From assembly GCF_000949135.2 (NCBI RefSeq), contig NZ_JTAN02000012.1, positions 124,001 through 188,000 of the forward strand: 64,000 nucleotides of DNA. The letters run 5' to 3'. Each line of letters begins with the position of its first letter. The stretch's first letter is position 1. Of this stretch, positions 1-64,000 are shown in pieces. The stretch is from Burkholderia sp. USMB20. Lineage in GTDB: Bacteria > Pseudomonadota > Gammaproteobacteria > Burkholderiales > Burkholderiaceae. The notes under the pieces were generated by a model. It had not been told where the DNA came from. It was given only the letters and a program-made list of their open reading frames with translations, and ran no database searches. The position numbers and the translations under genes are program-made.

Positions 1-2019
1 GTGCGGCGCGGCCTCGCCGACGCGCTCGACGCTGCGCAGGCCGACGCCGCGATCCGCGCGGTGCTGATCGTCGGCGCCGGCCGCAACTTCATCGCGGGCG
101 CCGACATCCGCGAATTCGGCAAGCCGCCCGTGCCGCCGTCGCTGCCCGAGGTCTGCGAGCGGATCGAGTCGAGCGCGAAGCCGGTCGTGGTGGCGCTGCA
201 CGGCGCGACGCTCGGCGGCGGCCTCGAAGTCGCGCTCGCCGCGCATTACCGGCTCGCGGTGCCCGGCGCGAAGCTCGGGTTGCCCGAAGCCACGCTCGGC
301 CTGCTGCCCGGCGCGGGCGGCACGCAGCGCGCGCCGCGCCTGATCGGCGCGCAGGCCGCGCTCGACCTGATGCTGACGGGGCGTCACGCGAGCGCCGACG
401 AAGCGCTCGCGCTCGGCCTCGTCGATCGCGTCGCGCACAGCGACGACACGCTCGCCGAAGGTCTCGCCTATGCGCAGGAACTCGTGTCGCTCGGCGCGCC
501 GGCTCGGCGCACCCGCGATGCGCAGGGCCTCGCCGACCGCGCGGCCGCGCAGGCCGCGATCGACGCGGCGCGCGCCGAGTTGCCGAAGAAGTCGCGCGGC
601 CTGTTCTCGCCGGCGAAGATCGTCGACGCGGTCGAGGCCGCGCTCACGCTGTCGTTCGACGCGGGGATGAAGCTCGAACGCAGCCTGTTCCTGCAATGCG
701 TCGACAGCCCGCAGCGCGCGGGCCTCGTGCACGCGTTCTTCGCGGAACGCGAGGCCGCGAAGGCGCCCGAGGCGCGCCGCGCGAGCGCGCGCCCGGTCGA
801 GCGGATCGGCGTGGTCGGCGGCGGCACGATGGGCGCGGGCATCGCGGTCGCGGCACTCGACGCCGGGCTGCCAGTGACGATGATCGAGCGCGACGAAGCG
901 TCGCTCGCGCGCGGCCGCGCGCATGTCGAGAAGGTGTACGACGGGCTCGTCGCGAAGGGGCGGATGACGCCGGCCGCGCACGCGGCGCGCCTCGCGCGCT
1001 TCAAGGGCAGCACGTCGTACGACGCGCTCGCGCAGGCCGACGTCGTGATCGAGGCAGTGTTCGAGGACATGGCCGTGAAAAAGGCGGTGTTCGCCGAGCT
1101 CGCGCGCGCGTGCAAGCCGGGCGCGGTGCTCGCGACCAACACGTCGTATCTCGACATCGACGAGCTGGCCGCCAGCATCGATCGGCCGGCCGACGTGATC
1201 GGCCTGCATTTCTTCTCGCCGGCGAACGTGATGAAGCTGCTCGAGATCGTCGTGCCGGCGCGCGTCGCCGATGACGTCGTCGCGACCGCATTCGCGCTGG
1301 CCAAACAGCTGAAAAAGACACCGGTGCGCGCCGGCGTGTGCGACGGCTTCATCGGCAACCGGATCCTCGCCGTCTATCGCACCGCGGCCGACTACCTGAT
1401 GGAAGACGGCGCGTCGCCGTACCAGATCGATCGCGCGGTGCGCGAATTCGGCTTCCCGATGGGGCCGTTCCAGGTCGTCGACCTCGCGGGCGGCGACATC
1501 GGCTGGGCGACCCGCAAGCGCCGCGCGGCGACGCGCGACCCGCGCGCGCGCTACGTCGAGATTTCCGACCGGCTGTGCGAGCGCGGCTGGTTCGGCCAGA
1601 AGACGGGGCGCGGCTACTACCTGTATCCGGAAGGCGCGCGCATCGGCACGCCGGATCCGGAAGTCGAGGCGATCGTCGCGGAAGAACGCGCGAAGAAGGG
1701 CGTCACGCCGCGCACGTTCACCGACGACGAGATCCTGCGCCGCTACCTTGCCGCGATGATCAACGAAGGCGCGAACGTCGTGCACGAGAAGGTCGCGCTG
1801 CGCCCGCTCGATGTCGACGCGGTGTTCCTGTACGGCTACGGCTTCCCGCGCCATCGCGGCGGCCCGATGCACTACGCGGACACGGTCGGCCTCGCGAACG
1901 TGCTCGCCGACATCCGCGCGTTCGCGCAGGAGGATCCGCTGTTCTGGAAACCGTCGCCGCTGCTCGTCGAGCTGGTCGGGCGCGGCGCGGATTTCGCGAG
2001 CCTGAACCGTATCGACTGA
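1..2019 (+). CDS. FadB-like enoyl-CoA hydratase / 3-hydroxyacyl-CoA dehydrogenase (5' end outside window)
   Basis: Bifunctional beta-oxidation enzyme: hydrates enoyl-CoA and oxidises the 3-hydroxyacyl-CoA with NAD. The frame is open from base 1 and the first residues are already inside the crotonase fold, so the true start lies upstream. Counting from base 1, the crotonase part shows AGADIREF (32-39) and GGGLEVAL (72-79). A Rossmann NAD loop [11 protein letters not shown] follows at 270-280, and [15 protein letters not shown] begins at His403, the usual catalytic region of the dehydrogenase. The C-terminal dehydrogenase domains are complete. It is the first visible gene of an operon with two acyl-CoA dehydrogenases and a CoA-transferase, which points to degradation of a particular acyl-CoA. 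The substrate cannot be told. Confidence 0.93.
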
Positions 2020-2048
2020 ACGCCCACCGCATTCGCAACGGACCCACG

Positions 2049-3245
2049 ATGGACCTCAATTTCACTCCCGAAGAGGAAGCGTTCCGCACCGAAGTGCAGC
2101 GCTTCCTCGCCGCCGAACTGCCCGCGCGCACCGCGCGCAAGGTGAAGGGCGGCCTGCACCTGACACGCGACGACATGCGCGAATGGCACGCAATCCTGAA
2201 CGCCCGCGGCTGGCTCGCGAGCCACTGGCCGCGCGAATACGGCGGCCCCGGCTGGAGCGTCGCGCAGAAGTTCCTGTTCGACAACGAATGCGCGCTCGCC
2301 GGCGCGCCGCGCATCGTGCCGTTCGGCGTCAACATGCTCGGGCCCGTGCTGATCAAGTACGGCAGCGAAGCGCAGCAGCGCCACTGGCTGCCGCGCATTC
2401 TCGACGGCACCGACTGGTGGTGCCAGGGCTATTCGGAGCCGGGCGCCGGTTCCGACCTCGCATCGGTGAAGACGAGCGCGGTGCGCGATGGCGATCACTA
2501 CGTCGTCAACGGCCAGAAGACGTGGACCACGCTCGGCCACTACGCGAACATGATCTTCTGCCTCGTGCGCACCGCAACCGACGTGCGCAAGCAGGAGGGC
2601 ATCAGCTTCCTGCTGATCGACATGAACACGCCGGGCGTCGAGGTGCGCCCGATCATCACGCTCGACGGCGAGCACGAAGTGAACGAAGTGTTCTTCACCG
2701 ACGTGCGCGTGCCCGTGGCGAACCTCGTCGGCGAAGAAAACCGCGGCTGGACCTGCGCGAAATACCTGCTCACGTACGAGCGCACCAACATCGCCGGGAT
2801 CGGCTTCTCGACGGCCGCGCTCGAGCGGCTGCGCGCGGTCGCCGCGAAGGTCACGAAGAACGGCCGGCCGCTCGCCGACGATCCGTTCTTCGCGGCGCGC
2901 ATCGCGCGCGTCGAGATCGAACTCGAGAACATGCGCACGACCAACCTGCGCGTGCTGGCGGCGGTCGCGGGCGGCGGCGTGCCGGGCGCGGAAAGCTCGA
3001 TGCTGAAGATCCGCGGCACGCAGATCCGCCAGGAGATCACCGCGCTGATGCGCCGCGCGATGGGGCCGTACGCGCAGCCGTTCGTCGACGCAGCGCTCGA
3101 TGCCGATTACGACGGCGAGCCGGTCGGCCCGGACGAGGCCGCGAGCGCCGCGCAGCAGTACTTCAACAACCGCAAGCTGTCGATCTTCGGCGGCTCGAAC
3201 GAGATCCAGAAGAACATCATCGCGAAGATGATGCTCGGGCTGTAA
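2049..3245 (+). CDS. Acyl-CoA dehydrogenase, first of a pair
   Basis: FAD-dependent acyl-CoA dehydrogenase, 398 residues, the usual length for the family. It shows the flavin/substrate loop YSEPGAGSDLAS (128-139) and the C-terminal FGGSNEIQKN region typical of FadE-type enzymes. It starts 29 bases after the fadB-like gene and is followed 14 bases later by a second, shorter dehydrogenase. Such adjacent unequal pairs are known from sterol-type catabolism, where they form heteromeric enzymes. Pairing here is an inference from adjacency. The start is the ATG of MDLNFTPEEE, the normal N-terminus of the family. Confidence 0.93.
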   Translation: MDLNFTPEEEAFRTEVQRFLAAELPARTARKVKGGLHLTRDDMREWHAILNARGWLASHWPREYGGPGWSVAQKFLFDNECALAGAPRIVPFGVNMLGPVLIKYGSEAQQRHWLPRILDGTDWWCQGYSEPGAGSDLASVKTSAVRDGDHYVVNGQKTWTTLGHYANMIFCLVRTATDVRKQEGISFLLIDMNTPGVEVRPIITLDGEHEVNEVFFTDVRVPVANLVGEENRGWTCAKYLLTYERTNIAGIGFSTAALERLRAVAAKVTKNGRPLADDPFFAARIARVEIELENMRTTNLRVLAAVAGGGVPGAESSMLKIRGTQIRQEITALMRRAMGPYAQPFVDAALDADYDGEPVGPDEAASAAQQYFNNRKLSIFGGSNEIQKNIIAKMMLGL

Positions 3246-3259
3246 CGAGGGACGCGACG

Positions 3260-4405
3260 ATGGATTTCCAGCACACAGAAGACCGCCGGATGCTGGCGGA
3301 CACGTTGAACCGCTTCATCGCCGAACGGTACGCGTTCCCGGTGCGCGACCGCATCGCGCAGTCGACCGAAGGCTTCGATCGCGCGATGTGGCGGCGCTTC
3401 GCCGAGCTCGGCGCGGTCGGCGCGCTGTTTGCCGAAGCCGATGGCGGCTTCGGCGGCGCGGGTTTCGACATCGCCGTGGTGTTCGAATGCCTCGGACGCG
3501 GGCTCGTGGTCGAGCCGTTCCTCGGCACGCTGCTTGCGGGCCGCGCGCTGGCGCTGGCCGGCGGCGACGCGCATCGCGCGCGGCTGGCCGCGCTGATCGA
3601 CGGCAGCGCGAGCGCCGCGTTCGCGCACGACGAGCCGGGCTCGCACTACGAACTGACGACCGTGCGCACGCGCGCCGAGCGTGCCGGCGACGGCTGGGTG
3701 CTGACGGGCGCGAAGGGCGTCGTCGACCAGGCCGCGCAGGCGGCGTTCTTCGTCGTCAGCGCGCGCGTGTCCGGTCAGGACGACGACGCGGCCGGCATCG
3801 GCCTGTTCGTCGTGCCGGCCGACGCGCCGGGCGTGTCGCTGCGGGACTACAAGAAGATCGACGGCGGCCGCGCGGCCGAGGTGCGCTTCGAGCGCGTCGT
3901 GCTGTCGGGCGATGCGGCGCTCGGCGTGCCGGAAACGCAAGACGACGAAGCAGGCGCCGCATTGCTCGAACGCGTGCTCGGCTACGGGCTGCTCGCGCTG
4001 TCGGCGGAGGCGCTCGGCGCGATGGACGTCGCGAAGGAAGCGACGCTCGACTACCTGCGCACGCGCAAGCAGTTCGGCATGCCGATCGGCAGCTTCCAGG
4101 CGCTGCAGCACCGGATGGCCGACCTGCTGCTCGAAGTCGAGCAGGCGCGCTCGGCGGTGATCAACGCGGCCGCGCAGCTCGATGCGCCGCGCGCGGTGCG
4201 CGAACGCGCGCTCGCGGCGGCCAAGTACACCATCGGCCGGATCGGCACGCTGGTCGCCGAGGAGAGCATCCAGCTGCACGGCGGGATCGGGATGACGTGG
4301 GAGCTGCCGCTGTCGCATTACGCGAAGCGGCTCGTGATGATCGATCACCAGCTCGGCGACGAGGATCACCATCTCGCGCGCTACATCGCGCTGTCGAAAC
4401 AATAA
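3260..4405 (+). CDS. Acyl-CoA dehydrogenase, second of a pair
   Basis: Acyl-CoA dehydrogenase family protein of 381 residues. The N-terminal helical domain starts MDFQHTEDRRML and the C-terminal part holds ESIQLHGGIGMT, both family hallmarks. The middle domain lacks the usual EPGAGSD loop and reads DEPGSHYELTT instead, so its flavin/substrate pocket differs from that of its upstream neighbour. This fits a heteromeric partner role, though it may be a separate enzyme. It is in one transcription unit with the fadB-like gene and the downstream CoA-transferase. Confidence 0.9.
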   Translation: MDFQHTEDRRMLADTLNRFIAERYAFPVRDRIAQSTEGFDRAMWRRFAELGAVGALFAEADGGFGGAGFDIAVVFECLGRGLVVEPFLGTLLAGRALALAGGDAHRARLAALIDGSASAAFAHDEPGSHYELTTVRTRAERAGDGWVLTGAKGVVDQAAQAAFFVVSARVSGQDDDAAGIGLFVVPADAPGVSLRDYKKIDGGRAAEVRFERVVLSGDAALGVPETQDDEAGAALLERVLGYGLLALSAEALGAMDVAKEATLDYLRTRKQFGMPIGSFQALQHRMADLLLEVEQARSAVINAAAQLDAPRAVRERALAAAKYTIGRIGTLVAEESIQLHGGIGMTWELPLSHYAKRLVMIDHQLGDEDHHLARYIALSKQ

Positions 4406-4435
4406 AGACGAACGACGCGAATGGAGGAGACAAGG

Positions 4436-5643
4436 ATGACGAACGAATCGCGCGCGTTGCCGCTGGCCGGCGTGAAGGTGCTCGATTTCTCGCGTGTGCT
4501 GGCAGGCCCGTGGTGCGCGATGGTGCTTGCCGATTTCGGCGCGGAAGTGATCAAGGTCGAGCATCCGGCGCGCGGCGACGACACGCGCGACTGGGGCTTG
4601 CGGATCGGCGACACCGAAACGACCTACTTCAACAGCGTGAACCGAAGCAAGCGCTCGATCTGTCTCGACCTGCAGACCGACGAAGGGCGGCGGCTCGCGC
4701 GCGAGCTGGCCGCGCAGGCCGACGTGGTGCTGCACAACTTCAAGTTCGGCGGCGCGGAAAAACTCGGGCTCGGCTACGACGCGCTGGCCGTGCTCAATCC
4801 GCGGCTCGTGCATTGCGCGATTTCCGGCTACGACCGGTCGGGCCGGAAGCCCGCGCCCGGCCCGGCTACGACCTCGTCGTGCAGGGCGAGGCCGGGCTGA
4901 TGGCGCTGAACGGCGAGGCCGGCCAGCCGCCGCTGAAATTCGGTGTCGCGGCGGTCGACCTGTTCACCGGCATGTATTCGGCGCAGGCGGTCCTCGCCGC
5001 GCTGTACGAGCGTCATGCGACGGGGCGCGGGCGGCGCATCGAGATGGCGCTGTTCGACTGCGGGCTGATGATCACCGCGTACTACGGGCTCGATGCGCTG
5101 CTGATGGGCGAGGATCCGCCGCGCTACGGCAATGCGCATCCGTCGATCGTGCCGTACGGCGTGTTCGATGCGGCCGACGGCCCGCTCGTGATCACGGTCG
5201 GCAACAACCCGCAGTTCGCGCGTTTCTGCGATGCGATCGAGCGGCCCGACCTCGCCGCGGACGAACGCTACAAGACCAATCTCGGCCGCTCGGAGAACCG
5301 CGCCGCGCTGCTTCCGGAGATTCGCGGCGAACTTGCGCGGCGGCCGCGCGCGACGCTGCTCGCGGCGCTCGCCGCCGGCGGCATTCCGTGCGGCGAAGTG
5401 CTCGGGCTGCACGAGGCGCTGACCTCCGAGCGCGCGACCCGGGCGGGGCTCGTCACGCGGCAGCCGCATCCGGTCGCGGGCGGCGTCGACGTGCTCGCGC
5501 CGCCGTATCGCTTCGACGGTGCGCGACTGCCGGTGCGCGGCGCGCCGCCGGTGCTCGGCGCGGATACGGACGCGGTGCTTGGCGGCTGGCTCGGGATGTC
5601 GGCGGACGAGGTCGCGCGACTGCGCGCGGATCGCGTCGTGTAA
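4436..5643 (+). CDS. CaiB/BaiF family CoA-transferase, frameshifted as read
   Basis: Class III CoA-transferase moving CoA between acyl groups, the last gene of the acyl-CoA operon. The first frame runs from MTNESRALPL through LDFSRVLAGPWCAM and GAEVIKVEHP to SGYDRSG. The rest (RPGYDLVVQGEAGLM onward to ARLRADRVV) continues in the next frame. The switch lies at about 4841-4845, where GGGCCGG looks like GGGCCCGG minus one C. Both parts are well conserved, so a consensus error or a very recent mutation is likely. ATG at 4436 was chosen over 4421 because GGAGGAGA sits just ahead of it. Confidence 0.85.
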
Positions 5644-5740
5644 CGCATTGACGTGCCGCCACGGCGCGGGCGGATCGATTGGCGCGCCGGCCATCCACAA
5701 GACACTTCTCGCGAAACGACGAGGAGACATTGGAGACACC

Positions 5741-6046
5741 ATGGAGCTTTCCGTCATCGAATCGGTCACGGCGCGCCGTGACTACCAGCAGCTCGTGCGC
5801 GCACGGCGCCGCTTCAGCTTCACGCTCACGGCACTGATGATCGCCACGTACTACGGCTTCATCCTGCTCGTCGCGCTCGCGCCGCACGTGCTTGCGGCGC
5901 CGCTGTACCGTGGCGCGACGACCACGGTCGGGATCGCCGCGGGCGTCGCGATCATCCTGGTCGCGATCGGCCTGACCGCGTGCTACGTGCTGCGCGCGAA
6001 CCGTGCGTTCGACCGCCGCGTCGACGCGATCCTGCAGCGTTCGTGA
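5741..6046 (+). CDS. DUF485 family small membrane protein
   Basis: A 101-residue protein with two predicted membrane segments (about residues 28-50 and 62-85) and the family's N-terminal [21 protein letters not shown]485 proteins are routinely encoded just ahead of acetate/cation symporters of the ActP type, as here, with 11 bases between the genes. The role is unknown and is assumed to be accessory to the transporter. The start is preceded by GGAGACACC. Confidence 0.88.
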
Positions 6047-6057
6047 CGGAGGCCGAC

Positions 6058-7743
6058 ATGCGACGCACTTCGAGCGCGCTCGGCGCGCTGGCCGTTCTCG
6101 TTTCCTCCGCCGCGCACGCGACCGGCGTCGCGGGCCCGATGCCCGACAAGGTCGAGCTGAACCCGGTGGCGATCGCGATGTTCTTCGCGTTCGTGTTCGC
6201 GACGCTCGCGCTCACGCGCTGGGCCGCGCGCCGCACGCGTTCGACGCGCGACTTCTACACTGCCGGCGGCGGCATCACCGGGCTGCAGAACGGGCTCGCG
6301 ATCGCGGGCGACTACATGTCGGCCGCGTCGTTCCTCGGGCTCTCCGGGATGGTGTTCATGTTCGGCTTCGACGGGCTGATCTACTCGATCGGCTTCCTGG
6401 TCGGCTGGCCGTTCGTGATGTTCCTGATCGCCGAGCCGCTGCGCAACCTCGGCAAGTTCACGTTCGTCGACGTGGTCGCGTACCGCTTCGCGCAGCGGCC
6501 GATCCGGCTCCTGACGTCCGCGAACGCGCTGACGATCGTCGTGCTGTACCTGGTCGTGCAGATGGTCGGCGCGGGCAAGCTGATCCAGCTGCTGTTCGGG
6601 CTGTCGTACGGCACGGCCGAGCTGATCGTCGGCGTGCTGATGGTCGTCTACGTGTTCTTCGGCGGAATGACCGCGACCACCTGGGTGCAGGTGATCAAGG
6701 CCGTGCTGCTGCTGTGCGGCGCGACGCTGCTCGTCCTGCTCGCGCTCGCCGAATTCGGCTTCAGCGTCGATGAGATGTTCCGTCGCGCGGTGGCCGTGCA
6801 TCCGGGCGCGCTGTCGATCATGGGCCCCGGCAAGCTGATCCGCGATCCGGCCAACGCGCTGTCGCTCGGCATCGCGCTGATGTTCGGCACGGCCGGCTTC
6901 CCGCATATCCTGATGCGCTTCTTCACGGTGCCGAACGCGAAGGAGGCGCGCAAGTCGGTGCTCTACGCGACCGGCTTCATCGGCTATTTCTATCTGCTGA
7001 CGTTCGTGATCGGTTTCTCGGCGATCGTGCTGCTCGCGCAGCATCCGGAATTCTTCCGGCTCGGCGCGAACGGCACCTTCAACCTGACGCACGACCTGCT
7101 CGGCGGCTCGAACATGGTCGCGGTGAAGCTCGCGCAGGCGGTCGGCGGCAACTGGTTCTACGGCTTCATCGCGGCCGTCACGTTCGCGACGATCCTCGCG
7201 GTGGTTGCCGGGCTGACGCTCGCCGGCGCGACCACGATCTCGCACGACCTGTATGCGCAGATGTGGGCGCGCGGCAAGCCCGACGAGCGGCTGGAAATGC
7301 GCATCTCGCGCGCGGCGACGATCGGCTTGTCCGCGGTCGCGATCGCGCTGTCGATCCTGTTCGAGCACGTCAACGTCGCGTTCATGGTCGGCCTCGTCGC
7401 GGCGGTGGCCGCCAGCGCCAATTTCCCGGTGCTCGCGATGTCGATCTTCTGGCGCGGGATGACGACGCGCGGCGCGGTGCTCGGCGGCGGCCTCGGCCTC
7501 GCGTCGGCGGTGGCGCTGACGGTGCTGTCGAAGTCGGTGTGGGTCGACGTGCTGCACCAGGCGCACGCGCCGGTGTTTCTCGACAACCCGGCGCTCGTGT
7601 CGGTGCCGCTCGCGTTCGTCGGGATCGTCGTCGGTTCGCTCGCGGACCGCGGCGAGCGCGCGCGGCGCGAGCGCGACGCGTTCGCGCAGCAGGAGTTCTA
7701 TGCGCAGACGGGCGTGCTGGCCGGTGAAGCCGTGCAGCATTGA
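6058..7743 (+). CDS. actP: ActP-like sodium:solute symporter (acetate/monocarboxylate)
   Basis: Inner-membrane symporter of the SSS family, 561 residues with about 13 hydrophobic segments. The N-terminus ([21 protein letters not shown]) resembles the signal-like leader of ActP. The region [20 protein letters not shown] and the nearby [11 protein letters not shown] are typical of acetate permeases. It is encoded directly after a DUF485 gene and followed by a hairpin terminator. Substrate by family: acetate or other short monocarboxylates coupled to Na+. The exact substrate is inferred. Confidence 0.88.
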
Positions 7744-7765
7744 TTCGTCTGATGAAACGATCGCT

Positions 7766-7790
7766 CCGTCCGGATCGCCGGACGGATATT
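7766..7790 (+). terminator. Probable rho-independent terminator after actP
   Basis: Perfect 8-bp inverted repeat CCGTCCGG / CCGGACGG with loop ATCG, followed by ATATTTT, starting 22 bases after the actP stop codon. Confidence 0.6.
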
Positions 7791-7793
7791 TTC

Positions 7794-7819
7794 CGGAAAT
7801 CCGGAATCCCGGATTTCCT
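7794..7819. promoter_or_regulatory. Palindromic upstream activator site, probably for DctD
   Basis: GGAAATCCGG (7795-7804) and CCGGATTTCC (7809-7818) form a perfect 10-bp inverted repeat with a 4-base spacer and no T-run, so it reads as a protein-binding site and not a terminator. It lies about 60 bases upstream of the -24/-12 promoter, where an enhancer-binding protein would sit. The CGGAAATCCG core resembles rhizobial DctD sites as I remember them. DctD assignment is inferred. Confidence 0.5.
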
Positions 7820-7876
7820 TGCCTGCCGCATTATGAGAAATACAATGAAAACAACGGCTTGAGGGGCTCCGGAAAC

Positions 7877-7893
7877 CTGGCATCGACCTTGCG
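7877..7893 (+). promoter_or_regulatory. Sigma-54 (-24/-12) promoter of dctA
   Basis: CTGGCATCGACCTTGCG matches the RpoN consensus YTGGCACGNNNNTTGCW, with TGGC at 7878-7881 and TTGC at 7889-7892 in correct spacing. It would start transcription near 7904, giving dctA a leader of roughly 200 bases. The neighbouring dctB-dctD pair encodes the sensor and the sigma-54 activator that normally drive this promoter type. The rest of the 7744-8101 gap shows no gene. Confidence 0.8.
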
Positions 7894-8101
7894 ATATAAA
7901 GCGCACGGCCATCCCCCGGCCGAACTACTACAGCAAGCAAGGAGACAACCGATGACCAATGCCTTCCTCCCCCTCCGGATGTCCTGAGGCATCGCTTGTT
8001 GCGGCACGGCAGCCGCGCGGGCGAATGCCTTCTCCCCTGAGACATTCGCCTGCGCGCGTGACGCCGTTTCCACCGGCTCATCTACTTCAGCAGGAACCAT
8101 C

Positions 8102-9391
8102 GTGAAGAAGAAACCCTTCTACAAAGTGCTCTATGTGCAGGTGATCTTCGCCATCATCGTCGGCGTGATCCTCGGCCACTTCTATCCGTCGCTCGCCACC
8201 GAGATGAAACCGCTCGGCGACGGCTTCATCAAGCTGATCAAGATGGTGATCGGACCGATCATCTTCTGTACGGTCGTCACCGGCATCGCCGGCATGGAGG
8301 ACATGAAGAAGGTCGGCCGCGTCGGCGGCAAGGCGCTGCTGTACTTCGAGATCGTGTCGACCTTCGCGCTGCTGCTCGGCCTCGCGGCCACGCACATCCT
8401 GCGTCCGGGCGTCGGCTTCAACATCGATCCGGCGACGCTGAACGGCAAGGAAGTCGCGTCGTACGCGGCGAAGGCGCACGGGCAGTCGACGGTCGACTTC
8501 CTGATGCACATCATCCCGAACACGATGGTCGATGCGTTCGCGCAGGGTGAAATCCTGCAGATCCTGCTGATCGCGCTGCTGTTCGGCAGCGTGCTCGCGC
8601 ACCTCGGCGAGCGCGGCAAGGTCGTGACCGACTTCATCGACGGCCTCACGCGCGTGCTGTTCGGCATCGTGCACATCGTCACGAAGCTGGCGCCGATCGG
8701 CGCGTTCGGCGCGATGGCGTTCACGATCGGCAAGTACGGCGTCGGCTCGCTGGTGCCGCTGCTCAAGCTGATCGGCACGTTCTACCTGACGTCGGTCGTG
8801 TTCGTGCTGGTCGTGCTCGGCGCGATCGCGCGCTTCACGGGCTTCTCGATCATCCGCTTCGTGTCGTACATCAAGGAAGAGCTGCTGATCGTGCTCGGCA
8901 CGAGCTCGTCGGAAGCCGCGCTGCCGCAACTGATGGAAAAGCTCGAGAAGGCCGGCTGCTCGCGTTCGGTCGTCGGCCTCGTCGTGCCGACCGGCTATTC
9001 GTTCAACCTCGACGGCACCAACATCTACATGACGATGGCCGTGCTGTTCATCGCGCAGGCGACCAACATCGAACTGACGTGGATGCAGCAGCTCACGCTG
9101 CTCGCGGTCGCGATGCTGACGTCGAAGGGCGCGAGCGGCGTCACGGGCGCGGGCTTCATCACGCTCGCCGCGACGCTCGCCGTCGTGCCGACGATCCCGC
9201 TGTCGGGCATGGTGCTGATCCTCGGCATCGACCGCTTCATGAGCGAATGCCGCGCGCTGACCAACATCGTCGGCAACGGCGTCGCGACGGTCGTCGTGTC
9301 GGCCTGGGAGAAGGAACTCGACCGCAACAAGCTGCGCCAGGCGCTGAAGGGCGGCGGCGAGGTCACGCCGACCGAGACGGCCGGCGTCTGA
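8102..9391 (+). CDS. dctA: C4-dicarboxylate:cation symporter DctA
   Basis: Inner-membrane uptake carrier for succinate, fumarate and malate (DAACS family), 429 residues. It carries the family's serine-rich re-entrant loop [10 protein letters not shown] (266-275) and the NLDGTN motif (302-307). The start is GTG, reading [13 protein letters not shown] after the initiator, preceded by AGCAGGA. The gene lies immediately before dctB-dctD and behind a -24/-12 promoter, so expression should depend on dicarboxylate sensing by DctB and activation by DctD with RpoN. Confidence 0.96.
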
Positions 9392-9509
9392 CGTCATGAA
9401 GGAGCAGGCGGCGGCACCGCCCGCGGGCGGTGCGCCGCGCGGCGGCCGGGGCAGCGACGAGGCGCCCTATGACACAATAGGCGATCCGCATCGCCAGGAA
9501 GTCACGTCC

Positions 9510-11420
9510 GTGAAGCGCCGCCTGCTCATCCTCGTCGTGCTTGCCGCCGCGCTCGCGGCGGCGTGCGCGCTGACTTGGACCATCACGTGGCAGCGCGGCG
9601 TCGCCGAGCTGCAGCGCAACGCCGCGGTGCGGGTCGACCGCACCACCAACGCGCTCAAGAGCACGCTCGACCGCTACGAATCGCTGCCTTATCTGCTCGG
9701 CAGCCATCCGTACGTGCTGGACCTGCTCGCCGAGCCGAAGCGCGCCGATTTCACCGCACGCGCGAACCGCTATCTCGAAGACCTCAACGAACACGCGCAC
9801 GCGACCGTCACCTACGTGATCGGCGCGGACGGTCTGTGCGTCGCCGCCAGCAACTGGCGCGCGCCGGACAGCTTCGTCGGGAACGGCTACCAGTTTCGTC
9901 CGTATTTCATCGACGCGATGAACGGCCGGGTCGGCCGCTTCTTCGCGATCGGCACGATCTCGCGCGATCCCGGCTACTACATCTCGCAGCCGGTGTGGCG
10001 CGACGGCAGGATCGCGGGCGTCGTCGTCGTGAAGCTCAATCTCGAATGGTTCCAGGGCGCCGATGCGTCCGAGCCGCTCGTCGTCGCGGACGATCACGGC
10101 GTCGTGTTCCTGTCGTCCGTGCCCGCCTGGAAGTACCACACGCTGCATCCGCTGACGGGGCCCGTCGCCGCGTCGATCTACGAGACGCGCCAGTACGCGC
10201 AGCAGCCCGTCACGCCGCTGCCGCTGCGCGTCGAGCAGGTGCTCGGCGCCGATGCGGAGATCGTGCGCCTCGGTGCGGCCGGCGTAGGCCCTGGCCTGCG
10301 CGCGCCGCGTTTCCTCGCCAGCAAGCGGCGGATCGGCGAGCCCGACTGGCTGCTCGTCACGCTCGCGCCGATCGCGCCCATCGACGCCGACGCGCGCAAC
10401 GCGACGATCGTCACGGGCTTCGGCTTCGTGTCGGTCGCGTTGCTCGCGTTCTACTGGCGCATGCGCCGCGCGCGCGTGCGCGAGATGATCCGCGGCCGCG
10501 CGCTGCTGCAGCAGGCGTATGCGGAGCTGAACCGGCGCGTCGAGGAACGCACGGCCGACCTGTCGGAAGCGAACGAGCAATTGCAGAAGGAAGTCGGCGA
10601 CCGGATCCGCGCGGAGCAGGAATTGCGCGCCGCGCACGACGAACTGATCCAGGCCAGCAAGCTCGCCGCGCTCGGCCAGATGGCGGCCGGCATCACGCAT
10701 GAACTGAACCAGCCGCTCGCGGCGTTGCGCAGCTTCTCGGACAACACGCGCGTGCTGCTCGATCGTGGCGAGCAGGCGGCCGCGCGCGAGAATCTCGAGG
10801 CGATCGCCGCGCTCACCGAGCGGATGGGCAAGATCACCAACCAGCTGAAGCTGTTCGTCGGCCGCGCGAAGCCGCGCAACGAACAGGCGCTCGTCGTGCG
10901 CGCGCTGCGCAGCGTGCTGTCGCTGCTCGGCGACCGGCTGCGCGGCGTCGCGCTCACGCTGACGCTGCAGGATGCGACGGTGTCGCCCGCGCAGGATGCG
11001 CCGCTCGACCTGGCGCGCGACTATCCGGAACTCGTCGCCCGCTGCGAGGACCTGCGCCTCGAACAGGTGCTGATCAACCTGCTCGGCAACGCGCTCGACG
11101 CGGTCGCGGGCGTCGCCGCGCCGGCGATCGAAGTGACGATCGCGGTGTCGGTCGCGACGCTCGCGGTCGAGGTGCGCGACAACGGCTCCGGCATCGCGCC
11201 CGAGCTGCTGCCGCGGCTGTTCGAACCGTTCTTCACGACCAAGGAAATGGGGCGCGGGCTCGGGCTCGGGCTCGCGATCTCGTCGTCGATCGCGAGCGAC
11301 GCGGGCGGCGCGCTGACCGCGCGCAATGCGCCGTCCGGCGGCGCGCTGTTCGTCTTGACGCTGCGGCGCGCGCGCACGCATCATCCGGACGCCGTGTCCG
11401 AGCCGGCGGGCTCGCGCTAG
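9510..11420 (+). CDS. dctB: C4-dicarboxylate sensor histidine kinase DctB
   Basis: Membrane sensor kinase, 636 residues from the GTG at 9510. A longer version starts at ATG 9396, but it would add an unlikely Gly/Pro-rich leader before the first membrane helix. The order is TM1 at about residues 4-25, a periplasmic double-PDC sensor region, TM2 near 297-316, a coiled coil, HisKA with GITHELNQPLAAL (phospho-acceptor His397), then an ATPase domain with NLLGNALDAV, DNGSGIAP and GLGLGLAIS. It lies between dctA and dctD, the standard arrangement, and phosphorylates DctD when dicarboxylates are bound. Confidence 0.93.
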   Translation: MKRRLLILVVLAAALAAACALTWTITWQRGVAELQRNAAVRVDRTTNALKSTLDRYESLPYLLGSHPYVLDLLAEPKRADFTARANRYLEDLNEHAHATVTYVIGADGLCVAASNWRAPDSFVGNGYQFRPYFIDAMNGRVGRFFAIGTISRDPGYYISQPVWRDGRIAGVVVVKLNLEWFQGADASEPLVVADDHGVVFLSSVPAWKYHTLHPLTGPVAASIYETRQYAQQPVTPLPLRVEQVLGADAEIVRLGAAGVGPGLRAPRFLASKRRIGEPDWLLVTLAPIAPIDADARNATIVTGFGFVSVALLAFYWRMRRARVREMIRGRALLQQAYAELNRRVEERTADLSEANEQLQKEVGDRIRAEQELRAAHDELIQASKLAALGQMAAGITHELNQPLAALRSFSDNTRVLLDRGEQAAARENLEAIAALTERMGKITNQLKLFVGRAKPRNEQALVVRALRSVLSLLGDRLRGVALTLTLQDATVSPAQDAPLDLARDYPELVARCEDLRLEQVLINLLGNALDAVAGVAAPAIEVTIAVSVATLAVEVRDNGSGIAPELLPRLFEPFFTTKEMGRGLGLGLAISSSIASDAGGALTARNAPSGGALFVLTLRRARTHHPDAVSEPAGSR

Positions 11421-11483
11421 GCACCGCACGACCGCATCAACGAGAGCCGCGCGCACCACCGCCGCGCGGTCTGTCAGGAGCAA

Positions 11484-12848
<1,365 letters not shown>

Positions 12849-12851
12849 AAA

Positions 12852-12895
12852 AGAGACGGACCGCGGAACCGGGCTGGCCGGTCGTGCGGTCCGTC
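12852..12895 (-). terminator. Hairpin terminator for the minus-strand thioredoxin gene
   Basis: GACGGACCGC (12855-12864) pairs with GCGGTCCGTC (12886-12895). Read on the minus strand the stem is followed by TCTTTTTC, a good termination run, so it serves the gene ending at 12952. It abuts the dctD stop codon and may stop transcription from both sides. Confidence 0.6.
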
Positions 12896-12951
12896 ATGTG
12901 GAGCAGGGCGCGGCGGGCGGCCCTGCGCGTCGTGTCGTGCGGAGGCGGCGC

Positions 12952-13488
12952 TCAGGCCGCGTTGCCGTCGAGCGCCTTCTTGAGCAGCGCGTCGAGTTCC
13001 GCGAATTGCGGGGCGCCGACGTAGCGCTTCAGGATCTTGCCGTCCTTGTCGACGACGAAGGTGGTCGGCGTGAGCTGCACGTTGCCGAACTGCTTCGCGA
13101 CGCTGCCGTCGTCGAGCGCGACCTTGAACGGCAGCTGGCGCGTCTGCGCATAGTTCGCGACGTACATCGGCGGATCGTAGTTCATCGCGACCGCGACGAA
13201 CTCCAGCCCCTGCCCCTTGAAGCGATTGTAGGTATCGACCATCTGCGGCATTTCCTGCATGCAGGTCGCGCAGCTCGTCGCCCAGAAGTTCACGAGGTAG
13301 ACCTTGCCCTTCAGGTCGCCGGCCGTCGACACCTTCTGACCGGACAGCAGCGTGAACGTGGCGTCCGGCACGGTGGACTTGCCGTTGAACGCGAAGAAGC
13401 CGGCAACGGCGATGGCCGCGACGACGACGGCCGCGACGATATAGCGGGCGGGGCCGGTGCGGCGCTGGGCGGGAGGCGTGGTGTTCAT
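12952..13488 (-). CDS. TlpA-like thioredoxin-fold protein, membrane anchored
   Basis: Periplasmic-facing thiol-disulfide protein of 178 residues. One N-terminal membrane helix (about 15-33) is followed by an AhpC/TSA-TlpA thioredoxin fold with FWATSCATCMQEMP, whose redox cysteines are Cys73 and Cys76 (CATC). A cis-Pro region LTPTTFVVDKDGK follows. It could act in cytochrome c maturation or disulfide handling. The partner is not shown by the context, since both neighbours face other ways. Confidence 0.88.
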   Translation of the reverse strand: MNTTPPAQRRTGPARYIVAAVVVAAIAVAGFFAFNGKSTVPDATFTLLSGQKVSTAGDLKGKVYLVNFWATSCATCMQEMPQMVDTYNRFKGQGLEFVAVAMNYDPPMYVANYAQTRQLPFKVALDDGSVAKQFGNVQLTPTTFVVDKDGKILKRYVGAPQFAELDALLKKALDGNAA

Positions 13489-13651
13489 CTGCGGTGCTCT
13501 CGGAGTCGGTCGATGACGCGGGTCGATGCAAAGGACGTCGAAATTCGGCAGTTATTTTAGCGCGAATGCGGCGCACGCACCGGCGGCCGCCACACATCCC
13601 GGGTGTCGGCTTCGGCGGATAATGGGCCTTTTGCCTGTCCCCATCACTGCC

Positions 13652-14224
13652 ATGCCGAAGGAAGTCATCGATTCGTTGCGCCCCCTTTTTCGTCCGCTGC
13701 GACACTTCGCCGCGCTCGCGTGCGTGAGCGCGGCGCTGGCCGCGTGCTCGCCGTCATATGACTGGCGTACGCTGCACAACGACGCCGGCTACACGATCGA
13801 CCTGCCGGCGAAGCCGACCGTCGAGAACCAGCCGGTGGCGGTCGGCGGCGCGTCGATGCCGATGCGGATGCAGGCCGCGCACGTCGACGGCGCGGTGTTC
13901 GCGGTCGGCACGCTGACGCTGCCCGACGACCGCGACGACACGCGCCGCGCGGCGCTCGAGTTCCTGCGTTCCGGGCTGTCGCGCAATCTCGAAGGCGTGC
14001 CGCAGACGGCCTCGGTGCCGGTGCCGCTCGCGGCCGGTGGCGCGGTGAACGGGCTCGAGCTGCGCATCGCGGGCGCGGCGAGCGGCGGCGACCGCTCGCG
14101 CAAGACGATCGTCGCGCGGCTCGTGGCGCGCGGCCGGCACGCGTACCAGGCCGTCGCGATCGCCGACGGGCCGCTCGCGCAGGAGCAGCTCGACCAGTTT
14201 TTCGGCTCGTTCAAACTCGACTGA
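13652..14224 (+). CDS. Small predicted lipoprotein, function unknown
   Basis: 190-residue protein starting at MPKEVIDSLR. A hydrophobic stretch ends in the lipobox-like LAACS, so the cysteine near residue 29 could be lipidated. The mature part contains SPSYDWRTLHNDAGYTIDLPAKP, a pattern I associate with uncharacterised beta-proteobacterial secreted proteins. The open frame extends upstream to 13526, but that part overlaps the promoter region of the divergent gene. No function can be assigned. Confidence 0.75.
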   Translation: MPKEVIDSLRPLFRPLRHFAALACVSAALAACSPSYDWRTLHNDAGYTIDLPAKPTVENQPVAVGGASMPMRMQAAHVDGAVFAVGTLTLPDDRDDTRRAALEFLRSGLSRNLEGVPQTASVPVPLAAGGAVNGLELRIAGAASGGDRSRKTIVARLVARGRHAYQAVAIADGPLAQEQLDQFFGSFKLD

Positions 14225-14558
14225 ACAGCGGCCGGCGCGGGCGCTCGGACACTTCATGACAATTGAAAGTTCATTCGCAGCTTTCGACGCTAATCGCCGG
14301 ATTTTGCGGGGATTTTTCGGCTATCCACAGCGCATGTGGATAACTTTGTTGAAAAGTTGACCGAATCGCCCGCAAAGCCGCGCCGGACGGCCTTCCGGCG
14401 CATTTGACGGTTGGCCATTAATTTAGGAAAAATCAATAAAAACAAAGGGATACGAATCTCATGACGAAGAGGTGCCCGCGCCGGGTGATGAGGGGCCGGA
14501 TTCGTGAAATTGTGCATAAGTCAAGTCTTGACAGTCATATTTTGTCCTCCGCGGGCAT
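14225..14558. other. Gene-free gap with three DnaA-box-like sites and an AT-rich stretch
   Basis: No convincing gene. CTATCCACA (14321-14329, one mismatch to TTATNCACA) and TGTGGATAA (14335-14343, perfect on the minus strand) form an inverted pair separated by 5 bases. A third perfect box, TGTGCATAA, lies at 14511-14519. An A/T-rich stretch at about 14418-14452 lies between them. The AT-rich character contrasts with the surrounding GC-rich DNA. Confidence 0.5.
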
Positions 14559-15429
14559 TCACAGTGCCGTGAGCGCACGCCGGTAGCGGATCGCCTCGGC
14601 GATCTGCGCGGCCGTCGGCAATGGGTCGCCGGCCAGGTCGGCGATCGTCCGTGCGACCTTCAACACGCGGAAATACGCGCGTGCCGACCAGCCGAAGCGC
14701 TCGCCGGCCTCGCGCAGCAGTCGCTCGCCGTCGTCGGTCGGCCGGCACAGGTCGTCGGTCTCGCGCCCGCTCAGCATGTGATTGGTCTTGCCCTGCCGGT
14801 CGAGCTGCAGCGCACGCGCCCGGGCGACCCGCGCGGCGACCGCGGTGCTCGGCTCGCCGGGCGCCGTCGCGCGCGACGCGAGTTCGGCCGGCGATAGCGC
14901 GGGCAGGTCGATCTGGATGTCGATGCGGTCGAGCAACGGCCCCGACAGCTTGCGCAGATAGCGCGTGGCGAGCTCCGGGGTGCAGCGGCAGCGCCCGGAC
15001 GGATCGCCATGCCAGCCGCACGGGCACGGATTCATCGCGGCGATCAGCTGGCACGCGGCAGGGAAGTCGGCCTGCTGCGCCGCGCGCGAGATCGTGATGC
15101 GGCCGACTTCCAGTGGCTCGCGCAGCATCTCCAGCACGTGCCGGTCGAATTCGGGCAACTCGTCGAGAAACAGTACGCCGAGGTGCGCGAGCGTGATCTC
15201 GCCCGGCTGCGGCGGGTTGCGGCCGCCGACCAGCGCGGCGGCGCTCGACGAGTGGTGCGGCGCGCGGAATGGGCGCCGCCGCCAGTGCGCGGGCGAGAAG
15301 CCGATGCGGCTCGCAGAAAGGAGCGCGGCCGACGCCAGCGCCTCGTCGTCGGTCAGCGGCGGCAGGAGGCCGGGCAGCCGCGCGGCGAGCATCGACTTGC
15401 CGGCGCCGGGCGGCCCGATCATCAGCATG
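14559..15429 (-). pseudogene. comM: comM, 3' part (AAA+ domain), separated by the integrated element
   Basis: Carboxy-terminal two thirds of ComM, a YifB/Mg-chelatase-like hexameric helicase that promotes branch migration during natural transformation. Reading leftward from 15428, MLMIGPPGAGKSML holds the Walker A motif directly after the break. LFLDELPEFDRHVL is Walker B, followed by AAMNPCPCGWHGD and the C-terminal Mg_chelatase_C region ending YRRALTAL. The natural ATG-CTG-ATG at the junction leaves a start codon, so a 289-residue fragment could in principle be made, but it lacks the N-terminal domain. The missing N-terminal part is at 25994-26789. Confidence 0.92.
15420..15429. repeat. Left attachment core (attL)
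   Basis: CATCAGCATG, identical to the right copy at 25994-26003. On the minus strand it reads CATGCTGATG, encoding the His-Met-Leu-Met just before the ComM Walker A. Serine integrases need only a 2-bp crossover, so the exact exchange point inside this core is unknown. Confidence 0.85.
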
Positions 15430-15759
15430 GAGGGACGATGAGACCCGACCGGAAACGCCCACTGGAGGCCGCGCCCCTACCGGGGGTGGCCCCTTTGGAG
15501 AGTAAGGCCCCCCTGTTCTGCAGGGACCCCCTGGGGTAGGTAGGGGGTACCTTGCGAAATCCAAACGGAAATCTCTGGCGGACAACTCCACTCACGCGAC
15601 CTGAACAACAACAACGGCGACTCGAGCTTTACCGGAGTTTTTGAAGTGCCCTGAAACGCCGATAGGGGGGTACCTCAGAAAGCGCCGCCCGAAATAAATC
15701 AGCCAAGTGAAACCCGCGCCGCCAGCACGGATGCGGACCAAACACCGACGAGACCAACC
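15430..15759. other. Left-end non-coding region of the element with G/C-tract repeats
   Basis: No gene seen. Polypurine/polypyrimidine tracts cluster at 15470-15555, including CCCCTACC and its inverted counterpart GGTAGGGG. TAGGGGGTACCT (15541-15552) recurs at 15664-15676 with one extra G. Such dense short repeats near an element end could be integrase arm sites, a promoter-operator array or a packaging site. The sequence does not decide between these. Confidence 0.35.
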
Positions 15760-16029
15760 ATGCTCACCATCATTGTCGTTCTGCTGTTCCTGATCCTCCT
15801 CGCGATTGCTGCACCGTCCCTGTTGCTCAGGCTCGCTCTGGTAGTCGCGTGGCCCTTGGACCTACTGCTGAACCTTGGTCGCCTGACGCTCCTGGTGCTC
15901 AGTCTTCCATTCTTATTGGCCCGTAGCGCCAGCGCGTTCTTGTACAAGCACATTGGCTGGGTGTTCCTGGGTGTCTTGGTCCTGTTTGGGATCGAGCTGT
16001 TCGCCACCTTCATGCAACACGCCAACTGA
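15760..16029 (+). CDS. Small hydrophobic membrane protein of the element
   Basis: 89 residues, mostly hydrophobic, with about three membrane segments (residues 2-22, 24-50 and 66-84). I do not recognise the family. The ATG is preceded by only a weak ribosome site. As the first gene inside the left end it could be a lysis, superinfection or membrane-targeted effector protein, but nothing in the sequence proves this. Confidence 0.55.
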   Translation: MLTIIVVLLFLILLAIAAPSLLLRLALVVAWPLDLLLNLGRLTLLVLSLPFLLARSASAFLYKHIGWVFLGVLVLFGIELFATFMQHAN

Positions 16030-16069
16030 GAAGCGCCAGCGGGCACTGTCAGACCAGACTACACCATGA

Positions 16070-16081
16070 CCTGACGTCAGG
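16070..16081. promoter_or_regulatory. Perfect palindrome CCTGACGTCAGG upstream of the resolvase
   Basis: 12-bp perfect palindrome sharing the CCTGAC half with the inverted GTGTCAGG (16096-16103) and CCTGACAC (16159-16166) copies that flank the resolvase promoter. It is probably part of an operator or resolvase-site array. Confidence 0.45.
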
Positions 16082-16095
16082 CGCATAGGCGGAAT

Positions 16096-16166
16096 GTGTC
16101 AGGTCGAAGTTGTTTTCCGATTTGCTTGACACTCTGTCGACCACATCTTAGACTTCGTCCTGACAC
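16096..16166 (+). promoter_or_regulatory. Resolvase promoter flanked by inverted repeats
   Basis: TTGACA (16126-16131), 17 bases, TAGACT (16149-16154) make a near-consensus sigma-70 promoter. GTGTCAGG at 16096-16103 and its inverse CCTGACAC at 16159-16166 bracket it, as expected for binding sites of an autoregulating recombinase or a repressor. It drives the gene starting at 16186. Confidence 0.6.
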
Positions 16167-16185
16167 TTACCAACGGGAGCAGGAC

Positions 16186-16746
16186 ATGAGCAAGGGGCAA
16201 CGCATCGGGTACCGCAGGGTTAGCACGGTCGACCAGAACACGGCCCGCCAGCTTGACGGTATGACGTTTGATGCCGAGTTCACGGACAAGGCCAGCGGCA
16301 AGGACACGAAGCGCCCCCAGCTTGAGGCCCTCATGCGCCACGCTCGGTCTGGAGATCATGTGTATGTCCACTCAATTGACCGCTTGGCACGGAACACGGC
16401 AGACCTCCTGCAACTGGTCGAAACGCTGACCGCCAAGGGTGTAGCGCTGTCGTTTGTGAAAGAAGGTCTCAACTTCACCGCAGACCGTGCGGACCCCTTC
16501 CAGACCCTCATGCTGTCGATGCTCGGGTCGGTGGCTCAGTTTGAGCGGGCGATCATTCTGGAGCGGCAGCGCGAGGGCATCGCGGTAGCTAAGGCCGAGG
16601 GGAAGTACCGGGGCGGCAAGGCCAAGCTATCGGCCGAGCAGGTAACGGCGATGCTGGCCCGGGTGAACTCGGGGGAACCTAAGGCCCAAGTTGCGCGGGA
16701 CTTCGGCATCAGCCGCGAGACGCTGTATCAGTACCTTTCGAAGTAA
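16186..16746 (+). CDS. Small serine recombinase (resolvase/invertase family)
   Basis: 186-residue site-specific recombinase. The catalytic domain starts RIGYRRVSTVDQN with nucleophile Ser13, and contains VYVHSIDRLARN and the long E-helix region AQFERAIILERQREGI. A C-terminal helix-turn-helix is seen in KAQVARDFGISRETLYQYL. The length fits Tn3-type resolvases and DNA invertases. It is a second, unrelated-size serine recombinase beside the large integrase at 24401. It may resolve multimers, invert a segment or regulate. No obvious paired inversion sites were seen beyond the promoter-flanking repeats. Confidence 0.9.
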   Translation: MSKGQRIGYRRVSTVDQNTARQLDGMTFDAEFTDKASGKDTKRPQLEALMRHARSGDHVYVHSIDRLARNTADLLQLVETLTAKGVALSFVKEGLNFTADRADPFQTLMLSMLGSVAQFERAIILERQREGIAVAKAEGKYRGGKAKLSAEQVTAMLARVNSGEPKAQVARDFGISRETLYQYLSK

Positions 16747-16808
16747 CCCAGGGGGCCGCGAGGCCCTCGGAAACACCAACAAACCACCAACCAAAGAAGC
16801 AAGAACGA

Positions 16809-16940
16809 ATGGACCAGAACGTTTACACCATCATTGACGGGGCAGCAGCAGCAGCGCAGGACGAAGACATTTGCTATGTGATTGACGCGGGGAATGAGGC
16901 CGAGTGGTCGGAAGACATTTGCTATGTGATTGAGCAATAA
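16809..16940 (+). CDS. 43-residue acidic peptide with internal EDICYVI repeat
   Basis: The frame reads MDQNVYTIIDG, then an alanine run, DEDICYVID, a 9-residue spacer and SEDICYVIEQ. The repeat comes from a perfect 23-bp direct repeat at 16863-16885 and 16911-16933, 48 bp apart, so the frame is preserved. It ends in TAA and a strong terminator follows 33 bases later, so it is probably the last gene of the resolvase transcript. The family is unknown. It could be a regulator peptide, an inhibitor or a precursor peptide. The start has no strong ribosome site, though AAGAAGCAAGAACG precedes it. Confidence 0.5.
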   Translation: MDQNVYTIIDGAAAAAQDEDICYVIDAGNEAEWSEDICYVIEQ

Positions 16941-16972
16941 CGGCCCGGTATAGAAGACCAACGACCACCTAG

Positions 16973-16992
16973 CGGCCCTTCGGGGCCGTTTT
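16973..16992 (+). terminator. Rho-independent terminator after the small peptide gene
   Basis: CGGCCC, loop TTCG, GGGCCG, then TTTT. The stable UUCG tetraloop and T-run make it a convincing terminator. Confidence 0.8.
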
Positions 16993-17692
16993 GCATTTAG
17001 TCGCCACTGCAACAAGAGAAAGGCCCTGGTAATACTTATTGCGCTTTTGCAACATGGCTTTTCGCCAGTCGGACGGGCTTTCCTCGGTACTCTCCGATAG
17101 CGACCAATAGTAGAAAAATATGCTGCATATTGGCTGATTTGAGGAATATTCAGGTTTCCGCGAATCTCTAATTTTTCTGCTTTAGAAACAAGGACATGGA
17201 ATTTATCCTCCTGTAAGAGAAGAGGCCGCGATTGTCAGAGAAGAAAATTTCCCTTCTGCCAAGCGACCCGGTGAATTTGTCGCCACTTATGGAAAAGGCA
17301 GCCGAGCGCCGAGGCGATTACCGGGGACTCCAAGGCCGAGCGCAACAGCGGCGGGTTTAGTCGACACCATCCTAAGAACGCCCCGGACCCAGGCGGAATT
17401 ACCCACTCGTATAGAAGGCCTCTCGGAACCCTACGGGACGCGGCGAGCCAATTAGGCCGTACTTAAAGAAGGAAGACCGCCACCACGGGTGCCCACGTTT
17501 TAAGCAGCCTTTCCGCTAGGAGCCATTCGCGGCCCTAAGCCTCACCCATCCCCCAATCAATCACCGCCAGCCCGTTCCCGGTCCCCATGCGGACCCGCGC
17601 GGAGGCATTCGCACGCCCGTAGCAGTCACGCGCCCGAGCCTTGGCGACATTCCCATCATTTTTTGCTGAATCACGCACCAAAAGGAGCACCA
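16993..17692. other. 700-bp gene-poor segment of the element
   Basis: No supported gene. The first half is AT-rich for this element, with AATATG-CTG-CATATT (17117-17131) as an inverted repeat. A minus-strand open frame (17535-17717, 60 codons, ending DWGMGEA) has a hydrophobic start and could be a small protein, but it has no recognised family and overlaps the next gene's start. The segment might hold an RNA, a replication or packaging site, or decayed genes. Confidence 0.35.
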
Positions 17693-17971
17693 ATGAACAC
17701 CCGACAGACAAACCCACCGACCGCGACGCAAGCGCCGGTCGTGCGCCCTTACGCGAAACGCGGGACCAAGACCTCAGCTCGCGAAGCGGCCCGCAAGGCG
17801 GGTCAGAAAACGTTCACGTTCACCTGTCACAAGCACGGACTCACGGCCTTTGGGACCGCTGGACAAGGCCATTGTCGAGCATGCGCCGCAGATCGTAAGC
17901 GAGACGCCTACGAACGCCAGAAACGAGCCGAGCTGGCAGCAGCGAACACCACCTACGACACCAACGGGTAA
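17693..17971 (+). CDS. Small zinc-ribbon protein, paralogue of the next gene's N-terminus
   Basis: 92 residues, with AAAGGAG ahead of the ATG. A probable zinc site is formed by Cys45, His48, Cys61 and Cys64 (CHKH then CRAC), in the same pattern and sequence context (KTFTFTCHKHGLTAFG) as the following HNH protein (KTFQWRCQQHGRTAHY). It looks like a duplicated N-terminal half that lacks the nuclease domain. Only 5 bases separate it from the next gene. It may bind nucleic acid or modulate the nuclease. Confidence 0.65.
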   Translation: MNTRQTNPPTATQAPVVRPYAKRGTKTSAREAARKAGQKTFTFTCHKHGLTAFGTAGQGHCRACAADRKRDAYERQKRAELAAANTTYDTNG

Positions 17972-17976
17972 CGACC

Positions 17977-18681
17977 ATGAAGACCACGAAGAAAGCAGCA
18001 GCAGCACGCGCCAAAGCGGTCGGCCTGAAGACGTTCCAATGGCGCTGCCAGCAGCATGGCAGGACCGCCCACTATACGAGCAACGGCAAGTGCGCGACGT
18101 GCAAGGCCGCACTAAGCGCTAAGAAGTACGCAGAGCGTGTTTCAACGCCAGAGGGCCGCGAAGCACACAACACGCATCAGCGGGCGTACCAGCGGAGCTT
18201 GCGCAATACCAGCGCCAGCTACAGAGGCAACGGGCGCGAGAACCGCGCGGCGCAGGCCTACTGCAAGGCCACAGGCGGCAATCTCCCGGCCAGCTATAAC
18301 GCCGAGCGTGAAACTCTCCGGGCATTCTATGCAGCTCTGCCCGAGGGCCACCACGGCGACCACAGGACGCCCAAGGTAGCCAAGGATCACCAGGGGAACC
18401 ACGTCGCCAGCGGTCTGCACACGTTGAGCAACCTCAGGGCAGTCCCTGCCAAGCTCAACCGCATGAAGGCGACGCACTTCGATCCCGACAATTTCCGCGA
18501 CCAAAGGCCCGCCAACGCGTTCCCCGGAGGCGCTTGGGACCCTGAGCTGACCGAGCGGGAGTGGGCGCGGGTCGAATTGTTAGTCCGTCGATACGGTTGC
18601 GACCGGGACGCCTCCGTCCGAACCATCCAAGCGCAGGTTGCTCGCCAGCGCGAAACCTACCTCCAAAACAACGCAGCCTAA
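17977..18681 (+). CDS. HNH endonuclease with N-terminal zinc ribbon
   Basis: 234 residues. The N-terminal zinc ribbon has Cys24, His27, Cys39 and Cys42. An HNH nuclease core follows, with GDHRTPKVAKDHQ (Asp128, His129), GLHTLSNLRAV (His148, Asn152) and Asn161/Lys164 (LNRMK), matching the DH...GLH...NL...N..K pattern of phage HNH enzymes. Such nucleases serve homing, packaging or DNA degradation in phages. The role here is not shown. It is followed by the long ejection-like protein gene, 12 bases downstream. Confidence 0.78.
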   Translation: MKTTKKAAAARAKAVGLKTFQWRCQQHGRTAHYTSNGKCATCKAALSAKKYAERVSTPEGREAHNTHQRAYQRSLRNTSASYRGNGRENRAAQAYCKATGGNLPASYNAERETLRAFYAALPEGHHGDHRTPKVAKDHQGNHVASGLHTLSNLRAVPAKLNRMKATHFDPDNFRDQRPANAFPGGAWDPELTEREWARVELLVRRYGCDRDASVRTIQAQVARQRETYLQNNAA

Positions 18682-18693
18682 CCACACAACACC

Positions 18694-21294
18694 ATGCCCG
18701 ATCAAACCGATATTCCCGCCCCCCAAGCCCCGTTACATCCTCAGTATTCCTTAGGGAAGTGGGCAGCCTTCGCCCCCGCAGGATACACCTCGCCCACGGT
18801 CGACACCCAGCCCGCAGGCGATGACCCAGCAGCCAACGCGCCTGCCCAGGTCCAAGCCGCACAGTCGAGCGCCGCACCCGCACCCACGGACCTCTCGACA
18901 GTCCCGGTCTCCAAGCTTCTAGCCGCCTATCAGCGAGCCTCAGCGGCCAAGGACTCGGACGCCATGGGCCAACTCTCGGATGCCCTCGGACCTCGGCTGG
19001 TGGACGGTCTCCAGCGAGCGCAGTCGGCTAACGATTCAGACGCCGTGAGCCAGATTCAGGGGATGATTGCCCAGATCGGCGGAGCCGGGTCGCCGCAGGC
19101 GCAGATGCACCCCGCAGGCGTAGCCGCAGGAAGCCCTCCGACGGCCGCGCAGGCTCCAGGGCAGGCAACCCCACAGGGCATCCTATTGCGGCCCCGCAGT
19201 CCCACGGCACAGCCGCAAAGAGCGCCGTTAGCGGTCGCAGGGACAGCCGACAACGTAGGCCCCCCGGCCTCAGCCAAGAATCCGACCCTGGGCGAGGCCC
19301 TCGGGCAGTTCGCGAACCAACTATGGCAGCATCCGGGGTCGACGCTTTCGAATATCGGCAGCGCAATCGCCAAGGGGGCGCAGCAGATTGGCCACGGCCT
19401 GGAAACAGCTCCGCTCCACACGGTGGACTCAGCGGTCCGAGGCGCGGCCGACGGTCTCACCTTCGGCGCAGCAGACAAGCTGGCAGCTTTGGCCGAGTCC
19501 GTCCGTAACGGGACCTCCTACCAGGACGAGCTGCTGAAACAGCGACAGCAGGACCAAGCGGGCGGGGCGGCATTCACGGCCGGTCAACTCGCTGCGCCAC
19601 TCGTCCCAGGAGCCGGCGCAGTCTCGCTGGCAGGTAAAGCAGCCGAGCTTGTGCCGACCGCTAGCAAGATTGCCCGTATGGCAGCGGGGGCGGTCGCTGG
19701 CGGTGTCGAGGGCGGGGCCAGCTACCTGGGCCACAACGACGGGCAGCAGAACCCGGACGACCTCAACACGGCGATGACGCTGGGAGCCGCAGGCGGCATG
19801 CTCCCCGGCCTCTTCACGGGTCCGACCCAAGCCCAGCGGGCCGCTCAGTTCCTCCAGGACACCGCAGCCGCCCAGGCAGCGGCAGGACCGAAGCCCGGTC
19901 TCGTTGCGAGCGCCCTAAAGCAGCTTGGGACCCTGGGGCAGACAGGGGCGGAAGCGAACGCCGGGACCATGGCCGCAGCCCAGCGGGACGCCGGGATCAT
20001 TCAGGACCTTAGCGCCCTGCAGAACCGAGCGACCCAGGGCGGGGCCAAGCTGGGAGCAGCAGACGCGAACGCACTGGCCAACGGATACGCCCAGCAGGCC
20101 GGGGCGAACGTCCGCCAGCTTGTCGGTAACGGTGTTGTCGACCAACAATCCGGCAATCAGTTGCTCGGGGCGCTCCAGGGCGCTCGGGGTCTCAACGATG
20201 CTCAGGTCGCCGGGATTCGAAATATGCCGGGATTGCCCCAGGGCGTGGGGGATGCGGTAGCGGACGCGATCCAGCAGAAGCAACGAACCCTTGCGATTAC
20301 GGCAGCGGTCCCGGTGTCGAGCAACCCGCTCCTGAGCGTGGCCCGTATGGCCGTTGATAACGGAGCCTTGCATCTCATCCCTGGTATCGGTCCGCTCCTG
20401 AACCTCAAGTCGATCCGCGAGGGAATCACGGGACTCCTCGGGGGCCGCGAGAATCGCACGGCAAACATCGCCAGCGCAATCGGACAGGCAAACAACGCGG
20501 GAGCGTTCTTGGCCCAGCAGGGACCAGGGCAAGCGGTCCAGAGTGCCGCAGGACTGGCACAGATGGCCCGGAGTGCCCAAGCGGCGCGAGCAGCGGCCCA
20601 GGCGTCTCAGCAGGCAGCGGCAGTGAACACCCAGGCCGGCGCGTTCATCGGTCGCGGGATGCAGGCGGCAGCGGCCCAGCGGGCAACCTTGGCCCAGGGA
20701 CCCGCACAGCGGCTGGCAGCGGCCCAAGCAGCAGCCCAGGCAGCAGCGGCCCAGCAGCAACGGAACACGCTCCAAGCTGCTACCCGGATGCCGCTGGGCG
20801 GCGGATACCAGACCCTCCTCCAGGGCGGGCAATCTGGTCTCAACCTCACGCCGCAGCAGGCCAACGCAGGGCTTCGGATCCTCTCGAATCACCCGGTGCT
20901 TGGTCCCATCGCGAACGAAATGCGGCAGACGGGCGGCGTGGCAGATCCGACGCAGTTCTATGCGCTGCAGAACGGGCTTAGGGGACTTCAGAGCAACGGA
21001 GCAATTCCACAGACCGCGTCCCCGGCACTCCAGGCCGCGCAGTTCGCACAAGCCCCCACGGTTCGCAACCCGGCAGCCTATGCCGCAGCCGTCAGCCGCA
21101 ATCAGGCGATGGTCGACCACGCAGTTGCGAACGCTCCCAGCCCGCACCTTGCGTCCGTGGCTCATCAACTCGGGGCCACCAGCTCCCCTGTAGTGAAACA
21201 GCAAGCGATTAATGCCGTGATGAAGAAGGCGTCCCCGTCTGAACGCTCCTATCTCACGACCTATGTAAAACCGCTGGTCAATTACGGTAAGTGA
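18694..21294 (+). CDS. 866-residue Ala/Gln-rich protein resembling phage DNA-ejection (internal virion) proteins
   Basis: Low-complexity protein very rich in Ala, Gln and Gly. The segment AVRGAADGLTFGAADKLAAL followed by SYQDELLKQRQQDQAG and a hydrophobic Gly/Ala stretch (AAPLVPGAGAVSLAG, later AAGAVAGGVEGGASYLG) is a pattern I recall from internal-virion or ejection proteins of podovirus-like phages. Long coiled, Gln/Ala repeats fill the C-terminal half. No enzymatic motif is seen. It is the only structural-type gene in the element. A satellite might use it to modify the helper's particle or injection. Confidence 0.55.
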   Translation: MPDQTDIPAPQAPLHPQYSLGKWAAFAPAGYTSPTVDTQPAGDDPAANAPAQVQAAQSSAAPAPTDLSTVPVSKLLAAYQRASAAKDSDAMGQLSDALGPRLVDGLQRAQSANDSDAVSQIQGMIAQIGGAGSPQAQMHPAGVAAGSPPTAAQAPGQATPQGILLRPRSPTAQPQRAPLAVAGTADNVGPPASAKNPTLGEALGQFANQLWQHPGSTLSNIGSAIAKGAQQIGHGLETAPLHTVDSAVRGAADGLTFGAADKLAALAESVRNGTSYQDELLKQRQQDQAGGAAFTAGQLAAPLVPGAGAVSLAGKAAELVPTASKIARMAAGAVAGGVEGGASYLGHNDGQQNPDDLNTAMTLGAAGGMLPGLFTGPTQAQRAAQFLQDTAAAQAAAGPKPGLVASALKQLGTLGQTGAEANAGTMAAAQRDAGIIQDLSALQNRATQGGAKLGAADANALANGYAQQAGANVRQLVGNGVVDQQSGNQLLGALQGARGLNDAQVAGIRNMPGLPQGVGDAVADAIQQKQRTLAITAAVPVSSNPLLSVARMAVDNGALHLIPGIGPLLNLKSIREGITGLLGGRENRTANIASAIGQANNAGAFLAQQGPGQAVQSAAGLAQMARSAQAARAAAQASQQAAAVNTQAGAFIGRGMQAAAAQRATLAQGPAQRLAAAQAAAQAAAAQQQRNTLQAATRMPLGGGYQTLLQGGQSGLNLTPQQANAGLRILSNHPVLGPIANEMRQTGGVADPTQFYALQNGLRGLQSNGAIPQTASPALQAAQFAQAPTVRNPAAYAAAVSRNQAMVDHAVANAPSPHLASVAHQLGATSSPVVKQQAINAVMKKASPSERSYLTTYVKPLVNYGK

Positions 21295-21378
21295 CGAACC
21301 CAGCAACCCTAGCAGCGGCGGGCCTTAGCGCCCGTTGCACCCACTACACAACTCCTCACCAATCCCGAAGCCCCTTGG

Positions 21379-21394
21379 ACCCGAAATTTCGGGT
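21379..21394. promoter_or_regulatory. 16-bp perfect palindrome ahead of the ParB-like gene
   Basis: ACCCGAAATTTCGGGT, perfectly self-complementary, about 30 bases before the chosen start at 21426, with no T-run. It is probably an operator or a ParB/parS-like site. Confidence 0.5.
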
Positions 21395-21425
21395 TCCTCT
21401 GGGCGTCATATCGAGATACAAAAAC

Positions 21426-22373
21426 ATGCCAAACCCCTTGTCAGATAAGGCCCGCAAGCCGCATGAGTGGACTGCGGCCGACCTCGGAATTTTGCAGATT
21501 CAGTGGAAAAAAAGCGCCCCTGAGACCCTGTCCGTCCCCCTCAAAAAGGTGCTGGTCTGCCCGAAGGTATTCCAGGTACGCGACCTCCGCACCAAGTCGA
21601 AAGCCGGTATAACTAACAACGACCATGTAACGAAGCTGGCGGAGCGCCTGGACAAAGAGACCGACTTAGACCCTATCCTGGTCCTGCCCATTAGCGCTAA
21701 CCGGTTTGTTATCGTTGACGGGACGCACCGCAGGGCCGCATATGACCGCAGGCAGCGCCAAAACATCCCCGTGCGGGTCTTTACCGGGACGCTGGACGAG
21801 GCCCGAGTGGCCGCAGGGCGCAGCGACAACGCGAAGAAGCGCCTTGAATGGTCCTCAGCGGAAAAGTCGCAATACCTTTACCAGCTCATCCTGGAGCGCC
21901 TGAGTGCAACCAGCGACAAGCGCATGACCCACAAACAATGTGCCGAGGCCGCAGACAGGACCCCACGTCTGGCCGAGCATATGGAGCGGTTCATTCGGCG
22001 CTGTACGGATGCGGGCCTCCCGATCCCTGAGAAGTGGAACGGCGGCGCGTGGGCAACGGACGAGGGCGAGTCTGAGAGCGCCGAAGAGCGCATGGCCCGA
22101 CAGTTCGCTGAGAAGCTGCGGAGCGCCCTGGGACCCCTCAGCTCCAAGGCGAAAGCGCGGGCGCTTGGGATCGCCCTGGGCCAATACACGGAACGTGCGG
22201 GCGAGGTCGCCATGGCCCTGGTCGAGGACCAGGGACTCCAGGAGACGGTCGTAGAGGGGTTTGATGAGATGGTCGCAGAACAGGCCGAGGAACACCTGGA
22301 GGCCCTGCAAGCCGAGTTGGCCGCGCAGGAGTGTCTAGCAGGGCTGTCTGCAGCCGTGGGCGCTGGGTTCTAA
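21426..22373 (+). CDS. ParB/sulfiredoxin-like DNA-binding protein of the element
   Basis: 315 residues from ATG 21426. The frame reaches upstream to a GTG at 21291 that overlaps the previous stop, but the palindrome lies in that part. The N-terminal half shows the ParB-like core VIVDGTHRRAAYDRR, with KLAERLDKETDLDPILVLP ahead of it, as in ParB N-terminal domains. The middle has a helix-turn-helix-like segment (THKQCAEAADRTPRLAEHM). The C-terminus is acidic and helical (AEEHLEALQAELAAQE). It could be a partition, transcription or replication regulator. No ParA is encoded nearby. Confidence 0.7.
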   Translation: MPNPLSDKARKPHEWTAADLGILQIQWKKSAPETLSVPLKKVLVCPKVFQVRDLRTKSKAGITNNDHVTKLAERLDKETDLDPILVLPISANRFVIVDGTHRRAAYDRRQRQNIPVRVFTGTLDEARVAAGRSDNAKKRLEWSSAEKSQYLYQLILERLSATSDKRMTHKQCAEAADRTPRLAEHMERFIRRCTDAGLPIPEKWNGGAWATDEGESESAEERMARQFAEKLRSALGPLSSKAKARALGIALGQYTERAGEVAMALVEDQGLQETVVEGFDEMVAEQAEEHLEALQAELAAQECLAGLSAAVGAGF

Positions 22374-22516
22374 TCACACAACGGCGCGGCTGCCTTGCTC
22401 ACCCACACCGCCCGCATCTCCAGCGGGTATCCCTTGCCGTAGTTCGCGCCCATGCCCGGGGTCTTGTGGCCGGTCATAGAGGTACCGTGCGTGACCTCGG
22501 AAGCGACTGGCTGTAG
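22370..22516 (-). pseudogene. 3' remnant of a tyrosine recombinase (integrase)
   Basis: On the minus strand an open frame encodes VASEVTHGTSMTGHKTPGM and then GANYGKGYPLEMRAVWVSK before a stop at 22370. The His-Gly, GHKT and Tyr in NYGKGY fit the last catalytic His and the nucleophilic Tyr of phage integrases. An in-frame stop lies at 22559-22561, so only about 48 conserved codons remain. The stop codon overlaps that of the convergent ParB-like gene. The rest of the integrase has been replaced by the ATPase/TOPRIM and serine-integrase segment. Confidence 0.65.
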
Positions 22517-22658
22517 ATTGAAACTTCCCCTATATGAATCCTGCCCGGCTGGCGGCCGCTATGCGCCCAATCGAACGGACACACAATCTCCCTAGAATAA
22601 GGCACCCGCGCCGCCGCTCGCGATATCCGGATACACTTCCGAAAAACAAGGAGAAAAC
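22517..22658. other. Junction and leader region before the ATPase gene
   Basis: Non-coding. Base composition changes here from the GC-rich element to the lower-GC ATPase/TOPRIM pair. AAGGAG at 22648-22653 is the ribosome site for the GTG start at 22659. No clear promoter was identified. Confidence 0.35.
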
Positions 22659-23738
22659 GTGCTCAAGAGTGTCGTTATCGAAAACTACAAGGGGCTAGAG
22701 CATCTCGAGGTGCCGAATATGGCGTACTTCAACCTCGTCGGGGGGCGGAACGATGTCGGCAAGTCCTCCTTGCTGGAGGCCATCTTCGCGTACTTTGACC
22801 GCGTCAACCCCACTGCGCTTTTTAGTCATTTGGGGTGGCGGGGCATAACTACGGTCGCAGGAACCCCGGAGAATCTTTGGGGACCGGCATTCAGCCAGTT
22901 CGATCTAAGCCGAATCATGAGCATCGCAGGCACCGATACGAACGGGATTACCGATATAGTTACATTCCGTCTCGACAGGAACCACGTTCGCCCTACGGCT
23001 TTCACCCCGTTCACCGGCGGAGTTGCAAACATAGGTACTCTCAAGAGCGAACCTGGGCAGGTTGCGCTTGCGGTTCGCGCGAAGCGCGGCACAAAGACGC
23101 TGCAGGAGACTTTCGTTACTTTCAATGCCGGCGGATTTTCGGCAACCGGCAGCATTCAAGAAAGTCAAGCAGCGCAAGCCGCCTATTTGACTATTCCTGG
23201 ACGCCTCAATGATGCGAATGGACCTATTCGTTTGACGCAATTGGATTCCGAGGGAAAGACCGACCAAGTCTTAGCGGCGGCAAAGCTGATCGAGCCGAGA
23301 GTTGAGGGGTTGAGTGTCGGCGCGGGATTGAATGGAACAACGTTTATTAACGTCGCGATTAAAGACTTGCCGAAAAAAGTCCCATTATCGTATTTGGGAT
23401 CGGGCGTCTCTGTTGTGGTAAACGCAGTTCTTGCGATACTAACAGCGCCGGGCGGCATGGTCCTGCTGGATGAATTGGAAGTTGGCATTCATCATAGCTC
23501 GCTGGAAATCGTCATCAAGGCGCTGAGTGAGGCCGCTTTCAGTAGCAAGTGCCAAGTTGTAGCGACGAGCCACAGCTATGAGTGCATAAGAGCCGCCTTT
23601 AATGTCTTCGAACAGTTTGATGAAAAGCGGTTTGCCTATCATCGACTTGAAAGAAACAAAGAATCGAGAGTTGTGGCAAAGACCTATCCCAAGGAAGCAT
23701 TAGCCTATGCCCTTGATAGCGAATGGGAAGTTAGATAA
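22659..23738 (+). CDS. OLD/ABC-type ATPase (AAA_15/AAA_21-like), first gene of a pair
   Basis: 359-residue SMC/ABC-like ATPase. The N-terminus MLKSVVIENYKGLEHLEV is typical of OLD and RecF-like proteins. Walker A is GRNDVGKSS (29-37), the signature-like loop is YLGSGVS (245-251), Walker B ends in Asp271-Glu272 (VLLDELEVG), and the H-loop His305 is in ATSHS. No TOPRIM domain is fused. It is supplied by the next gene through a TAATG overlap. GTG start with AAGGAG. Its GC content is visibly lower than that of the flanking genes, suggesting separate acquisition. The family suggests an ATP-driven sensor in antiphage defence, as in class-4 OLD (PARIS) systems. The role here is inferred. Confidence 0.85.
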   Translation: MLKSVVIENYKGLEHLEVPNMAYFNLVGGRNDVGKSSLLEAIFAYFDRVNPTALFSHLGWRGITTVAGTPENLWGPAFSQFDLSRIMSIAGTDTNGITDIVTFRLDRNHVRPTAFTPFTGGVANIGTLKSEPGQVALAVRAKRGTKTLQETFVTFNAGGFSATGSIQESQAAQAAYLTIPGRLNDANGPIRLTQLDSEGKTDQVLAAAKLIEPRVEGLSVGAGLNGTTFINVAIKDLPKKVPLSYLGSGVSVVVNAVLAILTAPGGMVLLDELEVGIHHSSLEIVIKALSEAAFSSKCQVVATSHSYECIRAAFNVFEQFDEKRFAYHRLERNKESRVVAKTYPKEALAYALDSEWEVR

Positions 23739-24397
23739 TGACTCGACCGAAATCAAAGAAAATCTCAAAACAAAAGGTCTTGCTGGTCGAAGGGCGCGAT
23801 GAGGAGGAACTCATTAACAAAATCCTTCGCCGTGCGGATAGAACTGATGTCGAAATTTTCCAAAGCGAAGGGAAGGACAACATCAACCGGGCCATCGGTG
23901 CGATGAAGTTCTTCGAGGGTTTCGATGATGTTACGCATTTTGGTGTCATTCGCGATGCTGATGGCGATGCGAACGCCGCTTTCACAAGCGTCCAGCATGG
24001 GCTGCGGCAACACGGATTGCCTATGCCAGACGCCCCGAGCAACCCGAATACAGTGGGAGCTTTGACGACCTCGGTGCTCATTTTGCCGGGCAACGGACAG
24101 CCGGGCATGCTGGAGACGCTGGTTTGGCGCACGGTTGAAACCACCCAAATTGCGCAAGAGGCGGAAACCTTTCTTACACGATGTCGGGGAATCCTCCCAC
24201 CCGCAGACAACGGTGCGAGACCGGATGGGCCAGACGGATGGCGTGCGCCTAGAAATGTCGACAAGGCACGCATTTGCGCACTACTGTCGACAATGATCGA
24301 CCCGCAGGGGCGTATGGGAATCGCTGCGCAGCAGAACTACTTCGACTTGCAGCATCAAGAACTCCGCCCGCTGACGGACTACATTGCGGCCCTGTAG
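23738..24397 (+). CDS. TOPRIM/DUF3226-like protein, partner of the ATPase
   Basis: 219 residues. The N-terminal strand VLLVEGRDEEELINKIL gives the TOPRIM Glu18-Gly-x-Asp21 motif, and GVIRDADGDAN gives the Asp73-x-Asp75-x-Asp77 motif, the metal-binding signature of TOPRIM nucleases and DUF3226 proteins. The ATG overlaps the stop of the ATPase gene (TAATG), so translation is probably coupled and a fixed ratio of the two proteins expected. By analogy with PARIS AriB it may be the toxic effector. DUF3226 members are largely uncharacterised. It ends 4 bases before the convergent integrase stop. Confidence 0.82.
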   Translation: MTRPKSKKISKQKVLLVEGRDEEELINKILRRADRTDVEIFQSEGKDNINRAIGAMKFFEGFDDVTHFGVIRDADGDANAAFTSVQHGLRQHGLPMPDAPSNPNTVGALTTSVLILPGNGQPGMLETLVWRTVETTQIAQEAETFLTRCRGILPPADNGARPDGPDGWRAPRNVDKARICALLSTMIDPQGRMGIAAQQNYFDLQHQELRPLTDYIAAL

Positions 24398-24400
24398 CCG

Positions 24401-25960
24401 CTACGCCGGGACACCCGCTAGTGCGGGGTCCTGAGTCTCGTCAGTCTCCAGCCACTGATACGTGGTCCGCACCACGGCCCCGCTATGCGCGGTCATGACC
24501 AACATGCCGGTCTGGTAGTCGACCACCACCGAGGCGAATAGCTCGCGCAACGCGGTATTGGCCGCTGAGACCCCGCCGCCGTCGAGCGCCCCCCGGAGGT
24601 CTCCGAGGCGTGCCGCAAGGCTCCGAGTCCCGAGCAGGGTCCGCTTGCCCCTTATCGTCTCCTGCAATTCCTCCAACTCGGTCTCCAGTTCCCGGAGTCG
24701 CTTAGTGATCGCGGGGGAGCGGCCGACTGTCGCGAGCGTGTCGACCAGTTCCTCAATCTGATCTCCCAGGGCCATCGCGGTGGCGTCTAGTTTGGTGATC
24801 TCGTCCGCGAGACCTTCGGACCCGTACGCGGATAGGGACGCGGCGATCTCGTCATAGCTCGAGCGCACGGCGATCTCCACATAATCGAGCCGCACGGCCT
24901 TGTAATCGCACCCCGCGCCGCCCTTGGCCCGAGCGCAGACCAGATAGGGCTTGCCTGCCTTGGAGCCTCTGCCCTTGGTTACCCGGGTCATTCGTGAGCC
25001 GCACAGGGGGCAGACCGCCAGACCCGCCAACACGTTCTGAAGCGGCACCGCGCCCTTGGTCTTGGTGTTCCCCGAGGTTGCCTTCAATGCCTGGGCGCGG
25101 GCGAAGGTCTCCTGGTCGATCACGGCCGGGTAATAGTCCGGGACGGTGCCATGTGGCTGGCGTTGCGCCTTGCCGTCGACATGCTCCAGGGTGCGGGTAG
25201 TCAGCGTACCAATCACGGCGGGGTTCGTCTGAATCTTGTGAACATAGGACCCGTGCCATTGCTGGGCATGACCGAACGGGGCGATCCCCTCTTCATTGAA
25301 CGTCCGGGCGATGGTCTCTTTCCCCTGGCCCTCCAGGGTGAGCGCGAAGACCCTACGGACCAGGGCGGCGCGGTCTTCGATCACTTCGATTCGACCGCGA
25401 GGCGAGCTATCGTCCTTGACCACCTGGAGCCAAGCGGGAACCTTGGACGTGAGAACTGCCCCCTCAGACTGGACCCTTGCCCGCTTGGCCGACCATGCCT
25501 GTTTGAGCCGCTTGGACTTGGTCAGCGATTCCTCATGAGCGCGGATCATGACCAGGAGCGACATGATCAGGTCGAGCGGGTTGGCGTCAATCGCGGCCTT
25601 GCTGTACACCTTGCCGTCCCCGAGGGTCACCAAGGTAACGCCCTGGCTCACAATGCGCAGGAACAGGGTTTGAGCGTCAGTGGCGACGTTTCTGGAGATG
25701 CGGTCCAGGGATTCAACCAAGAGGTAGCAGTTCGAGTCTATATCTCCATCCTCCACGGCCCGTAAGAACAGATTGAGTGCCCCCGTGGCTGCGTTCTTGC
25801 CCCGAAAGGCTGACACGCCCCGGTCCGCAAACCGAAGTTCCGTGTCTAGCTCCAGGCCGTGTTGCTGCGCGTAGGCTTCGGCGAGAGCGGTCTGTCGGCG
25901 GAAGGAATCACCCTGGGCCTGCTCAGGGGTCGAGAACCGGAGATAGGAATAGGCTTTCAT
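24401..25960 (-). CDS. Large serine integrase of the element
   Basis: 519-residue site-specific recombinase. Catalytic domain: MKAYSYLRFSTPEQ with nucleophile Ser10, and ESLDRISRN. A recombinase domain follows (PAWLQVV, RRVFALTLEGQGKETIARTF). The zinc ribbon is CPLCGSRM with CARAKGGAGC, and it is followed by a coiled coil (ELETELEELQETIRG) and a short C-terminal tail. It starts 34 bases from the right attachment core, the normal position of an integrase. It should integrate the element into comM. Excision would need a directionality factor, which was not identified. Confidence 0.95.
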   Translation of the reverse strand: MKAYSYLRFSTPEQAQGDSFRRQTALAEAYAQQHGLELDTELRFADRGVSAFRGKNAATGALNLFLRAVEDGDIDSNCYLLVESLDRISRNVATDAQTLFLRIVSQGVTLVTLGDGKVYSKAAIDANPLDLIMSLLVMIRAHEESLTKSKRLKQAWSAKRARVQSEGAVLTSKVPAWLQVVKDDSSPRGRIEVIEDRAALVRRVFALTLEGQGKETIARTFNEEGIAPFGHAQQWHGSYVHKIQTNPAVIGTLTTRTLEHVDGKAQRQPHGTVPDYYPAVIDQETFARAQALKATSGNTKTKGAVPLQNVLAGLAVCPLCGSRMTRVTKGRGSKAGKPYLVCARAKGGAGCDYKAVRLDYVEIAVRSSYDEIAASLSAYGSEGLADEITKLDATAMALGDQIEELVDTLATVGRSPAITKRLRELETELEELQETIRGKRTLLGTRSLAARLGDLRGALDGGGVSAANTALRELFASVVVDYQTGMLVMTAHSGAVVRTTYQWLETDETQDPALAGVPA

Positions 25961-25993
25961 GCCGGGAGTATAATGCGGGTCCTACCAACACAC

Positions 25994-26003
25994 CATCAGC
26001 ATG
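25994..26003. repeat. Right attachment core (attR)
   Basis: CATCAGCATG, identical to 15420-15429. To its right the comM codons Gly-Gly-His-His continue on the minus strand. To its left the element sequence makes the truncated comM frame end Met-Val-Cys-Trp-stop. Confidence 0.85.
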
Positions 26004-26789
26004 TGGTGCCCGCCCGCGGCGGCGACTTCGAGCGCGCGCCGGGCGCCGCGCTGGCCGACGACGTCCGCGAGATCGGGGCGGCCGGCGCCGCACGCCGTCG
26101 AGGCCGGGCGCCTCGACCGGCGCGAGCCGGCATCCGGCGCACCGGCCAGATGCGCGCACAGCGCGGCAGATCGGGCGCGCCGAACACGGTGACACCGGGC
26201 ACCAGCGCGGCCTCGGCCGCGCTGTCGAGCGGCAGGTACAGCTCGGGCGGACGGGCTGCGGCCGCCGGCCCGGACGGCGCGACGGCCGCGGCACAAGACC
26301 CGAAGCCCGCGCGGGCCCGCGGCGGCGGCCGAAGCCGGATCCGGTCTCCGCAGCGCAGGACCCGAAGCCCGCTCCAGTCGCCGCGACGCGCCAGTCCCGT
26401 GCCGCGCCGCACGCCATCGCGAACGCGCCCCGCATCGGCCGCAGCGCGCCGGTCAGCGACAGTTCGCCCGCGAATTCGCGGCCGGCCAGCGCGTCGGCCG
26501 GGAGCTGGCCGTTCGCGGCGAGGATGCCGAGCGCGATCGGCAGGTCGAAGCGGCCGGACTCCTTCGGCAGGTCGGCCGGCGCGAGATTGACGGTGATGCG
26601 CCTGACGGGGAAGTCGAATCCGCAGTTCTGCAGCGCGGCGCGCACGCGCTCGCGGCTTTCGCGGACTTCGAGATCGGGCAGGCCGACGATCGAGAACGAC
26701 GGCAATCCGTTGGCAAGATGGACTTCGACGGTGACGTCCGGCGCGCGGCCGGCCGCCGGCGCGCGACTGCGCACCACGGCGAGCGACAT
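25994..26789 (-). pseudogene. comM: comM, 5' part (N-terminal domain), frameshifted and cut by the element
   Basis: Amino-terminal third of ComM. Intact family sequence runs from MSLAVVRSRAPAAGRAPD through GLPSFSIVGLPDLEVRES, VNLAPADLPKESGRFD and ELSLTGALRPMRGAFAMACG. After that the conserved blocks change frame several times: ELYLPLDSAAEAALVPG in one frame, ALCAHLAGAPDA in another, LAPVEAPGLDG in the first again, then DLADVVGQRGARRALEV up to AAAGGHHMLM at the break. At least four single-base shifts are needed between about 26040 and 26400. A near-repeat of AGFGSCAA-coding DNA lies in the same stretch. This could be decay after disruption or sequencing error. Confidence 0.88.
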
Positions 26790-27111
26790 GGCGAGGCTCC
26801 TTTAAATGAATCGGACGGGCAACGGCCATTCGGGCCGCATGCCGCGGGAATCGGAGGAATCGGTGCGCGCTTGCCGGCGTGGCGCGGAAAAGAACGAGGA
26901 ACGACGAACAGCGAAGCGCTAAAACAGCGAAGAGCGAAGAGCGAAGAGCGAAGAGCGAAGAACAGCGAAGAGCGAAGAACAGCGAAGAACAGCGAACAGC
27001 GAAGAGCGGGGGATTGCGAGGAACGACGGAACGGCTGACCGGCCGACTTCGGATGTCAGGCGCGGGCCGCACGAGGCGGCCCGCGCCCGGACCTGTCGGT
27101 CGGGTTGGGCG
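26790..27111. other. comM-ubiK gap containing a short tandem repeat array
   Basis: No gene supported. Its main content is the 7/10-bp repeat array annotated separately. A comM promoter would be expected near 26800-26900 on the minus strand, but no consensus was recognised. Confidence 0.4.
26922..27008. repeat. Microsatellite-like array of AAGAGCG / AAGAACAGCG units
   Basis: About ten head-to-tail copies of the heptamer AAGAGCG mixed with the 10-mer AAGAACAGCG, in the untranslated region upstream of comM. The units differ by insertion of ACA. The purine-rich strand is the plus strand. Slippage could vary the copy number. Confidence 0.85.
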
Positions 27112-27363
27112 TCAGGCCTGGGACGCTGCGAGCTTCTGCTCGAGTTCCGCGACGCGCTTCTCGAGTTCCTCGAGACGCACGCGGGTGCGGGCGAGCACCT
27201 GTGCCTGCGTGTCGAACTCCTCGCGCGTGACGAGATCGAGCTTCGAGAAGCCTTGCGACAGCATGGCCTTCACGTTGCGCTCGACATCCTTGGCCGGCGA
27301 GTTTTTCAGCAGGTCGCTGACGCGCGACTGCAGGTCGTTGAAAACATCGCTGGGTTGCTTCAT
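27112..27363 (-). CDS. ubiK: UbiK (BMFP-domain) ubiquinone biosynthesis accessory factor
   Basis: 83 residues with the compact BMFP/YqiC layout: an N-terminal amphipathic part (MKQPSDVFNDLQSRVSDLLK), VKAMLSQGFSKLDLVTREEFD, and a C-terminal coiled coil (LARTRVRLEELEKRVAELEQ). In E. coli UbiK is a membrane-associated factor aiding aerobic ubiquinone assembly. It lies between comM and the divergent glnK-amtB, a common beta-proteobacterial arrangement. The ATG at 27363 is chosen because the family begins there. Upstream codons are not conserved-looking. Confidence 0.88.
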   Translation of the reverse strand: MKQPSDVFNDLQSRVSDLLKNSPAKDVERNVKAMLSQGFSKLDLVTREEFDTQAQVLARTRVRLEELEKRVAELEQKLAASQA

Positions 27364-27377
27364 GAGATTTCCTTCCT

Positions 27378-27394
27378 TGCACAAAAAGTGTGCA
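27378..27394. promoter_or_regulatory. NtrC-type binding site
   Basis: TGCAC-N7-GTGCA, a perfect inverted repeat (TGCACAAAAAGTGTGCA) fitting the NtrC consensus. It is about 260 bases upstream of the glnK sigma-54 promoter and only 15 bases upstream of the ubiK start, inside the ubiK leader. Confidence 0.6.
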
Positions 27395-27419
27395 TCTTCA
27401 GTTGCGTACGTGCCCATGA

Positions 27420-28067
<648 letters not shown>

Positions 28068-28100
28068 CAGACCAAGACAAGCGACAAGAGGAAACCCGAG

Positions 28101-29658
28101 ATGCGCAAACTTCTGATGTCCCTGCTGATGGCTGGCTCGCTGATCGCGGCTGGCGTCGGTCCGCGCTCGCCGACGACGCGGCCTCCGCCGCGCAGCGTCC
28201 GCGCCCGCCGCCACGGCGTCCGATGCATCGGCAGCCGCGGCTCCCGCCGCTTCGGCGCCGGCCGCCACCGACGCATCGCACCTGCCGCTGCCGCCGCACC
28301 CGCTTCGGGCGCCGCCTCCGACGCATCGGCCGCTGCGCCGCCACCCGCTTCGGGCGCCGCCTCCGACGCATCGGCCGCCGCGCCGCGTCCGCGCCGGCGC
28401 ACCCGCCGCCCCGACCGAGCCGTTCTCCGTCGATTCGTCGAAGATCAGTGCCGGCGACACCGCGTGGATGCTGACGTCCACCGCGCTCGTGCTGTTCATG
28501 ACGATCCCCGGCCTCGCACTGTTCTACGCGGGCATGGTCCGCAAGAAGAACGTGCTCGCGACCGTGATGCAGAGCTTCGCGATCACCGCCGCGATCACGG
28601 TGCTGTGGACGGTGGTGGGCTACAGCCTCGCGTTCACGCCGGGCAACGGCTTCATCGGCGGCCTGTCGCGCGTGTTCCTGCACGGCATGAACTACATCAA
28701 GGGCGACAAGGCGACCACGCTGACCGTCAGCCATCTCGCGACGACGATTCCGGAATCGGTCTACTTCGTCTACCAGATGACGTTCGCGATCATCACGCCG
28801 GCGCTGATCTGCGGCGCGTTCGCCGATCGCATGAAGTTCTCGGCGATGCTCGTGTTCATGACGCTCTGGTCGCTGATCGTCTATGTGCCGATCGCGCACA
28901 TGGTGTGGGAGCCGACCGGCTGGCTGTCGGCCGACGGCGTGCTCGACTTCGCGGGCGGCACGGTGGTGCACATCAACGCCGGTATCGCGGGCCTCGTGTC
29001 GTGCCTCGTGCTCGGCAAGCGCGTCGGCTACGGCCGCGAATCGATGGCGCCGCACAACCTGGTGCTGACGATGATCGGCGGCTCGATGCTGTGGGTCGGC
29101 TGGTTCGGCTTCAACGCGGGCTCCGCGGTCGCGGCCGACGGCCGTGCCGGCTTCGCGATGCTGACCACGCAAGTGGCGACCGCCTGCGCGGCGCTCGGCT
29201 GGATGTTTGCGGAATGGGTGGCGAAGGGCAAGCCGTCGGTGCTCGGCATCGTGTCGGGCGCGGTCGCGGGTCTCGTGGCGATCACGCCGGCTGCCGGCTT
29301 CGTCGGCGTCGCCGGTGCGCTCGTGATCGGCATCGCGGCGGGCGTGATCTGCTTCTGGTCGGCCACGTGGCTCAAGTCGAAGCTCGGCTACGACGATTCG
29401 CTCGACGCGTTCGGCGTGCACGGCATTGGCGGGATTCTTGGCGCGCTGCTGACGGGCGTGTTCGCGGTCAAGGACATCGGCGGCGCCGACGGCAGCCTGC
29501 TGCTGCAGGCGAAGGGCGTGCTGATCACGCTGGTCTACAGCGGCGTGCTGAGCTTCGTGCTGCTGAAGCTGATCGACCTGACGATTGGCCTGCGCGTGTC
29601 CGAAGAGGAAGAGCGCGAGGGCCTCGACGTGATCCTGCACGGCGAACATGTCGAATAA
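28101..29658 (+). CDS. amtB: Ammonium transporter AmtB, leader region frameshifted as read
   Basis: Ammonium channel of the Amt/Rh family. The signal peptide MRKLLMSLLMAGSLIAAGVG starts at 28101. The channel proper is open from about 28410 to the end: GDTAWMLTSTALVLFMTIPG, LALFYAGMVRKKNVL, FGFNAGSAVAADGRAG and DAFGVHGIGGILGALLTG, with the twin-His pore implied by the conserved His in VHG. Between them an Ala/Ser/Pro-rich linker is spread over all three frames, needing at least three single-base shifts (about 28160-28410). A channel this well kept argues for consensus errors in GC-rich repeats. The linker also holds a 45-bp tandem duplication. Confidence 0.88.
28297..28386. repeat. 45-bp tandem duplication in the amtB linker
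   Basis: Two copies (28297-28341 and 28342-28386) differing by one base, encoding PASGAASDASAAAP-type residues. The unit is 15 codons, so it keeps frame. Repeats in this linker may also confuse assembly. Confidence 0.9.
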
Positions 29659-29723
29659 GTCACAAGGATGACGGCGGGCCGCCGCGCAGACGGCGCCCGC
29701 CACGAATGAGCGCAGCGACTTCG

Positions 29724-29748
29724 GCCCGCCACCCGGCGGGCTTTTTTT
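29724..29748 (+). terminator. Rho-independent terminator after amtB
   Basis: GCCCGCC, loop ACCC, GGCGGGC, followed by seven T residues. Confidence 0.9.
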
Positions 29749-29899
29749 CTCCTGCCGCGTGCTGCCGTAGCGCATAACCCTTCAGGCTATCGGGTCAATA
29801 GCCGAAAACTTCCTCCATATCCTTGTGAAGCCGGGAACAATCCCCAAATGGGCAAGGCAATTGCTCTACAATCTTCATTCTCCCGCTCGCGAGTGATTC

Positions 29900-31189
29900 A
29901 TGGTTCCCCACCTCGTTACCGCGTTGAACGGTCCGCTGCTCGAGCTCGAGCAGAAGATCCTCGACGCGACGCCTGCGATCGAACGCTGGTTCAGGCTCGA
30001 ATGGCAGGAACACACCCCGCCGTTCTATTGTTCGGTGGACCTGCGCAACGCCGGTTTCAAGCTGGCGCCCGTCGACGCGAACCTGTTCCCCGGCGCGTTC
30101 AATAATCTGCCGTCCGAAGTGCTGCCGCTCGCCGTCCAGGCCGCGATGGCCGCGATCGAGAAGATCTGCCCGGACGCGAAGAACCTGCTCGTGATTCCCG
30201 AGCTGCCGACCCGCAACGCGTTCTACCTGGAAAACGTCGCGCGGCTCGCGACGATCATGCGCCAGGCCGGCCTGAACGTGCGCTTCGGCTCGCTCGACCC
30301 GAGCATCACCGACATGACGCCGATCACGCTGGCCGACGGCCAGAAGATCGTGCTCGAACCGCTCGAGCGTTCGCAGCGCCGCCTCGGCCTGAAGAATTTC
30401 GATCCGTGCTCGATCCTGCTGAACAACGACCTGTCGGCCGGGATTCCCGCCGTGCTGGAGAACCTGCACGAGCAGTACCTGCTGCCGCCGCTGCACGCGG
30501 GCTGGGCCGTGCGCCGCAAGTCGACGCACTTCTCGTGCTACGACGACGTCGCGAAGAAGTTCGCGAAGATGGTCGGCGTCGATCCGTGGATGGTGAATCC
30601 GTATTTCGCGCACGTCGAAGGCGTCGACTGGCAGGCGCATGAAGGCGAGCAGGCGCTCGCCGACGCGATCGACGGCGTGCTGAAGAAGATCGCGCGCAAG
30701 TACCGCGAATACGGCATCAGCGAGAAGCCGTACGTCGTCGTGAAGGCCGACGCGGGCACCGCCGGGCGCGGCGTGATGACCGTGCACGACGCGGCCGAGA
30801 TCGGCCGCATGTCGAAGGCCGAGCGCGCGCAGATGGCCGAGTCGAAGGCCGGGCTCGCGGTGCGCGACGTGATCGTCCAGGAAGGCGTCTACACGTTCGA
30901 GCGCGTCGGCGACGAAGTTGCCGAGCCGGTCGTGTACATGATCGACCGCTACGTGGTCGGCGGTTTCTACCGCACGCACGGCGGCCGCGAGCGCGACCAG
31001 AACCTGAACGCGCCCGGCATGCACTACGTGCCGCTCGGCTTCGAGCACACCGCGCTGCCGGATGCCGGCGCGAAGCCGGGCGCCGCGCCGCCGAACCGTT
31101 TCTACATGTACGGCGTCGTCGCGCGCCTGTCGCTGATCGCGTCGTCGATCGAACTGGAAAAGACCGATCCCGAAGCCATCCAGGTGTAA
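29900..31189 (+). CDS. gshA: Glutamate-cysteine ligase (proteobacterial ATP-grasp-like GshA)
   Basis: First enzyme of glutathione synthesis, 429 residues, of the class found in beta-proteobacteria and distinct from E. coli GshA. Conserved blocks include FYCSVDLRNAGFKLAPVDAN, NLFPGAFNNL, VVKADAGTAGRGVMTV (a nucleotide-loop-like segment) and NLNAPGMHYVPLGFEH. It lies 25 bases before gshB, so the whole two-step pathway is one unit. ATG at 29900 fits the family start MVPHLVTALNG. Confidence 0.93.
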   Translation: MVPHLVTALNGPLLELEQKILDATPAIERWFRLEWQEHTPPFYCSVDLRNAGFKLAPVDANLFPGAFNNLPSEVLPLAVQAAMAAIEKICPDAKNLLVIPELPTRNAFYLENVARLATIMRQAGLNVRFGSLDPSITDMTPITLADGQKIVLEPLERSQRRLGLKNFDPCSILLNNDLSAGIPAVLENLHEQYLLPPLHAGWAVRRKSTHFSCYDDVAKKFAKMVGVDPWMVNPYFAHVEGVDWQAHEGEQALADAIDGVLKKIARKYREYGISEKPYVVVKADAGTAGRGVMTVHDAAEIGRMSKAERAQMAESKAGLAVRDVIVQEGVYTFERVGDEVAEPVVYMIDRYVVGGFYRTHGGRERDQNLNAPGMHYVPLGFEHTALPDAGAKPGAAPPNRFYMYGVVARLSLIASSIELEKTDPEAIQV

Positions 31190-31214
31190 CGGCTTCGCTA
31201 CGTACAGGACCCGC

Positions 31215-32171
31215 ATGGACATTCTCTTTATCGCCGACCCGCTCGAGCGCTTCAAGATCTACAAGGATTCGACCTACGCGATGATGGCGGAGGCCGCGCG
31301 GCGCGGGCATGCGGTGTACGCGTGCCAGCCGCACCAGCTCGCATGGACGGGCTCGGGCGTCGAGGCGGACGTGCAGCGCGTGACGATCGTCGGCGACACG
31401 GCCGACCTGCATCGCCATCCGTGGTTCGAGGCGGCCGCGCACGAATCGCGTCAGCTGACGTCGTTCGACGCGGTGCTGATGCGCAAGGATCCGCCGTTCG
31501 ACATGGAATACGTGACGGCCACCTGGATGCTCGAGCTTGCCGAACGGGCGGGCGCGCGCGTGTTCAACAAGCCCCAGTCGATCCGCGATCACTCGGAGAA
31601 GCTCGCGATCGGCGAGTTTCCGCAGTTCGTCGCGCCGACGCTCGTCACGCGCGACGCCGCGCGCTTGCGTGCGTTCCATGCCGAGCATGGCGACGTGATC
31701 GTGAAGCCGCTCGACGGCATGGGCGGGATGGGCGTGTTCCGCGTGAAGGCCGACGGGATGAATCTCGGCGCGATCATCGAGATGCTCGGCCACGACGGCA
31801 CGCGCTCGCTGATGATCCAGAAGTTCATTCCGGAGATCACGGCGGGCGACAAGCGCATTCTGCTGATCGCCGGCGAGCCGGTGCCGTATTCGCTCGCGCG
31901 GATTCCGCAGGGCAGCGAGGTGCGCGGCAATCTCGCCGCGGGCGGGCTCGGCGTCGCGCAGCCGCTGACGCCGCGCGACCGCGAGATCGCCGCGACGCTC
32001 GGGCCGGTGCTCGCCGCGCGCGGGCTGCTGCTGGTCGGGCTCGACGCGATCGGCGACTGGCTGACCGAGGTGAACGTGACGAGCCCGACGTGCTTCCGCG
32101 AAATCATGGAGCAGACGGGTTTCGACGTCGCCGCGATGTTCATCGACGCGCTGGAGCGGGCGGCCGCGTAG
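31215..32171 (+). CDS. gshB: Glutathione synthetase
   Basis: ATP-grasp enzyme joining gamma-glutamylcysteine and glycine, 318 residues as usual. It shows MDILFIADPLERFKIYKDST at the start, the substrate segment VLMRKDPPFDMEYV, the ATP-grasp loop KPLDGMGGMGVF, and the magnesium/ATP region EVNVTSPTCFREI near the end. It follows gshA in the same operon. Confidence 0.95.
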   Translation: MDILFIADPLERFKIYKDSTYAMMAEAARRGHAVYACQPHQLAWTGSGVEADVQRVTIVGDTADLHRHPWFEAAAHESRQLTSFDAVLMRKDPPFDMEYVTATWMLELAERAGARVFNKPQSIRDHSEKLAIGEFPQFVAPTLVTRDAARLRAFHAEHGDVIVKPLDGMGGMGVFRVKADGMNLGAIIEMLGHDGTRSLMIQKFIPEITAGDKRILLIAGEPVPYSLARIPQGSEVRGNLAAGGLGVAQPLTPRDREIAATLGPVLAARGLLLVGLDAIGDWLTEVNVTSPTCFREIMEQTGFDVAAMFIDALERAAA

Positions 32172-32402
32172 CCCGCTTTCCGCGCAAGCCCGGCGGCGGC
32201 CGCGCAGGCCCCCCGTCGCCGGAGCGGTTCGACCGGCCTGCTACAATGCCCGCTTGCCCGGTGCCGCGACCAGCGCGCCGAAGGCCCGGCGGTCGGGCCG
32301 AAACCGTTGCAAGGCTGAACATGAAACGTTTCCCATACTCGCTATGCTCGTTGCCCCGCTGCGGGGCGTCGGCCCGCCAAGGGCGGCCGGGGGCAGTCTG
32401 AC

Positions 32403-32873
32403 ATGGCCGGGATTCTGATCATCGCGCACGCGCCGCTCGCCACCGCGCTGCGGGACTGCATCGCGCACATCTACGGCGGCGTGCCCGCGCGCATCGGCTG
32501 TATCGACGTGCTGGCGGACAGCGACCCGACCCAGGTGATGGCGTTCGCGCACGCGGAGCTCGCGCGGCTCAGGGAAGAGAACGGCGTCGTCGTGCTGACC
32601 GACATGTACGGCGCGACGCCCGCGAACATCGCGGGCCAGCTCGCGAAGCTCGACAACGTGCGCGTGCTGGCGGGCGTGAACCTGCCGATGCTGGTGCGCG
32701 CCGTCTGCTACCGTACCGTGCCGCTCGACAAGCTCGTCGACAAGGCGCTGTCCGGCGGCGCGAAGGGCGTCCACGAGGTGTCTGCCGGCACGCCGCCGCC
32801 GCCTTCGGAAACCGGCTGCGGCCAGTGCGCGCCGATTCCGCCCGAGCCGCAACCGCGCACCGAATCGCACTGA
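32403..32873 (+). CDS. PTS EIIA component, mannose family
   Basis: 156 residues. The EIIA-Man fold starts AGILIIAHAPLATAL with phospho-acceptor His9, and VVLTDMYGATPANIA is the second conserved segment. A Pro/Ser/Cys-rich tail (about 128-156) is extra. No EIIB or EIIC gene is nearby, so together with HPr and EI it forms a regulatory short PTS, as is usual in beta-proteobacteria. It lies 74 bases before ptsH. Confidence 0.92.
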   Translation: MAGILIIAHAPLATALRDCIAHIYGGVPARIGCIDVLADSDPTQVMAFAHAELARLREENGVVVLTDMYGATPANIAGQLAKLDNVRVLAGVNLPMLVRAVCYRTVPLDKLVDKALSGGAKGVHEVSAGTPPPPSETGCGQCAPIPPEPQPRTESH

Positions 32874-32947
32874 CCGTCCCGTTTTCCGTTTTAGACCGAC
32901 CCGCCGACGCACGTCGCCGGCGGCCTCGACCGACCCGACCGAGAATC

Positions 32948-33217
32948 ATGCTTCAACAAGAAACCACCATCGTCAACAAATTGGGGCTCCATGCGCGCGC
33001 ATCGGCCAAGCTTACGCAACTGGCCGGCAACTTCCAGTCGGAAGTCTGGATGACGCGCAACGGACGCAAGATCAACGCGAAAAGCATCATGGGCGTGATG
33101 ATGCTCGCGGCGGGCATCGGCAGCAGCGTGACGATCGAGACCGAAGGTCCGGACGAGCGCGAGGCGATGGACGCGTTGCTCAAGCTGATCGCGGACAAGT
33201 TCGGCGAAGGTCAGTGA
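32948..33217 (+). CDS. ptsH: Phosphocarrier protein HPr
   Basis: 89-residue HPr with the active-site sequence GLHARASAKL (His15) and the regulatory serine region NAKSIMGVMML (Ser46), which allows control by an HPr kinase. It transfers phosphate from EI to the EIIA encoded upstream. A hairpin terminator follows before ptsI. Confidence 0.95.
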   Translation: MLQQETTIVNKLGLHARASAKLTQLAGNFQSEVWMTRNGRKINAKSIMGVMMLAAGIGSSVTIETEGPDEREAMDALLKLIADKFGEGQ

Positions 33218-33257
33218 TCGGGGGGCTGCCCCGCGATCGTTGCCGTTTCGAAGCAGA

Positions 33258-33284
33258 ATGCCGCGTATGTCGCGGCATTTTTTT
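33258..33284 (+). terminator. Terminator between ptsH and ptsI
   Basis: ATGCCGCG, loop TATGT, CGCGGCAT and a run of seven T residues. A strong terminator within a gene set usually drawn as one operon implies that ptsI has its own promoter or depends on readthrough. Confidence 0.85.
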
Positions 33285-33424
33285 CGTCCGTAGCATTGAT
33301 GCGGAAATCGCAATGCTGCGCTGCATGCAGTCAGCACGGAGGTGCGGAATTTATAATCGCTAACCGGGGTCATAAGCGCATCGCAGCAGTGTGCCGCGGC
33401 TTTACATGTACAGAGGAGGTGCGC

Positions 33425-35197
33425 GTGTCCTTCACGCTGCATGGCATTCCCGTCTCACGTGGTATCGCGATCGGGCGAGCGTATCTGATCGCGCCGGCGG
33501 CGCTCGACGTCGCCCATTACCTGGTCGAGGCGAACCAGATCGACGCCGAGGTCGAGCGTTTCAGCACGGCGCGCGAGGTCGTGCATCGCGAACTCGAGGC
33601 GCTGCGCGCCGACCTGACCGACGACACCCCGACCGAAGTGGGCGCGTTCATCGACGTCCACGCGATGATCCTGAGCGACGCGATGCTCGTGCAGGAAACC
33701 ATCGACCTGGTCCGCACGCGACGCTACAACGTCGAATGGGCGCTGACCGAGCAGCTCGAGCTGCTCACGCGCCACTTCGACGATATCGAGGATGAATACC
33801 TGCGCGAGCGCAAGGCCGACATCGAGCAGGTGGTCGAGCGCGTGCTGAAGGCGCTCGCCGGTGCGCCGTCGGCGTCGCAGGCGCTCGATCGCGCGGCCAA
33901 GAACGGTACGAACGAGATGATTGTCGTCGCGCACGACATCGCGCCGGCCGACATGATGCAGTTCAAGACGCAGTCGTTCCAGGCGTTCGTCACCGATCTC
34001 GGCGGCCGCACGTCGCACACGGCGATCGTCGCGCGCAGCCTCGGCATTCCGGCCGCGGTCGGCGTCCAGCATGCGAGTTCGCTGATCCGCCAGGACGACC
34101 TGATCATCGTCGACGGCGACCAGGGGATCGTGATCGTCGATCCCGCGCCGATCGTCCTCGAGGAATATTCGTACCGCCAGTCCGAGAAGCTGCTCGAACA
34201 GCGCAAGCTGCAGCGCCTGAAGTTCTCGCCGACGCAAACCCTGTGCGGCACGAAGATCGACCTCTACGCGAACATCGAGCTGCCCGACGACGCGAAGGCG
34301 GCGGTCGAGGCCGGCGCGGTCGGCGTCGGGCTGTTCCGCTCCGAGTTCCTGTTCATGCATCAGAAGGAGATGCCCGAGGAGGAGGAGCAGTTCGCCGCGT
34401 ACAAGCGCGCGGTCGAGTGGATGAAGGGCATGCCGGTGACGATCCGCACGATCGACGTCGGCGCGGACAAGCCGCTCGAGGCGCTCGACGAAGGCTACGA
34501 GACGGCGCCGAACCCGGCGCTCGGCCTGCGTGCGATCCGCTGGAGCCTGTCCGAGCCGCAGATGTTCCTCACGCAGCTGCGCGCGATCCTGCGCGCGTCC
34601 GCGTTCGGGCAGGTGAAGATCCTGATCCCGATGCTCGCGCACGCGCAGGAGATCGACCAGACGCTCGACCTGATCCGCGAGGCGAAGCGCCAGCTCGACG
34701 ACGCGGGGCTCGCATACGATCCGAACGTGCGCGTCGGCGCGATGATCGAGATCCCGGCCGCGGCGATCGCGCTGCCGCTGTTCCTGAAGCGCTTCGATTT
34801 CCTGTCGATCGGCACGAACGACCTGATCCAGTACACGCTCGCGATCGACCGCGCGGACAACGCGGTCGCCCACCTGTACGACCCGCTGCATCCGGCGGTG
34901 CTGCACCTGATCGCCTATACGCTGCGCGAAGCGAAGCGCGCGGGCGTGTCGGTGTCGGTGTGCGGGGAGATGGCGGGCGATCCGGCGCTCACGCGCCTGT
35001 TGCTCGGGATGGGGCTCACCGAGTTCTCGATGCACCCGAGCCAGTTGCTGGTCGTGAAGCAGGAGATCCTGCGCGCGCACCTGAAGGCGCTCGAGAAGCC
35101 GACGGCCGACGTGCTGGCCGCGTTCGAGCCGGAGGAAGTGCAGGCCGCGCTCAAGCGCCTGTCGGTCGCGGAACCGCGCGCGGACGCGGCCGCCTAG
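33425..35197 (+). CDS. ptsI: PTS enzyme I (phosphoenolpyruvate-protein phosphotransferase)
   Basis: 590 residues. GTG start with AGAGGAGGT just ahead. The phospho-His loop GGRTSHTAIVARSLGIPAA places His198 as the acceptor. The PEP-binding barrel follows, with LFRSEFLFM, GLRAIRWSL, SIGTNDLIQYTLAIDR and the conserved VCGEMAG (Cys513). It phosphorylates HPr using PEP. Confidence 0.96.
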   Translation: MSFTLHGIPVSRGIAIGRAYLIAPAALDVAHYLVEANQIDAEVERFSTAREVVHRELEALRADLTDDTPTEVGAFIDVHAMILSDAMLVQETIDLVRTRRYNVEWALTEQLELLTRHFDDIEDEYLRERKADIEQVVERVLKALAGAPSASQALDRAAKNGTNEMIVVAHDIAPADMMQFKTQSFQAFVTDLGGRTSHTAIVARSLGIPAAVGVQHASSLIRQDDLIIVDGDQGIVIVDPAPIVLEEYSYRQSEKLLEQRKLQRLKFSPTQTLCGTKIDLYANIELPDDAKAAVEAGAVGVGLFRSEFLFMHQKEMPEEEEQFAAYKRAVEWMKGMPVTIRTIDVGADKPLEALDEGYETAPNPALGLRAIRWSLSEPQMFLTQLRAILRASAFGQVKILIPMLAHAQEIDQTLDLIREAKRQLDDAGLAYDPNVRVGAMIEIPAAAIALPLFLKRFDFLSIGTNDLIQYTLAIDRADNAVAHLYDPLHPAVLHLIAYTLREAKRAGVSVSVCGEMAGDPALTRLLLGMGLTEFSMHPSQLLVVKQEILRAHLKALEKPTADVLAAFEPEEVQAALKRLSVAEPRADAAA

Positions 35198-35254
35198 GCG
35201 GCGCGGACTGCGCGGCGAAACCGTCGCGCGCGTCGCGAAGGTAGCGAAACGTCG

Positions 35255-35278
35255 CGCATGCGCCGCCCGGCGCATGCG
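35255..35278. terminator. Hairpin between the convergent ptsI and moeB-like genes
   Basis: CGCATGCG at 35255-35262 and again at 35271-35278. The unit is itself palindromic. There is no clear T-run, so terminator function is only probable. Confidence 0.4.
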
Positions 35279-35297
35279 TTCATGCATCCCGCGCGCG

Positions 35298-36050
35298 TCA
35301 GTGCCGGCCCTGGCACACGGGGCAGTCGGCCTGGCGCGCGATCTTCATCGTCGTCCATTCCATCCGCAGCGAATCGAGCATCATCAGCCGCCCGTTGAGC
35401 GTCGTGCCGATCGCGCCGATCACGCGCAGCGCTTCGGCGGCCTGCATCGCGCCGATGATCCCGACCGTCGGCGCGAACACGCCCATCGTCGCGCACGCGA
35501 CTTCCTCGAACGGCTGGTCCTCCGGAAACACGCACGCGTAACAGGGCGCGGCCGGGTCGCGGAAGTCGAACGTGCTGATCTGGCCGTCGAAGCGCAGCGC
35601 GGCGCCCGACACGAGCGGCACGCCGTGCGCGACGCACGCGCGGTTGATCGCATGGCGCGTCGCAAAGTTGTCGGTGCAGTCGAGCACGACGGTCGCCTGC
35701 GGCACGTGCGCGTCGAGCCATGCATCGTCGACGCGCGCCGCGACCGCATGCACGGTCACTTCGGGGTTCAGTTGCGCGAGCGCGTCGCGCCCCGATTCGA
35801 CCTTGCTGCGGCCGACCGAGGCCGTCACGTGCAGGATCTGCCGCTGCAGGTTCGTGAGGTCGACCGTGTCGGCGTCGACGAGCGTGATCGTGCCGACCCC
35901 GGACGCCGCGAGATACATCGCGGCCGGCGAGCCGAGACCGCCGGCACCGACGACGATCGCATGCGCGTCGAGGAAGCGCTGCTGCGCCTCGATGCCGATT
36001 TCGTCGACGAGGATGTGGCGGGAGTAGCGGAGGAGTTGATCGTCGTTCAT
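35298..36050 (-). CDS. MoeB/ThiF family adenylyltransferase
   Basis: E1-like enzyme of 250 residues that adenylates the C-terminus of a ubiquitin-like sulfur carrier (MoaD or ThiS). It shows the ATP loop VVGAGGLGSPAAMYLA, DADTVDLTNLQRQILH, the catalytic-Cys region VACATMGVFAPTVG, and zinc ligands in CYACVF and the C-terminal CPVCQG. The start MNDDQLLRYSRHI is the family norm. Residues further upstream are unlikely to be translated. It lies downstream of ctpA on the same strand, but a terminator lies between. MoeB versus ThiF cannot be decided from sequence alone. Confidence 0.9.
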   Translation of the reverse strand: MNDDQLLRYSRHILVDEIGIEAQQRFLDAHAIVVGAGGLGSPAAMYLAASGVGTITLVDADTVDLTNLQRQILHVTASVGRSKVESGRDALAQLNPEVTVHAVAARVDDAWLDAHVPQATVVLDCTDNFATRHAINRACVAHGVPLVSGAALRFDGQISTFDFRDPAAPCYACVFPEDQPFEEVACATMGVFAPTVGIIGAMQAAEALRVIGAIGTTLNGRLMMLDSLRMEWTTMKIARQADCPVCQGRH

Positions 36051-36128
36051 GGGGGAGGTCGGGTGAGGCATGCCGCCGGCGGCGGCGCGGACGCCTCTGC
36101 GTCCATCTGCGTATTCTAGGCGCACATG

Positions 36129-36165
36129 AAAAACGGGCCATCGCGGTCTTCCCGCGATGGCCCGT
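36129..36165 (-). terminator. Terminator of ctpA
   Basis: 14-bp stem ACGGGCCATCGCGG / CCGCGATGGCCCGT with loop TCTTC. Read on the minus strand it is followed by TTTTTC and begins 18 bases after the ctpA stop. Confidence 0.85.
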
Positions 36166-36182
36166 CGGATGCCGGCCGGCGC

Positions 36183-37724
36183 TTACTGCGGTGCCGACGC
36201 GGGCTTCGGTGCGGCGGCCTTCGCGCCCGACGCCTTCGCGGGGGACGCGGCCTTGGTCGCAGGGCTCTTCGTCGTGCTCTCGGCGAGCAGCGACTTCGAT
36301 TCCTGCACCGCCTTGCCCTCGAGCTTGTTGAGCGCCTGCTGCATCATGAAGTCGTCGGCGCTGCCGAACTCGATCGGCTTGCGATCGCGGTCCTTCTGGC
36401 GTTGCTCCGGCGTCTTCTTGTCGTTCTGCTCCTCGAGGACGCGCAGCTGATCCATCCGGCGCTGCTCGCGCTCTTCCTGTTCCTTCTTCTCGTTCGGATC
36501 CTGCGTGTTCGCGAGGTGATTCGTGTAGTCGACCTCGCGCGTCACGAGCACGTCGTCCGGATCGCCGTCCGCATACTGATCGACCGGCACGTCGGGCGTG
36601 ATGCCCTTGTTCTGGATCGAACGGCCGCTCGGCGTGTAGTAGTAGGCGGTCGTCAGGCGCAGCGCGGTGTCGGCCGTCATCGGACGGACCGTCTGCACCG
36701 AGCCCTTGCCGAACGTCGTCTTGCCCATGATCTGCGCGCGCTTCGAATCCTGCAGCGCGCCGGCGACGATCTCCGACGCGGACGCCGAGTAAGCGTTCGT
36801 CAGCACGACCATCGGCACGGTCTTGAAGATCGGCGGCAGGCTCTTCAGCGGATCGCCGTCGAAGGACGGCAGGCGGTAATTGTCGTAGGTATCGCGGTAG
36901 ACCTGCTTCGAATCCGGGATCTGGCCGTTGGTCGACACGACGACGGAGTCGGGCGGCAGGAACGCGCCGGCGACGCCGACCGCGCTCTGCAGCAGGCCGC
37001 CGCCGTTGTTGCGCAGGTCGACGATCAGGCCCTTCAGGTTCGGCTGCTGGCGCGCGATGTCCTGCAGCTTCGCGGCGAGATCGGGCGTCGTGCGCTCCTG
37101 GAAGCTCGTGATCCGGATATACGCGTAGCCCGGGTCGAGCAGCTTCATCTTCACGCTCTGGACCCTGATGATCGCGCGCGTGACCGTGATCGGGAACGTG
37201 CGGTCGTCGCTCTTGCGGAAGATCGTCAGCGTGACCTTGGTGCCCGGCTCGCCGCGCATCTGCTTGACGGCCTTGTCGAGCGTCATGCCGCGCACCGGCT
37301 TGTCGTTGATGCGCGTGATCAGGTCGCCCGGACGGATGCCGGCGCGGAACGCGGGCGTATCTTCGATCGGCGAGATCACCTTGACGAGGCCGTCTTCCTG
37401 CGAGATCTCGATGCCGAGACCCGCGAAGCGGCCCTTGGTCTGCTCCTGCAGCTCGTCGTAGTCGGTCTTGTCGAGGAACGACGAGTGCGGGTCGAGGCTC
37501 GACACCATGCCCTTGATCGCCGCCGTCAGCAGCTTCTTGTCGTCGACCGGCTCGACGTACTCGCGCTTGATCTGGCCGAACACTTCCGCGAACAGGCGGA
37601 GCTGGTCGAGGGGAAGCGGTGCCGTGGCGGTCTGCTCGGCCGATGCCGAAACCTGCAGCGTGGCGAATACGCCCGTGGCGAGGCCCGCGGCAATCAGGCC
37701 GATGTTCTTCAATTTCATTCGCAT
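36183..37724 (-). CDS. ctpA: Carboxy-terminal processing protease (S41 family)
   Basis: Periplasmic serine protease of 513 residues. The signal peptide is MRMKLKNIGLIAAGLATGVF to about residue 30. A PDZ domain follows (GLGIEISQEDGLVKVISPIE, GDLITRINDKPV). The catalytic domain has RNNGGGLLQSAV, the Ser of NAYSASASEIVAGAL and the Lys of GKTTFGKGSVQT, the Ser/Lys dyad of this family. The Ala/Lys/Pro-rich tail (about 475-513) is low complexity. It trims envelope proteins. A second possible start lies at 37718. Confidence 0.93.
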   Translation of the reverse strand: MRMKLKNIGLIAAGLATGVFATLQVSASAEQTATAPLPLDQLRLFAEVFGQIKREYVEPVDDKKLLTAAIKGMVSSLDPHSSFLDKTDYDELQEQTKGRFAGLGIEISQEDGLVKVISPIEDTPAFRAGIRPGDLITRINDKPVRGMTLDKAVKQMRGEPGTKVTLTIFRKSDDRTFPITVTRAIIRVQSVKMKLLDPGYAYIRITSFQERTTPDLAAKLQDIARQQPNLKGLIVDLRNNGGGLLQSAVGVAGAFLPPDSVVVSTNGQIPDSKQVYRDTYDNYRLPSFDGDPLKSLPPIFKTVPMVVLTNAYSASASEIVAGALQDSKRAQIMGKTTFGKGSVQTVRPMTADTALRLTTAYYYTPSGRSIQNKGITPDVPVDQYADGDPDDVLVTREVDYTNHLANTQDPNEKKEQEEREQRRMDQLRVLEEQNDKKTPEQRQKDRDRKPIEFGSADDFMMQQALNKLEGKAVQESKSLLAESTTKSPATKAASPAKASGAKAAAPKPASAPQ

Positions 37725-37970
37725 AGAGAGTCTGGTGCGGTCGGGAAGCGCGTGGCGGTAGCGGGGATGTAGCGGACAAGTATAACTGTTCGCCCGATTG
37801 CTCAGTGGACCGGTGCGAAATGGTCCGGGAGCCCGGTCCCGGCGGGGGCGCCGGATGCGCAGCGGATTCGAAAGCGGGTTCGACAGCACCGGGGCCGCGA
37901 AGGTTCGCGCCCGCGCGCCGGAGCAGCCGGGCAGGCCGCGCGCGAGGCGGCCCGCCCGGCACGACGGGTA

Positions 37971-38717
37971 TCAGCCCGCCTTGCCCTGCTTCGCGACGGC
38001 GGCCTGCGCCTTCGCGATCGCGTCCTGGTCGCCCAGGTAGTAGTGCGTGATCGGCTTCAGGTTCTCGTCGAGCTCATACACGAGCGGCACGCCGTTCGGG
38101 ATGTTCAGGCCGACGATGTCGCTGTCCGAGATGCCGTCGAGGTACTTGATCAGCGCGCGCAGCGAGTTGCCGTGCGCGGCGATCAGCACCTGCTTGCCCG
38201 CACGGACGGCCGGCGCGATCGACTCGTTCCACAGCGGCAGCACGCGCGCGACCGTGTCCTTCAGGCATTCGGTGAGCGGCAGCTGCTCGCGCGGCACCTT
38301 CGCGTAGCGCGGATCGTCGAACGGCGCGCGCTCGTCGGTCGGCTCGAGCGCCGGCGGCGGCGTGTCGTAGCTGCGGCGCCACACGAGCACCTGCTCGTCG
38401 CCGAACTTGGCGGCCGTTTCCGCCTTGTTCAGGCCCGACAGCGCGCCGTAGTGGCGCTCGTTCAGGCGCCACGAGTGGACGACCGGCAGGTACATCAGGT
38501 CCATCTTGTCCTGCACGTGCCACAGCGTGCGGATCGCGCGCTTGAGCACCGACGTGTAGGCGATGTCGAACGTGTAGCCGGCCTCCTTGAGCAATTCGCC
38601 GGCCTGGTAGGCCTCGTTGCGACCCTGTTCGGTCAGGTCGACGTCGACCCAGCCGGTGAAGCGGTTTTCCTTGTTCCACGTCGATTCGCCGTGGCGGATG
38701 AGAACGAGTTTGTACAT
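37971..38717 (-). CDS. gpmA: 2,3-bisphosphoglycerate-dependent phosphoglycerate mutase
   Basis: Glycolytic enzyme interconverting 3- and 2-phosphoglycerate, 248 residues. RHGESTWN holds the phospho-His at residue 9, and [14 protein letters not shown] gives the second catalytic His. [16 protein letters not shown] and the C-terminal flexible tail are typical of dPGM. A GC-rich inverted repeat at about 37927-37962 follows the gene and may terminate it. Confidence 0.96.
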
Positions 38718-38853
38718 GGATCTTGCGGTCGGTAGTGATAGGGAAGCGGGGCGCGTCGCGCGGTACCCGGCCCGGGTCCGCCATCGCGCAAGGCGGTTAT
38801 TTTATAATGGCGCGATTGTCCTCATCCGATTTCTCTTTTTCCGGCGGCATTCC

Positions 38854-39276
38854 GTGACGTTCTTTACCAATTACACGAACCTGGCCCTTATCGCGATCCT
38901 TCTGGTTTCCGGCGGCCTGCTCGCATGGCCGGCCCTGCGCCGCGGCCGCGGCGGCCTGTCGGCCGCGGAGGCGACGCAGCTCATCAATCGCCGCAACGCG
39001 GTTGTGATCGACCTGCGTACCGCGTCCGACTTCGCCGCCGGCCACCTGCCGTCGGCGCGCCAGCTCGCCGCCGGCGAGATCGGCGCGAAAATTGCGCAGG
39101 TTGCGAAAAACAAGAGCACCCCCGTGCTGCTCGTCTGCCAGAACGGCCAGCAGTCGCAGAAGGCGGCGCGCGAGGTCGAGGCGGCAGGCTATGCCGAGGT
39201 ACATGTGCTCGAGGGCGGCGTCGCCGCCTGGCAGCAGGCCGGGATGCCGGTCGTCAAACAAGGAGTGGCGAAGTGA
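38854..39276 (+). CDS. Membrane-anchored rhodanese-like protein
   Basis: 140 residues starting with GTG (TFFTNYTNLALIAILLVSGG). One N-terminal membrane helix is followed by a rhodanese domain with VIDLRTASDFAAGHLPSA and the active-site loop LLVCQNGQQS containing the catalytic Cys. It overlaps grxC by 4 bases (GTGA), so the two are coupled and may share a sulfur or thiol function. Confidence 0.92.
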   Translation: MTFFTNYTNLALIAILLVSGGLLAWPALRRGRGGLSAAEATQLINRRNAVVIDLRTASDFAAGHLPSARQLAAGEIGAKIAQVAKNKSTPVLLVCQNGQQSQKAAREVEAAGYAEVHVLEGGVAAWQQAGMPVVKQGVAK

Positions 39277-39533
39277 GCAAGGTTTTGATGTACAGCACGC
39301 AGGTGTGTCCGTATTGCATTCAGGCCGAGCGCCTGCTGAAGCTGCGCGGCGTGGAGCAGATCGAAAAGGTGCTGATCGACCGCGATCCGGCCCGCCGTGA
39401 GGAAATGATGACGCGCACCGGCCGTCGCACGGTCCCGCAAATCTACATAGGCGACACGCACGTCGGCGGCTACGACGATCTGTCGAAGCTCGACCGCGAA
39501 GGCGGGCTCGTGCCGCTTCTGCAAGCGGCCTGA
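39273..39533 (+). CDS. grxC: Glutaredoxin 3
   Basis: 86 residues with the dithiol active site CPYC (Cys12, Cys15), the TVPQIYIGDTHVGGYDDL glutathione-binding segment and the GrxC length. GTG start at 39273 overlaps the rhodanese stop. It uses glutathione made by the upstream gshA-gshB pathway. Confidence 0.95.
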   Translation: MSKVLMYSTQVCPYCIQAERLLKLRGVEQIEKVLIDRDPARREEMMTRTGRRTVPQIYIGDTHVGGYDDLSKLDREGGLVPLLQAA

Positions 39534-39640
39534 TTAGGGCAGAATGGCCGCCGGCCGCGCCGCGGCATGAGCGCGCAGGATTCAACCGAGGCGGCCGGCG
39601 TGAAGCCGGGCCGCCGCGTCACCACTTTTAGGGAAACACC

Positions 39641-40123
39641 ATGTCCGACGTCGAAAACCAACCGTTCTTCAACATCCAGCGCGTCTACCTGAAGGATATG
39701 TCGCTCGAGCAGCCGAATTCGCCGGCGATCTTCCTCGAGCAGGACATGCCGTCGGTTGAAGTCGAAGTCGACGTCAAGGCCGAACGTCTCGCGGAAAGCG
39801 TCTTCGAAGTCGTCGTGTCGGGCACCGTCACCGCGAAGGTGAAGGACAAGGTCGCGTTCCTGATCGAAGCGAAGCAGGCCGGCATTTTCGACATTCGCAA
39901 CATTCCCGACGAACAGCTCGACCCGCTCGTCGGCATCGCCTGCCCGACGATCCTGTTCCCGTACCTGCGCTCGAACATCGCCGACGCGATCACGCGTGCG
40001 GGCTTCCCGCCGATCCACCTGGCGGAAATCAACTTCCAGGCGCTGTACGAGCAGCGTCTCGCGCAGCTTCAGCAGCAGCAGGCCGGTGCGGCAGGCGCGC
40101 CGAACGGCACGACGCTGAACTGA
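39641..40123 (+). CDS. secB: Protein-export chaperone SecB
   Basis: 160 residues, matching SecB throughout: [43 protein letters not shown] and [13 protein letters not shown]. It holds preproteins unfolded for SecA. The rhodanese-grxC-secB-gpsA order is the usual one in proteobacteria. ATG at 39641, with AGGGAAACACC ahead. Confidence 0.97.
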
Positions 40124-40149
40124 CGTTTCACTCCGGACCGGTGCTGGGT

Positions 40150-41148
40150 ATGAAAGTAGCCGTTCTCGGCGCCGGTGCCTGGGGCACCGCGCTCGCGGGC
40201 CATCTGGCCGCGCGGCACGATACGCTTCTCTGGGCGCGCGACGCCGCGCTGATCGCCGGGCTGCAGGCCCGGCACGAAAATTCCCGCTATCTGGACGGCA
40301 TCGCGCTGCCCGATGCGCTGCGCTACGACGCCGATCTCGGCGCGGCGCTCGCGCACGGCGCCGCGGACGACGCGCTGTGCGTGATCGCAGCACCCGTGGC
40401 CGGGCTGCGCACGCTGTTCGGCGCGATGCGCGACGCGGGCTGCGTGCCCGCGCATGTCGTGTGGGTCTGCAAGGGCTTCGAGGCCGACACGCATCTGCTG
40501 CCGCACCAGGTGATCGCGGCCGAGCTGCCGGGGCAGCACAGCAACGGCGTGCTGTCGGGGCCGAGCTTCGCCCGCGAGGTCGGGCTCGCGCTGCCCGTTG
40601 CGCTGACGGTCGCGAGCACGTCCGCCGAATGCCGCGAGCGCACGCTCGCCGCGTTCCATCACGGCGCGATGCGGATCTATACGGGTGACGACGTGGTCGG
40701 CGTCGAGGTCGGCGGCGCGGTGAAGAACGTGCTGGCGATCGCGACCGGCATCGCCGACGGCCTCGGGCTCGGGCTGAACGCGCGCGCCGCGCTGGTCACG
40801 CGCGGTCTCGCCGAAATGTCGCGCCTCGGCGTCGCGCTCGGCGGCCGCGCGGAGACCTTCACGGGCCTCACGGGCCTCGGCGACCTGATCCTCACCGCGA
40901 CGGGCGACCTGTCGCGCAATCGCACGGTCGGCCTGCAACTGGCGGCCGGCCGCTCGCTGAACGACATCCTCGGCGCGCTCGGCCACGTGGCCGAAGGCGT
41001 GCGCTGCGCACAGGCCGTGCTCGCGCTCGCGCGCGCACAGGCGATCGAAATGCCGATCACCGAAGCCGTGTGCGGTGTGCTGTTCGACGGCGTCGCACCG
41101 CGCGATGCGGTCAGCGGCCTGCTGCGGCGCGACGCGCGCGCCGAATAA
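40150..41148 (+). CDS. gpsA: NAD(P)-dependent glycerol-3-phosphate dehydrogenase
   Basis: 332 residues, making glycerol-3-phosphate for phospholipids. It shows the Rossmann loop [30 protein letters not shown], the catalytic-Lys region [20 protein letters not shown] and [17 protein letters not shown] at 40150 (MKVAVLGAG) is preferred to the in-frame GTG at 40141. Confidence 0.96.
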
Positions 41149-41254
41149 CGCCGACGAATCACACCGATTTTTTGCGGCCTGGCGCGCTCGCGCAAAGCGG
41201 GCGGCGCCAAAGCGCACTACGCTTGAACCGTCTCCGGCGTTTCGGGAGGGTGTC

Positions 41255-41779
41255 ATGCTGCAGATCGGTTCCACCACGCTCGACGCGCAACGCGTCGACA
41301 TCACGACGCTCGACGTCGACGTGATCGTCAACGCTGCGAACGGTTCGCTGCTCGGCGGCGGCGGGGGCGACGGCGCGATCCATCGCGCGGCCGGCCCGGG
41401 CCTGCTGGCCGAGTGCCGCACGCTCGGCGGCTGCGAGACCGGCGACGCGAAGCTCACGCGCGGCCACGGGCTGCCGGCCCGGTACGTGATTCATGCGGTC
41501 GGCCCGGTGTGGCACGGCGGCGGGCGCGGCGAGCCCGAGTTGCTCGCGGCATGCTACCGGCGTGCGATCGAGCTGGCCGAGGAGGTTGCGGCAACCTCGA
41601 TCGCATTCCCGGCCATCAGCTGCGGCGTGTACCGCTATCCGGCCGAGGAGGCCGTCGACATCGCGGTCGGCACGGTCGCCGAAATGCTGCCGCAGGCGCC
41701 GAACCTCGCACGCGTGGTGTTCGCGTGCTTTTCATCCGACATCTACGACCTGTATCGCGCGCGGCTCGCGCGTATCTAG
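41255..41779 (+). CDS. Macrodomain protein (ADP-ribose/O-acetyl-ADP-ribose hydrolase type)
   Basis: 174 residues of a single macrodomain: VDVIVNAANGSLLGGGGGDG, AIHRAAGPGLLAECR, IHAVGPVWHGG and AFPAISCGVYRYPAEEA. These are the ADP-ribose loops of the MacroD/YmdB group, including the conserved NAAN and GGGG. Probable deacetylation of O-acetyl-ADP-ribose or removal of ADP-ribose. GGGAGGG precedes the ATG. Confidence 0.93.
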   Translation: MLQIGSTTLDAQRVDITTLDVDVIVNAANGSLLGGGGGDGAIHRAAGPGLLAECRTLGGCETGDAKLTRGHGLPARYVIHAVGPVWHGGGRGEPELLAACYRRAIELAEEVAATSIAFPAISCGVYRYPAEEAVDIAVGTVAEMLPQAPNLARVVFACFSSDIYDLYRARLARI

Positions 41780-41823
41780 CGCGTGAGCGGATCCGGCCGC
41801 GCAGCGTGGCCCGGGCGGGCGCG

Positions 41824-42292
41824 TCAGGCGCCGCCTTCGAAGCCGGCCTGGCGCCACGCCTCGAACACGACCACCGCCACCGTGTTCGACAGGTTCAGGC
41901 TGCGGTTGCCCGGCCGCATCGGCAGGCGCACGCGTTGTTCGTTCGCGAAGCGTTCGAGCACCTCGGCCGGCAGGCCGCGTGTTTCCGAGCCGAACACGAA
42001 CCAGTCGCCCGGCACGAAGGCATGGTCGTGGAAGCGGCCCGAGCCACGGGTCGTGAACGCGAACATCCGCGCGGGATCGGGTGCTTCGGTCGCGACGAAC
42101 GCGTCCCAGTCGCGGTGCACGCGCATTTCCGCGTACTCGTGATAGTCGAGGCCCGCGCGGCGCATCTTCGCGTCGTCGAGCGGAAAGCCGAGCGGCTCGA
42201 TCAAATGCAGGCGCGCGCCGGTATTGGCGCACAGGCGGATCACGTTGCCGGTGTTCGGCGGAATTTCGGGGCGACGAGACGACGTTGAACAT
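41824..42292 (-). CDS. trmL: tRNA (cytidine/uridine-34-2'-O)-methyltransferase TrmL, start frameshifted as read
   Basis: SPOUT-family methyltransferase modifying the wobble base of tRNA-Leu. The continuous part reads VIRLCANTGARLHLIEPLG through WFVFGSETRGLPAEVLE and LPMRPGNRSLNLSNTVAVVV, with the knotted SAM-binding C-terminus. The expected N-terminus (MFNVV...PPNTGN) starts at 42292 but is out of frame with the rest. One or two bases seem missing between 42255 and 42282. The shift removes only about 18 residues of an otherwise intact gene. Confidence 0.86.
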
Positions 42293-42396
42293 GTTGGGGT
42301 CTGGCTGGGCCGGCCGGGACGAAGCGACGTGCACTCGTCCCGGCCGCCGGTTCGTGACGGCCGGCGCCGCGCGCGGGCGGCGGCTTCTCTATCTAA

Positions 42397-43205
42397 TTAA
42401 TCCCTGGCGGTGCGCAGCGCAACCAGATTCGTCACGCGTGCGGCGCCGCCGCCTTCAATGCCTGCGCGGCCGCCGCGAGCGTCGCGCCGGACGTCATCAC
42501 GTCGTCGACGAGTGCACGTGGCGGCCGGTGAGGTCGCCCGCCACCGCGAACGCCGCGCGCACGTTGTCGCGCCGCGCGCGCCGGTCGAGCCGCGACTGCG
42601 GCGCGGTTTCGGCCACGCGTGCCAGCAGCGCCGCGTCGGCCGCGCACGCCGAGCGGCGCGCGAGCGGCCGCGCGATCGCCACGCCTGGTTGTAGCCGCGC
42701 GCGACGAGCCGCCCGTGCGACAACGGCACCGGCGCGATCACGTCGAAGCGCCGGTGGCGCGCAACGCGTCCGTGTCGTCGATCCGCTGTGCGAGCCGGGC
42801 CGCGAATTCCGCGCCGAGCGCGAGCCGCGCATGAAACTTCAGGCCGCGCGCGAGCCCGTCGAGCGGGGCGCGGTAATCGGCGAGCGCGAGCGTCGCATCG
42901 AACGGCGGCGGCGTCGCGCGGCATGCTTCGCACCGGTACGCGGACGCGGAACCGGCGCCGCCGTGCCGGCCGCGGGCTGCGCGCGGCCGCGGCCGCCCGA
43001 CGCCCAGCGGCACCGCGCAGACGTCGCAACGCAGCCGCGCTTCGTTCCAGTACGCGGCGTCGCAAGCGCTGCAAATCACCGGATGTGACAAATTGCCGCA
43101 CAGCGCGCACCGATTCGGCAAGGCGAGTGCGACGACGCGCACGGCCAGCGCGCGAACCTGCGACAAAACGACGCGCATCGGGCGCGGGGCGGAACTGCGA
43201 TCCAT
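42397..43205 (-). CDS. comF: ComF-like phosphoribosyltransferase, several frameshifts as read
   Basis: ComF/GntX family protein linked to natural transformation. The N-terminus from MDRSSAPRPM contains a zinc ribbon (CALCGNLSHPVICSACD, CDVC, CEAC). Then ADYRAPLDGLARGLKF is in the first frame, IAPVPLSHGRLVARGYNQAW in a second, LARVAETAPQSRLDRRAR in a third, and the PRPP loop ALVDDVMTSGATLAAAAQAL in another, ending TNLVALRTARD. At least three single-base shifts occur between about 42510 and 42760. Either this is a pseudogene or the consensus is faulty. It is notable that comM is also broken in this strain. Confidence 0.85.
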
Positions 43206-43288
43206 CGCGAACACTCCTGGCGGCCCCGTCTCGATGAAGGCTACGAGGCGAGCGAGTATACTTCGGGCTCTTCGCCAGTGTGCCCGAC

Positions 43289-44254
43289 ATGTCCCCAGCT
43301 TCGACTTCAACCGGCCGTCCGGCCAATGACGCCCGGCGTCTGCGGCGGATCTTCGATCGCCGCGCCGCCACGTTCGACGCGGTCGCGTTCCTGCCGCGCG
43401 AGATCGCGCAGCGGATGAACGAGCGCCTCGAATACATCAAGGTGAGCCCCGCGGCCGTGCTCGACGCAGGCTGCGGCCCGGGCGACGACCTGCCGGCGCT
43501 GCGCGCGCGCTTTCCCGAAGCCCCGGTGTTCGGCGTCGACCTGTCCGGCGCGATGCTCGCGCGGGCGGGCCAGCGCGAGGTCGAGCAGGCGAGCTGGCGC
43601 CGCTGGCTGCCCGCGTCGCTCGGCCGGGCGCTGGGCCAGCGCGGCCCGCGCGTCGCGCAGGCCGACTTCTCGGTGCTGCCGTTCGCGGCCGGCGCGTTCG
43701 ACCTGATCTGGTCGAATCTCGCGCTGCACTGGCATTCGCGTCCCGATACGGTGTTCCCTGAATGGCAGCGCGTGCTGCGCGTGAACGGCCTGCTGATGTT
43801 CAGCACGCTCGGCCCCGACACGCTGCGCGAGCTGCGCGCGGCCTGCGCGGACGCCGAAGCGGCGCTCGGCATCGCACCGCCGGCCGCGCGCGTCGTCGAT
43901 TTCGTCGACATGCACGACCTCGGCGACATGCTCGTCGAGAGCGGCTTCGAGATTCCGGTGATGGACCAGGAAGTGCTGACCGTCACGTACAAGACCCCCG
44001 ATTCCCTGCTGGCCGACGTGCGCCGCTGGGGCGCCTATCCGTTCGATCGCGCGGTGCCGCAGCATGCGGCGCGGCGCTTTCGCGCGGCGCTCGGCGACGC
44101 GCTGGAAGCGCGCCGGCGCGCGGACGGCACGATTGCCCTGACGTTCGAGGTGATCTACGGCCACGCATGGAAGGCCGTGCCGCGCACGACCGCCGAGGGG
44201 CACGGCATCGTGCGCATCGAAGATATCGGAAAGGGGCGTCCGAAGAATCGGTAA
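43289..44254 (+). CDS. BioC-like SAM-dependent methyltransferase
   Basis: 321 residues. The class I methyltransferase motif I is AVLDAGCGPGDDLPAL, then GVDLSGAMLARAG, and the post-motif LIWSNLALHWHSRPD is typical of BioC, which methylates malonyl-ACP at the start of biotin synthesis. An insertion between the SAM motifs and the long C-terminus make the call BioC-like and not certain. It is divergent from comF. A GTG at 43280 is an alternative start. Confidence 0.82.
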   Translation: MSPASTSTGRPANDARRLRRIFDRRAATFDAVAFLPREIAQRMNERLEYIKVSPAAVLDAGCGPGDDLPALRARFPEAPVFGVDLSGAMLARAGQREVEQASWRRWLPASLGRALGQRGPRVAQADFSVLPFAAGAFDLIWSNLALHWHSRPDTVFPEWQRVLRVNGLLMFSTLGPDTLRELRAACADAEAALGIAPPAARVVDFVDMHDLGDMLVESGFEIPVMDQEVLTVTYKTPDSLLADVRRWGAYPFDRAVPQHAARRFRAALGDALEARRRADGTIALTFEVIYGHAWKAVPRTTAEGHGIVRIEDIGKGRPKNR

Positions 44255-44371
44255 AGCGGTAAAGAGGGGTTTTGTTATGTCTGAAATTAGCGGCGCAAAG
44301 CGGGGTCGAATAGACGCCAAAAACGGCCGGGAAGCTTGTGGCGCTTGGCTCGCGGGCCGATAGCCGCTTGC

Positions 44372-44400
44372 TTGTGGATGCCATTGAACCCGCCTATAAT
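44372..44400 (+). promoter_or_regulatory. Sigma-70 promoter for the cytochrome oxidase cluster
   Basis: TTGTGG, 17 bases, TATAAT (44395-44400), about 90 bases upstream of the DUF2244 gene that begins the oxidase cluster. Confidence 0.65.
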
Positions 44401-44488
44401 GCGTCAGCTTGTCGTCCCGGGGTCCCCGCAATACGGGCCGACGAGTCCGATGCAGGCATGCATCGCATGCCATTCGCGTGAGGCGGCG

Positions 44489-44971
44489 ATGGAAGCAGCA
44501 AGGGTGTCGGCGGAGACGAACGATGAACCGGTCCTCGAAGACTGGCTCATGAAACGCAACTGTTCGGTGTCGCCGCGCCAGTTCGTGCTGTTTTACGCGT
44601 CGCTCGCGGGCTTCTCGCTGGTGATCGCGGCAGTGCTGATGTGGCGGGGGGCCTGGCTCGTCATGCCCTTCACGGGAATCGAATTGCTGGCGGTCGGCGT
44701 CGCGTTTGCGATCCATGCCCGTCATGCGGTCGATTACGAGCGCATCAGGCTGTTTCCGCACCGGCTCGTGATCGAGCGGATGGATGCGGAGCGGCTCACG
44801 CAGATCGAATTCAATCCGCGCTGGGTGCGGGTCGAGCCGGGTGCGACGCCACGCGATCCGATTCGACTGGTATCGCGCGGGCAGACCGTCGTAATCGGGC
44901 AGCATCTCGCGCAGCACAAGCGTGCGCAGTTCGCCGACGAACTGCGCGTGTCGCTCAGGCGCTGCGGCTGA
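44489..44971 (+). CDS. DUF2244 membrane protein
   Basis: 160 residues with two adjacent membrane helices (about 35-53 and 60-80) followed by a soluble beta-rich part (IEFNPRWVRVEPGA, VVIGQHLAQHKRAQFADEL). DUF2244 genes commonly stand just before coxB in beta- and alpha-proteobacteria, and a role in oxidase biogenesis is suspected. The start is uncertain: the frame continues upstream, but codons before MEAARVSAETN fall close to the predicted promoter. Confidence 0.82.
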   Translation: MEAARVSAETNDEPVLEDWLMKRNCSVSPRQFVLFYASLAGFSLVIAAVLMWRGAWLVMPFTGIELLAVGVAFAIHARHAVDYERIRLFPHRLVIERMDAERLTQIEFNPRWVRVEPGATPRDPIRLVSRGQTVVIGQHLAQHKRAQFADELRVSLRRCG

Positions 44972-45027
44972 CGAGGCGCGGGCACCGGCCGGAACAGGCC
45001 GGCGCCTTGCGACGGGGGAGGGTTTGA

Positions 45028-46623
45028 ATGGAAATTTTGGGTAAGGATGCTATGAAAACAATCAAGCGAGCCCTCACGGGCGTGCTGGCATGCAGCGGAT
45101 TGCTCTTTGCCGGCGCGGCTCTGGCGGTCGGTGATAGCCCGGGCGGCCCCCGCGTCAACGAGATCAACTTTCAGCCGCCTGTCACGAAGATCGCCGAGGA
45201 GCTCTACGATCTCCACACGATGATGCTGATCCTGTGTACGGTGATCTTCGTCGGCGTGTTCGGCGTGATGTTCTATTCGATCTTCGCGCACCGCAAATCC
45301 AAAGGCCACAAGGCCGCCAATTTCCATGAAAGCACGACCGTCGAAATCATCTGGACGATCGTGCCGTTCATCATCGTCGTGCTGATGGCGCTGCCGGCCA
45401 CGAAGGCCGTCGTCGCGATGAAGGACACGACCAACGCCGATCTCACGATCAAGGTCACCGGCTACCAGTGGAAGTGGGGCTACGACTACGTGAAGGGTCC
45501 GGGCGAGGGCATCAGCTTCCTGTCGACGCTCAGCACCCCGCGTGACGAAGTGATGGGCAAGAAGCCGATCACCGAGACCTACCTGCAGGAAGTCGACAAC
45601 CCGCTCGTCGTGCCGGTCAACAAGAAGATCCGCATCATCACGACCGCGAACGACGTCGTTCACTCGTGGTACGTGCCGGCGTTCGGCGTGAAGCAGGATG
45701 CGATCCCCGGCTTCGTGCGCGATACGTGGTTCAAGGCCGACAAGGTCGGCACGTTCCGCGGCTTCTGTACCGAACTGTGCGGCAAGGAACACGCGTTCAT
45801 GCCGGTCGTGGTCGTGGTGCTGTCGGACGACGACTACGCGAAGTGGGTGAGCGCGCAGAAGGCCAAGCTGGCCAGCGCGTCGGTCGATCCGAACAAGGTT
45901 TACACGATGGCCGAACTCGTCGCGCACGGCGAGGAAGTCTACAAGGCGAACTGCGCGGCCTGCCACCAGGTGAACGGCAAGGGCCTCGGCGCCTTCCCGG
46001 CGATGGACGGCAGCCCGATCGTGAACGGCCCGATCGCCGGCCACGTCGAGCGCGTGTTGCACGGCAAGGGTGCGATGCCGTCGTGGGCGTCGCTGTCGGA
46101 CCTCGACATCGCATCGGTCATCACGTACGAGCGCAACTCGTGGGGCAACCACAAGAACGACCTGCTGCAGCCGAAGCAAGTGACCGACGCGCGCAACGGC
46201 AAGATGCCGGAAGACGTGGCGGGCGCCGCGGCGCCGGCCGAAGCGGCCTCGGCACCGGCGCAAGCCGCGTCGGGTGCGGCCGAGCAACCGGCGGCAGCGT
46301 CGGCATCGACGGCTGTGTCGACGATCTACTTCGAAACGGGCAAGAGCGTGCTGCCGGCCGACGCGAAGGCGGCGATCGCCGCAGCGGCCGACTATGCGAA
46401 GGCACATCCGGACGCGAAGCTCGCGCTGTCGGGTTTCACCGACAAGACGGGCTCGGCCGACGCGAACGCCGAACTGGCCAAGCATCGTGCACAGGCCGTG
46501 CGCGACGCGCTGAAGGCAGCAGGCGTGGCGGAAGACCACATTATTCTCAAAAAGCCGGAAACGATCACGGGCGGGGCTGACGCGAAGGAAGCCCGGCGGG
46601 TCGAGATCGGGCCGGCGGCTTGA
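45028..46623 (+). CDS. ctaC: Cytochrome c oxidase subunit II fused to cytochrome c and an OmpA-like domain
   Basis: 531 residues. Signal peptide, two TM helices (about 60-85 and 105-128), then the Cu(A) domain with Cys247, Cys251, His255 and Met258 (CTELCGKEHAFM). A mono-heme cytochrome c domain with CAACH (309-313) follows. After an Ala/Pro-rich linker (about 390-430) comes an OmpA-like peptidoglycan-binding domain (TIYFETGKSVLPADAK, ALSGFTDKTGSADANAELAK). Electron entry and Cu(A) transfer to CtaD are standard. The third domain would tie the oxidase to the cell wall. GGGGGAGGG precedes the ATG. Confidence 0.95.
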   Translation: MEILGKDAMKTIKRALTGVLACSGLLFAGAALAVGDSPGGPRVNEINFQPPVTKIAEELYDLHTMMLILCTVIFVGVFGVMFYSIFAHRKSKGHKAANFHESTTVEIIWTIVPFIIVVLMALPATKAVVAMKDTTNADLTIKVTGYQWKWGYDYVKGPGEGISFLSTLSTPRDEVMGKKPITETYLQEVDNPLVVPVNKKIRIITTANDVVHSWYVPAFGVKQDAIPGFVRDTWFKADKVGTFRGFCTELCGKEHAFMPVVVVVLSDDDYAKWVSAQKAKLASASVDPNKVYTMAELVAHGEEVYKANCAACHQVNGKGLGAFPAMDGSPIVNGPIAGHVERVLHGKGAMPSWASLSDLDIASVITYERNSWGNHKNDLLQPKQVTDARNGKMPEDVAGAAAPAEAASAPAQAASGAAEQPAAASASTAVSTIYFETGKSVLPADAKAAIAAAADYAKAHPDAKLALSGFTDKTGSADANAELAKHRAQAVRDALKAAGVAEDHIILKKPETITGGADAKEARRVEIGPAA

Positions 46624-46666
46624 CGTGTCGCTGAGTTAGTCGACGTATTCGCATTAGGAGATTCTC

Positions 46667-48274
46667 ATGTCTAGCATCGGGCACGACGTAGCCGCGGACC
46701 ACGCGCACGACGACCACGCGCACGAAATGCCGCACGGCTGGCGGCGCTGGCTGTTCGCCACCAACCACAAGGACATCGGTACGCTGTACCTGCTGTTCTC
46801 GTTCATCATGTTCCTGTCGGGCGGCGTGATGGCACTCGGCATCCGTGCCGAGCTGTTCGAGCCGGGCCTGCAGATCATGCGTCCGGAGTTCTTCAACGAA
46901 CTCACGACGATGCACGGCCTGATCATGGTGTTCGGCGCGATCATGCCGGCGTTCGTCGGCTTCGCGAACTGGATGATTCCGCTGCAGATCGGCGCGTCCG
47001 ACATGGCGTTCGCGCGGATGAACAACTTCAGCTTCTGGCTGCTGCCGGTCGCGGCCGTGCTGCTGGTCGGTTCGTTCTTCGCGCCGGGCGGCGCGACGGC
47101 TGCCGGCTGGACGCTGTACGCACCGCTGTCGACGCAGATGGGCCCGGGCATGGACTTCGCGATCTTCGCGGTCCACATCATGGGTGCATCGTCGATCATG
47201 GGCGGGATCAACATCGTCGTGACGATCCTGAACATGCGCGCACCGGGCATGACGCTGATGAAGATGCCGATGTTCGCATGGACCTGGCTGATCACCGCGT
47301 ACCTGCTGATCGCCGTGATGCCGGTTCTGGCAGGCGCGATCACGATGGTGCTGTTCGACCGCCACTTCGGCACGTCGTTCTTCAACGCGGCAGGCGGCGG
47401 CGACCCGGTGATGTACCAGCACATCTTCTGGTTCTTCGGCCACCCCGAGGTGTACATCATGATTCTGCCGGCGTTCGGGATCGTGTCGCAGGTGATCCCG
47501 GCGTTCGCACGCAAGACGCTGTTCGGCTATAGCTCGATGGTGTATGCGACGGCGTCGATCGCGATCCTGTCGTTCATGGTCTGGGCGCACCACATGTTCG
47601 CGACGGGCATGCCGGTCACCGGTCAGCTGTTCTTCATGTACGCGACGATGCTGATCGCGGTGCCGACGGGCGTGAAGGTGTTCAACTGGCTCGCGACGAT
47701 GTGGCGCGGCTCGATGACGTTCGAGACCCCGATGCTGTTCGCGATCGGCTTCCTGTTCGTGTTCACGTTCGGCGGCCTGACGGGCCTGATGCTGGCGATG
47801 GCGCCGCTCGACATCCAGTACCACGGCACCTACTTCGTGGTGGCGCACTTCCACTACGTGCTGGTGGCAGGCTCCCTGTTCGCGCTGTTCTCCGGCTGGT
47901 ACTACTGGGCGCCTAAGTGGACGGGCTGGATGTACAACGAGACGCGCGGCAAGATCCACTTCTGGTCGTCGATGATCTTCTTCAACCTGACGTTCTTCCC
48001 GATGCACTTCGTCGGTCTCGCGGGCATGCCGCGCCGTTATGCGGACTACCCGGCGCAGTTCACGGACTTCAACCAGGTGGCGACGATCGGCGCATTCGGC
48101 TTCGGCCTCGCGCAGGTGTACTTCCTGTTCGCGGTCGCGCTGCCGGCCTACCGTGGCGGCGGCGACCTGGAAAAGGCGTCGGACAAGCCGTGGGATGGCG
48201 CGACGGGTCTCGAGTGGACGGTGCCGAGCCCGGCTCCCTTCCACACGTTCGAACAACCGCCGCACGTCGAATAA
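46667..48274 (+). CDS. ctaD: Cytochrome c oxidase subunit I
   Basis: Catalytic subunit of the aa3-type oxidase, 535 residues with 12 TM segments. The low-spin heme a ligand is in ELTTMHGLIMVFGA. The Cu(B) region is WFFGHPEVYIMILPAFG followed by WAHHMF, and the heme a/a3 ligands are in VVAHFHYVLVAGS. The N-terminus is His-rich (DHAHDDHAHEMPHGW). It follows ctaC by 43 bases. Confidence 0.97.
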   Translation: MSSIGHDVAADHAHDDHAHEMPHGWRRWLFATNHKDIGTLYLLFSFIMFLSGGVMALGIRAELFEPGLQIMRPEFFNELTTMHGLIMVFGAIMPAFVGFANWMIPLQIGASDMAFARMNNFSFWLLPVAAVLLVGSFFAPGGATAAGWTLYAPLSTQMGPGMDFAIFAVHIMGASSIMGGINIVVTILNMRAPGMTLMKMPMFAWTWLITAYLLIAVMPVLAGAITMVLFDRHFGTSFFNAAGGGDPVMYQHIFWFFGHPEVYIMILPAFGIVSQVIPAFARKTLFGYSSMVYATASIAILSFMVWAHHMFATGMPVTGQLFFMYATMLIAVPTGVKVFNWLATMWRGSMTFETPMLFAIGFLFVFTFGGLTGLMLAMAPLDIQYHGTYFVVAHFHYVLVAGSLFALFSGWYYWAPKWTGWMYNETRGKIHFWSSMIFFNLTFFPMHFVGLAGMPRRYADYPAQFTDFNQVATIGAFGFGLAQVYFLFAVALPAYRGGGDLEKASDKPWDGATGLEWTVPSPAPFHTFEQPPHVE

Positions 48275-48365
48275 GTTTCACCCGGCGTTCCGCCGCTGCC
48301 TGCCGCGCAGGCAGGCGCGGCGGGCGCCGAATCGATGTATCAGCGAAGTTTCAGCGAAGTTTCAG

Positions 48366-48506
48366 ATGAACCGGAATCCACAACAAAGACGAACGCCCGA
48401 GCAGATTCGCGCGGGCAACAAGCGGCTCGGCCTCATCCTGCTCGTCATCGCCGCCGTTTTTTTTGTGGGTGTCGTGATCAAGCAGTGGTGGCTGTCCACT
48501 CACTGA
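48366..48506 (+). CDS. Small oxidase-cluster membrane protein (cytochrome oxidase small assembly protein)
   Basis: 46 residues, MNRNPQQRRTPEQIRAGNK then a single membrane helix LGLILLVIAAVFFVGVVIK and WWLSTH. Tiny proteins of this type are consistently encoded between ctaD and ctaG in Burkholderiales. An 11-bp tandem repeat (CAGCGAAGTTT twice, 48341-48362) lies directly in front of the start, and no strong ribosome site is visible. Confidence 0.8.
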   Translation: MNRNPQQRRTPEQIRAGNKRLGLILLVIAAVFFVGVVIKQWWLSTH

Positions 48507-48543
48507 TATGCAGTAACTGACGCAGTAGCGAGGAAGTCGTCGT

Positions 48544-49152
48544 ATGTCGAAGCCGGAAGAGGGCGCCGTCGATCGCGCATTCAATCGTTCGATGCTGGTG
48601 AAGCTCTTCGTCGTGGCCGGACTGATGTTCGGCTTCGGCTTCGCGCTGATTCCGATGTATCGCGCGATCTGCCAGATCACCGGCATCAACAACCTGGTGC
48701 AGCGCGATGTCAGCGAACGCGAGGTGAAGAACTCGCAGGTCGACATGAGCCGCACGGTGTCGGTCGAGTTCGATGCGAATGCGCGCGGCCCGCTCGGTTT
48801 CAAGCCGGAGCGCAACAGCCTCGACGTGCATCCGGGCGAGCTGACGACGATCGTATACGACGTGACCAACGGGCAGGGCCGGCCGGTGGTGGCGCAGGCG
48901 ATTCCGAGCTACGCGCCGAAGCAGGCGACGGAGTTCTTCAAGAAGATCGAGTGTTTTTGCTTCACGCAGCAGACGCTGGCTGCGAACGAGTCGCGCAAGA
49001 TGCAGGTGGTGTTCGTGATCGATCCGAAGCTGCCGAAGGACGTGAAGACGATCACGCTGTCGTACACGTTCTTCGAGCTGAACACGCCGGCCGCGCCGGC
49101 GCCGGCACCGCGCAAGACGGCGGCGCAGGGCGACGCGAAGCCGGACGCATGA
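48544..49152 (+). CDS. ctaG: Cytochrome c oxidase assembly protein CtaG (Cox11 family)
   Basis: Copper chaperone for Cu(B), 202 residues. One N-terminal membrane helix (about 20-38), then a periplasmic beta domain with VQRDVSEREVKN, RPVVAQAIPSYAPKQATEFF and the copper-binding ECFCFTQQTL. C-terminal DPKLPKDVKTITLSYTFFEL matches Cox11. The Pro/Ala/Lys tail is variable. Confidence 0.95.
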   Translation: MSKPEEGAVDRAFNRSMLVKLFVVAGLMFGFGFALIPMYRAICQITGINNLVQRDVSEREVKNSQVDMSRTVSVEFDANARGPLGFKPERNSLDVHPGELTTIVYDVTNGQGRPVVAQAIPSYAPKQATEFFKKIECFCFTQQTLAANESRKMQVVFVIDPKLPKDVKTITLSYTFFELNTPAAPAPAPRKTAAQGDAKPDA

Positions 49153-49168
49153 CGACGGAGACGGGGCA

Positions 49169-49369
49169 GTGACAGAGAGCAAGCGGAGCGGGTCGTTCGG
49201 CCAGGCGTTGCGAGCGGTGTTGTGGTCGTTCTTCGGGGTGCGCAAGCGGCGCGACCTGGAGGCCGACGCGACGCAGCTCAATCCGCTGCACGTGCTGATC
49301 GTCGCGTTGATCGCGGCCGGTGTGTTCATCGGCGTGCTGATCCTGATCGTGCGTGCGGTCGTGGGCTGA
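49169..49369 (+). CDS. DUF2970 small membrane protein
   Basis: 66 residues from a GTG start. The N-terminal amphipathic QALRAVLWSFFGVRKRRDLE is characteristic of DUF2970 and is followed by one membrane helix (VLIVALIAAGVFIGVLILIV). Found next to ctaG in many beta-proteobacterial oxidase clusters. Function unknown. Confidence 0.85.
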   Translation: MTESKRSGSFGQALRAVLWSFFGVRKRRDLEADATQLNPLHVLIVALIAAGVFIGVLILIVRAVVG

Positions 49370-49507
49370 GGCTCGCGGCCACGAAAGAATGCAGTGCGTA
49401 GCGCCCGGGCGCTGCGTGCGAGAAAGAGCGGCGGCGGTCGTGCCGTGCAAGAAATAAAGCCGGAGCGGTTTCCGGTACACAAATTGGACTGAAGTGGAGA
49501 ATCAAGC

Positions 49508-50365
49508 ATGAGCGGTCAAAACCAGACCCCGTACTATTTCGTGCCGCATCCGTCGCAGCATCCGATCAGCGCGGCCTGCGGCCTGCTGGTCATGCTCGCG
49601 TCGGTGGCGCTGTGGATCAACGGTCACGACTGGGCTCCGTACACGGCGCTGCTTGGCCTGCTGTGGTTGCTCTTCACGCTGTACCACTGGTTCGGCGATT
49701 CGATCGCCGAATCGGAAGGCGGTCATTACGGCAAGAACGTCGACAAGTCGTACCGCTGGAGCATGAGCTGGTTCATCTTCTCCGAAGTCATGTTCTTCGG
49801 CGCATTCTTCGGCGCGCTGTTCTACGCGCGTGAAATCGCGCTGCACCAGCTCGGCAGCCTCGACTACAAGCTGATCTGGCCGGATTTCTCCGCCGTGTGG
49901 CCGAACGAAGGCCCGGCCGCGCTCGCCGGTCACTTCAAGACGATGGGCCCGTGGCCGATCCCGACGCTGAACACGGCGCTGCTGCTGTCGTCGGGCGCGA
50001 CGCTGACGGTGTCGCACCACGCGCTGCGCGACAATCATCGCAACAAGGCGATCGCGTGGCTGGCCGCGACGCTCGTGCTCGGCGTCTGCTTCCTGTTCAC
50101 GCAGGGCTTCGAGTACTACCACGCGTACAACGAACTGAACCTGACGCTGAACTCGGGCGTGTACGGCTCGACGTTCTTCCTGCTGACGGGCTTCCACGGC
50201 TTCCACGTGTTCCTCGGCGGCACGATGCTCGCGGTGGTGCTGGTGCGGATGATCCGCGGCCACTTCAAGCCGGATCACCACTTCGCATTCGAAGGCGCCG
50301 CGTGGTACTGGCACTTCGTCGACGTCGTCTGGCTCGGCCTGTACGTCGTCGTCTACTGGCTGTAA
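49508..50365 (+). CDS. ctaE: Cytochrome c oxidase subunit III
   Basis: 285 residues with seven TM segments. It shows YYFVPHPSQHPISAACGL, MSWFIFSEVMFFGAFFGALF, TLTVSHHALRDN, GFEYYHAYNELNLTLNSGVY and the C-terminal AAWYWHFVDVVWLGLYVVVY. It completes the three core subunits. A strong terminator follows. Confidence 0.97.
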   Translation: MSGQNQTPYYFVPHPSQHPISAACGLLVMLASVALWINGHDWAPYTALLGLLWLLFTLYHWFGDSIAESEGGHYGKNVDKSYRWSMSWFIFSEVMFFGAFFGALFYAREIALHQLGSLDYKLIWPDFSAVWPNEGPAALAGHFKTMGPWPIPTLNTALLLSSGATLTVSHHALRDNHRNKAIAWLAATLVLGVCFLFTQGFEYYHAYNELNLTLNSGVYGSTFFLLTGFHGFHVFLGGTMLAVVLVRMIRGHFKPDHHFAFEGAAWYWHFVDVVWLGLYVVVYWL

Positions 50366-50374
50366 ATGCAACAA

Positions 50375-50404
50375 CGGCCCGCGCAGCGATGCGCGGGCCG
50401 TTTT
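50375..50404 (+). terminator. Terminator after ctaE
   Basis: 11-bp stem CGGCCCGCGCA / TGCGCGGGCCG with loop GCGA and TTTT. It separates the subunit genes from the assembly genes. Confidence 0.9.
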
Positions 50405-50550
50405 CATTGGCGGGGACGGGGCAGCGGCCGGCTGCTTGCGCTCAACGCCAATCCGGCGCCGCCGCGACTCAGTCAGGCGGCGCTTTTGCTTGGTAGCGCC
50501 GCTGTGCGGCGAAATGTCACAGCGTTATAGAGGCCGGCGCGGTGAAGGCA

Positions 50551-50760
50551 TCAACGCCCGATCGGCAGGCCGGTCGAATGGATCCAGCCCATCCAGTTCG
50601 CGAACAGGATGAACAGGAACAGCGAGATCGACAGCCCGACACGGGTGGCAAGCGACCACACCATGCGTTTCGTATGGCCGCGGTCTTGCATCATGAAGTA
50701 GAGCGCCGAGCCCATGCTGGCGACGATGAGGACGAAGGCGATGGGAACGAGGATGTGCAT
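50551..50760 (-). CDS. Twin-helix small membrane protein (DUF2909)
   Basis: 69 residues on the opposite strand to its neighbours. Two membrane helices (about 3-22 and 42-62) with MQDRGHTKRMVWSLATRVGL between them, the DUF2909 pattern. Consistently located between ctaE and the SURF1 gene in related bacteria. Role unknown. Confidence 0.85.
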   Translation of the reverse strand: MHILVPIAFVLIVASMGSALYFMMQDRGHTKRMVWSLATRVGLSISLFLFILFANWMGWIHSTGLPIGR

Positions 50761-50844
50761 GACACGAACCGGACGACGGCAATTCGAAAGGAAGAGGATA
50801 ATTATCGCACTTCGCTTTCGCGAATGCGCCTCGCGGGTGGCCCG

Positions 50845-51555
50845 ATGAAGATCCGCTGGCTGCCTGCGCTGCTGATTCTCGTCGTCGTCGCGGTCACGAT
50901 TCGCCTCGGGTTCTGGCAGCGCGACCGCGCGCACCAGAAGGAAGCGCTGCAGGCGAACGTCGTGCGTTACGAGCACGCGGCGCCGGTCGACGTCGGCGCG
51001 CAGCCGATTCCGCTCGCGTCGATCGAGTTCCACCGCGTGCGGGCGAAGGGCCGCTTTCTGCCGGAGCAGGCGGTGTTCCTCGACAATCGGCCGTATAACG
51101 ACCAGCCGGGTTTTTACGTCGTGATGCCGTTTAAACTCACGGGCGGCGGCGCCGTGCTGGTGAACCGCGGCTGGCTGCCGCGCAACATCGCCGATCGCAC
51201 GGCGATCGAGCCGTTCCCGACGCCCGACGGCGAGATCGAGATCGAAGGCATCGCGCGCGCCGACGCGTCGCGCGCGTTCGAGCTCGGCGAAGGCGGTTCG
51301 GCCGCGCACCAGAAGATCCGGCAGAACCTGGACGTCGCCGCGTATGCGAAGGAAACGGGGCTGCCGCTGCAGCCGTTCGTGATCCAGCAGACGAGCGACG
51401 ACGGCGACAAGCTCGTGCGCGACTGGCCGGCGGCGACGACCGGCGTCGAGCGCAATTACGGTTACATGTTTCAGTGGTGGGCCATGGCGGCGGTCGCGCT
51501 CGGCTTCGGCCTGTACGCCGCGCGGCGTGCGGCGAAGAAGTCGGCCGGCGCGTGA
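50845..51555 (+). CDS. SURF1 family oxidase assembly protein
   Basis: 236 residues. Two TM helices bracket the protein (about 4-20 and 210-228), with the SURF1 core LGFWQRDRAHQKEAL, FLDNRPYNDQPGFYV, VLVNRGWLPRN and VERNYGYMFQWWAMAA. It is thought to help heme a insertion into subunit I. ATG 50824 is an alternative start seven codons upstream. Confidence 0.93.
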   Translation: MKIRWLPALLILVVVAVTIRLGFWQRDRAHQKEALQANVVRYEHAAPVDVGAQPIPLASIEFHRVRAKGRFLPEQAVFLDNRPYNDQPGFYVVMPFKLTGGGAVLVNRGWLPRNIADRTAIEPFPTPDGEIEIEGIARADASRAFELGEGGSAAHQKIRQNLDVAAYAKETGLPLQPFVIQQTSDDGDKLVRDWPAATTGVERNYGYMFQWWAMAAVALGFGLYAARRAAKKSAGA

Positions 51556-51615
51556 GCGCCATGGCAGGACGCGGCGCACGCGCCGCGGGTTCGTTTCGAG
51601 AGGTCTGATTTGTCC

Positions 51616-52242
51616 ATGCAATCTTCCCGTCAGGGTCCGGCCGCTGCGCCGATCTCGCCCGCGGCCCGCAAGCGCGGCCGCTGGATGCTCGTGCTGCTGG
51701 GTCTCGTGTGCGCGGCGCCGATCATCGCGTCGTACTTCACCTATTACGTGATCAAGCCGAAGGGCGGCTCGACCAACTACGGCACGCTGATCGAGCCGCA
51801 GCGGCCGATCCCGGCCGACCTGCAGGTCACCGACGAAACCGGCAAGACGGTGCCGCTGTCGTCGCTGCGCGGCGTGTGGCTGTTCGTGATGACCGACCGC
51901 AGCGCGTGCGACGATGCATGCGCGCAAAAGCTCTACTTCATGCGCCAGATCCGCGTCACGCAGGCGGGCGAGCGGCACCGGATCACGATGGTGTGGCTGC
52001 GCAGCGATGCGCGCGCGATTCCGCCGAAGGTGCTGGAAGCCTATCCGGACACGCGCCGGCTGGTCGCCGATCCGGCCGCGGTGGCTGCATGGCTGCCGGC
52101 CGACGCCGGCACGAAGGACAGCGACCACCTCTACATGGTCGATCCGAACGGCAACCTGATGATGCGTTTCCCGAAGGACCCGAATCCCAGCAAGATCAAG
52201 TCGGACGTGACCAAGCTGCTGAAGTGGTCGAGCATCGGCTAA
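51616..52242 (+). CDS. SCO-like membrane protein of the oxidase cluster
   Basis: 208 residues: one N-terminal TM helix (about 24-44), then a thioredoxin-like periplasmic domain with VPLSSLRGVWLFVMTDRSAC, in which CDDAC provides a C-x3-C pair like the SCO copper site, and YMVDPNGNLMMRFPKD. It lacks the CPxxCP form of true SCO, which is encoded separately at 54310. Probably a copper or redox accessory to oxidase assembly. Confidence 0.78.
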   Translation: MQSSRQGPAAAPISPAARKRGRWMLVLLGLVCAAPIIASYFTYYVIKPKGGSTNYGTLIEPQRPIPADLQVTDETGKTVPLSSLRGVWLFVMTDRSACDDACAQKLYFMRQIRVTQAGERHRITMVWLRSDARAIPPKVLEAYPDTRRLVADPAAVAAWLPADAGTKDSDHLYMVDPNGNLMMRFPKDPNPSKIKSDVTKLLKWSSIG

Positions 52243-52267
52243 GGCGAGACGACGAGGCAACCATTCG

Positions 52268-53380
52268 ATGTCGTATCTACTGCAACTCGGCCTGATCGGC
52301 CTCTGCATCGCGCTGCTGCCGCTGTCGTACGTGTGGGTGAAGGCCGATGACGACAAGTTCCGCAAGCTGGTGTGGATCACCACGTTCCTGACCCTCGACC
52401 TGGTGATGTTCGGCGGCTTCACGCGGCTGACCGATTCGGGCCTCGGCTGCCCCGACTGGCCCGGCTGCTACGGCACGTCGTCGCCGTTCATCGCGCACGC
52501 CGCGATCACGGCCGCGCACCAGGCGATGCCGACCGGCCCCGTCAGCATGACGAAGGCGTGGATCGAGATGATCCACCGCTATTTCGCGATGGCGATCGGC
52601 GTGCTGATCATCGCGCAGGTCGTGATCGCCTGGTCCGCGCGGCTGCGCCGCCGCCCGCTGCACGTGTCGCCGTGGTGGCCGACGAGCCTCTTGCTGCTGA
52701 TCGTCGTGCAGGGCGTGTTCGGCGCGTGGACGGTCACGATGAAGCTGCAGCCGGTGATCGTCACGACCCACCTGCTGCTCGGCCTCATGCTGCTCGGCAC
52801 GCTCGGCTGGCTCGCGGCGCGGCAGACGCCGCTGCCGTCGCATGACCCGGAGGCCGGCCGCTACCGCGCGGCCGCGCTCGCGGCGCTGGTGCTGCTGGTC
52901 GTGCAGATCGCGCTCGGTGGCTGGGTGAGCACCAACTACGCGGTGCTCGCGTGTACCGACTTCCCGACCTGCAACGGTCAGTGGATGCCGCCGATGAACT
53001 TTGGCCAGGGCTTCCATCTGTGGCGCGCGCTCGGCATGACGAAGGACGGCGACGCGATCACGCAGGACGCGCTGGTCGCGATCCACTGGACCCACCGCAC
53101 GTTCGCGTTCGTCGTCGTCGCATACCTGGTCGCGTTCGTGCTGAAGATGCGCCGCTTCGAGTCGCTGCGCCGGCCCGCGAACGGCGTGCTGCTGGTGGTT
53201 CTGCTGCAGTTCCTGACGGGCCTGACCAACATCGTGCTGCAGTGGCCGCTGCCGGTCGCCGTCGCGCACAACGGCGGCGCCGCGATCCTGCTGCTGCTCG
53301 TCGTCATGTTAAACTTTCGCATCCTTTCAAGCCGCCCCGGCCGTGTCGTGCAGCCCGCGCGCGACGCCGCCCCGGCGTGA
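52268..53380 (+). CDS. ctaA: Heme A synthase (CtaA/Cox15)
   Basis: 370 residues, eight TM segments. Conserved [36 protein letters not shown] with a heme-ligand His, [20 protein letters not shown] plus THLLLG, and the second-half [11 protein letters not shown]. Oxidises heme O to heme A. The C-terminal coding end is separated by only 8 bases from ctaB. Confidence 0.95.
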
Positions 53381-53388
53381 CCGTCCCC

Positions 53389-54291
53389 ATGCAAAGCACC
53401 CTTTCCCAATCGCCCGGTAGCCGGTTCTCGCAGTACATGGCGCTGACGAAGCCGCGTGTCACGCAGCTCGCGGTGTTCTGCGCGGTGATCGGCATGTTTC
53501 TCGCGACGCCGGGCATGGTGCCGTGGCATGTGCTGATCGGCGGCACGGTCGGCATCTGGCTGCTGGCCGGCGCCGCGTTCGCGATCAACTGCCTCGTCGA
53601 GCAGAAGATCGACGCGATGATGCGCCGTACCGCGTGGCGTCCGTCCGCGCGCGGCGAGATCACGACTCCGCAGATCCTGCTGTTCTCGGCCGTGCTGGGC
53701 AGCGTCGGCGCATGGACGCTCTATACCTTCACGAACCCGCTGACGATGTGGCTGACGATCGCGACGTTCGTCGGCTACGCGGTGATCTACACGCTGCTGC
53801 TCAAGCCGATGACGCCGCAGAACATCGTGATCGGCGGCGCATCGGGCGCGATGCCGCCGGCGCTCGGCTGGGCCGCGGTCACCGGCGCGGTGCCCGGCGA
53901 CGCGTGGATCCTCGTGCTGATCATCTTCGTGTGGACGCCGCCGCATTTCTGGGTGCTGGCGCTCTATCGCCGCAAGGACTACGAAAACGCGGGCCTGCCG
54001 ATGCTGCCCGTCACGCACGGCGAGAAGTTCACGCGGCTGCACATCCTGCTGTACACGGTGATCCTGTTCGCGGTCACGCTGATGCCGTTCATCTCCGGGA
54101 TGAGCGGGGCTGTCTACCTGACGAGCGCGGTGCTGCTCGGCGCGGTGTTCCTCGCGTATGCGTGGAAGATCCATCGCGACTATTCGGACGAACTCGCCCG
54201 CAAGGCTTTCCGTTACTCGATCGTCTACCTGTCGCTGCTGTTCGCCGCGCTGCTCGTCGATCACTATGCGCGCCCGCTGCTCGGCGTGTAA
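53389..54291 (+). CDS. ctaB: Protoheme IX farnesyltransferase (heme O synthase)
   Basis: 300-residue UbiA-family prenyltransferase. It shows [18 protein letters not shown], the Mg-binding motif in [19 protein letters not shown] and the second motif in [20 protein letters not shown]. Makes heme O from protoheme for CtaA. ATG 53389 is chosen. A GTG at 53377 overlapping the ctaA stop is also possible. Confidence 0.95.
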
Positions 54292-54309
54292 CCGCACGGT
54301 TTGAACGCA

Positions 54310-54927
54310 ATGCTCCATTCATGGTTCGGGCGCCGCGCGCGCCAAGGCTGGATGCTCGCGTGCGCATTCGCGGCAGCCACGCTGCTCGCCGGCTGCGACA
54401 ACGCGCCGAAATTCCAGAATCTCGACATCACCGGCAACACGCAGTTCGGCAGCGATTTCTCGCTGCCGGATACGGCGGGCAAGGTGCGTACGCTCGGCGA
54501 CTTCAAGGGCCGGGCGGTCGTGGTGTTCTTCGGCTATACGCACTGCCCGGACGTATGTCCGACGACGATGGCCGAACTGTCCGAAGCGCTGAAGCAGCTC
54601 GGCCCCGATGCCGCGAAGCGTGTGCAGGTGCTGTTCGTCACCATCGATCCGGAGCGTGACACGCCCGCGCTGCTCGGCCAGTACGTGCCTGCGTTCGATC
54701 CGTCGTTCATCGGGCTGCGGCCGGCCGACGAGGCGGCGCTCAAGAAGGTTACAAAGGATTTCCGCGTGTACTACGCGAAGGTGCCCGGCAAGACGCCCGG
54801 CAGCTACACGATGGATCACACCGCCGCGAGCTACGTGTTCGATCGCGACGGCAAGCTGCGCCTGTTCGTGCGCGATGGCCAGGGCCCCGGCCCGTGGGTC
54901 CACGACCTGAAGCTGCTGGTCGACTGA
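54310..54927 (+). CDS. SCO1/SenC family copper chaperone
   Basis: 205 residues. The N-terminal hydrophobic segment ends LLAGCDN, a lipobox, so it is probably a lipoprotein. The SCO fold has VVVFFGYTHCPDVCPTTMAE (CPDVCP copper site) and the conserved His in TMDHTAASYVFD. It delivers copper to Cu(A) of CtaC. Last gene of the oxidase cluster. Confidence 0.94.
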   Translation: MLHSWFGRRARQGWMLACAFAAATLLAGCDNAPKFQNLDITGNTQFGSDFSLPDTAGKVRTLGDFKGRAVVVFFGYTHCPDVCPTTMAELSEALKQLGPDAAKRVQVLFVTIDPERDTPALLGQYVPAFDPSFIGLRPADEAALKKVTKDFRVYYAKVPGKTPGSYTMDHTAASYVFDRDGKLRLFVRDGQGPGPWVHDLKLLVD

Positions 54928-54971
54928 ACGGCGTACGCCGCAGGTTCGCCCGGGCGCTCGCCCGGCGCTAC

Positions 54972-54999
54972 GCGTGACGGCCGCGACGCGCCGTCACGC
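54972..54999 (+). terminator. Probable terminator of the oxidase assembly operon
   Basis: 10-bp stem GCGTGACGGC / GCCGTCACGC, followed by a pyrimidine-rich but weak T-run. Confidence 0.5.
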
Positions 55000-55085
55000 A
55001 TTCCTCCTTCTTCCCCTCGATCTGCATGCGCCGCCTCGCGGGGCGGCTGCGTATGAACATTCGTGCGCTGACGCGCTTGCGCGCG

Positions 55086-55376
55086 TTACGGCAGCGCCGG
55101 CACGTTGAAGCCTTGCGCGGCACGCGTGATCCGGAATTCCGTCACGCGATACGTCGCGAGCCCTTCGGTCACGAACGGATCGGTCTCGAGGATCGCGTCC
55201 AGTTCGTCGCGGTCGATGCGGGCCGCGAGGATCACGCCGCCTTCGCGCGGCACCTTCGGCCCCGCCGCGATGAAGATGCCGCGCTCGAACAGCGGCTGAA
55301 GATACGCGCGGTGGCGTTCGAGTGCATCGTCGATGCGCTCGAGCGATGCGTTGTAGTGGATGTCGATGACGTACAT
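55086..55376 (-). CDS. YCII-related protein
   Basis: 96 residues of the YciI fold: MYVIDIHYNASLERIDDALE, HRAYLQPLFERGIFIAAGPK and the conserved His/Asp region (DELDAILETDPFVTEG). Family members are small ferredoxin-like-fold enzymes or binding proteins of mostly unknown substrate. It is divergently placed between the oxidase cluster and metQ. Confidence 0.88.
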   Translation of the reverse strand: MYVIDIHYNASLERIDDALERHRAYLQPLFERGIFIAAGPKVPREGGVILAARIDRDELDAILETDPFVTEGLATYRVTEFRITRAAQGFNVPALP

Positions 55377-55621
55377 GGATGGCCCTGGAATTGTCGCCGG
55401 CGCGTGGTGTGCCGGTCGGCCGGTCTTTTTAGCACAGCGGCCGTTCCCTGTCGTGCCGGCCGTCGTCGCGCATCGTCCACCAGCACCGCCGCGGTGCATA
55501 CCCATATGAGCGGGATGTATTTCACTTCGGGCCGATCCTGTGACACCATTTGCCCCTTCCTGCGAGTCCGGGGATACCCGTATCGCGCCCCATTTTCAGT
55601 TAGCAAGAAAGCGAGAAACAG

Positions 55622-56437
55622 ATGAAGCGTCGCAGTCTCCTGAAGGTATTTTCCGTGCTGGCCACCGGTGCCGCGCTGACGCTGTCGGCGGGCGCGCACG
55701 CCGAGGACAAGGTCATCAAGGTCGGCACGGTGGCCGGCCCGGATGCGGAAGTGTGGCAGGTCGTGCAGAAGGTCGCGAAGGAGAAGGAAGGCCTGAACGT
55801 GAAGGTCATCGAGTTCAACGACTACGTGCAGCCGAACGCGGCGCTCGACTCGGGCGACCTCGACGCGAACAGCTTCCAGCACCAGCCCTACCTCGACAGC
55901 CAGGTGAAGCAGCGCGGCTACAAGATCGTCAGCGCGGGCCTGACCTACATCTCGCCGATCGGCGTGTACTCGAAGAAGTTCAAGGCGCTGAAGGACCTGC
56001 CGCAAGGCGCGAAGCTCGCGGTGCCGAACGATCCGTCGAACGAGAACCGCGCGCTGCTGCTGCTGCAGACGCAAGGCGTGATCAAGCTGAAGACGGGCGC
56101 CGGCACGGGCGGCAACAACGCGACGGTGCTCGACATCGCCGAGAACCCGAAGAAGCTGAAGATCTCCGAACTCGACGCCGCGCAACTGCCGCGCGTGCTG
56201 TCGGACGTCGACGCCGCCGTGATCAACACGAACTACGCGCTCGCCGCGAACCTGCAGCCGACCAAGGACGCGATCGCGCTCGAATCGCTGACGAGCCCGT
56301 ATGCGAACCTGATCGCCGTGCGCGCGAAGGACAAGGATCAGCCGTGGGTGAAGAAGCTGGTCAAGGCGTACCAGTCGGCGGAAGTGCGGGAGTTCATCAA
56401 GAAGCAGTTCAAGGGCTCGATGGTCGCGTCGTTCTGA
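55622..56437 (+). CDS. metQ: MetQ/NlpA family substrate-binding protein
   Basis: 271 residues. The N-terminal signal MKRRSLLKVFSVLATGAALT ends near AHAEDK and has no lipobox Cys, so the protein is probably periplasmic, not lipidated. The NlpA fold is clear in VKVIEFNDYVQPNAALDSGD, LDANSFQHQPYLDS and IGVYSKKFKALKDLPQGAK. Binds methionine or a related amino acid for an ABC importer. The ATPase and permease are not next to it here. Confidence 0.9.
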   Translation: MKRRSLLKVFSVLATGAALTLSAGAHAEDKVIKVGTVAGPDAEVWQVVQKVAKEKEGLNVKVIEFNDYVQPNAALDSGDLDANSFQHQPYLDSQVKQRGYKIVSAGLTYISPIGVYSKKFKALKDLPQGAKLAVPNDPSNENRALLLLQTQGVIKLKTGAGTGGNNATVLDIAENPKKLKISELDAAQLPRVLSDVDAAVINTNYALAANLQPTKDAIALESLTSPYANLIAVRAKDKDQPWVKKLVKAYQSAEVREFIKKQFKGSMVASF

Positions 56438-56470
56438 ACGCCGCACACCGGTCGGACCGTTGAAACGAAG

Positions 56471-56495
56471 AGGCCTGCATCGCGCAGGCCTTTTT
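56471..56495 (+). terminator. Terminator after metQ
   Basis: AGGCCTGC, loop ATCGC, GCAGGCCT and TTTT. Confidence 0.9.
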
Positions 56496-56546
56496 CGTTG
56501 GTGCGGCCGGCAGACCATTGCGCGGCGCGCGGCGTTCAGCGCGGGC

Positions 56547-56855
56547 TCACATCTCGCCGCGCCGCGAGCAGATCGCCATGATCTGCTGGATCGCGTAGTT
56601 GTCGCGCACGCCCGGCAGCGACTGCACGACGCACTCGTGGAAGCGCCGCTCTCGCGGCAGCAGCATCGCGTTGTTGCGGTACAGCGCGTCGCACGAGCGC
56701 TGGATCAGCTGCGCGGCCACGCCGTTGCGGCTCTCGCGCAGCGCGCCCAGCATGCAGTCGTCGTATTGCGCGTAGCCGTCGGTCAGCGCGAATGCCGCAC
56801 CCGGCAGCGCCAGCGCGACGGCCGCGCATGCGATCGCACGGATCCCGCGTTTCAT
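56547..56855 (-). CDS. Secreted four-cysteine protein (VF_A0006-like)
   Basis: 102 residues. A signal peptide (about 1-23, ending AAFA) is followed by a short helical domain with four cysteines in DDCML, RSCDAL, HECVVQ and AICSRRG, spaced to form two disulfides. This matches a small family of unknown function that I recall as VF_A0006 four-cysteine proteins. Periplasmic location is inferred. Confidence 0.78.
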   Translation of the reverse strand: MKRGIRAIACAAVALALPGAAFALTDGYAQYDDCMLGALRESRNGVAAQLIQRSCDALYRNNAMLLPRERRFHECVVQSLPGVRDNYAIQQIMAICSRRGEM

Positions 56856-56995
56856 AGGCCCTCCGATGGTGTGGATCGGGTCGGCGGACAGCATAACGTA
56901 AAGCGGAAAGGGCGGCTGGTGCGTTGCGGCGGGATCGGCGCGGAGCGCCGCCGGCCGGGCGTCGCGCGCGCTTCGCGGCGGCGCGGCGGCATGCG

Positions 56996-57307
56996 ATGAG
57001 CCTGCTGATGGCGTCGCTGCGGCCGTCGCGGATCCTGCTGCTCGCCGAGCACACGGCCGCGCTCGACCCGAAGACGGCCGCGTTCGTGCTGGAGCTGACG
57101 GCGCGCATCGTCACCGAGAGCAAGCTCACGACGAGCATGCGGCAGGCGCTCGACTACGGCGACCGCACGGTGATGCTGCACCAGGGGCAGGTCGTGCTCG
57201 ACGTGTCGGGCGACCAGCGCCGTGGGCTCGACGTGCCGGACCTGCTGCAGATGTTCGAGAAGGTGCGGCACGAGCAGTTCGACGACGACGCGTTGCTGCT
57301 CGGCTGA
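56996..57307 (+). pseudogene. Decayed 3' fragment of an ABC transporter ATPase
   Basis: 103 codons matching only the C-terminal part of an amino-acid-type ABC ATPase: MSLLMASLRPSRILLLAEHT, ALDPKTAAFVLELTARIV and a tail QMFEKVRHEQFDDDALLLG. Walker A and signature are absent. The Walker B position reads LLLAEHT where LLLDEHT is expected. The usual TMMVTHSMRQAL is shortened to TTSMRQAL, which removes the H-loop His. The 140 bases upstream hold no ATPase coding. The fragment cannot be functional. Confidence 0.8.
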
Positions 57308-57321
57308 TTGCTGCAGGTGGA

Positions 57322-57352
57322 CCGGCGCGATGCAGGGGCTGCATCGCGCCGG
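57322..57352. terminator. Strong hairpin between convergent genes
   Basis: 14-bp perfect stem CCGGCGCGATGCAG / CTGCATCGCGCCGG with loop GGG. No long T-run. It probably acts in both directions. Confidence 0.6.
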
Positions 57353-57385
57353 ATTCATTCATCGGCGCTGATGTCCGATGCGGAC

Positions 57386-58765
57386 TCAAGAAAGGAGCTT
57401 GCCGGGATTGAGGATGTCGTTCGGATCGAGCGCATGCTTGATCGCCCGCATGCATGCGAGTTCCGTATTGCTTCGCGTATAGCCGAGAAATGCGCGCTTG
57501 TGCGTGCCGATGCCGTGTTCGGCTGAGACGGAGCCTTGAAAGTTTCTGACCAGTTCATAGATCGCGCTTTCTACCGCGTCGGGCGGCACATCGGGGATTG
57601 TGTGCCCGTCGACGGTGATATGGAGGTTCGAGTCGCCGATGTGGCCGAAGAAATAGGCCCGACTGCTTGGCCAGCGTTGCGCGAGCACGCCGCGGCATGT
57701 GTCGACGAATTGGCCGATCGTGCCGATCGGTATGCTGATGTCGAAATTGATCGGGGCGAGCTTGACCGGAAATTCGGACGTTGCCTCACGGATCTCCCAA
57801 AGCGCGTGTGCTTGCGTATCGGATTGCGCGAGCACGGCGTCGAGCACGAGGCCCGATTCGAGGTGTTCGCCCAGCACGTCGGCGAGTCGCTCATCGTTGC
57901 CATCGGCGTGACCGGTCTGTTCGATCAATGCGTACAGCGGGTACGCAGCGGAAAGCGGGCTGTGCTCGCTGCGCGACAGCGATACACCCAGTGTGAAGAA
58001 GTCCGGCCACATCAGTTCGAACGCGCTGAGTTCCTTGCCGAAGCGCGTTCTCAGCAACTGCAACAGATCGACCGCGCCGCGATAGCCAGGCAGTGCGCAC
58101 AGCACGGTGTTGCGATGCGTCGGGCGCGGCGCGAGCCGCAATACCGCACGCGTAATGATGCCGAGCGTGCCTTCGGATCCGATGAACAGATGGCGCAGAT
58201 CGTAGCCCGTATTGTTTTTGACCATCTTGCCCATTCCGCTCAGCACGCTGCCGTCCGCCAGGACGACCTCGAGCCCGAGCACCTGGTCTCGGACCATTCC
58301 GGACTGGATGACGCGAATGCCGCCCGCATTCGTGGCAAGGTTGCCGCCGATCTGGCAGGTACCGCGAGCGCCGAGATCGAGCGGGAATTCGAAGCCAGCC
58401 TCTGATGCGGCTTCCTGAATCGTTTGAAGCGTCGTTCCCGAAAGTACCGTCATCGTCGACGCAGACGCGTCAATCTCCTCGATGCCTGTCATCCGTTCCA
58501 GCGAAATGCAGATGTCCCGCATGGTCGGTACGGCTCCGCCCGCGAGGCCGGTCAGTCCGCCCTGGGGAACGACGCTCTGGCGTGCGTCGTTGCATAGCCG
58601 CAGCGTCGTCGCGACTTGCTCGGTCGTTCGGGGGAGCACGACCGCAAGTGGACGATGCGCGGACTTTCGACTCCAGTCACCAAGATAACGGTCGCCGATA
58701 GCCGCGCCCGTCCGTATCGCGTCGTTACCGAGTGTGGACATCAGGGTGTGCAGGATCGTTTCCAT
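57386..58765 (-). CDS. FAD-linked oxidase of the GlcD / D-2-hydroxyacid dehydrogenase family
   Basis: 459 residues. The FAD-binding domain has PLAVVLPRTTEQVATTLRLC, VVPQGGLTGLAGGAVP and GGNLATNAGGIRVIQSGMVR. The C-terminal FAD-oxidase domain has FFGHIGDSNLHITVDG and SVSAEHGIGTHKRAFLGYTR, the metal and substrate residues of D-lactate, glycolate and D-2-hydroxyglutarate dehydrogenases. Divergent from an amino-acid ABC operon and probably co-regulated. The substrate may be a 2-hydroxy acid linked to amino-acid breakdown. Upstream codons to 58960 exist, but METILHTLMSTLG is the likelier start. Confidence 0.88.
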   Translation of the reverse strand: METILHTLMSTLGNDAIRTGAAIGDRYLGDWSRKSAHRPLAVVLPRTTEQVATTLRLCNDARQSVVPQGGLTGLAGGAVPTMRDICISLERMTGIEEIDASASTMTVLSGTTLQTIQEAASEAGFEFPLDLGARGTCQIGGNLATNAGGIRVIQSGMVRDQVLGLEVVLADGSVLSGMGKMVKNNTGYDLRHLFIGSEGTLGIITRAVLRLAPRPTHRNTVLCALPGYRGAVDLLQLLRTRFGKELSAFELMWPDFFTLGVSLSRSEHSPLSAAYPLYALIEQTGHADGNDERLADVLGEHLESGLVLDAVLAQSDTQAHALWEIREATSEFPVKLAPINFDISIPIGTIGQFVDTCRGVLAQRWPSSRAYFFGHIGDSNLHITVDGHTIPDVPPDAVESAIYELVRNFQGSVSAEHGIGTHKRAFLGYTRSNTELACMRAIKHALDPNDILNPGKLLS

Positions 58766-59150
58766 AAGTGATCGCTCGTCCTCGCGGCAAGGATGACTGG
58801 CTCGATGCATCGCCATCGCGACGGTGTTCCGATCTCGGCTCCCGCGTACGGTGATGCTGGCCGGTCCGGCGTGCAGTGCCGGTACGATCTGACAGTCTAG
58901 TCCGGTTTGGATATGGGTGAAGGCCCTATTGGTGAAATTACCAATGCTGAAAATATGCATATAAATCAGTGCGTTGAGATTTTTTTAAGGTTTTATGAGG
59001 GGCTTGCAAAGGAAACGATCTTGAAAATAAGCGGCCGTGGTCTAGTCTGGTCTAGACCGCTTGCAGAGTCACCCGGCAGAGGCGAACGCGACGTCGCATG
59101 CGGTGAACTCCTTTTGACGCCCGTCTACCCTCACGTTCGGAGTCCTTGCC
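58766..59150. other. Divergent promoter region between the oxidase and the ABC operon
   Basis: No gene. The 58915-59030 part is strikingly AT-rich compared with its surroundings. It contains a possible TTGAAA (59021-59026) with TAGTCT 16 bases later as a promoter for the ABC operon, overlapped by the HutC-type operator. Confidence 0.45.
59039..59058. promoter_or_regulatory. HutC/GntR-type operator
   Basis: GGTCTAGACC (59049-59058) is a perfect palindrome fitting the GTMTAKAC consensus of HutC-subfamily GntR regulators. A half-match GGTCTAGTCT lies directly upstream (59039-59048). Likely bound by the GntR protein encoded at 62826-63677. Confidence 0.65.
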
Positions 59151-60011
59151 ATGAAAGCCATCAAGCGTCTGCTCGTCCTGTCTGCCGTCACGCTGCTACC
59201 GAATGCCGTGCCGGGCGCCCACGCGGGATGTCTCGACGATGTCAGATCCGCTGGCGTGCTGCGCTCGGGCAATGGCCTGATGGGAACGCGCCCGTTTGTC
59301 TGGCAGAACGAGGACGGCTCTTATGGCGGCTTCGAGGCGGAACTGTTCAAGGAGGTCGGCAAGCGCATCGGCGTGCCCAGGACGGAGTACGTGGTCACCG
59401 AATGGAGCACCCTGATTCCGGGGTTGAAGTCGAAGCGATGGGACGTGATCTTCTCGTCGATGTCGGCGACGCAGGAACGCATCAGGATGGCGAACGTGCA
59501 GTTCTCCCGCCCGTATTTCCTGCTCTATGACCAGATCATCGTGAAGAACGATTCGCCGATCCGGTCGCCGGCCGATCTGAAGGGGAAGAAGGTTGGCACG
59601 ACGCTTGGTACGAACGATTCGGTGAATGCGCATCGCCTGATGGACGAGGGCAAGATCGGCGATGTGATGGATTTCAACTCGTTCGGCGAGCCGTTCGTCG
59701 CGCTGCAGAACAATCAGGTCGACGCGGTCCTGCTCGATCAAGGCACGCTGCTTGGTCAGCGCGAGAAAATGAAGAATCTCCGCGTGGTAGGCCAGCCGAT
59801 TTTCTATCATCCCAAACCCGAATGGGTCGATGCCGAGGCGAAAGCGAACTACCGGTTCGGGGCCAGCGCAGTCGCCGTTCGGACCGAATGCGCGGACCTG
59901 CTCAACGCGGTCAATCACGCGTTGCAATCGATGGACCAGGACGGGACGCGGCAGCGCATTCTGAGCCAATACGGCGCATGGTCGGCCGAACAGGCATCGT
60001 TGACGAAGTAG
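59151..60011 (+). CDS. Polar amino-acid ABC transporter, substrate-binding protein
   Basis: 286 residues. Signal peptide MKAIKRLLVLSAVTLLPNAV cleaved near AHA-GCLDD. The SBP_bac_3 fold is seen in GVLRSGNGLMGTRPFVW, ELFKEVGKRIGVPRTEYV, WDVIFSSMSATQERIRMANV, FSRPYFLLYDQIIVKN and LKGKKVGTTLGTNDSV. It is first in an operon with permease, ATPase, aminotransferase and regulator. The substrate is probably an amino acid. Which one is unknown. Confidence 0.92.
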   Translation: MKAIKRLLVLSAVTLLPNAVPGAHAGCLDDVRSAGVLRSGNGLMGTRPFVWQNEDGSYGGFEAELFKEVGKRIGVPRTEYVVTEWSTLIPGLKSKRWDVIFSSMSATQERIRMANVQFSRPYFLLYDQIIVKNDSPIRSPADLKGKKVGTTLGTNDSVNAHRLMDEGKIGDVMDFNSFGEPFVALQNNQVDAVLLDQGTLLGQREKMKNLRVVGQPIFYHPKPEWVDAEAKANYRFGASAVAVRTECADLLNAVNHALQSMDQDGTRQRILSQYGAWSAEQASLTK

Positions 60012-60020
60012 GGCGGTGAC

Positions 60021-60773
60021 ATGAACGAGTTCCTCTTTCACATGATCCCGCGGTACTTCCCGTTTCTGTTGAAAGGTGCGTTGATCACGATCGAGCTTTC
60101 CCTGATCAGCATGCTTTGCGCGATTGCACTGGGGCTCGTCGTTGCGATCGGCAGGTTGTCGCCGCGCCGCTGGATCGTCTGGCCACTGAATTGCTACGTG
60201 GAGATCTGGCGTGATGTGCCGCTGGTCGTCCAGCTGCTCGTGATCTATTTCACGTTGCCTCAGATTGGACTGACACTGCCGGGCTTCTGGGCCGGCGTGC
60301 TCGGCCTGACGCTCAATCTCGGCGCCTATCTGTCGGAGGTGTTCAGGGCGGCGATCCAGTCGATCGACACGGGGCAGCGTGAGGCTGGCATGACCATCGG
60401 CATGTCGAACGCGCAGATATACCGGCGCGTGATCCTGCCGCAGGCGATGAAGGTCGCGCTACCGACCGTCGGCGGCTACTTCATATCGCTGATGAAAGAC
60501 TCGTCGCTCGTGTCGTTCATCGCCGTCAACGAGCTGCTTCGGCACGGCACGATCGTCATCGCGGAGACCTTCGCGAGCATGCAGGTTTATCTGATGGTCG
60601 CGATCATCTACTTCGCAATGAGTTTTGCCGCAGCGCGCGCGGTGCGATGGGTCGAACGGAAGTTTACCCCCGCGCATCGTGGGGGCCTGCGCATGGTGCC
60701 GCGCGTCCCGTCCGCAGGCGCAATCGGCACGTTCGGGACGAAGCGCGGCGCGGGGGTGACTCTTGATGGCTGA
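60021..60773 (+). CDS. Amino-acid ABC transporter permease
   Basis: 250-residue HisM/GlnP-type inner-membrane permease with five or six TM helices. It shows LKGALITIELSLISMLCAIA, YVEIWRDVPLVVQLLVIYF, the EAA loop region QREAGMTIGMSNAQIYRRVI then LPQAMKVALPTVGGYF, and LMKDSSLVSFIAVNELLR. Only one permease gene is present, so it may work as a homodimer. It starts 9 bases after the binding-protein stop and overlaps the ATPase gene. Confidence 0.93.
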   Translation: MNEFLFHMIPRYFPFLLKGALITIELSLISMLCAIALGLVVAIGRLSPRRWIVWPLNCYVEIWRDVPLVVQLLVIYFTLPQIGLTLPGFWAGVLGLTLNLGAYLSEVFRAAIQSIDTGQREAGMTIGMSNAQIYRRVILPQAMKVALPTVGGYFISLMKDSSLVSFIAVNELLRHGTIVIAETFASMQVYLMVAIIYFAMSFAAARAVRWVERKFTPAHRGGLRMVPRVPSAGAIGTFGTKRGAGVTLDG

Positions 60774-61554
60774 CATGACTGACGGTTCGACGCCGATCAT
60801 CGAGGTGCGCGGTCTGGAAAAATCGTTCGGGAATCTCGCGGTGCTGAAAGGGGTAGACCTCAGCATCCGGACCGGCGAGATCAATTTCTTCATCGGGCCG
60901 AGCGGCGGAGGGAAATCGACGCTGCTGCGCTGTATCAACTTCCTCGACGTGCCGACCGGCGGAGAGATTCGGTTCGACGGTGAAGCGCTGTGCGGGAGCG
61001 ACGGCGGCTCGTTCCGGGTGAAGCCGGAGGCGCGGCTACGCGCCGCGCGCCGCAAGATGCCGATGGTGTTCCAGCAGTTCCATCTGTTCGCACATCGCAC
61101 CGTTCTCGAGAACGTGATCGAAGGACCGATTCATGTGCTCGGCCGCGCGCGTGATCGGGCGATAGCGGATGCCGAAGCGATTCTCGCCGAAGTCGGTCTC
61201 GCCCAGCGCCTCGATCACTATCCGGATCAGCTCTCGGGCGGGCAGAAGCAACGCGTTGCGATTGCTCGTGCGCTCGCGATGGAGCCGAAGGTCGTGCTGT
61301 TCGACGAGCCGACGTCAGCGCTCGATCCGGAACTGGTCGCTGGCGTACTCGATACGATCAGGACGCTGGCGGAAGCCGGCATGACGCTGGCGATCGTCAC
61401 GCATGAGATGGGTTTCGCGCGCAAGCTCGCCGACCGGATTCATTTCGTCGCCGACGGCGTCATCCTCGAATCCGGGGCGCCCGACATGATTCTCGCGGTC
61501 GATCATGACGTGCGGGGGCGAATCGGCCAGTTTTTGCGCGCGGTCGAGCGCTGA
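60766..61554 (+). CDS. Amino-acid ABC transporter ATPase
   Basis: 262-residue GlnQ/HisP-type ATPase. Walker A GPSGGGKST, Q-loop MVFQQFHLFAHRTVLENV, signature LSGGQKQRVAIARALA, Walker B VVLFDEPTSALD and H-loop VTHEMGFARKLADRI are all present. The ATG overlaps the permease stop by 8 bases, implying coupled translation. Confidence 0.96.
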   Translation: MADMTDGSTPIIEVRGLEKSFGNLAVLKGVDLSIRTGEINFFIGPSGGGKSTLLRCINFLDVPTGGEIRFDGEALCGSDGGSFRVKPEARLRAARRKMPMVFQQFHLFAHRTVLENVIEGPIHVLGRARDRAIADAEAILAEVGLAQRLDHYPDQLSGGQKQRVAIARALAMEPKVVLFDEPTSALDPELVAGVLDTIRTLAEAGMTLAIVTHEMGFARKLADRIHFVADGVILESGAPDMILAVDHDVRGRIGQFLRAVER

Positions 61555-61688
61555 CGACGCACCGTTAGCGGCGGCCAGGTATCGCCGGACCGGTCATTGG
61601 GCGACTGGCGCCCACCGGGGCGCGCGTTTTCGGTGGATGCGATGCGTATCGTCGTGAACCGTAAGCCCGTGCAACGACAGGAGAATCG

Positions 61689-62825
61689 ATGGGCAACACT
61701 CATATTCAAACGAACCTGGACGGCGTGCCACCGTATATCCGGAGCTTGCCGATATACGTCGCGGGACGCTCGGCGCAATCGGTTGCCCGCGAATATGGCC
61801 TGTCGCGGATCATCAAGCTTGCGTCGAACGAAAATCCGCTGGGGTGCAGCCCGCGCGTCGCGGCTGTATTGACGGACCTGGCGTCGCGGGACGAAGCAAG
61901 TCTGGCGCGCTATCCGGAAAGCGACGCGCCGGACTTGAGGGCGGAACTCGGCCGCTATCACGGCGTGTCGCCGGACCAGATCGCGGTGACGAACGGTTCG
62001 CATGAGCTGATCGATCTGTGCGCGGCGCTCGTACTGCGTGAGGGGCGCGTGGGGCTGTATTCGCAGTATGCGTTCCAGGCGTATCCGATCAGTATCCGGA
62101 TGCGTGGCGCCGAGGCCTGGGCGGTCGACGCGCGGCACTATGCGCACGATGTCGATGCAATGTGCGCGGAACTCGAGGCCGACAGGGAGAGGCTGATTCG
62201 CCTCGTCTATCTCTGCAATCCGAACAACCCGACGGGAACCTTGATGACGCCGTCTGACGTCGAGCGAATCGTCGCGACGGCCGGCAAGGATCGTCTCGTC
62301 GTACTCGACGAAGCGTATATCGATTACGTGGCGCCGTCGTTGCGGGTCGATGCGATGTCGCTCGTCGCGCGTTATCCGTACCTGGTCGTCGCTCGTACGT
62401 TCTCGAAAGCTTATGGACTCGCATCGCTGCGTATTGGCTATGGTGTGATGAGCGCGGACATGGCCGATATGGTCGCGCGTATCCGGCCGACATTCAGCGT
62501 GAATGCATTGGCACAGCGCGCCGCTTCGGCGGCCCTCGCGGACCGCGAATTTCTGCGTCGCACGCAGGAGAGCAATCGCGCCGGGATCGCACAGATTGCC
62601 GGCGCGCTCGAGGCGCGCGAACTCGAATACATTCAGACGCACGCAAACTTCATCGCGATTCGTCTTCCCGATGCGAAATCCGCGACGCAGCGGTTGCTTG
62701 AGAAGGGCGTTGTGGTCCGGCCGCTTGGCGCGTACCGGCTCGACGATTTCATTCGCGTGACGATCGGAACGGACGAGGAGAATCGCATCTTCCTCGACGC
62801 GCTGTTCGGCGAGCGAAGCGATTGA
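61689..62825 (+). CDS. HisC-like pyridoxal-phosphate aminotransferase
   Basis: 378 residues of aminotransferase class I/II. It shows IKLASNENPLGCSPRV, VTNGSHELIDLCAALV, YLCNPNNPTGTLM, VVLDEAYIDYV and the PLP-lysine segment RTFSKAYGLASLRIGYG. It resembles histidinol-phosphate aminotransferase, but its place after an amino-acid importer suggests a catabolic role on the imported compound, passing a 2-oxo or 2-hydroxy acid toward the divergent oxidase. That pathway is inferred. Confidence 0.9.
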   Translation: MGNTHIQTNLDGVPPYIRSLPIYVAGRSAQSVAREYGLSRIIKLASNENPLGCSPRVAAVLTDLASRDEASLARYPESDAPDLRAELGRYHGVSPDQIAVTNGSHELIDLCAALVLREGRVGLYSQYAFQAYPISIRMRGAEAWAVDARHYAHDVDAMCAELEADRERLIRLVYLCNPNNPTGTLMTPSDVERIVATAGKDRLVVLDEAYIDYVAPSLRVDAMSLVARYPYLVVARTFSKAYGLASLRIGYGVMSADMADMVARIRPTFSVNALAQRAASAALADREFLRRTQESNRAGIAQIAGALEARELEYIQTHANFIAIRLPDAKSATQRLLEKGVVVRPLGAYRLDDFIRVTIGTDEENRIFLDALFGERSD

Positions 62826-63677
62826 ATGCCGACGCCGTACGCCGCCGCCGGCGGGTCGGCACTGCGACAACCGGTTACGTTGACCATCCAGACAGGATTT
62901 CACAACACAATGCTTAAAGCAGGCGTGCCGTTTCAGCAGATCAAGGCGATTGTCCGGGATAAGGTGAGGGCAGGCGAATGGAATACAGGTGATCGCATTC
63001 CATCCGAGGTCGACTTGGCGACGACGTATGGAGTCGCACGCATGACGGTCAACCGGGCGTTGCGGGAACTGACCGAAGAGGGCGTGCTCGAGCGCGTGGC
63101 GGGCATCGGCACGTTTGTCGCGGTGAGCAAGCCGAAATTGAACCTGCTGGTGATTACGCACATCCGTGACGAAATTCGGGCGTGCGGGCACGACTATTCC
63201 TGTCGCGTCGTGATGCAGCGGCCGGAATTCGCACCTCCCGAAATCGCCGGCGCGTTTGGTATCGAGCCCAACGCGCCGATCTTTCGCTTGATATGCGTGC
63301 ACCTGGACAATGGCCGACCGCTTCAGCTCGAAGATCGCTATGTGAACCCGGCTGCCGCGCCGGCGTTTCTCGCGCAGGACTTTACGGTCGAGCCGCCGTC
63401 GGAATATCTGTTCAACAATATTTCCCATCACGAACTCGAGATCGAGCACGTTGTCGATGCGGCACATCCGTCGGAGGCGCAGGCGCTTCTGCTGGAGATC
63501 GAGGTCAACGAACCGTGTCTCATTCTTACGCGCCGAACCTGGACTGCTGGCGTTCCCGTCACGTTCGCACGCTTTTTTCATCCGGCCCATCGCTATAGCC
63601 TGGGATCGCGATTCAGGCCTGGCCCATTGAACCCGCAAGCGCGGGCGACAGGCCGGCAGCCCGATGTTTCGAAGTGA
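62826..63677 (+). CDS. GntR-family regulator, HutC subfamily (UTRA domain)
   Basis: 283 residues, or about 255 if translation starts at MLKAGVPFQQIKAIV. The winged helix is seen in GDRIPSEVDLATTYGVARMT and VNRALRELTEEGVLERVAGI. A UTRA effector domain follows with FRLICVHLDNGRPLQLEDRY and LLEIEVNEPCLILTRRTW. Encoded immediately after the aminotransferase (stop and start adjoining). It probably represses the operon and perhaps the divergent oxidase via GGTCTAGACC at 59049. Confidence 0.92.
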   Translation: MPTPYAAAGGSALRQPVTLTIQTGFHNTMLKAGVPFQQIKAIVRDKVRAGEWNTGDRIPSEVDLATTYGVARMTVNRALRELTEEGVLERVAGIGTFVAVSKPKLNLLVITHIRDEIRACGHDYSCRVVMQRPEFAPPEIAGAFGIEPNAPIFRLICVHLDNGRPLQLEDRYVNPAAAPAFLAQDFTVEPPSEYLFNNISHHELEIEHVVDAAHPSEAQALLLEIEVNEPCLILTRRTWTAGVPVTFARFFHPAHRYSLGSRFRPGPLNPQARATGRQPDVSK

Positions 63678-63899
63678 AAGGGATGCAGCAGGCGGCGGAT
63701 TCGAGCGGACGGTTTGCGCCGCAGGCTGCCGCATCCGGTCGGCGATCGCGTGCCCGAGGCCCGCATCAAGCTCACGCCGTGCGCGTTTGTGCGGCGTGCG
63801 TGCCGGATCGTGACGAACGTCCTGGCCGCCTCCATGCTTCCCTCTGACGAAACCCCCGTTTCGTACTAGTACTGTGCGACATGAACGCATTGCCATATA

Positions 63900-63915
63900 C
63901 TGTATATCCATACAG
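63900..63915. promoter_or_regulatory. LexA (SOS) box upstream of the imuA-like gene
   Basis: CTGTATATCCATACAG, CTGT-N8-ACAG in the flanking context TA...TT, a near-perfect match to the E. coli-type SOS box. It is 14 bases before the start codon at 63930. The preceding gap 63678-63899 shows no gene. Confidence 0.85.
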
Positions 63916-63929
63916 TTGTGGGTGGCGTC

Positions 63930-64000
63930 ATGCTCGCATCCTCCATTTCTCCCGAATCCCTTCATCCATCGCTCTGGCGCGGCTCGCAGCTCGCGCGCGG
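63930..64000 (+). CDS. imuA: ImuA-like SOS mutagenesis protein (5' end only, cut by window)
   Basis: The frame ATG onward reads MLASSISPESLHPSLWRG then SQLARG up to the window end. The LHPxLWRGSQLAR pattern is the usual N-terminus of ImuA (SulA/RecA-like partner in the imuA-imuB-dnaE2 translesion cassette). The LexA box directly upstream supports the call. Only 23 codons are visible. Confidence 0.75.
   Translation, partial: MLASSISPESLHPSLWRGSQLAR

What the first reader, a model, noticed from the sequence alone, without database searches (positions are those of the whole stretch)
22659..24397. Split OLD-like ATPase plus TOPRIM/DUF3226 pair: candidate antiphage system
Seen: an ABC/OLD-type ATPase (Walker A 29-37, Walker B Asp271-Glu272, His305) overlaps by TAATG with a 219-residue protein carrying the TOPRIM E18-G-x-D21 and D73-x-D75-x-D77 motifs. 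The pair is lower in GC than the rest of the element and sits as cargo beside the integrase. Known: PARIS (AriA ATPase + AriB TOPRIM, DUF4435) is a class-4 OLD defence system found in satellite phages. Inference: this pair uses a different, DUF3226-like TOPRIM partner, and may be a PARIS-related or distinct defence module. It could also be an anti-defence or replication function.
Basis: partly seen in the sequence, partly recalled or inferred. Interest (0 to 1): 0.85.

Follow-up and report, generated by a model that had tools for sequence, protein, structure and literature searches.

The report
Two-gene nuclease module, probable phage defence
A small mobile element sitting inside a bacterial DNA-uptake gene carries a coupled pair of genes, an ATP-driven switch and a metal-dependent nucleic-acid cutter, of a kind listed as a candidate antiviral system whose function I found no report of testing.

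Summary
At 22659-24397 lie a complete ABC/OLD-type ATPase (359 aa) and, overlapping by TAATG, a 219-aa TOPRIM protein of Pfam DUF3226. They are cargo of a 10,574-bp serine-integrase element that splits comM.

The two proteins match PDC-M38A and PDC-M38B, a candidate system in PADLOC-DB. The ATPase also resembles AbiLi along its full length. The TOPRIM protein matches neither AriB (PARIS) nor AbiLii at E <= 1. So this is not PARIS but another branch of split ATPase + TOPRIM (OLD-like) systems.

Three results support a working unit. The genes are adjacent in 21 of 22 above-cut-off DUF3226 hits and 74 of 80 sampled ATPase loci. Residues E18, acidic 22, D73, D75, E126 and K176 are largely conserved and agree with the two-metal site of BpOLD. 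The two proteins' trees correlate (r = 0.78).

Relatives lie between gpA and portal gpQ of P2-like contigs, a known antiviral (old/tin) hotspot, and in lambdoid and filamentous contigs and 4-kb ColRNAI plasmids. No excess of other defence genes beside the pair was seen. Defence is untested, and structure predictions never returned.

Best reading: an ATP-gated two-metal nuclease causing abortive infection, a divergent member of a catalogued but uncharacterised family.

The parts
22659..23738 (+). ABC/OLD-type ATPase, 359 aa (AAA_15/AAA_21; AbiLi-like, PDC-M38A); ends in ...SEWEVR, a common C-terminal [ED]-x-R
23738..24397 (+). DUF3226 TOPRIM protein, 219 aa (PDC-M38B); E18 (codon 23789), E22 (23801), D73 (23954), D75 (23960), E126 (24113), K176 (24263)
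   Evidence: comparison by eye with BpOLD E400, E404, D455, D457, E508, K562 from PMC6755086 (passages)
23736..23740 (+). TAATG stop/start overlap (translational coupling inferred)
   Evidence: sequence
15420..26003 (.). Element inserted in comM, 10,574 bp counting one repeat, bounded by a 10-bp direct repeat CATCAGCATG (15420-15429 and 25994-26003)
   Evidence: 8 of 8 fetched relatives align on both sides of this point; the stretch of L004 printed shows one copy
24401..25960 (-). large serine recombinase (integrase), 519 aa, 33 bp from the right repeat
21291..22373 (+). ParB-like protein of the element (weak hits, best 6.3e-8)
18694..21294 (+). 866-aa protein without any family hit; composition resembles phage ejection proteins (impression only)
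   Evidence: no hit
17977..18681 (+). endonuclease VII/HNH-like protein
   Evidence: phrog_1035, 5.6e-9
16096..16746 (+). resolvase/invertase-type small serine recombinase
25923..26789 (-). ORF holding the N-terminal part of split comM (Mg-chelatase ChlI-like); its last codons run into the element
14559..15428 (-). C-terminal part of split comM

Best explanation
The pair is a split OLD-like antiviral module of the PDC-M38 type. The AbiLi-like ABC ATPase is the sensor and gate. It binds ATP, forms a homo-oligomer and holds the DUF3226 TOPRIM protein inactive. A phage-borne signal then switches the ATPase so that the nuclease is released or activated. The nuclease cuts nucleic acid (tRNA or DNA, not resolved) by two-metal catalysis and stops the infected cell, which protects the element and its host population. 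Shown here: both genes, the conserved operon, the conserved catalytic residues, the correlated trees, and occurrence in phage-like contigs, plasmids and an integrative element. Inferred: complex formation, trigger, substrate and the abortive outcome, by analogy with PARIS (AriA hexamer holding AriB) and OLD nucleases.
For: The window's proteins match PDC-M38A and PDC-M38B; PDC-M38A models match 96 of 96 ATPases and the best PDC-M38B model 77 of 80 TOPRIM proteins, window included. Linkage is 21 of 22 from the TOPRIM side and 74 of 80 from the ATPase side, with a gap of -30 to +25 bp in 71 of 74. The two-metal residues and lysine are conserved and agree with BpOLD (PMC6755086, passages). Trees correlate at r = 0.78 against a maximum of 0.09 in 1000 permutations. 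The pair sits between a gpA-type replication gene and a gpQ-type portal gene in contigs L125 and L126; L127 starts inside the ATPase but has portal, terminase and scaffold. That is the locus described as an antiviral hotspot carrying old and tin (PMC9122126, passages). It is also found in lambdoid, filamentous and ColRNAI-plasmid settings and as low-GC cargo here. An 87% identical copy lies in both a P2-like and a lambdoid contig, and the match runs about 245 bp past the TOPRIM gene.
Against: No phage assay of this family was found in the paper searches made. PADLOC scans of 96 immediate neighbours and of 96 genes over 4.5 kb away gave 70 and 78 matched families at E <= 1e-20, with one member per family in the 25 shown of each except mad3 (2 near), so no excess beside the pair. 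AriA and AbiLi models also match 96 of 96 ATPases, so the ATPase alone does not single out PDC-M38. No relative of the TOPRIM protein, or of one P2-like relative, was found in 50,697 deposited phage records. No structure or complex model came back, so the gating step has no structural support. Nine of 109 TOPRIM proteins lack the acid at position 22 and seven lack an acid at position 75.
Confidence: 0.72

Rival explanations
1. True PARIS (AriA/AriB) variant: an AriA-like cage holding an AriB tRNase, triggered by anti-restriction proteins.
For: ATPase hits AriA at 3.3e-15, and AriA models match 96 of 96 relatives at E <= 1e-10; 16 of 80 TOPRIM proteins hit AriB weakly, best 3.8e-6; the TOPRIM profile reaches AriB chains at E = 0.067 and 0.13.
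Against: The window TOPRIM has no AriB hit at E <= 1. Profile comparison with two AriB-like proteins aligns only 40 columns, probability 71%, E = 3.7e-5. The sequence after the DxD motif is G-x-L-E, against Y-x-I-E in those two AriB-like proteins. The window's ATPase scores better against AbiLi.
Confidence: 0.1
2. An AbiL system in the strict sense (AbiLi + AbiLii).
For: The ATPase aligns 1-359 to the AbiLi model 1-340 at 7e-39. 13 of 80 TOPRIM proteins match AbiLii model PDLC02338 (best 1.5e-13) and 3 match PDLC02337.
Against: The window's TOPRIM does not match an AbiLii model at E <= 1. Models PDLC02337 and PDLC02338 exist in the library. The ATPase-like frames beside two AbiLii hits, recognised by eye, end differently.
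Confidence: 0.2
3. Replication, partition or stability module of the element (for example a toxin-like addiction pair), not an antiviral system.
For: It lies beside a ParB-like gene and the integrase. In two ColRNAI plasmids of 4.2 and 4.7 kb it is the main cargo beside the replicon. Neighbours are not enriched in defence genes.
Against: It is found in unlike carriers (P2-like, lambdoid, filamentous, plasmid, genome contigs). It lies where P2 has old and tin, and in L125 and L126 only a short opposite-strand ORF was called with it between the gpA-type and portal genes.
Confidence: 0.15
4. Anti-defence function of the element.
For: Mobile elements carry such genes; none specific here.
Against: The same two-gene unit is found in genome contigs of many phyla. 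The full nuclease site and ABC ATPase fit effector systems better (inference).
Confidence: 0.04

Closest known systems
PDC-M38 (PADLOC-DB 2.0.0 candidate; PMC12988326 attributes PDCs in general to a 2024 preprint by Payne et al., which I did not see)
   Same: Both proteins match its A and B models; same gene order in 74 of 80 sampled loci.
   Different: Window copy is divergent: 14-35% identity to 79 TOPRIM relatives and 19-30% to 95 ATPase relatives. I found no phage test of the candidate.
AbiL (AbiLi/AbiLii, lactococcal abortive infection)
   Same: ATPase similar to AbiLi over its whole length; two-gene ATPase + small partner.
   Different: Partner has no AbiLii hit at E <= 1; ATPase ends in [ED]-x-R, unlike the two ATPase-like frames seen beside AbiLii hits.
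PARIS (AriA/AriB), proposed class 4 OLD
   Same: ATPase and TOPRIM on separate genes; two-metal TOPRIM active site; carried by phages and satellites (PMC10568477, PMC12409363, PMC9122126; passages).
   Different: Distinct TOPRIM family (DUF3226, G-x-L-E) and an ATPase that scores better against AbiLi.
OLD / GajA nucleases (classes 1 and 2)
   Same: Residues matching BpOLD E400, E404, D455, D457, E508, K562 (PMC6755086, passages).
   Different: Split in two genes; no UvrD-like helicase beside it in the window.
PDB 2p62 (hypothetical protein PH0156)
   Same: Best and only confident hit of the TOPRIM profile among solved structures, E = 4.4e-7.
   Different: Listed as a hypothetical protein; only profile positions 10-101 align.

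Membership tests
PDC-M38 (candidate) | ATPase matches PDC-M38A | tested here: met
   1.1e-37; 96 of 96 aligned ATPases at E <= 1e-10
PDC-M38 (candidate) | Partner matches PDC-M38B and is adjacent | tested here: met
   4e-10 and 1.3e-6; TAATG overlap
PDC-M38 (candidate) | Antiphage activity | not testable with these tools
   No assay; no paper in the library holds PDC-M38 or DUF3226
PARIS | AriB-type TOPRIM partner (the label DUF4435 comes from the finding, not from a call) | tested here: not met
   No AriB model hit at E <= 1; Pfam gives DUF3226 and a near-cut-off OLD-like TOPRIM only; short profile match to two AriB-like proteins
PARIS | AriA-type ATPase as best match | tested here: not met
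   AriA 3.3e-15 against AbiLi 7e-39
PARIS | Hexameric cage sequestering the nuclease | not testable with these tools
   Structure jobs never returned
AbiL | AbiLi ATPase | tested here: met
   7e-39, full length
AbiL | AbiLii partner | tested here: not met
   No AbiLii hit at E <= 1; models PDLC02337 and PDLC02338 present
Class 4 (split) OLD | ABC ATPase and TOPRIM on separate adjacent genes | tested here: met
OLD-type two-metal nuclease | E, E/D at +4, DxD, downstream E and K | tested here: met
   E18, E22, D73, D75, E126, K176 present; 92-109 of 109 sequences keep each. Correspondence made by order and spacing, not by a structure
OLD-type two-metal nuclease | Nuclease activity | not testable with these tools
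   needs protein

The most novel reading that the evidence does not exclude
The DUF3226 pairs form their own branch of split OLD immunity, separate from PARIS and AbiL, which stands in for Old itself at the P2 old/tin locus and travels as a self-contained two-gene cassette between P2-like, lambdoid and filamentous phages, 4-kb plasmids and integrative elements. Its ATPase would signal to its nuclease through a conserved C-terminal [ED]-x-R tail.
Probability: 0.35. Interest if true: 0.7.

Novelty: new member of a known kind. Interest (0 to 1): 0.5.

Why it matters
It gives a domain of unknown function (DUF3226) a likely role as the nuclease half of a two-gene immune module found in many phyla, and names the residues and natural contexts (P2 hotspot, minimal plasmids) in which this can be tested at once. 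If it works, it adds a further sensor-nuclease design to the OLD superfamily beside PARIS, Gabija and OLD-bearing retrons, and shows that a small comM-inserted element is a carrier.

Tried and rejected
Rejected: PARIS membership; strict AbiL membership. Rejected as artefact: an apparent single-gene ATPase-TOPRIM fusion in L050 (601 aa), because the frame runs over unresolved letters and the ATPase end looks out of frame. Led nowhere: phage records for the TOPRIM protein, an L125 relative and the element's DNA; for the window ATPase only two partial matches, both Acinetobacter phage MD-2021a; relatives of the 866-aa, ParB-like and HNH-like proteins; the element's DNA in 41 related genomes, where 5 had only short matches of 47-72 bases; the integrase in 61 related genomes, 1 match at 34% identity; PF11536 in 61 related genomes, 0 hits. 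Promoter/terminator scan at chance level. Defence-island test negative: 96 of 135 eligible immediate neighbours and all 96 eligible distant genes were scanned, with no excess near the pair. It is crude: genes were called as longest ORFs, proteins with unresolved letters or over 900 aa were dropped before sampling, and the scan counts families, not proteins. Tree correlation is not corrected for shared descent of the hosts. Of the 6 misses, L089 and L120 stop at or near the contig end, L050 is the artefact above, and L057, L076 and L110 have no TOPRIM hit downstream. Six of the 74 have short TOPRIM frames (one, L069, cut by the end of the locus). Viral contigs: 15 of 28 loci have the pair, plus L152 from a second query. 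The members of A5 and A6 were chosen by profile score and length (79 and 96 listed; one search used 95 of the 96), so searches do not sample freely.

Full report
What is there. The two genes are as described. ATPase: 22659-23738, GTG start preceded by AAGGAGA. TOPRIM protein: 23738-24397, joined by TAATG. Pfam gives AAA_15 (5.1e-16) and AAA_21 (1.3e-13) for the first, DUF3226 (1.7e-25) for the second, and OLD-like_TOPRIM just under its cut-off (22.8 against 23.2 bits). The pair is among the GC-poorest parts of the window (53.5%).

The carrier. Alignment with eight comM loci places both junctions (eight loci were fetched; 20 of 21 genomes had a match). The left match ends at 15429 and the right match begins at 25992-25994 in all eight. 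The 10-mer CATCAGCATG stands at 15420-15429 and 25994-26003, and once in the printed stretch of the intact relative L004. The element is therefore 10,574 bp, with a large serine recombinase at one end, and splits comM. Other genes: a resolvase-like protein, an endonuclease VII-like protein, an 866-aa protein of no family, and a ParB-like protein. Among the eight proteins scanned against PHROGs the only structural hits were weak (tail-fibre assembly 0.022, terminase small subunit 0.018 and 0.085). Small ORFs, and the ORFs of 16747-17662, were not scanned. None of 61 related genomes has DUF3226.

What family. In PADLOC-DB the ATPase matches AbiLi (7e-39, full length) and PDC-M38A (1.1e-37), then AriA (3.3e-15). 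The TOPRIM protein matches PDC-M38B (4e-10 and 1.3e-6) and has no AriB or AbiLii hit at E <= 1. AbiLii models PDLC02337 and PDLC02338 and AriB model PDLC02983 do exist in the library. Among aligned relatives, window included, PDC-M38A, AbiLi and AriA models all match 96 of 96 ATPases at E <= 1e-10. The two best PDC-M38B models match 77 and 73 of 80 TOPRIM proteins at E <= 0.01; mad4 matches 18, AriB 16 and AbiLii 13, weakly. So it is the partner that marks the pair as PDC-M38. PMC12988326 (passages) attributes PDCs to a 2024 preprint and says validation is pending for most of those in its core set; it does not name M38, and I did not see the preprint. Library searches for DUF3226 and for PDC-M38 found no paper; other names for the same thing cannot be excluded.

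Linkage. From the TOPRIM side, whole-genome searches with PF11536 gave 9 matches in 8 of 369 genomes and 17 matches in 14 of 398. Of the 22 above the cut-off, 21 have an ATPase of this family directly upstream; L019, a partial hit, does not. Two of the 22 are a tandem repeat of the pair in one genome. From the ATPase side, 74 of 80 loci have the TOPRIM gene directly downstream, 71 of the 74 with a gap between -30 and +25 bp and 49 overlapping. Tree distances of the two proteins correlate at r = 0.78 over 105 pairs, against at most 0.09 in 1000 permutations; host descent is not controlled.

Active site. In 109 TOPRIM sequences (redundant, unweighted): E18 108, D73 109, D75 92 (E in 10), E126 107, K176 107, G123 107, acidic 22 in 100. 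PMC6755086 (passages) assigns metal A to E400, D455 and D457, metal B to E404, T506 and E508, and a catalytic role to K562 in BpOLD. Order and spacing agree, E18/E22 having the same +4 spacing as E400/E404. The correspondence is made by eye, not by structure. In the ATPase, G29, K35, D271, E272, G276, Q299 and H305 are invariant over 96. 80 of 96 end in [ED]-x-R within three residues of the C-terminus, and 93 of 96 have an Arg in the last six.

Contexts. In viral contigs L125 and L126 the pair lies between a replication gene of phrog_91 (origin nicking) and a portal gene of phrog_68, which I read as P2 gpA and gpQ. L127 begins inside the ATPase and continues into portal, terminase and scaffold. 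PMC9122126 (passages) describes the interval between gpA and gpQ as a hotspot of antiviral systems, home of P2 old and tin. Contigs L140-L143 carry another ATPase + TOPRIM-looking pair there. L152 and L131 are lambdoid by their O-type replication gene; L124 carries a Zot-type filamentous-phage gene and L135 a weaker match to it (27% identity). L127 and L152 share 87% identity over 1,901 bp covering the pair and about 245 bp beyond it, which suggests transfer between unlike phages. In plasmids, 135 records hit, 131 of them Klebsiella. The three records read have the ATPase upstream, two of them 4.2-4.7 kb ColRNAI plasmids. In E. coli, a near-identity search with the L001 pair finds 8 of 5,426 genomes, all on a 4,693-bp plasmid.

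Against. Genes beside the pairs in genome contigs show no excess of PADLOC hits over distant ones. The deposited phage genomes lack the TOPRIM relatives searched. The structure predictions did not return. No activity is shown.

Mechanism. I commit to an ATP-gated two-metal nuclease acting by abortive infection. PARIS offers the model: AriA forms a hexamer that sequesters AriB in the absence of infection (PMC12409363, passages). Whether the target is tRNA, as for AriB, or DNA, as for OLD and GajA, is open; I put the two about even. The C-terminal [ED]-x-R tail is a candidate docking point to the nuclease or the neighbouring ATPase; this is speculation.

Verdict. It is a divergent copy of a catalogued, uncharacterised candidate system, with positional evidence for defence gathered here. 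Novelty: new member of a known kind. Interest 0.5.

Noticed in passing
window 15420-26003: comM is split by a serine-integrase element with a 10-bp core repeat; only 47-72-base DNA matches were found in 41 related genomes and none in the phage records.
   Followed up: yes
window 18694-21294: 866-aa alanine/glutamine-rich protein with no hit in the four libraries; looks like a phage ejection protein (impression) in an element where no capsid gene was seen, so possibly a satellite or remnant.
   Followed up: partly
L140-L143, e.g. L142:6804-9888: In P2-like viral contigs the same gpA-gpQ interval holds a 744-750-aa protein with an ATPase part plus a 290-291-aa protein with a TOPRIM-like CEGQHD motif (seen in L142), a different split pair.
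   Followed up: no
L061:6312-9680 (by lengths and scores the same as L034/L041): A Magnetococcales genome carries two different ATPase-TOPRIM pairs in tandem.
   Followed up: no
L002 (plasmid NZ_CP103622.1): Rop and helix-turn-helix genes as on the small ColRNAI plasmids lie with the pair inside a large conjugative Klebsiella plasmid, between mercury-resistance genes and a Tn3-family transposase/integron region.
   Followed up: no
genome G002 C1:631617-631697: A second, 27-residue copy of the comM 3' end lies about 8 kb from comM in a related genome, as if another island used the 3' end as its site; in G001 the comM match is divided between two contigs.
   Followed up: no
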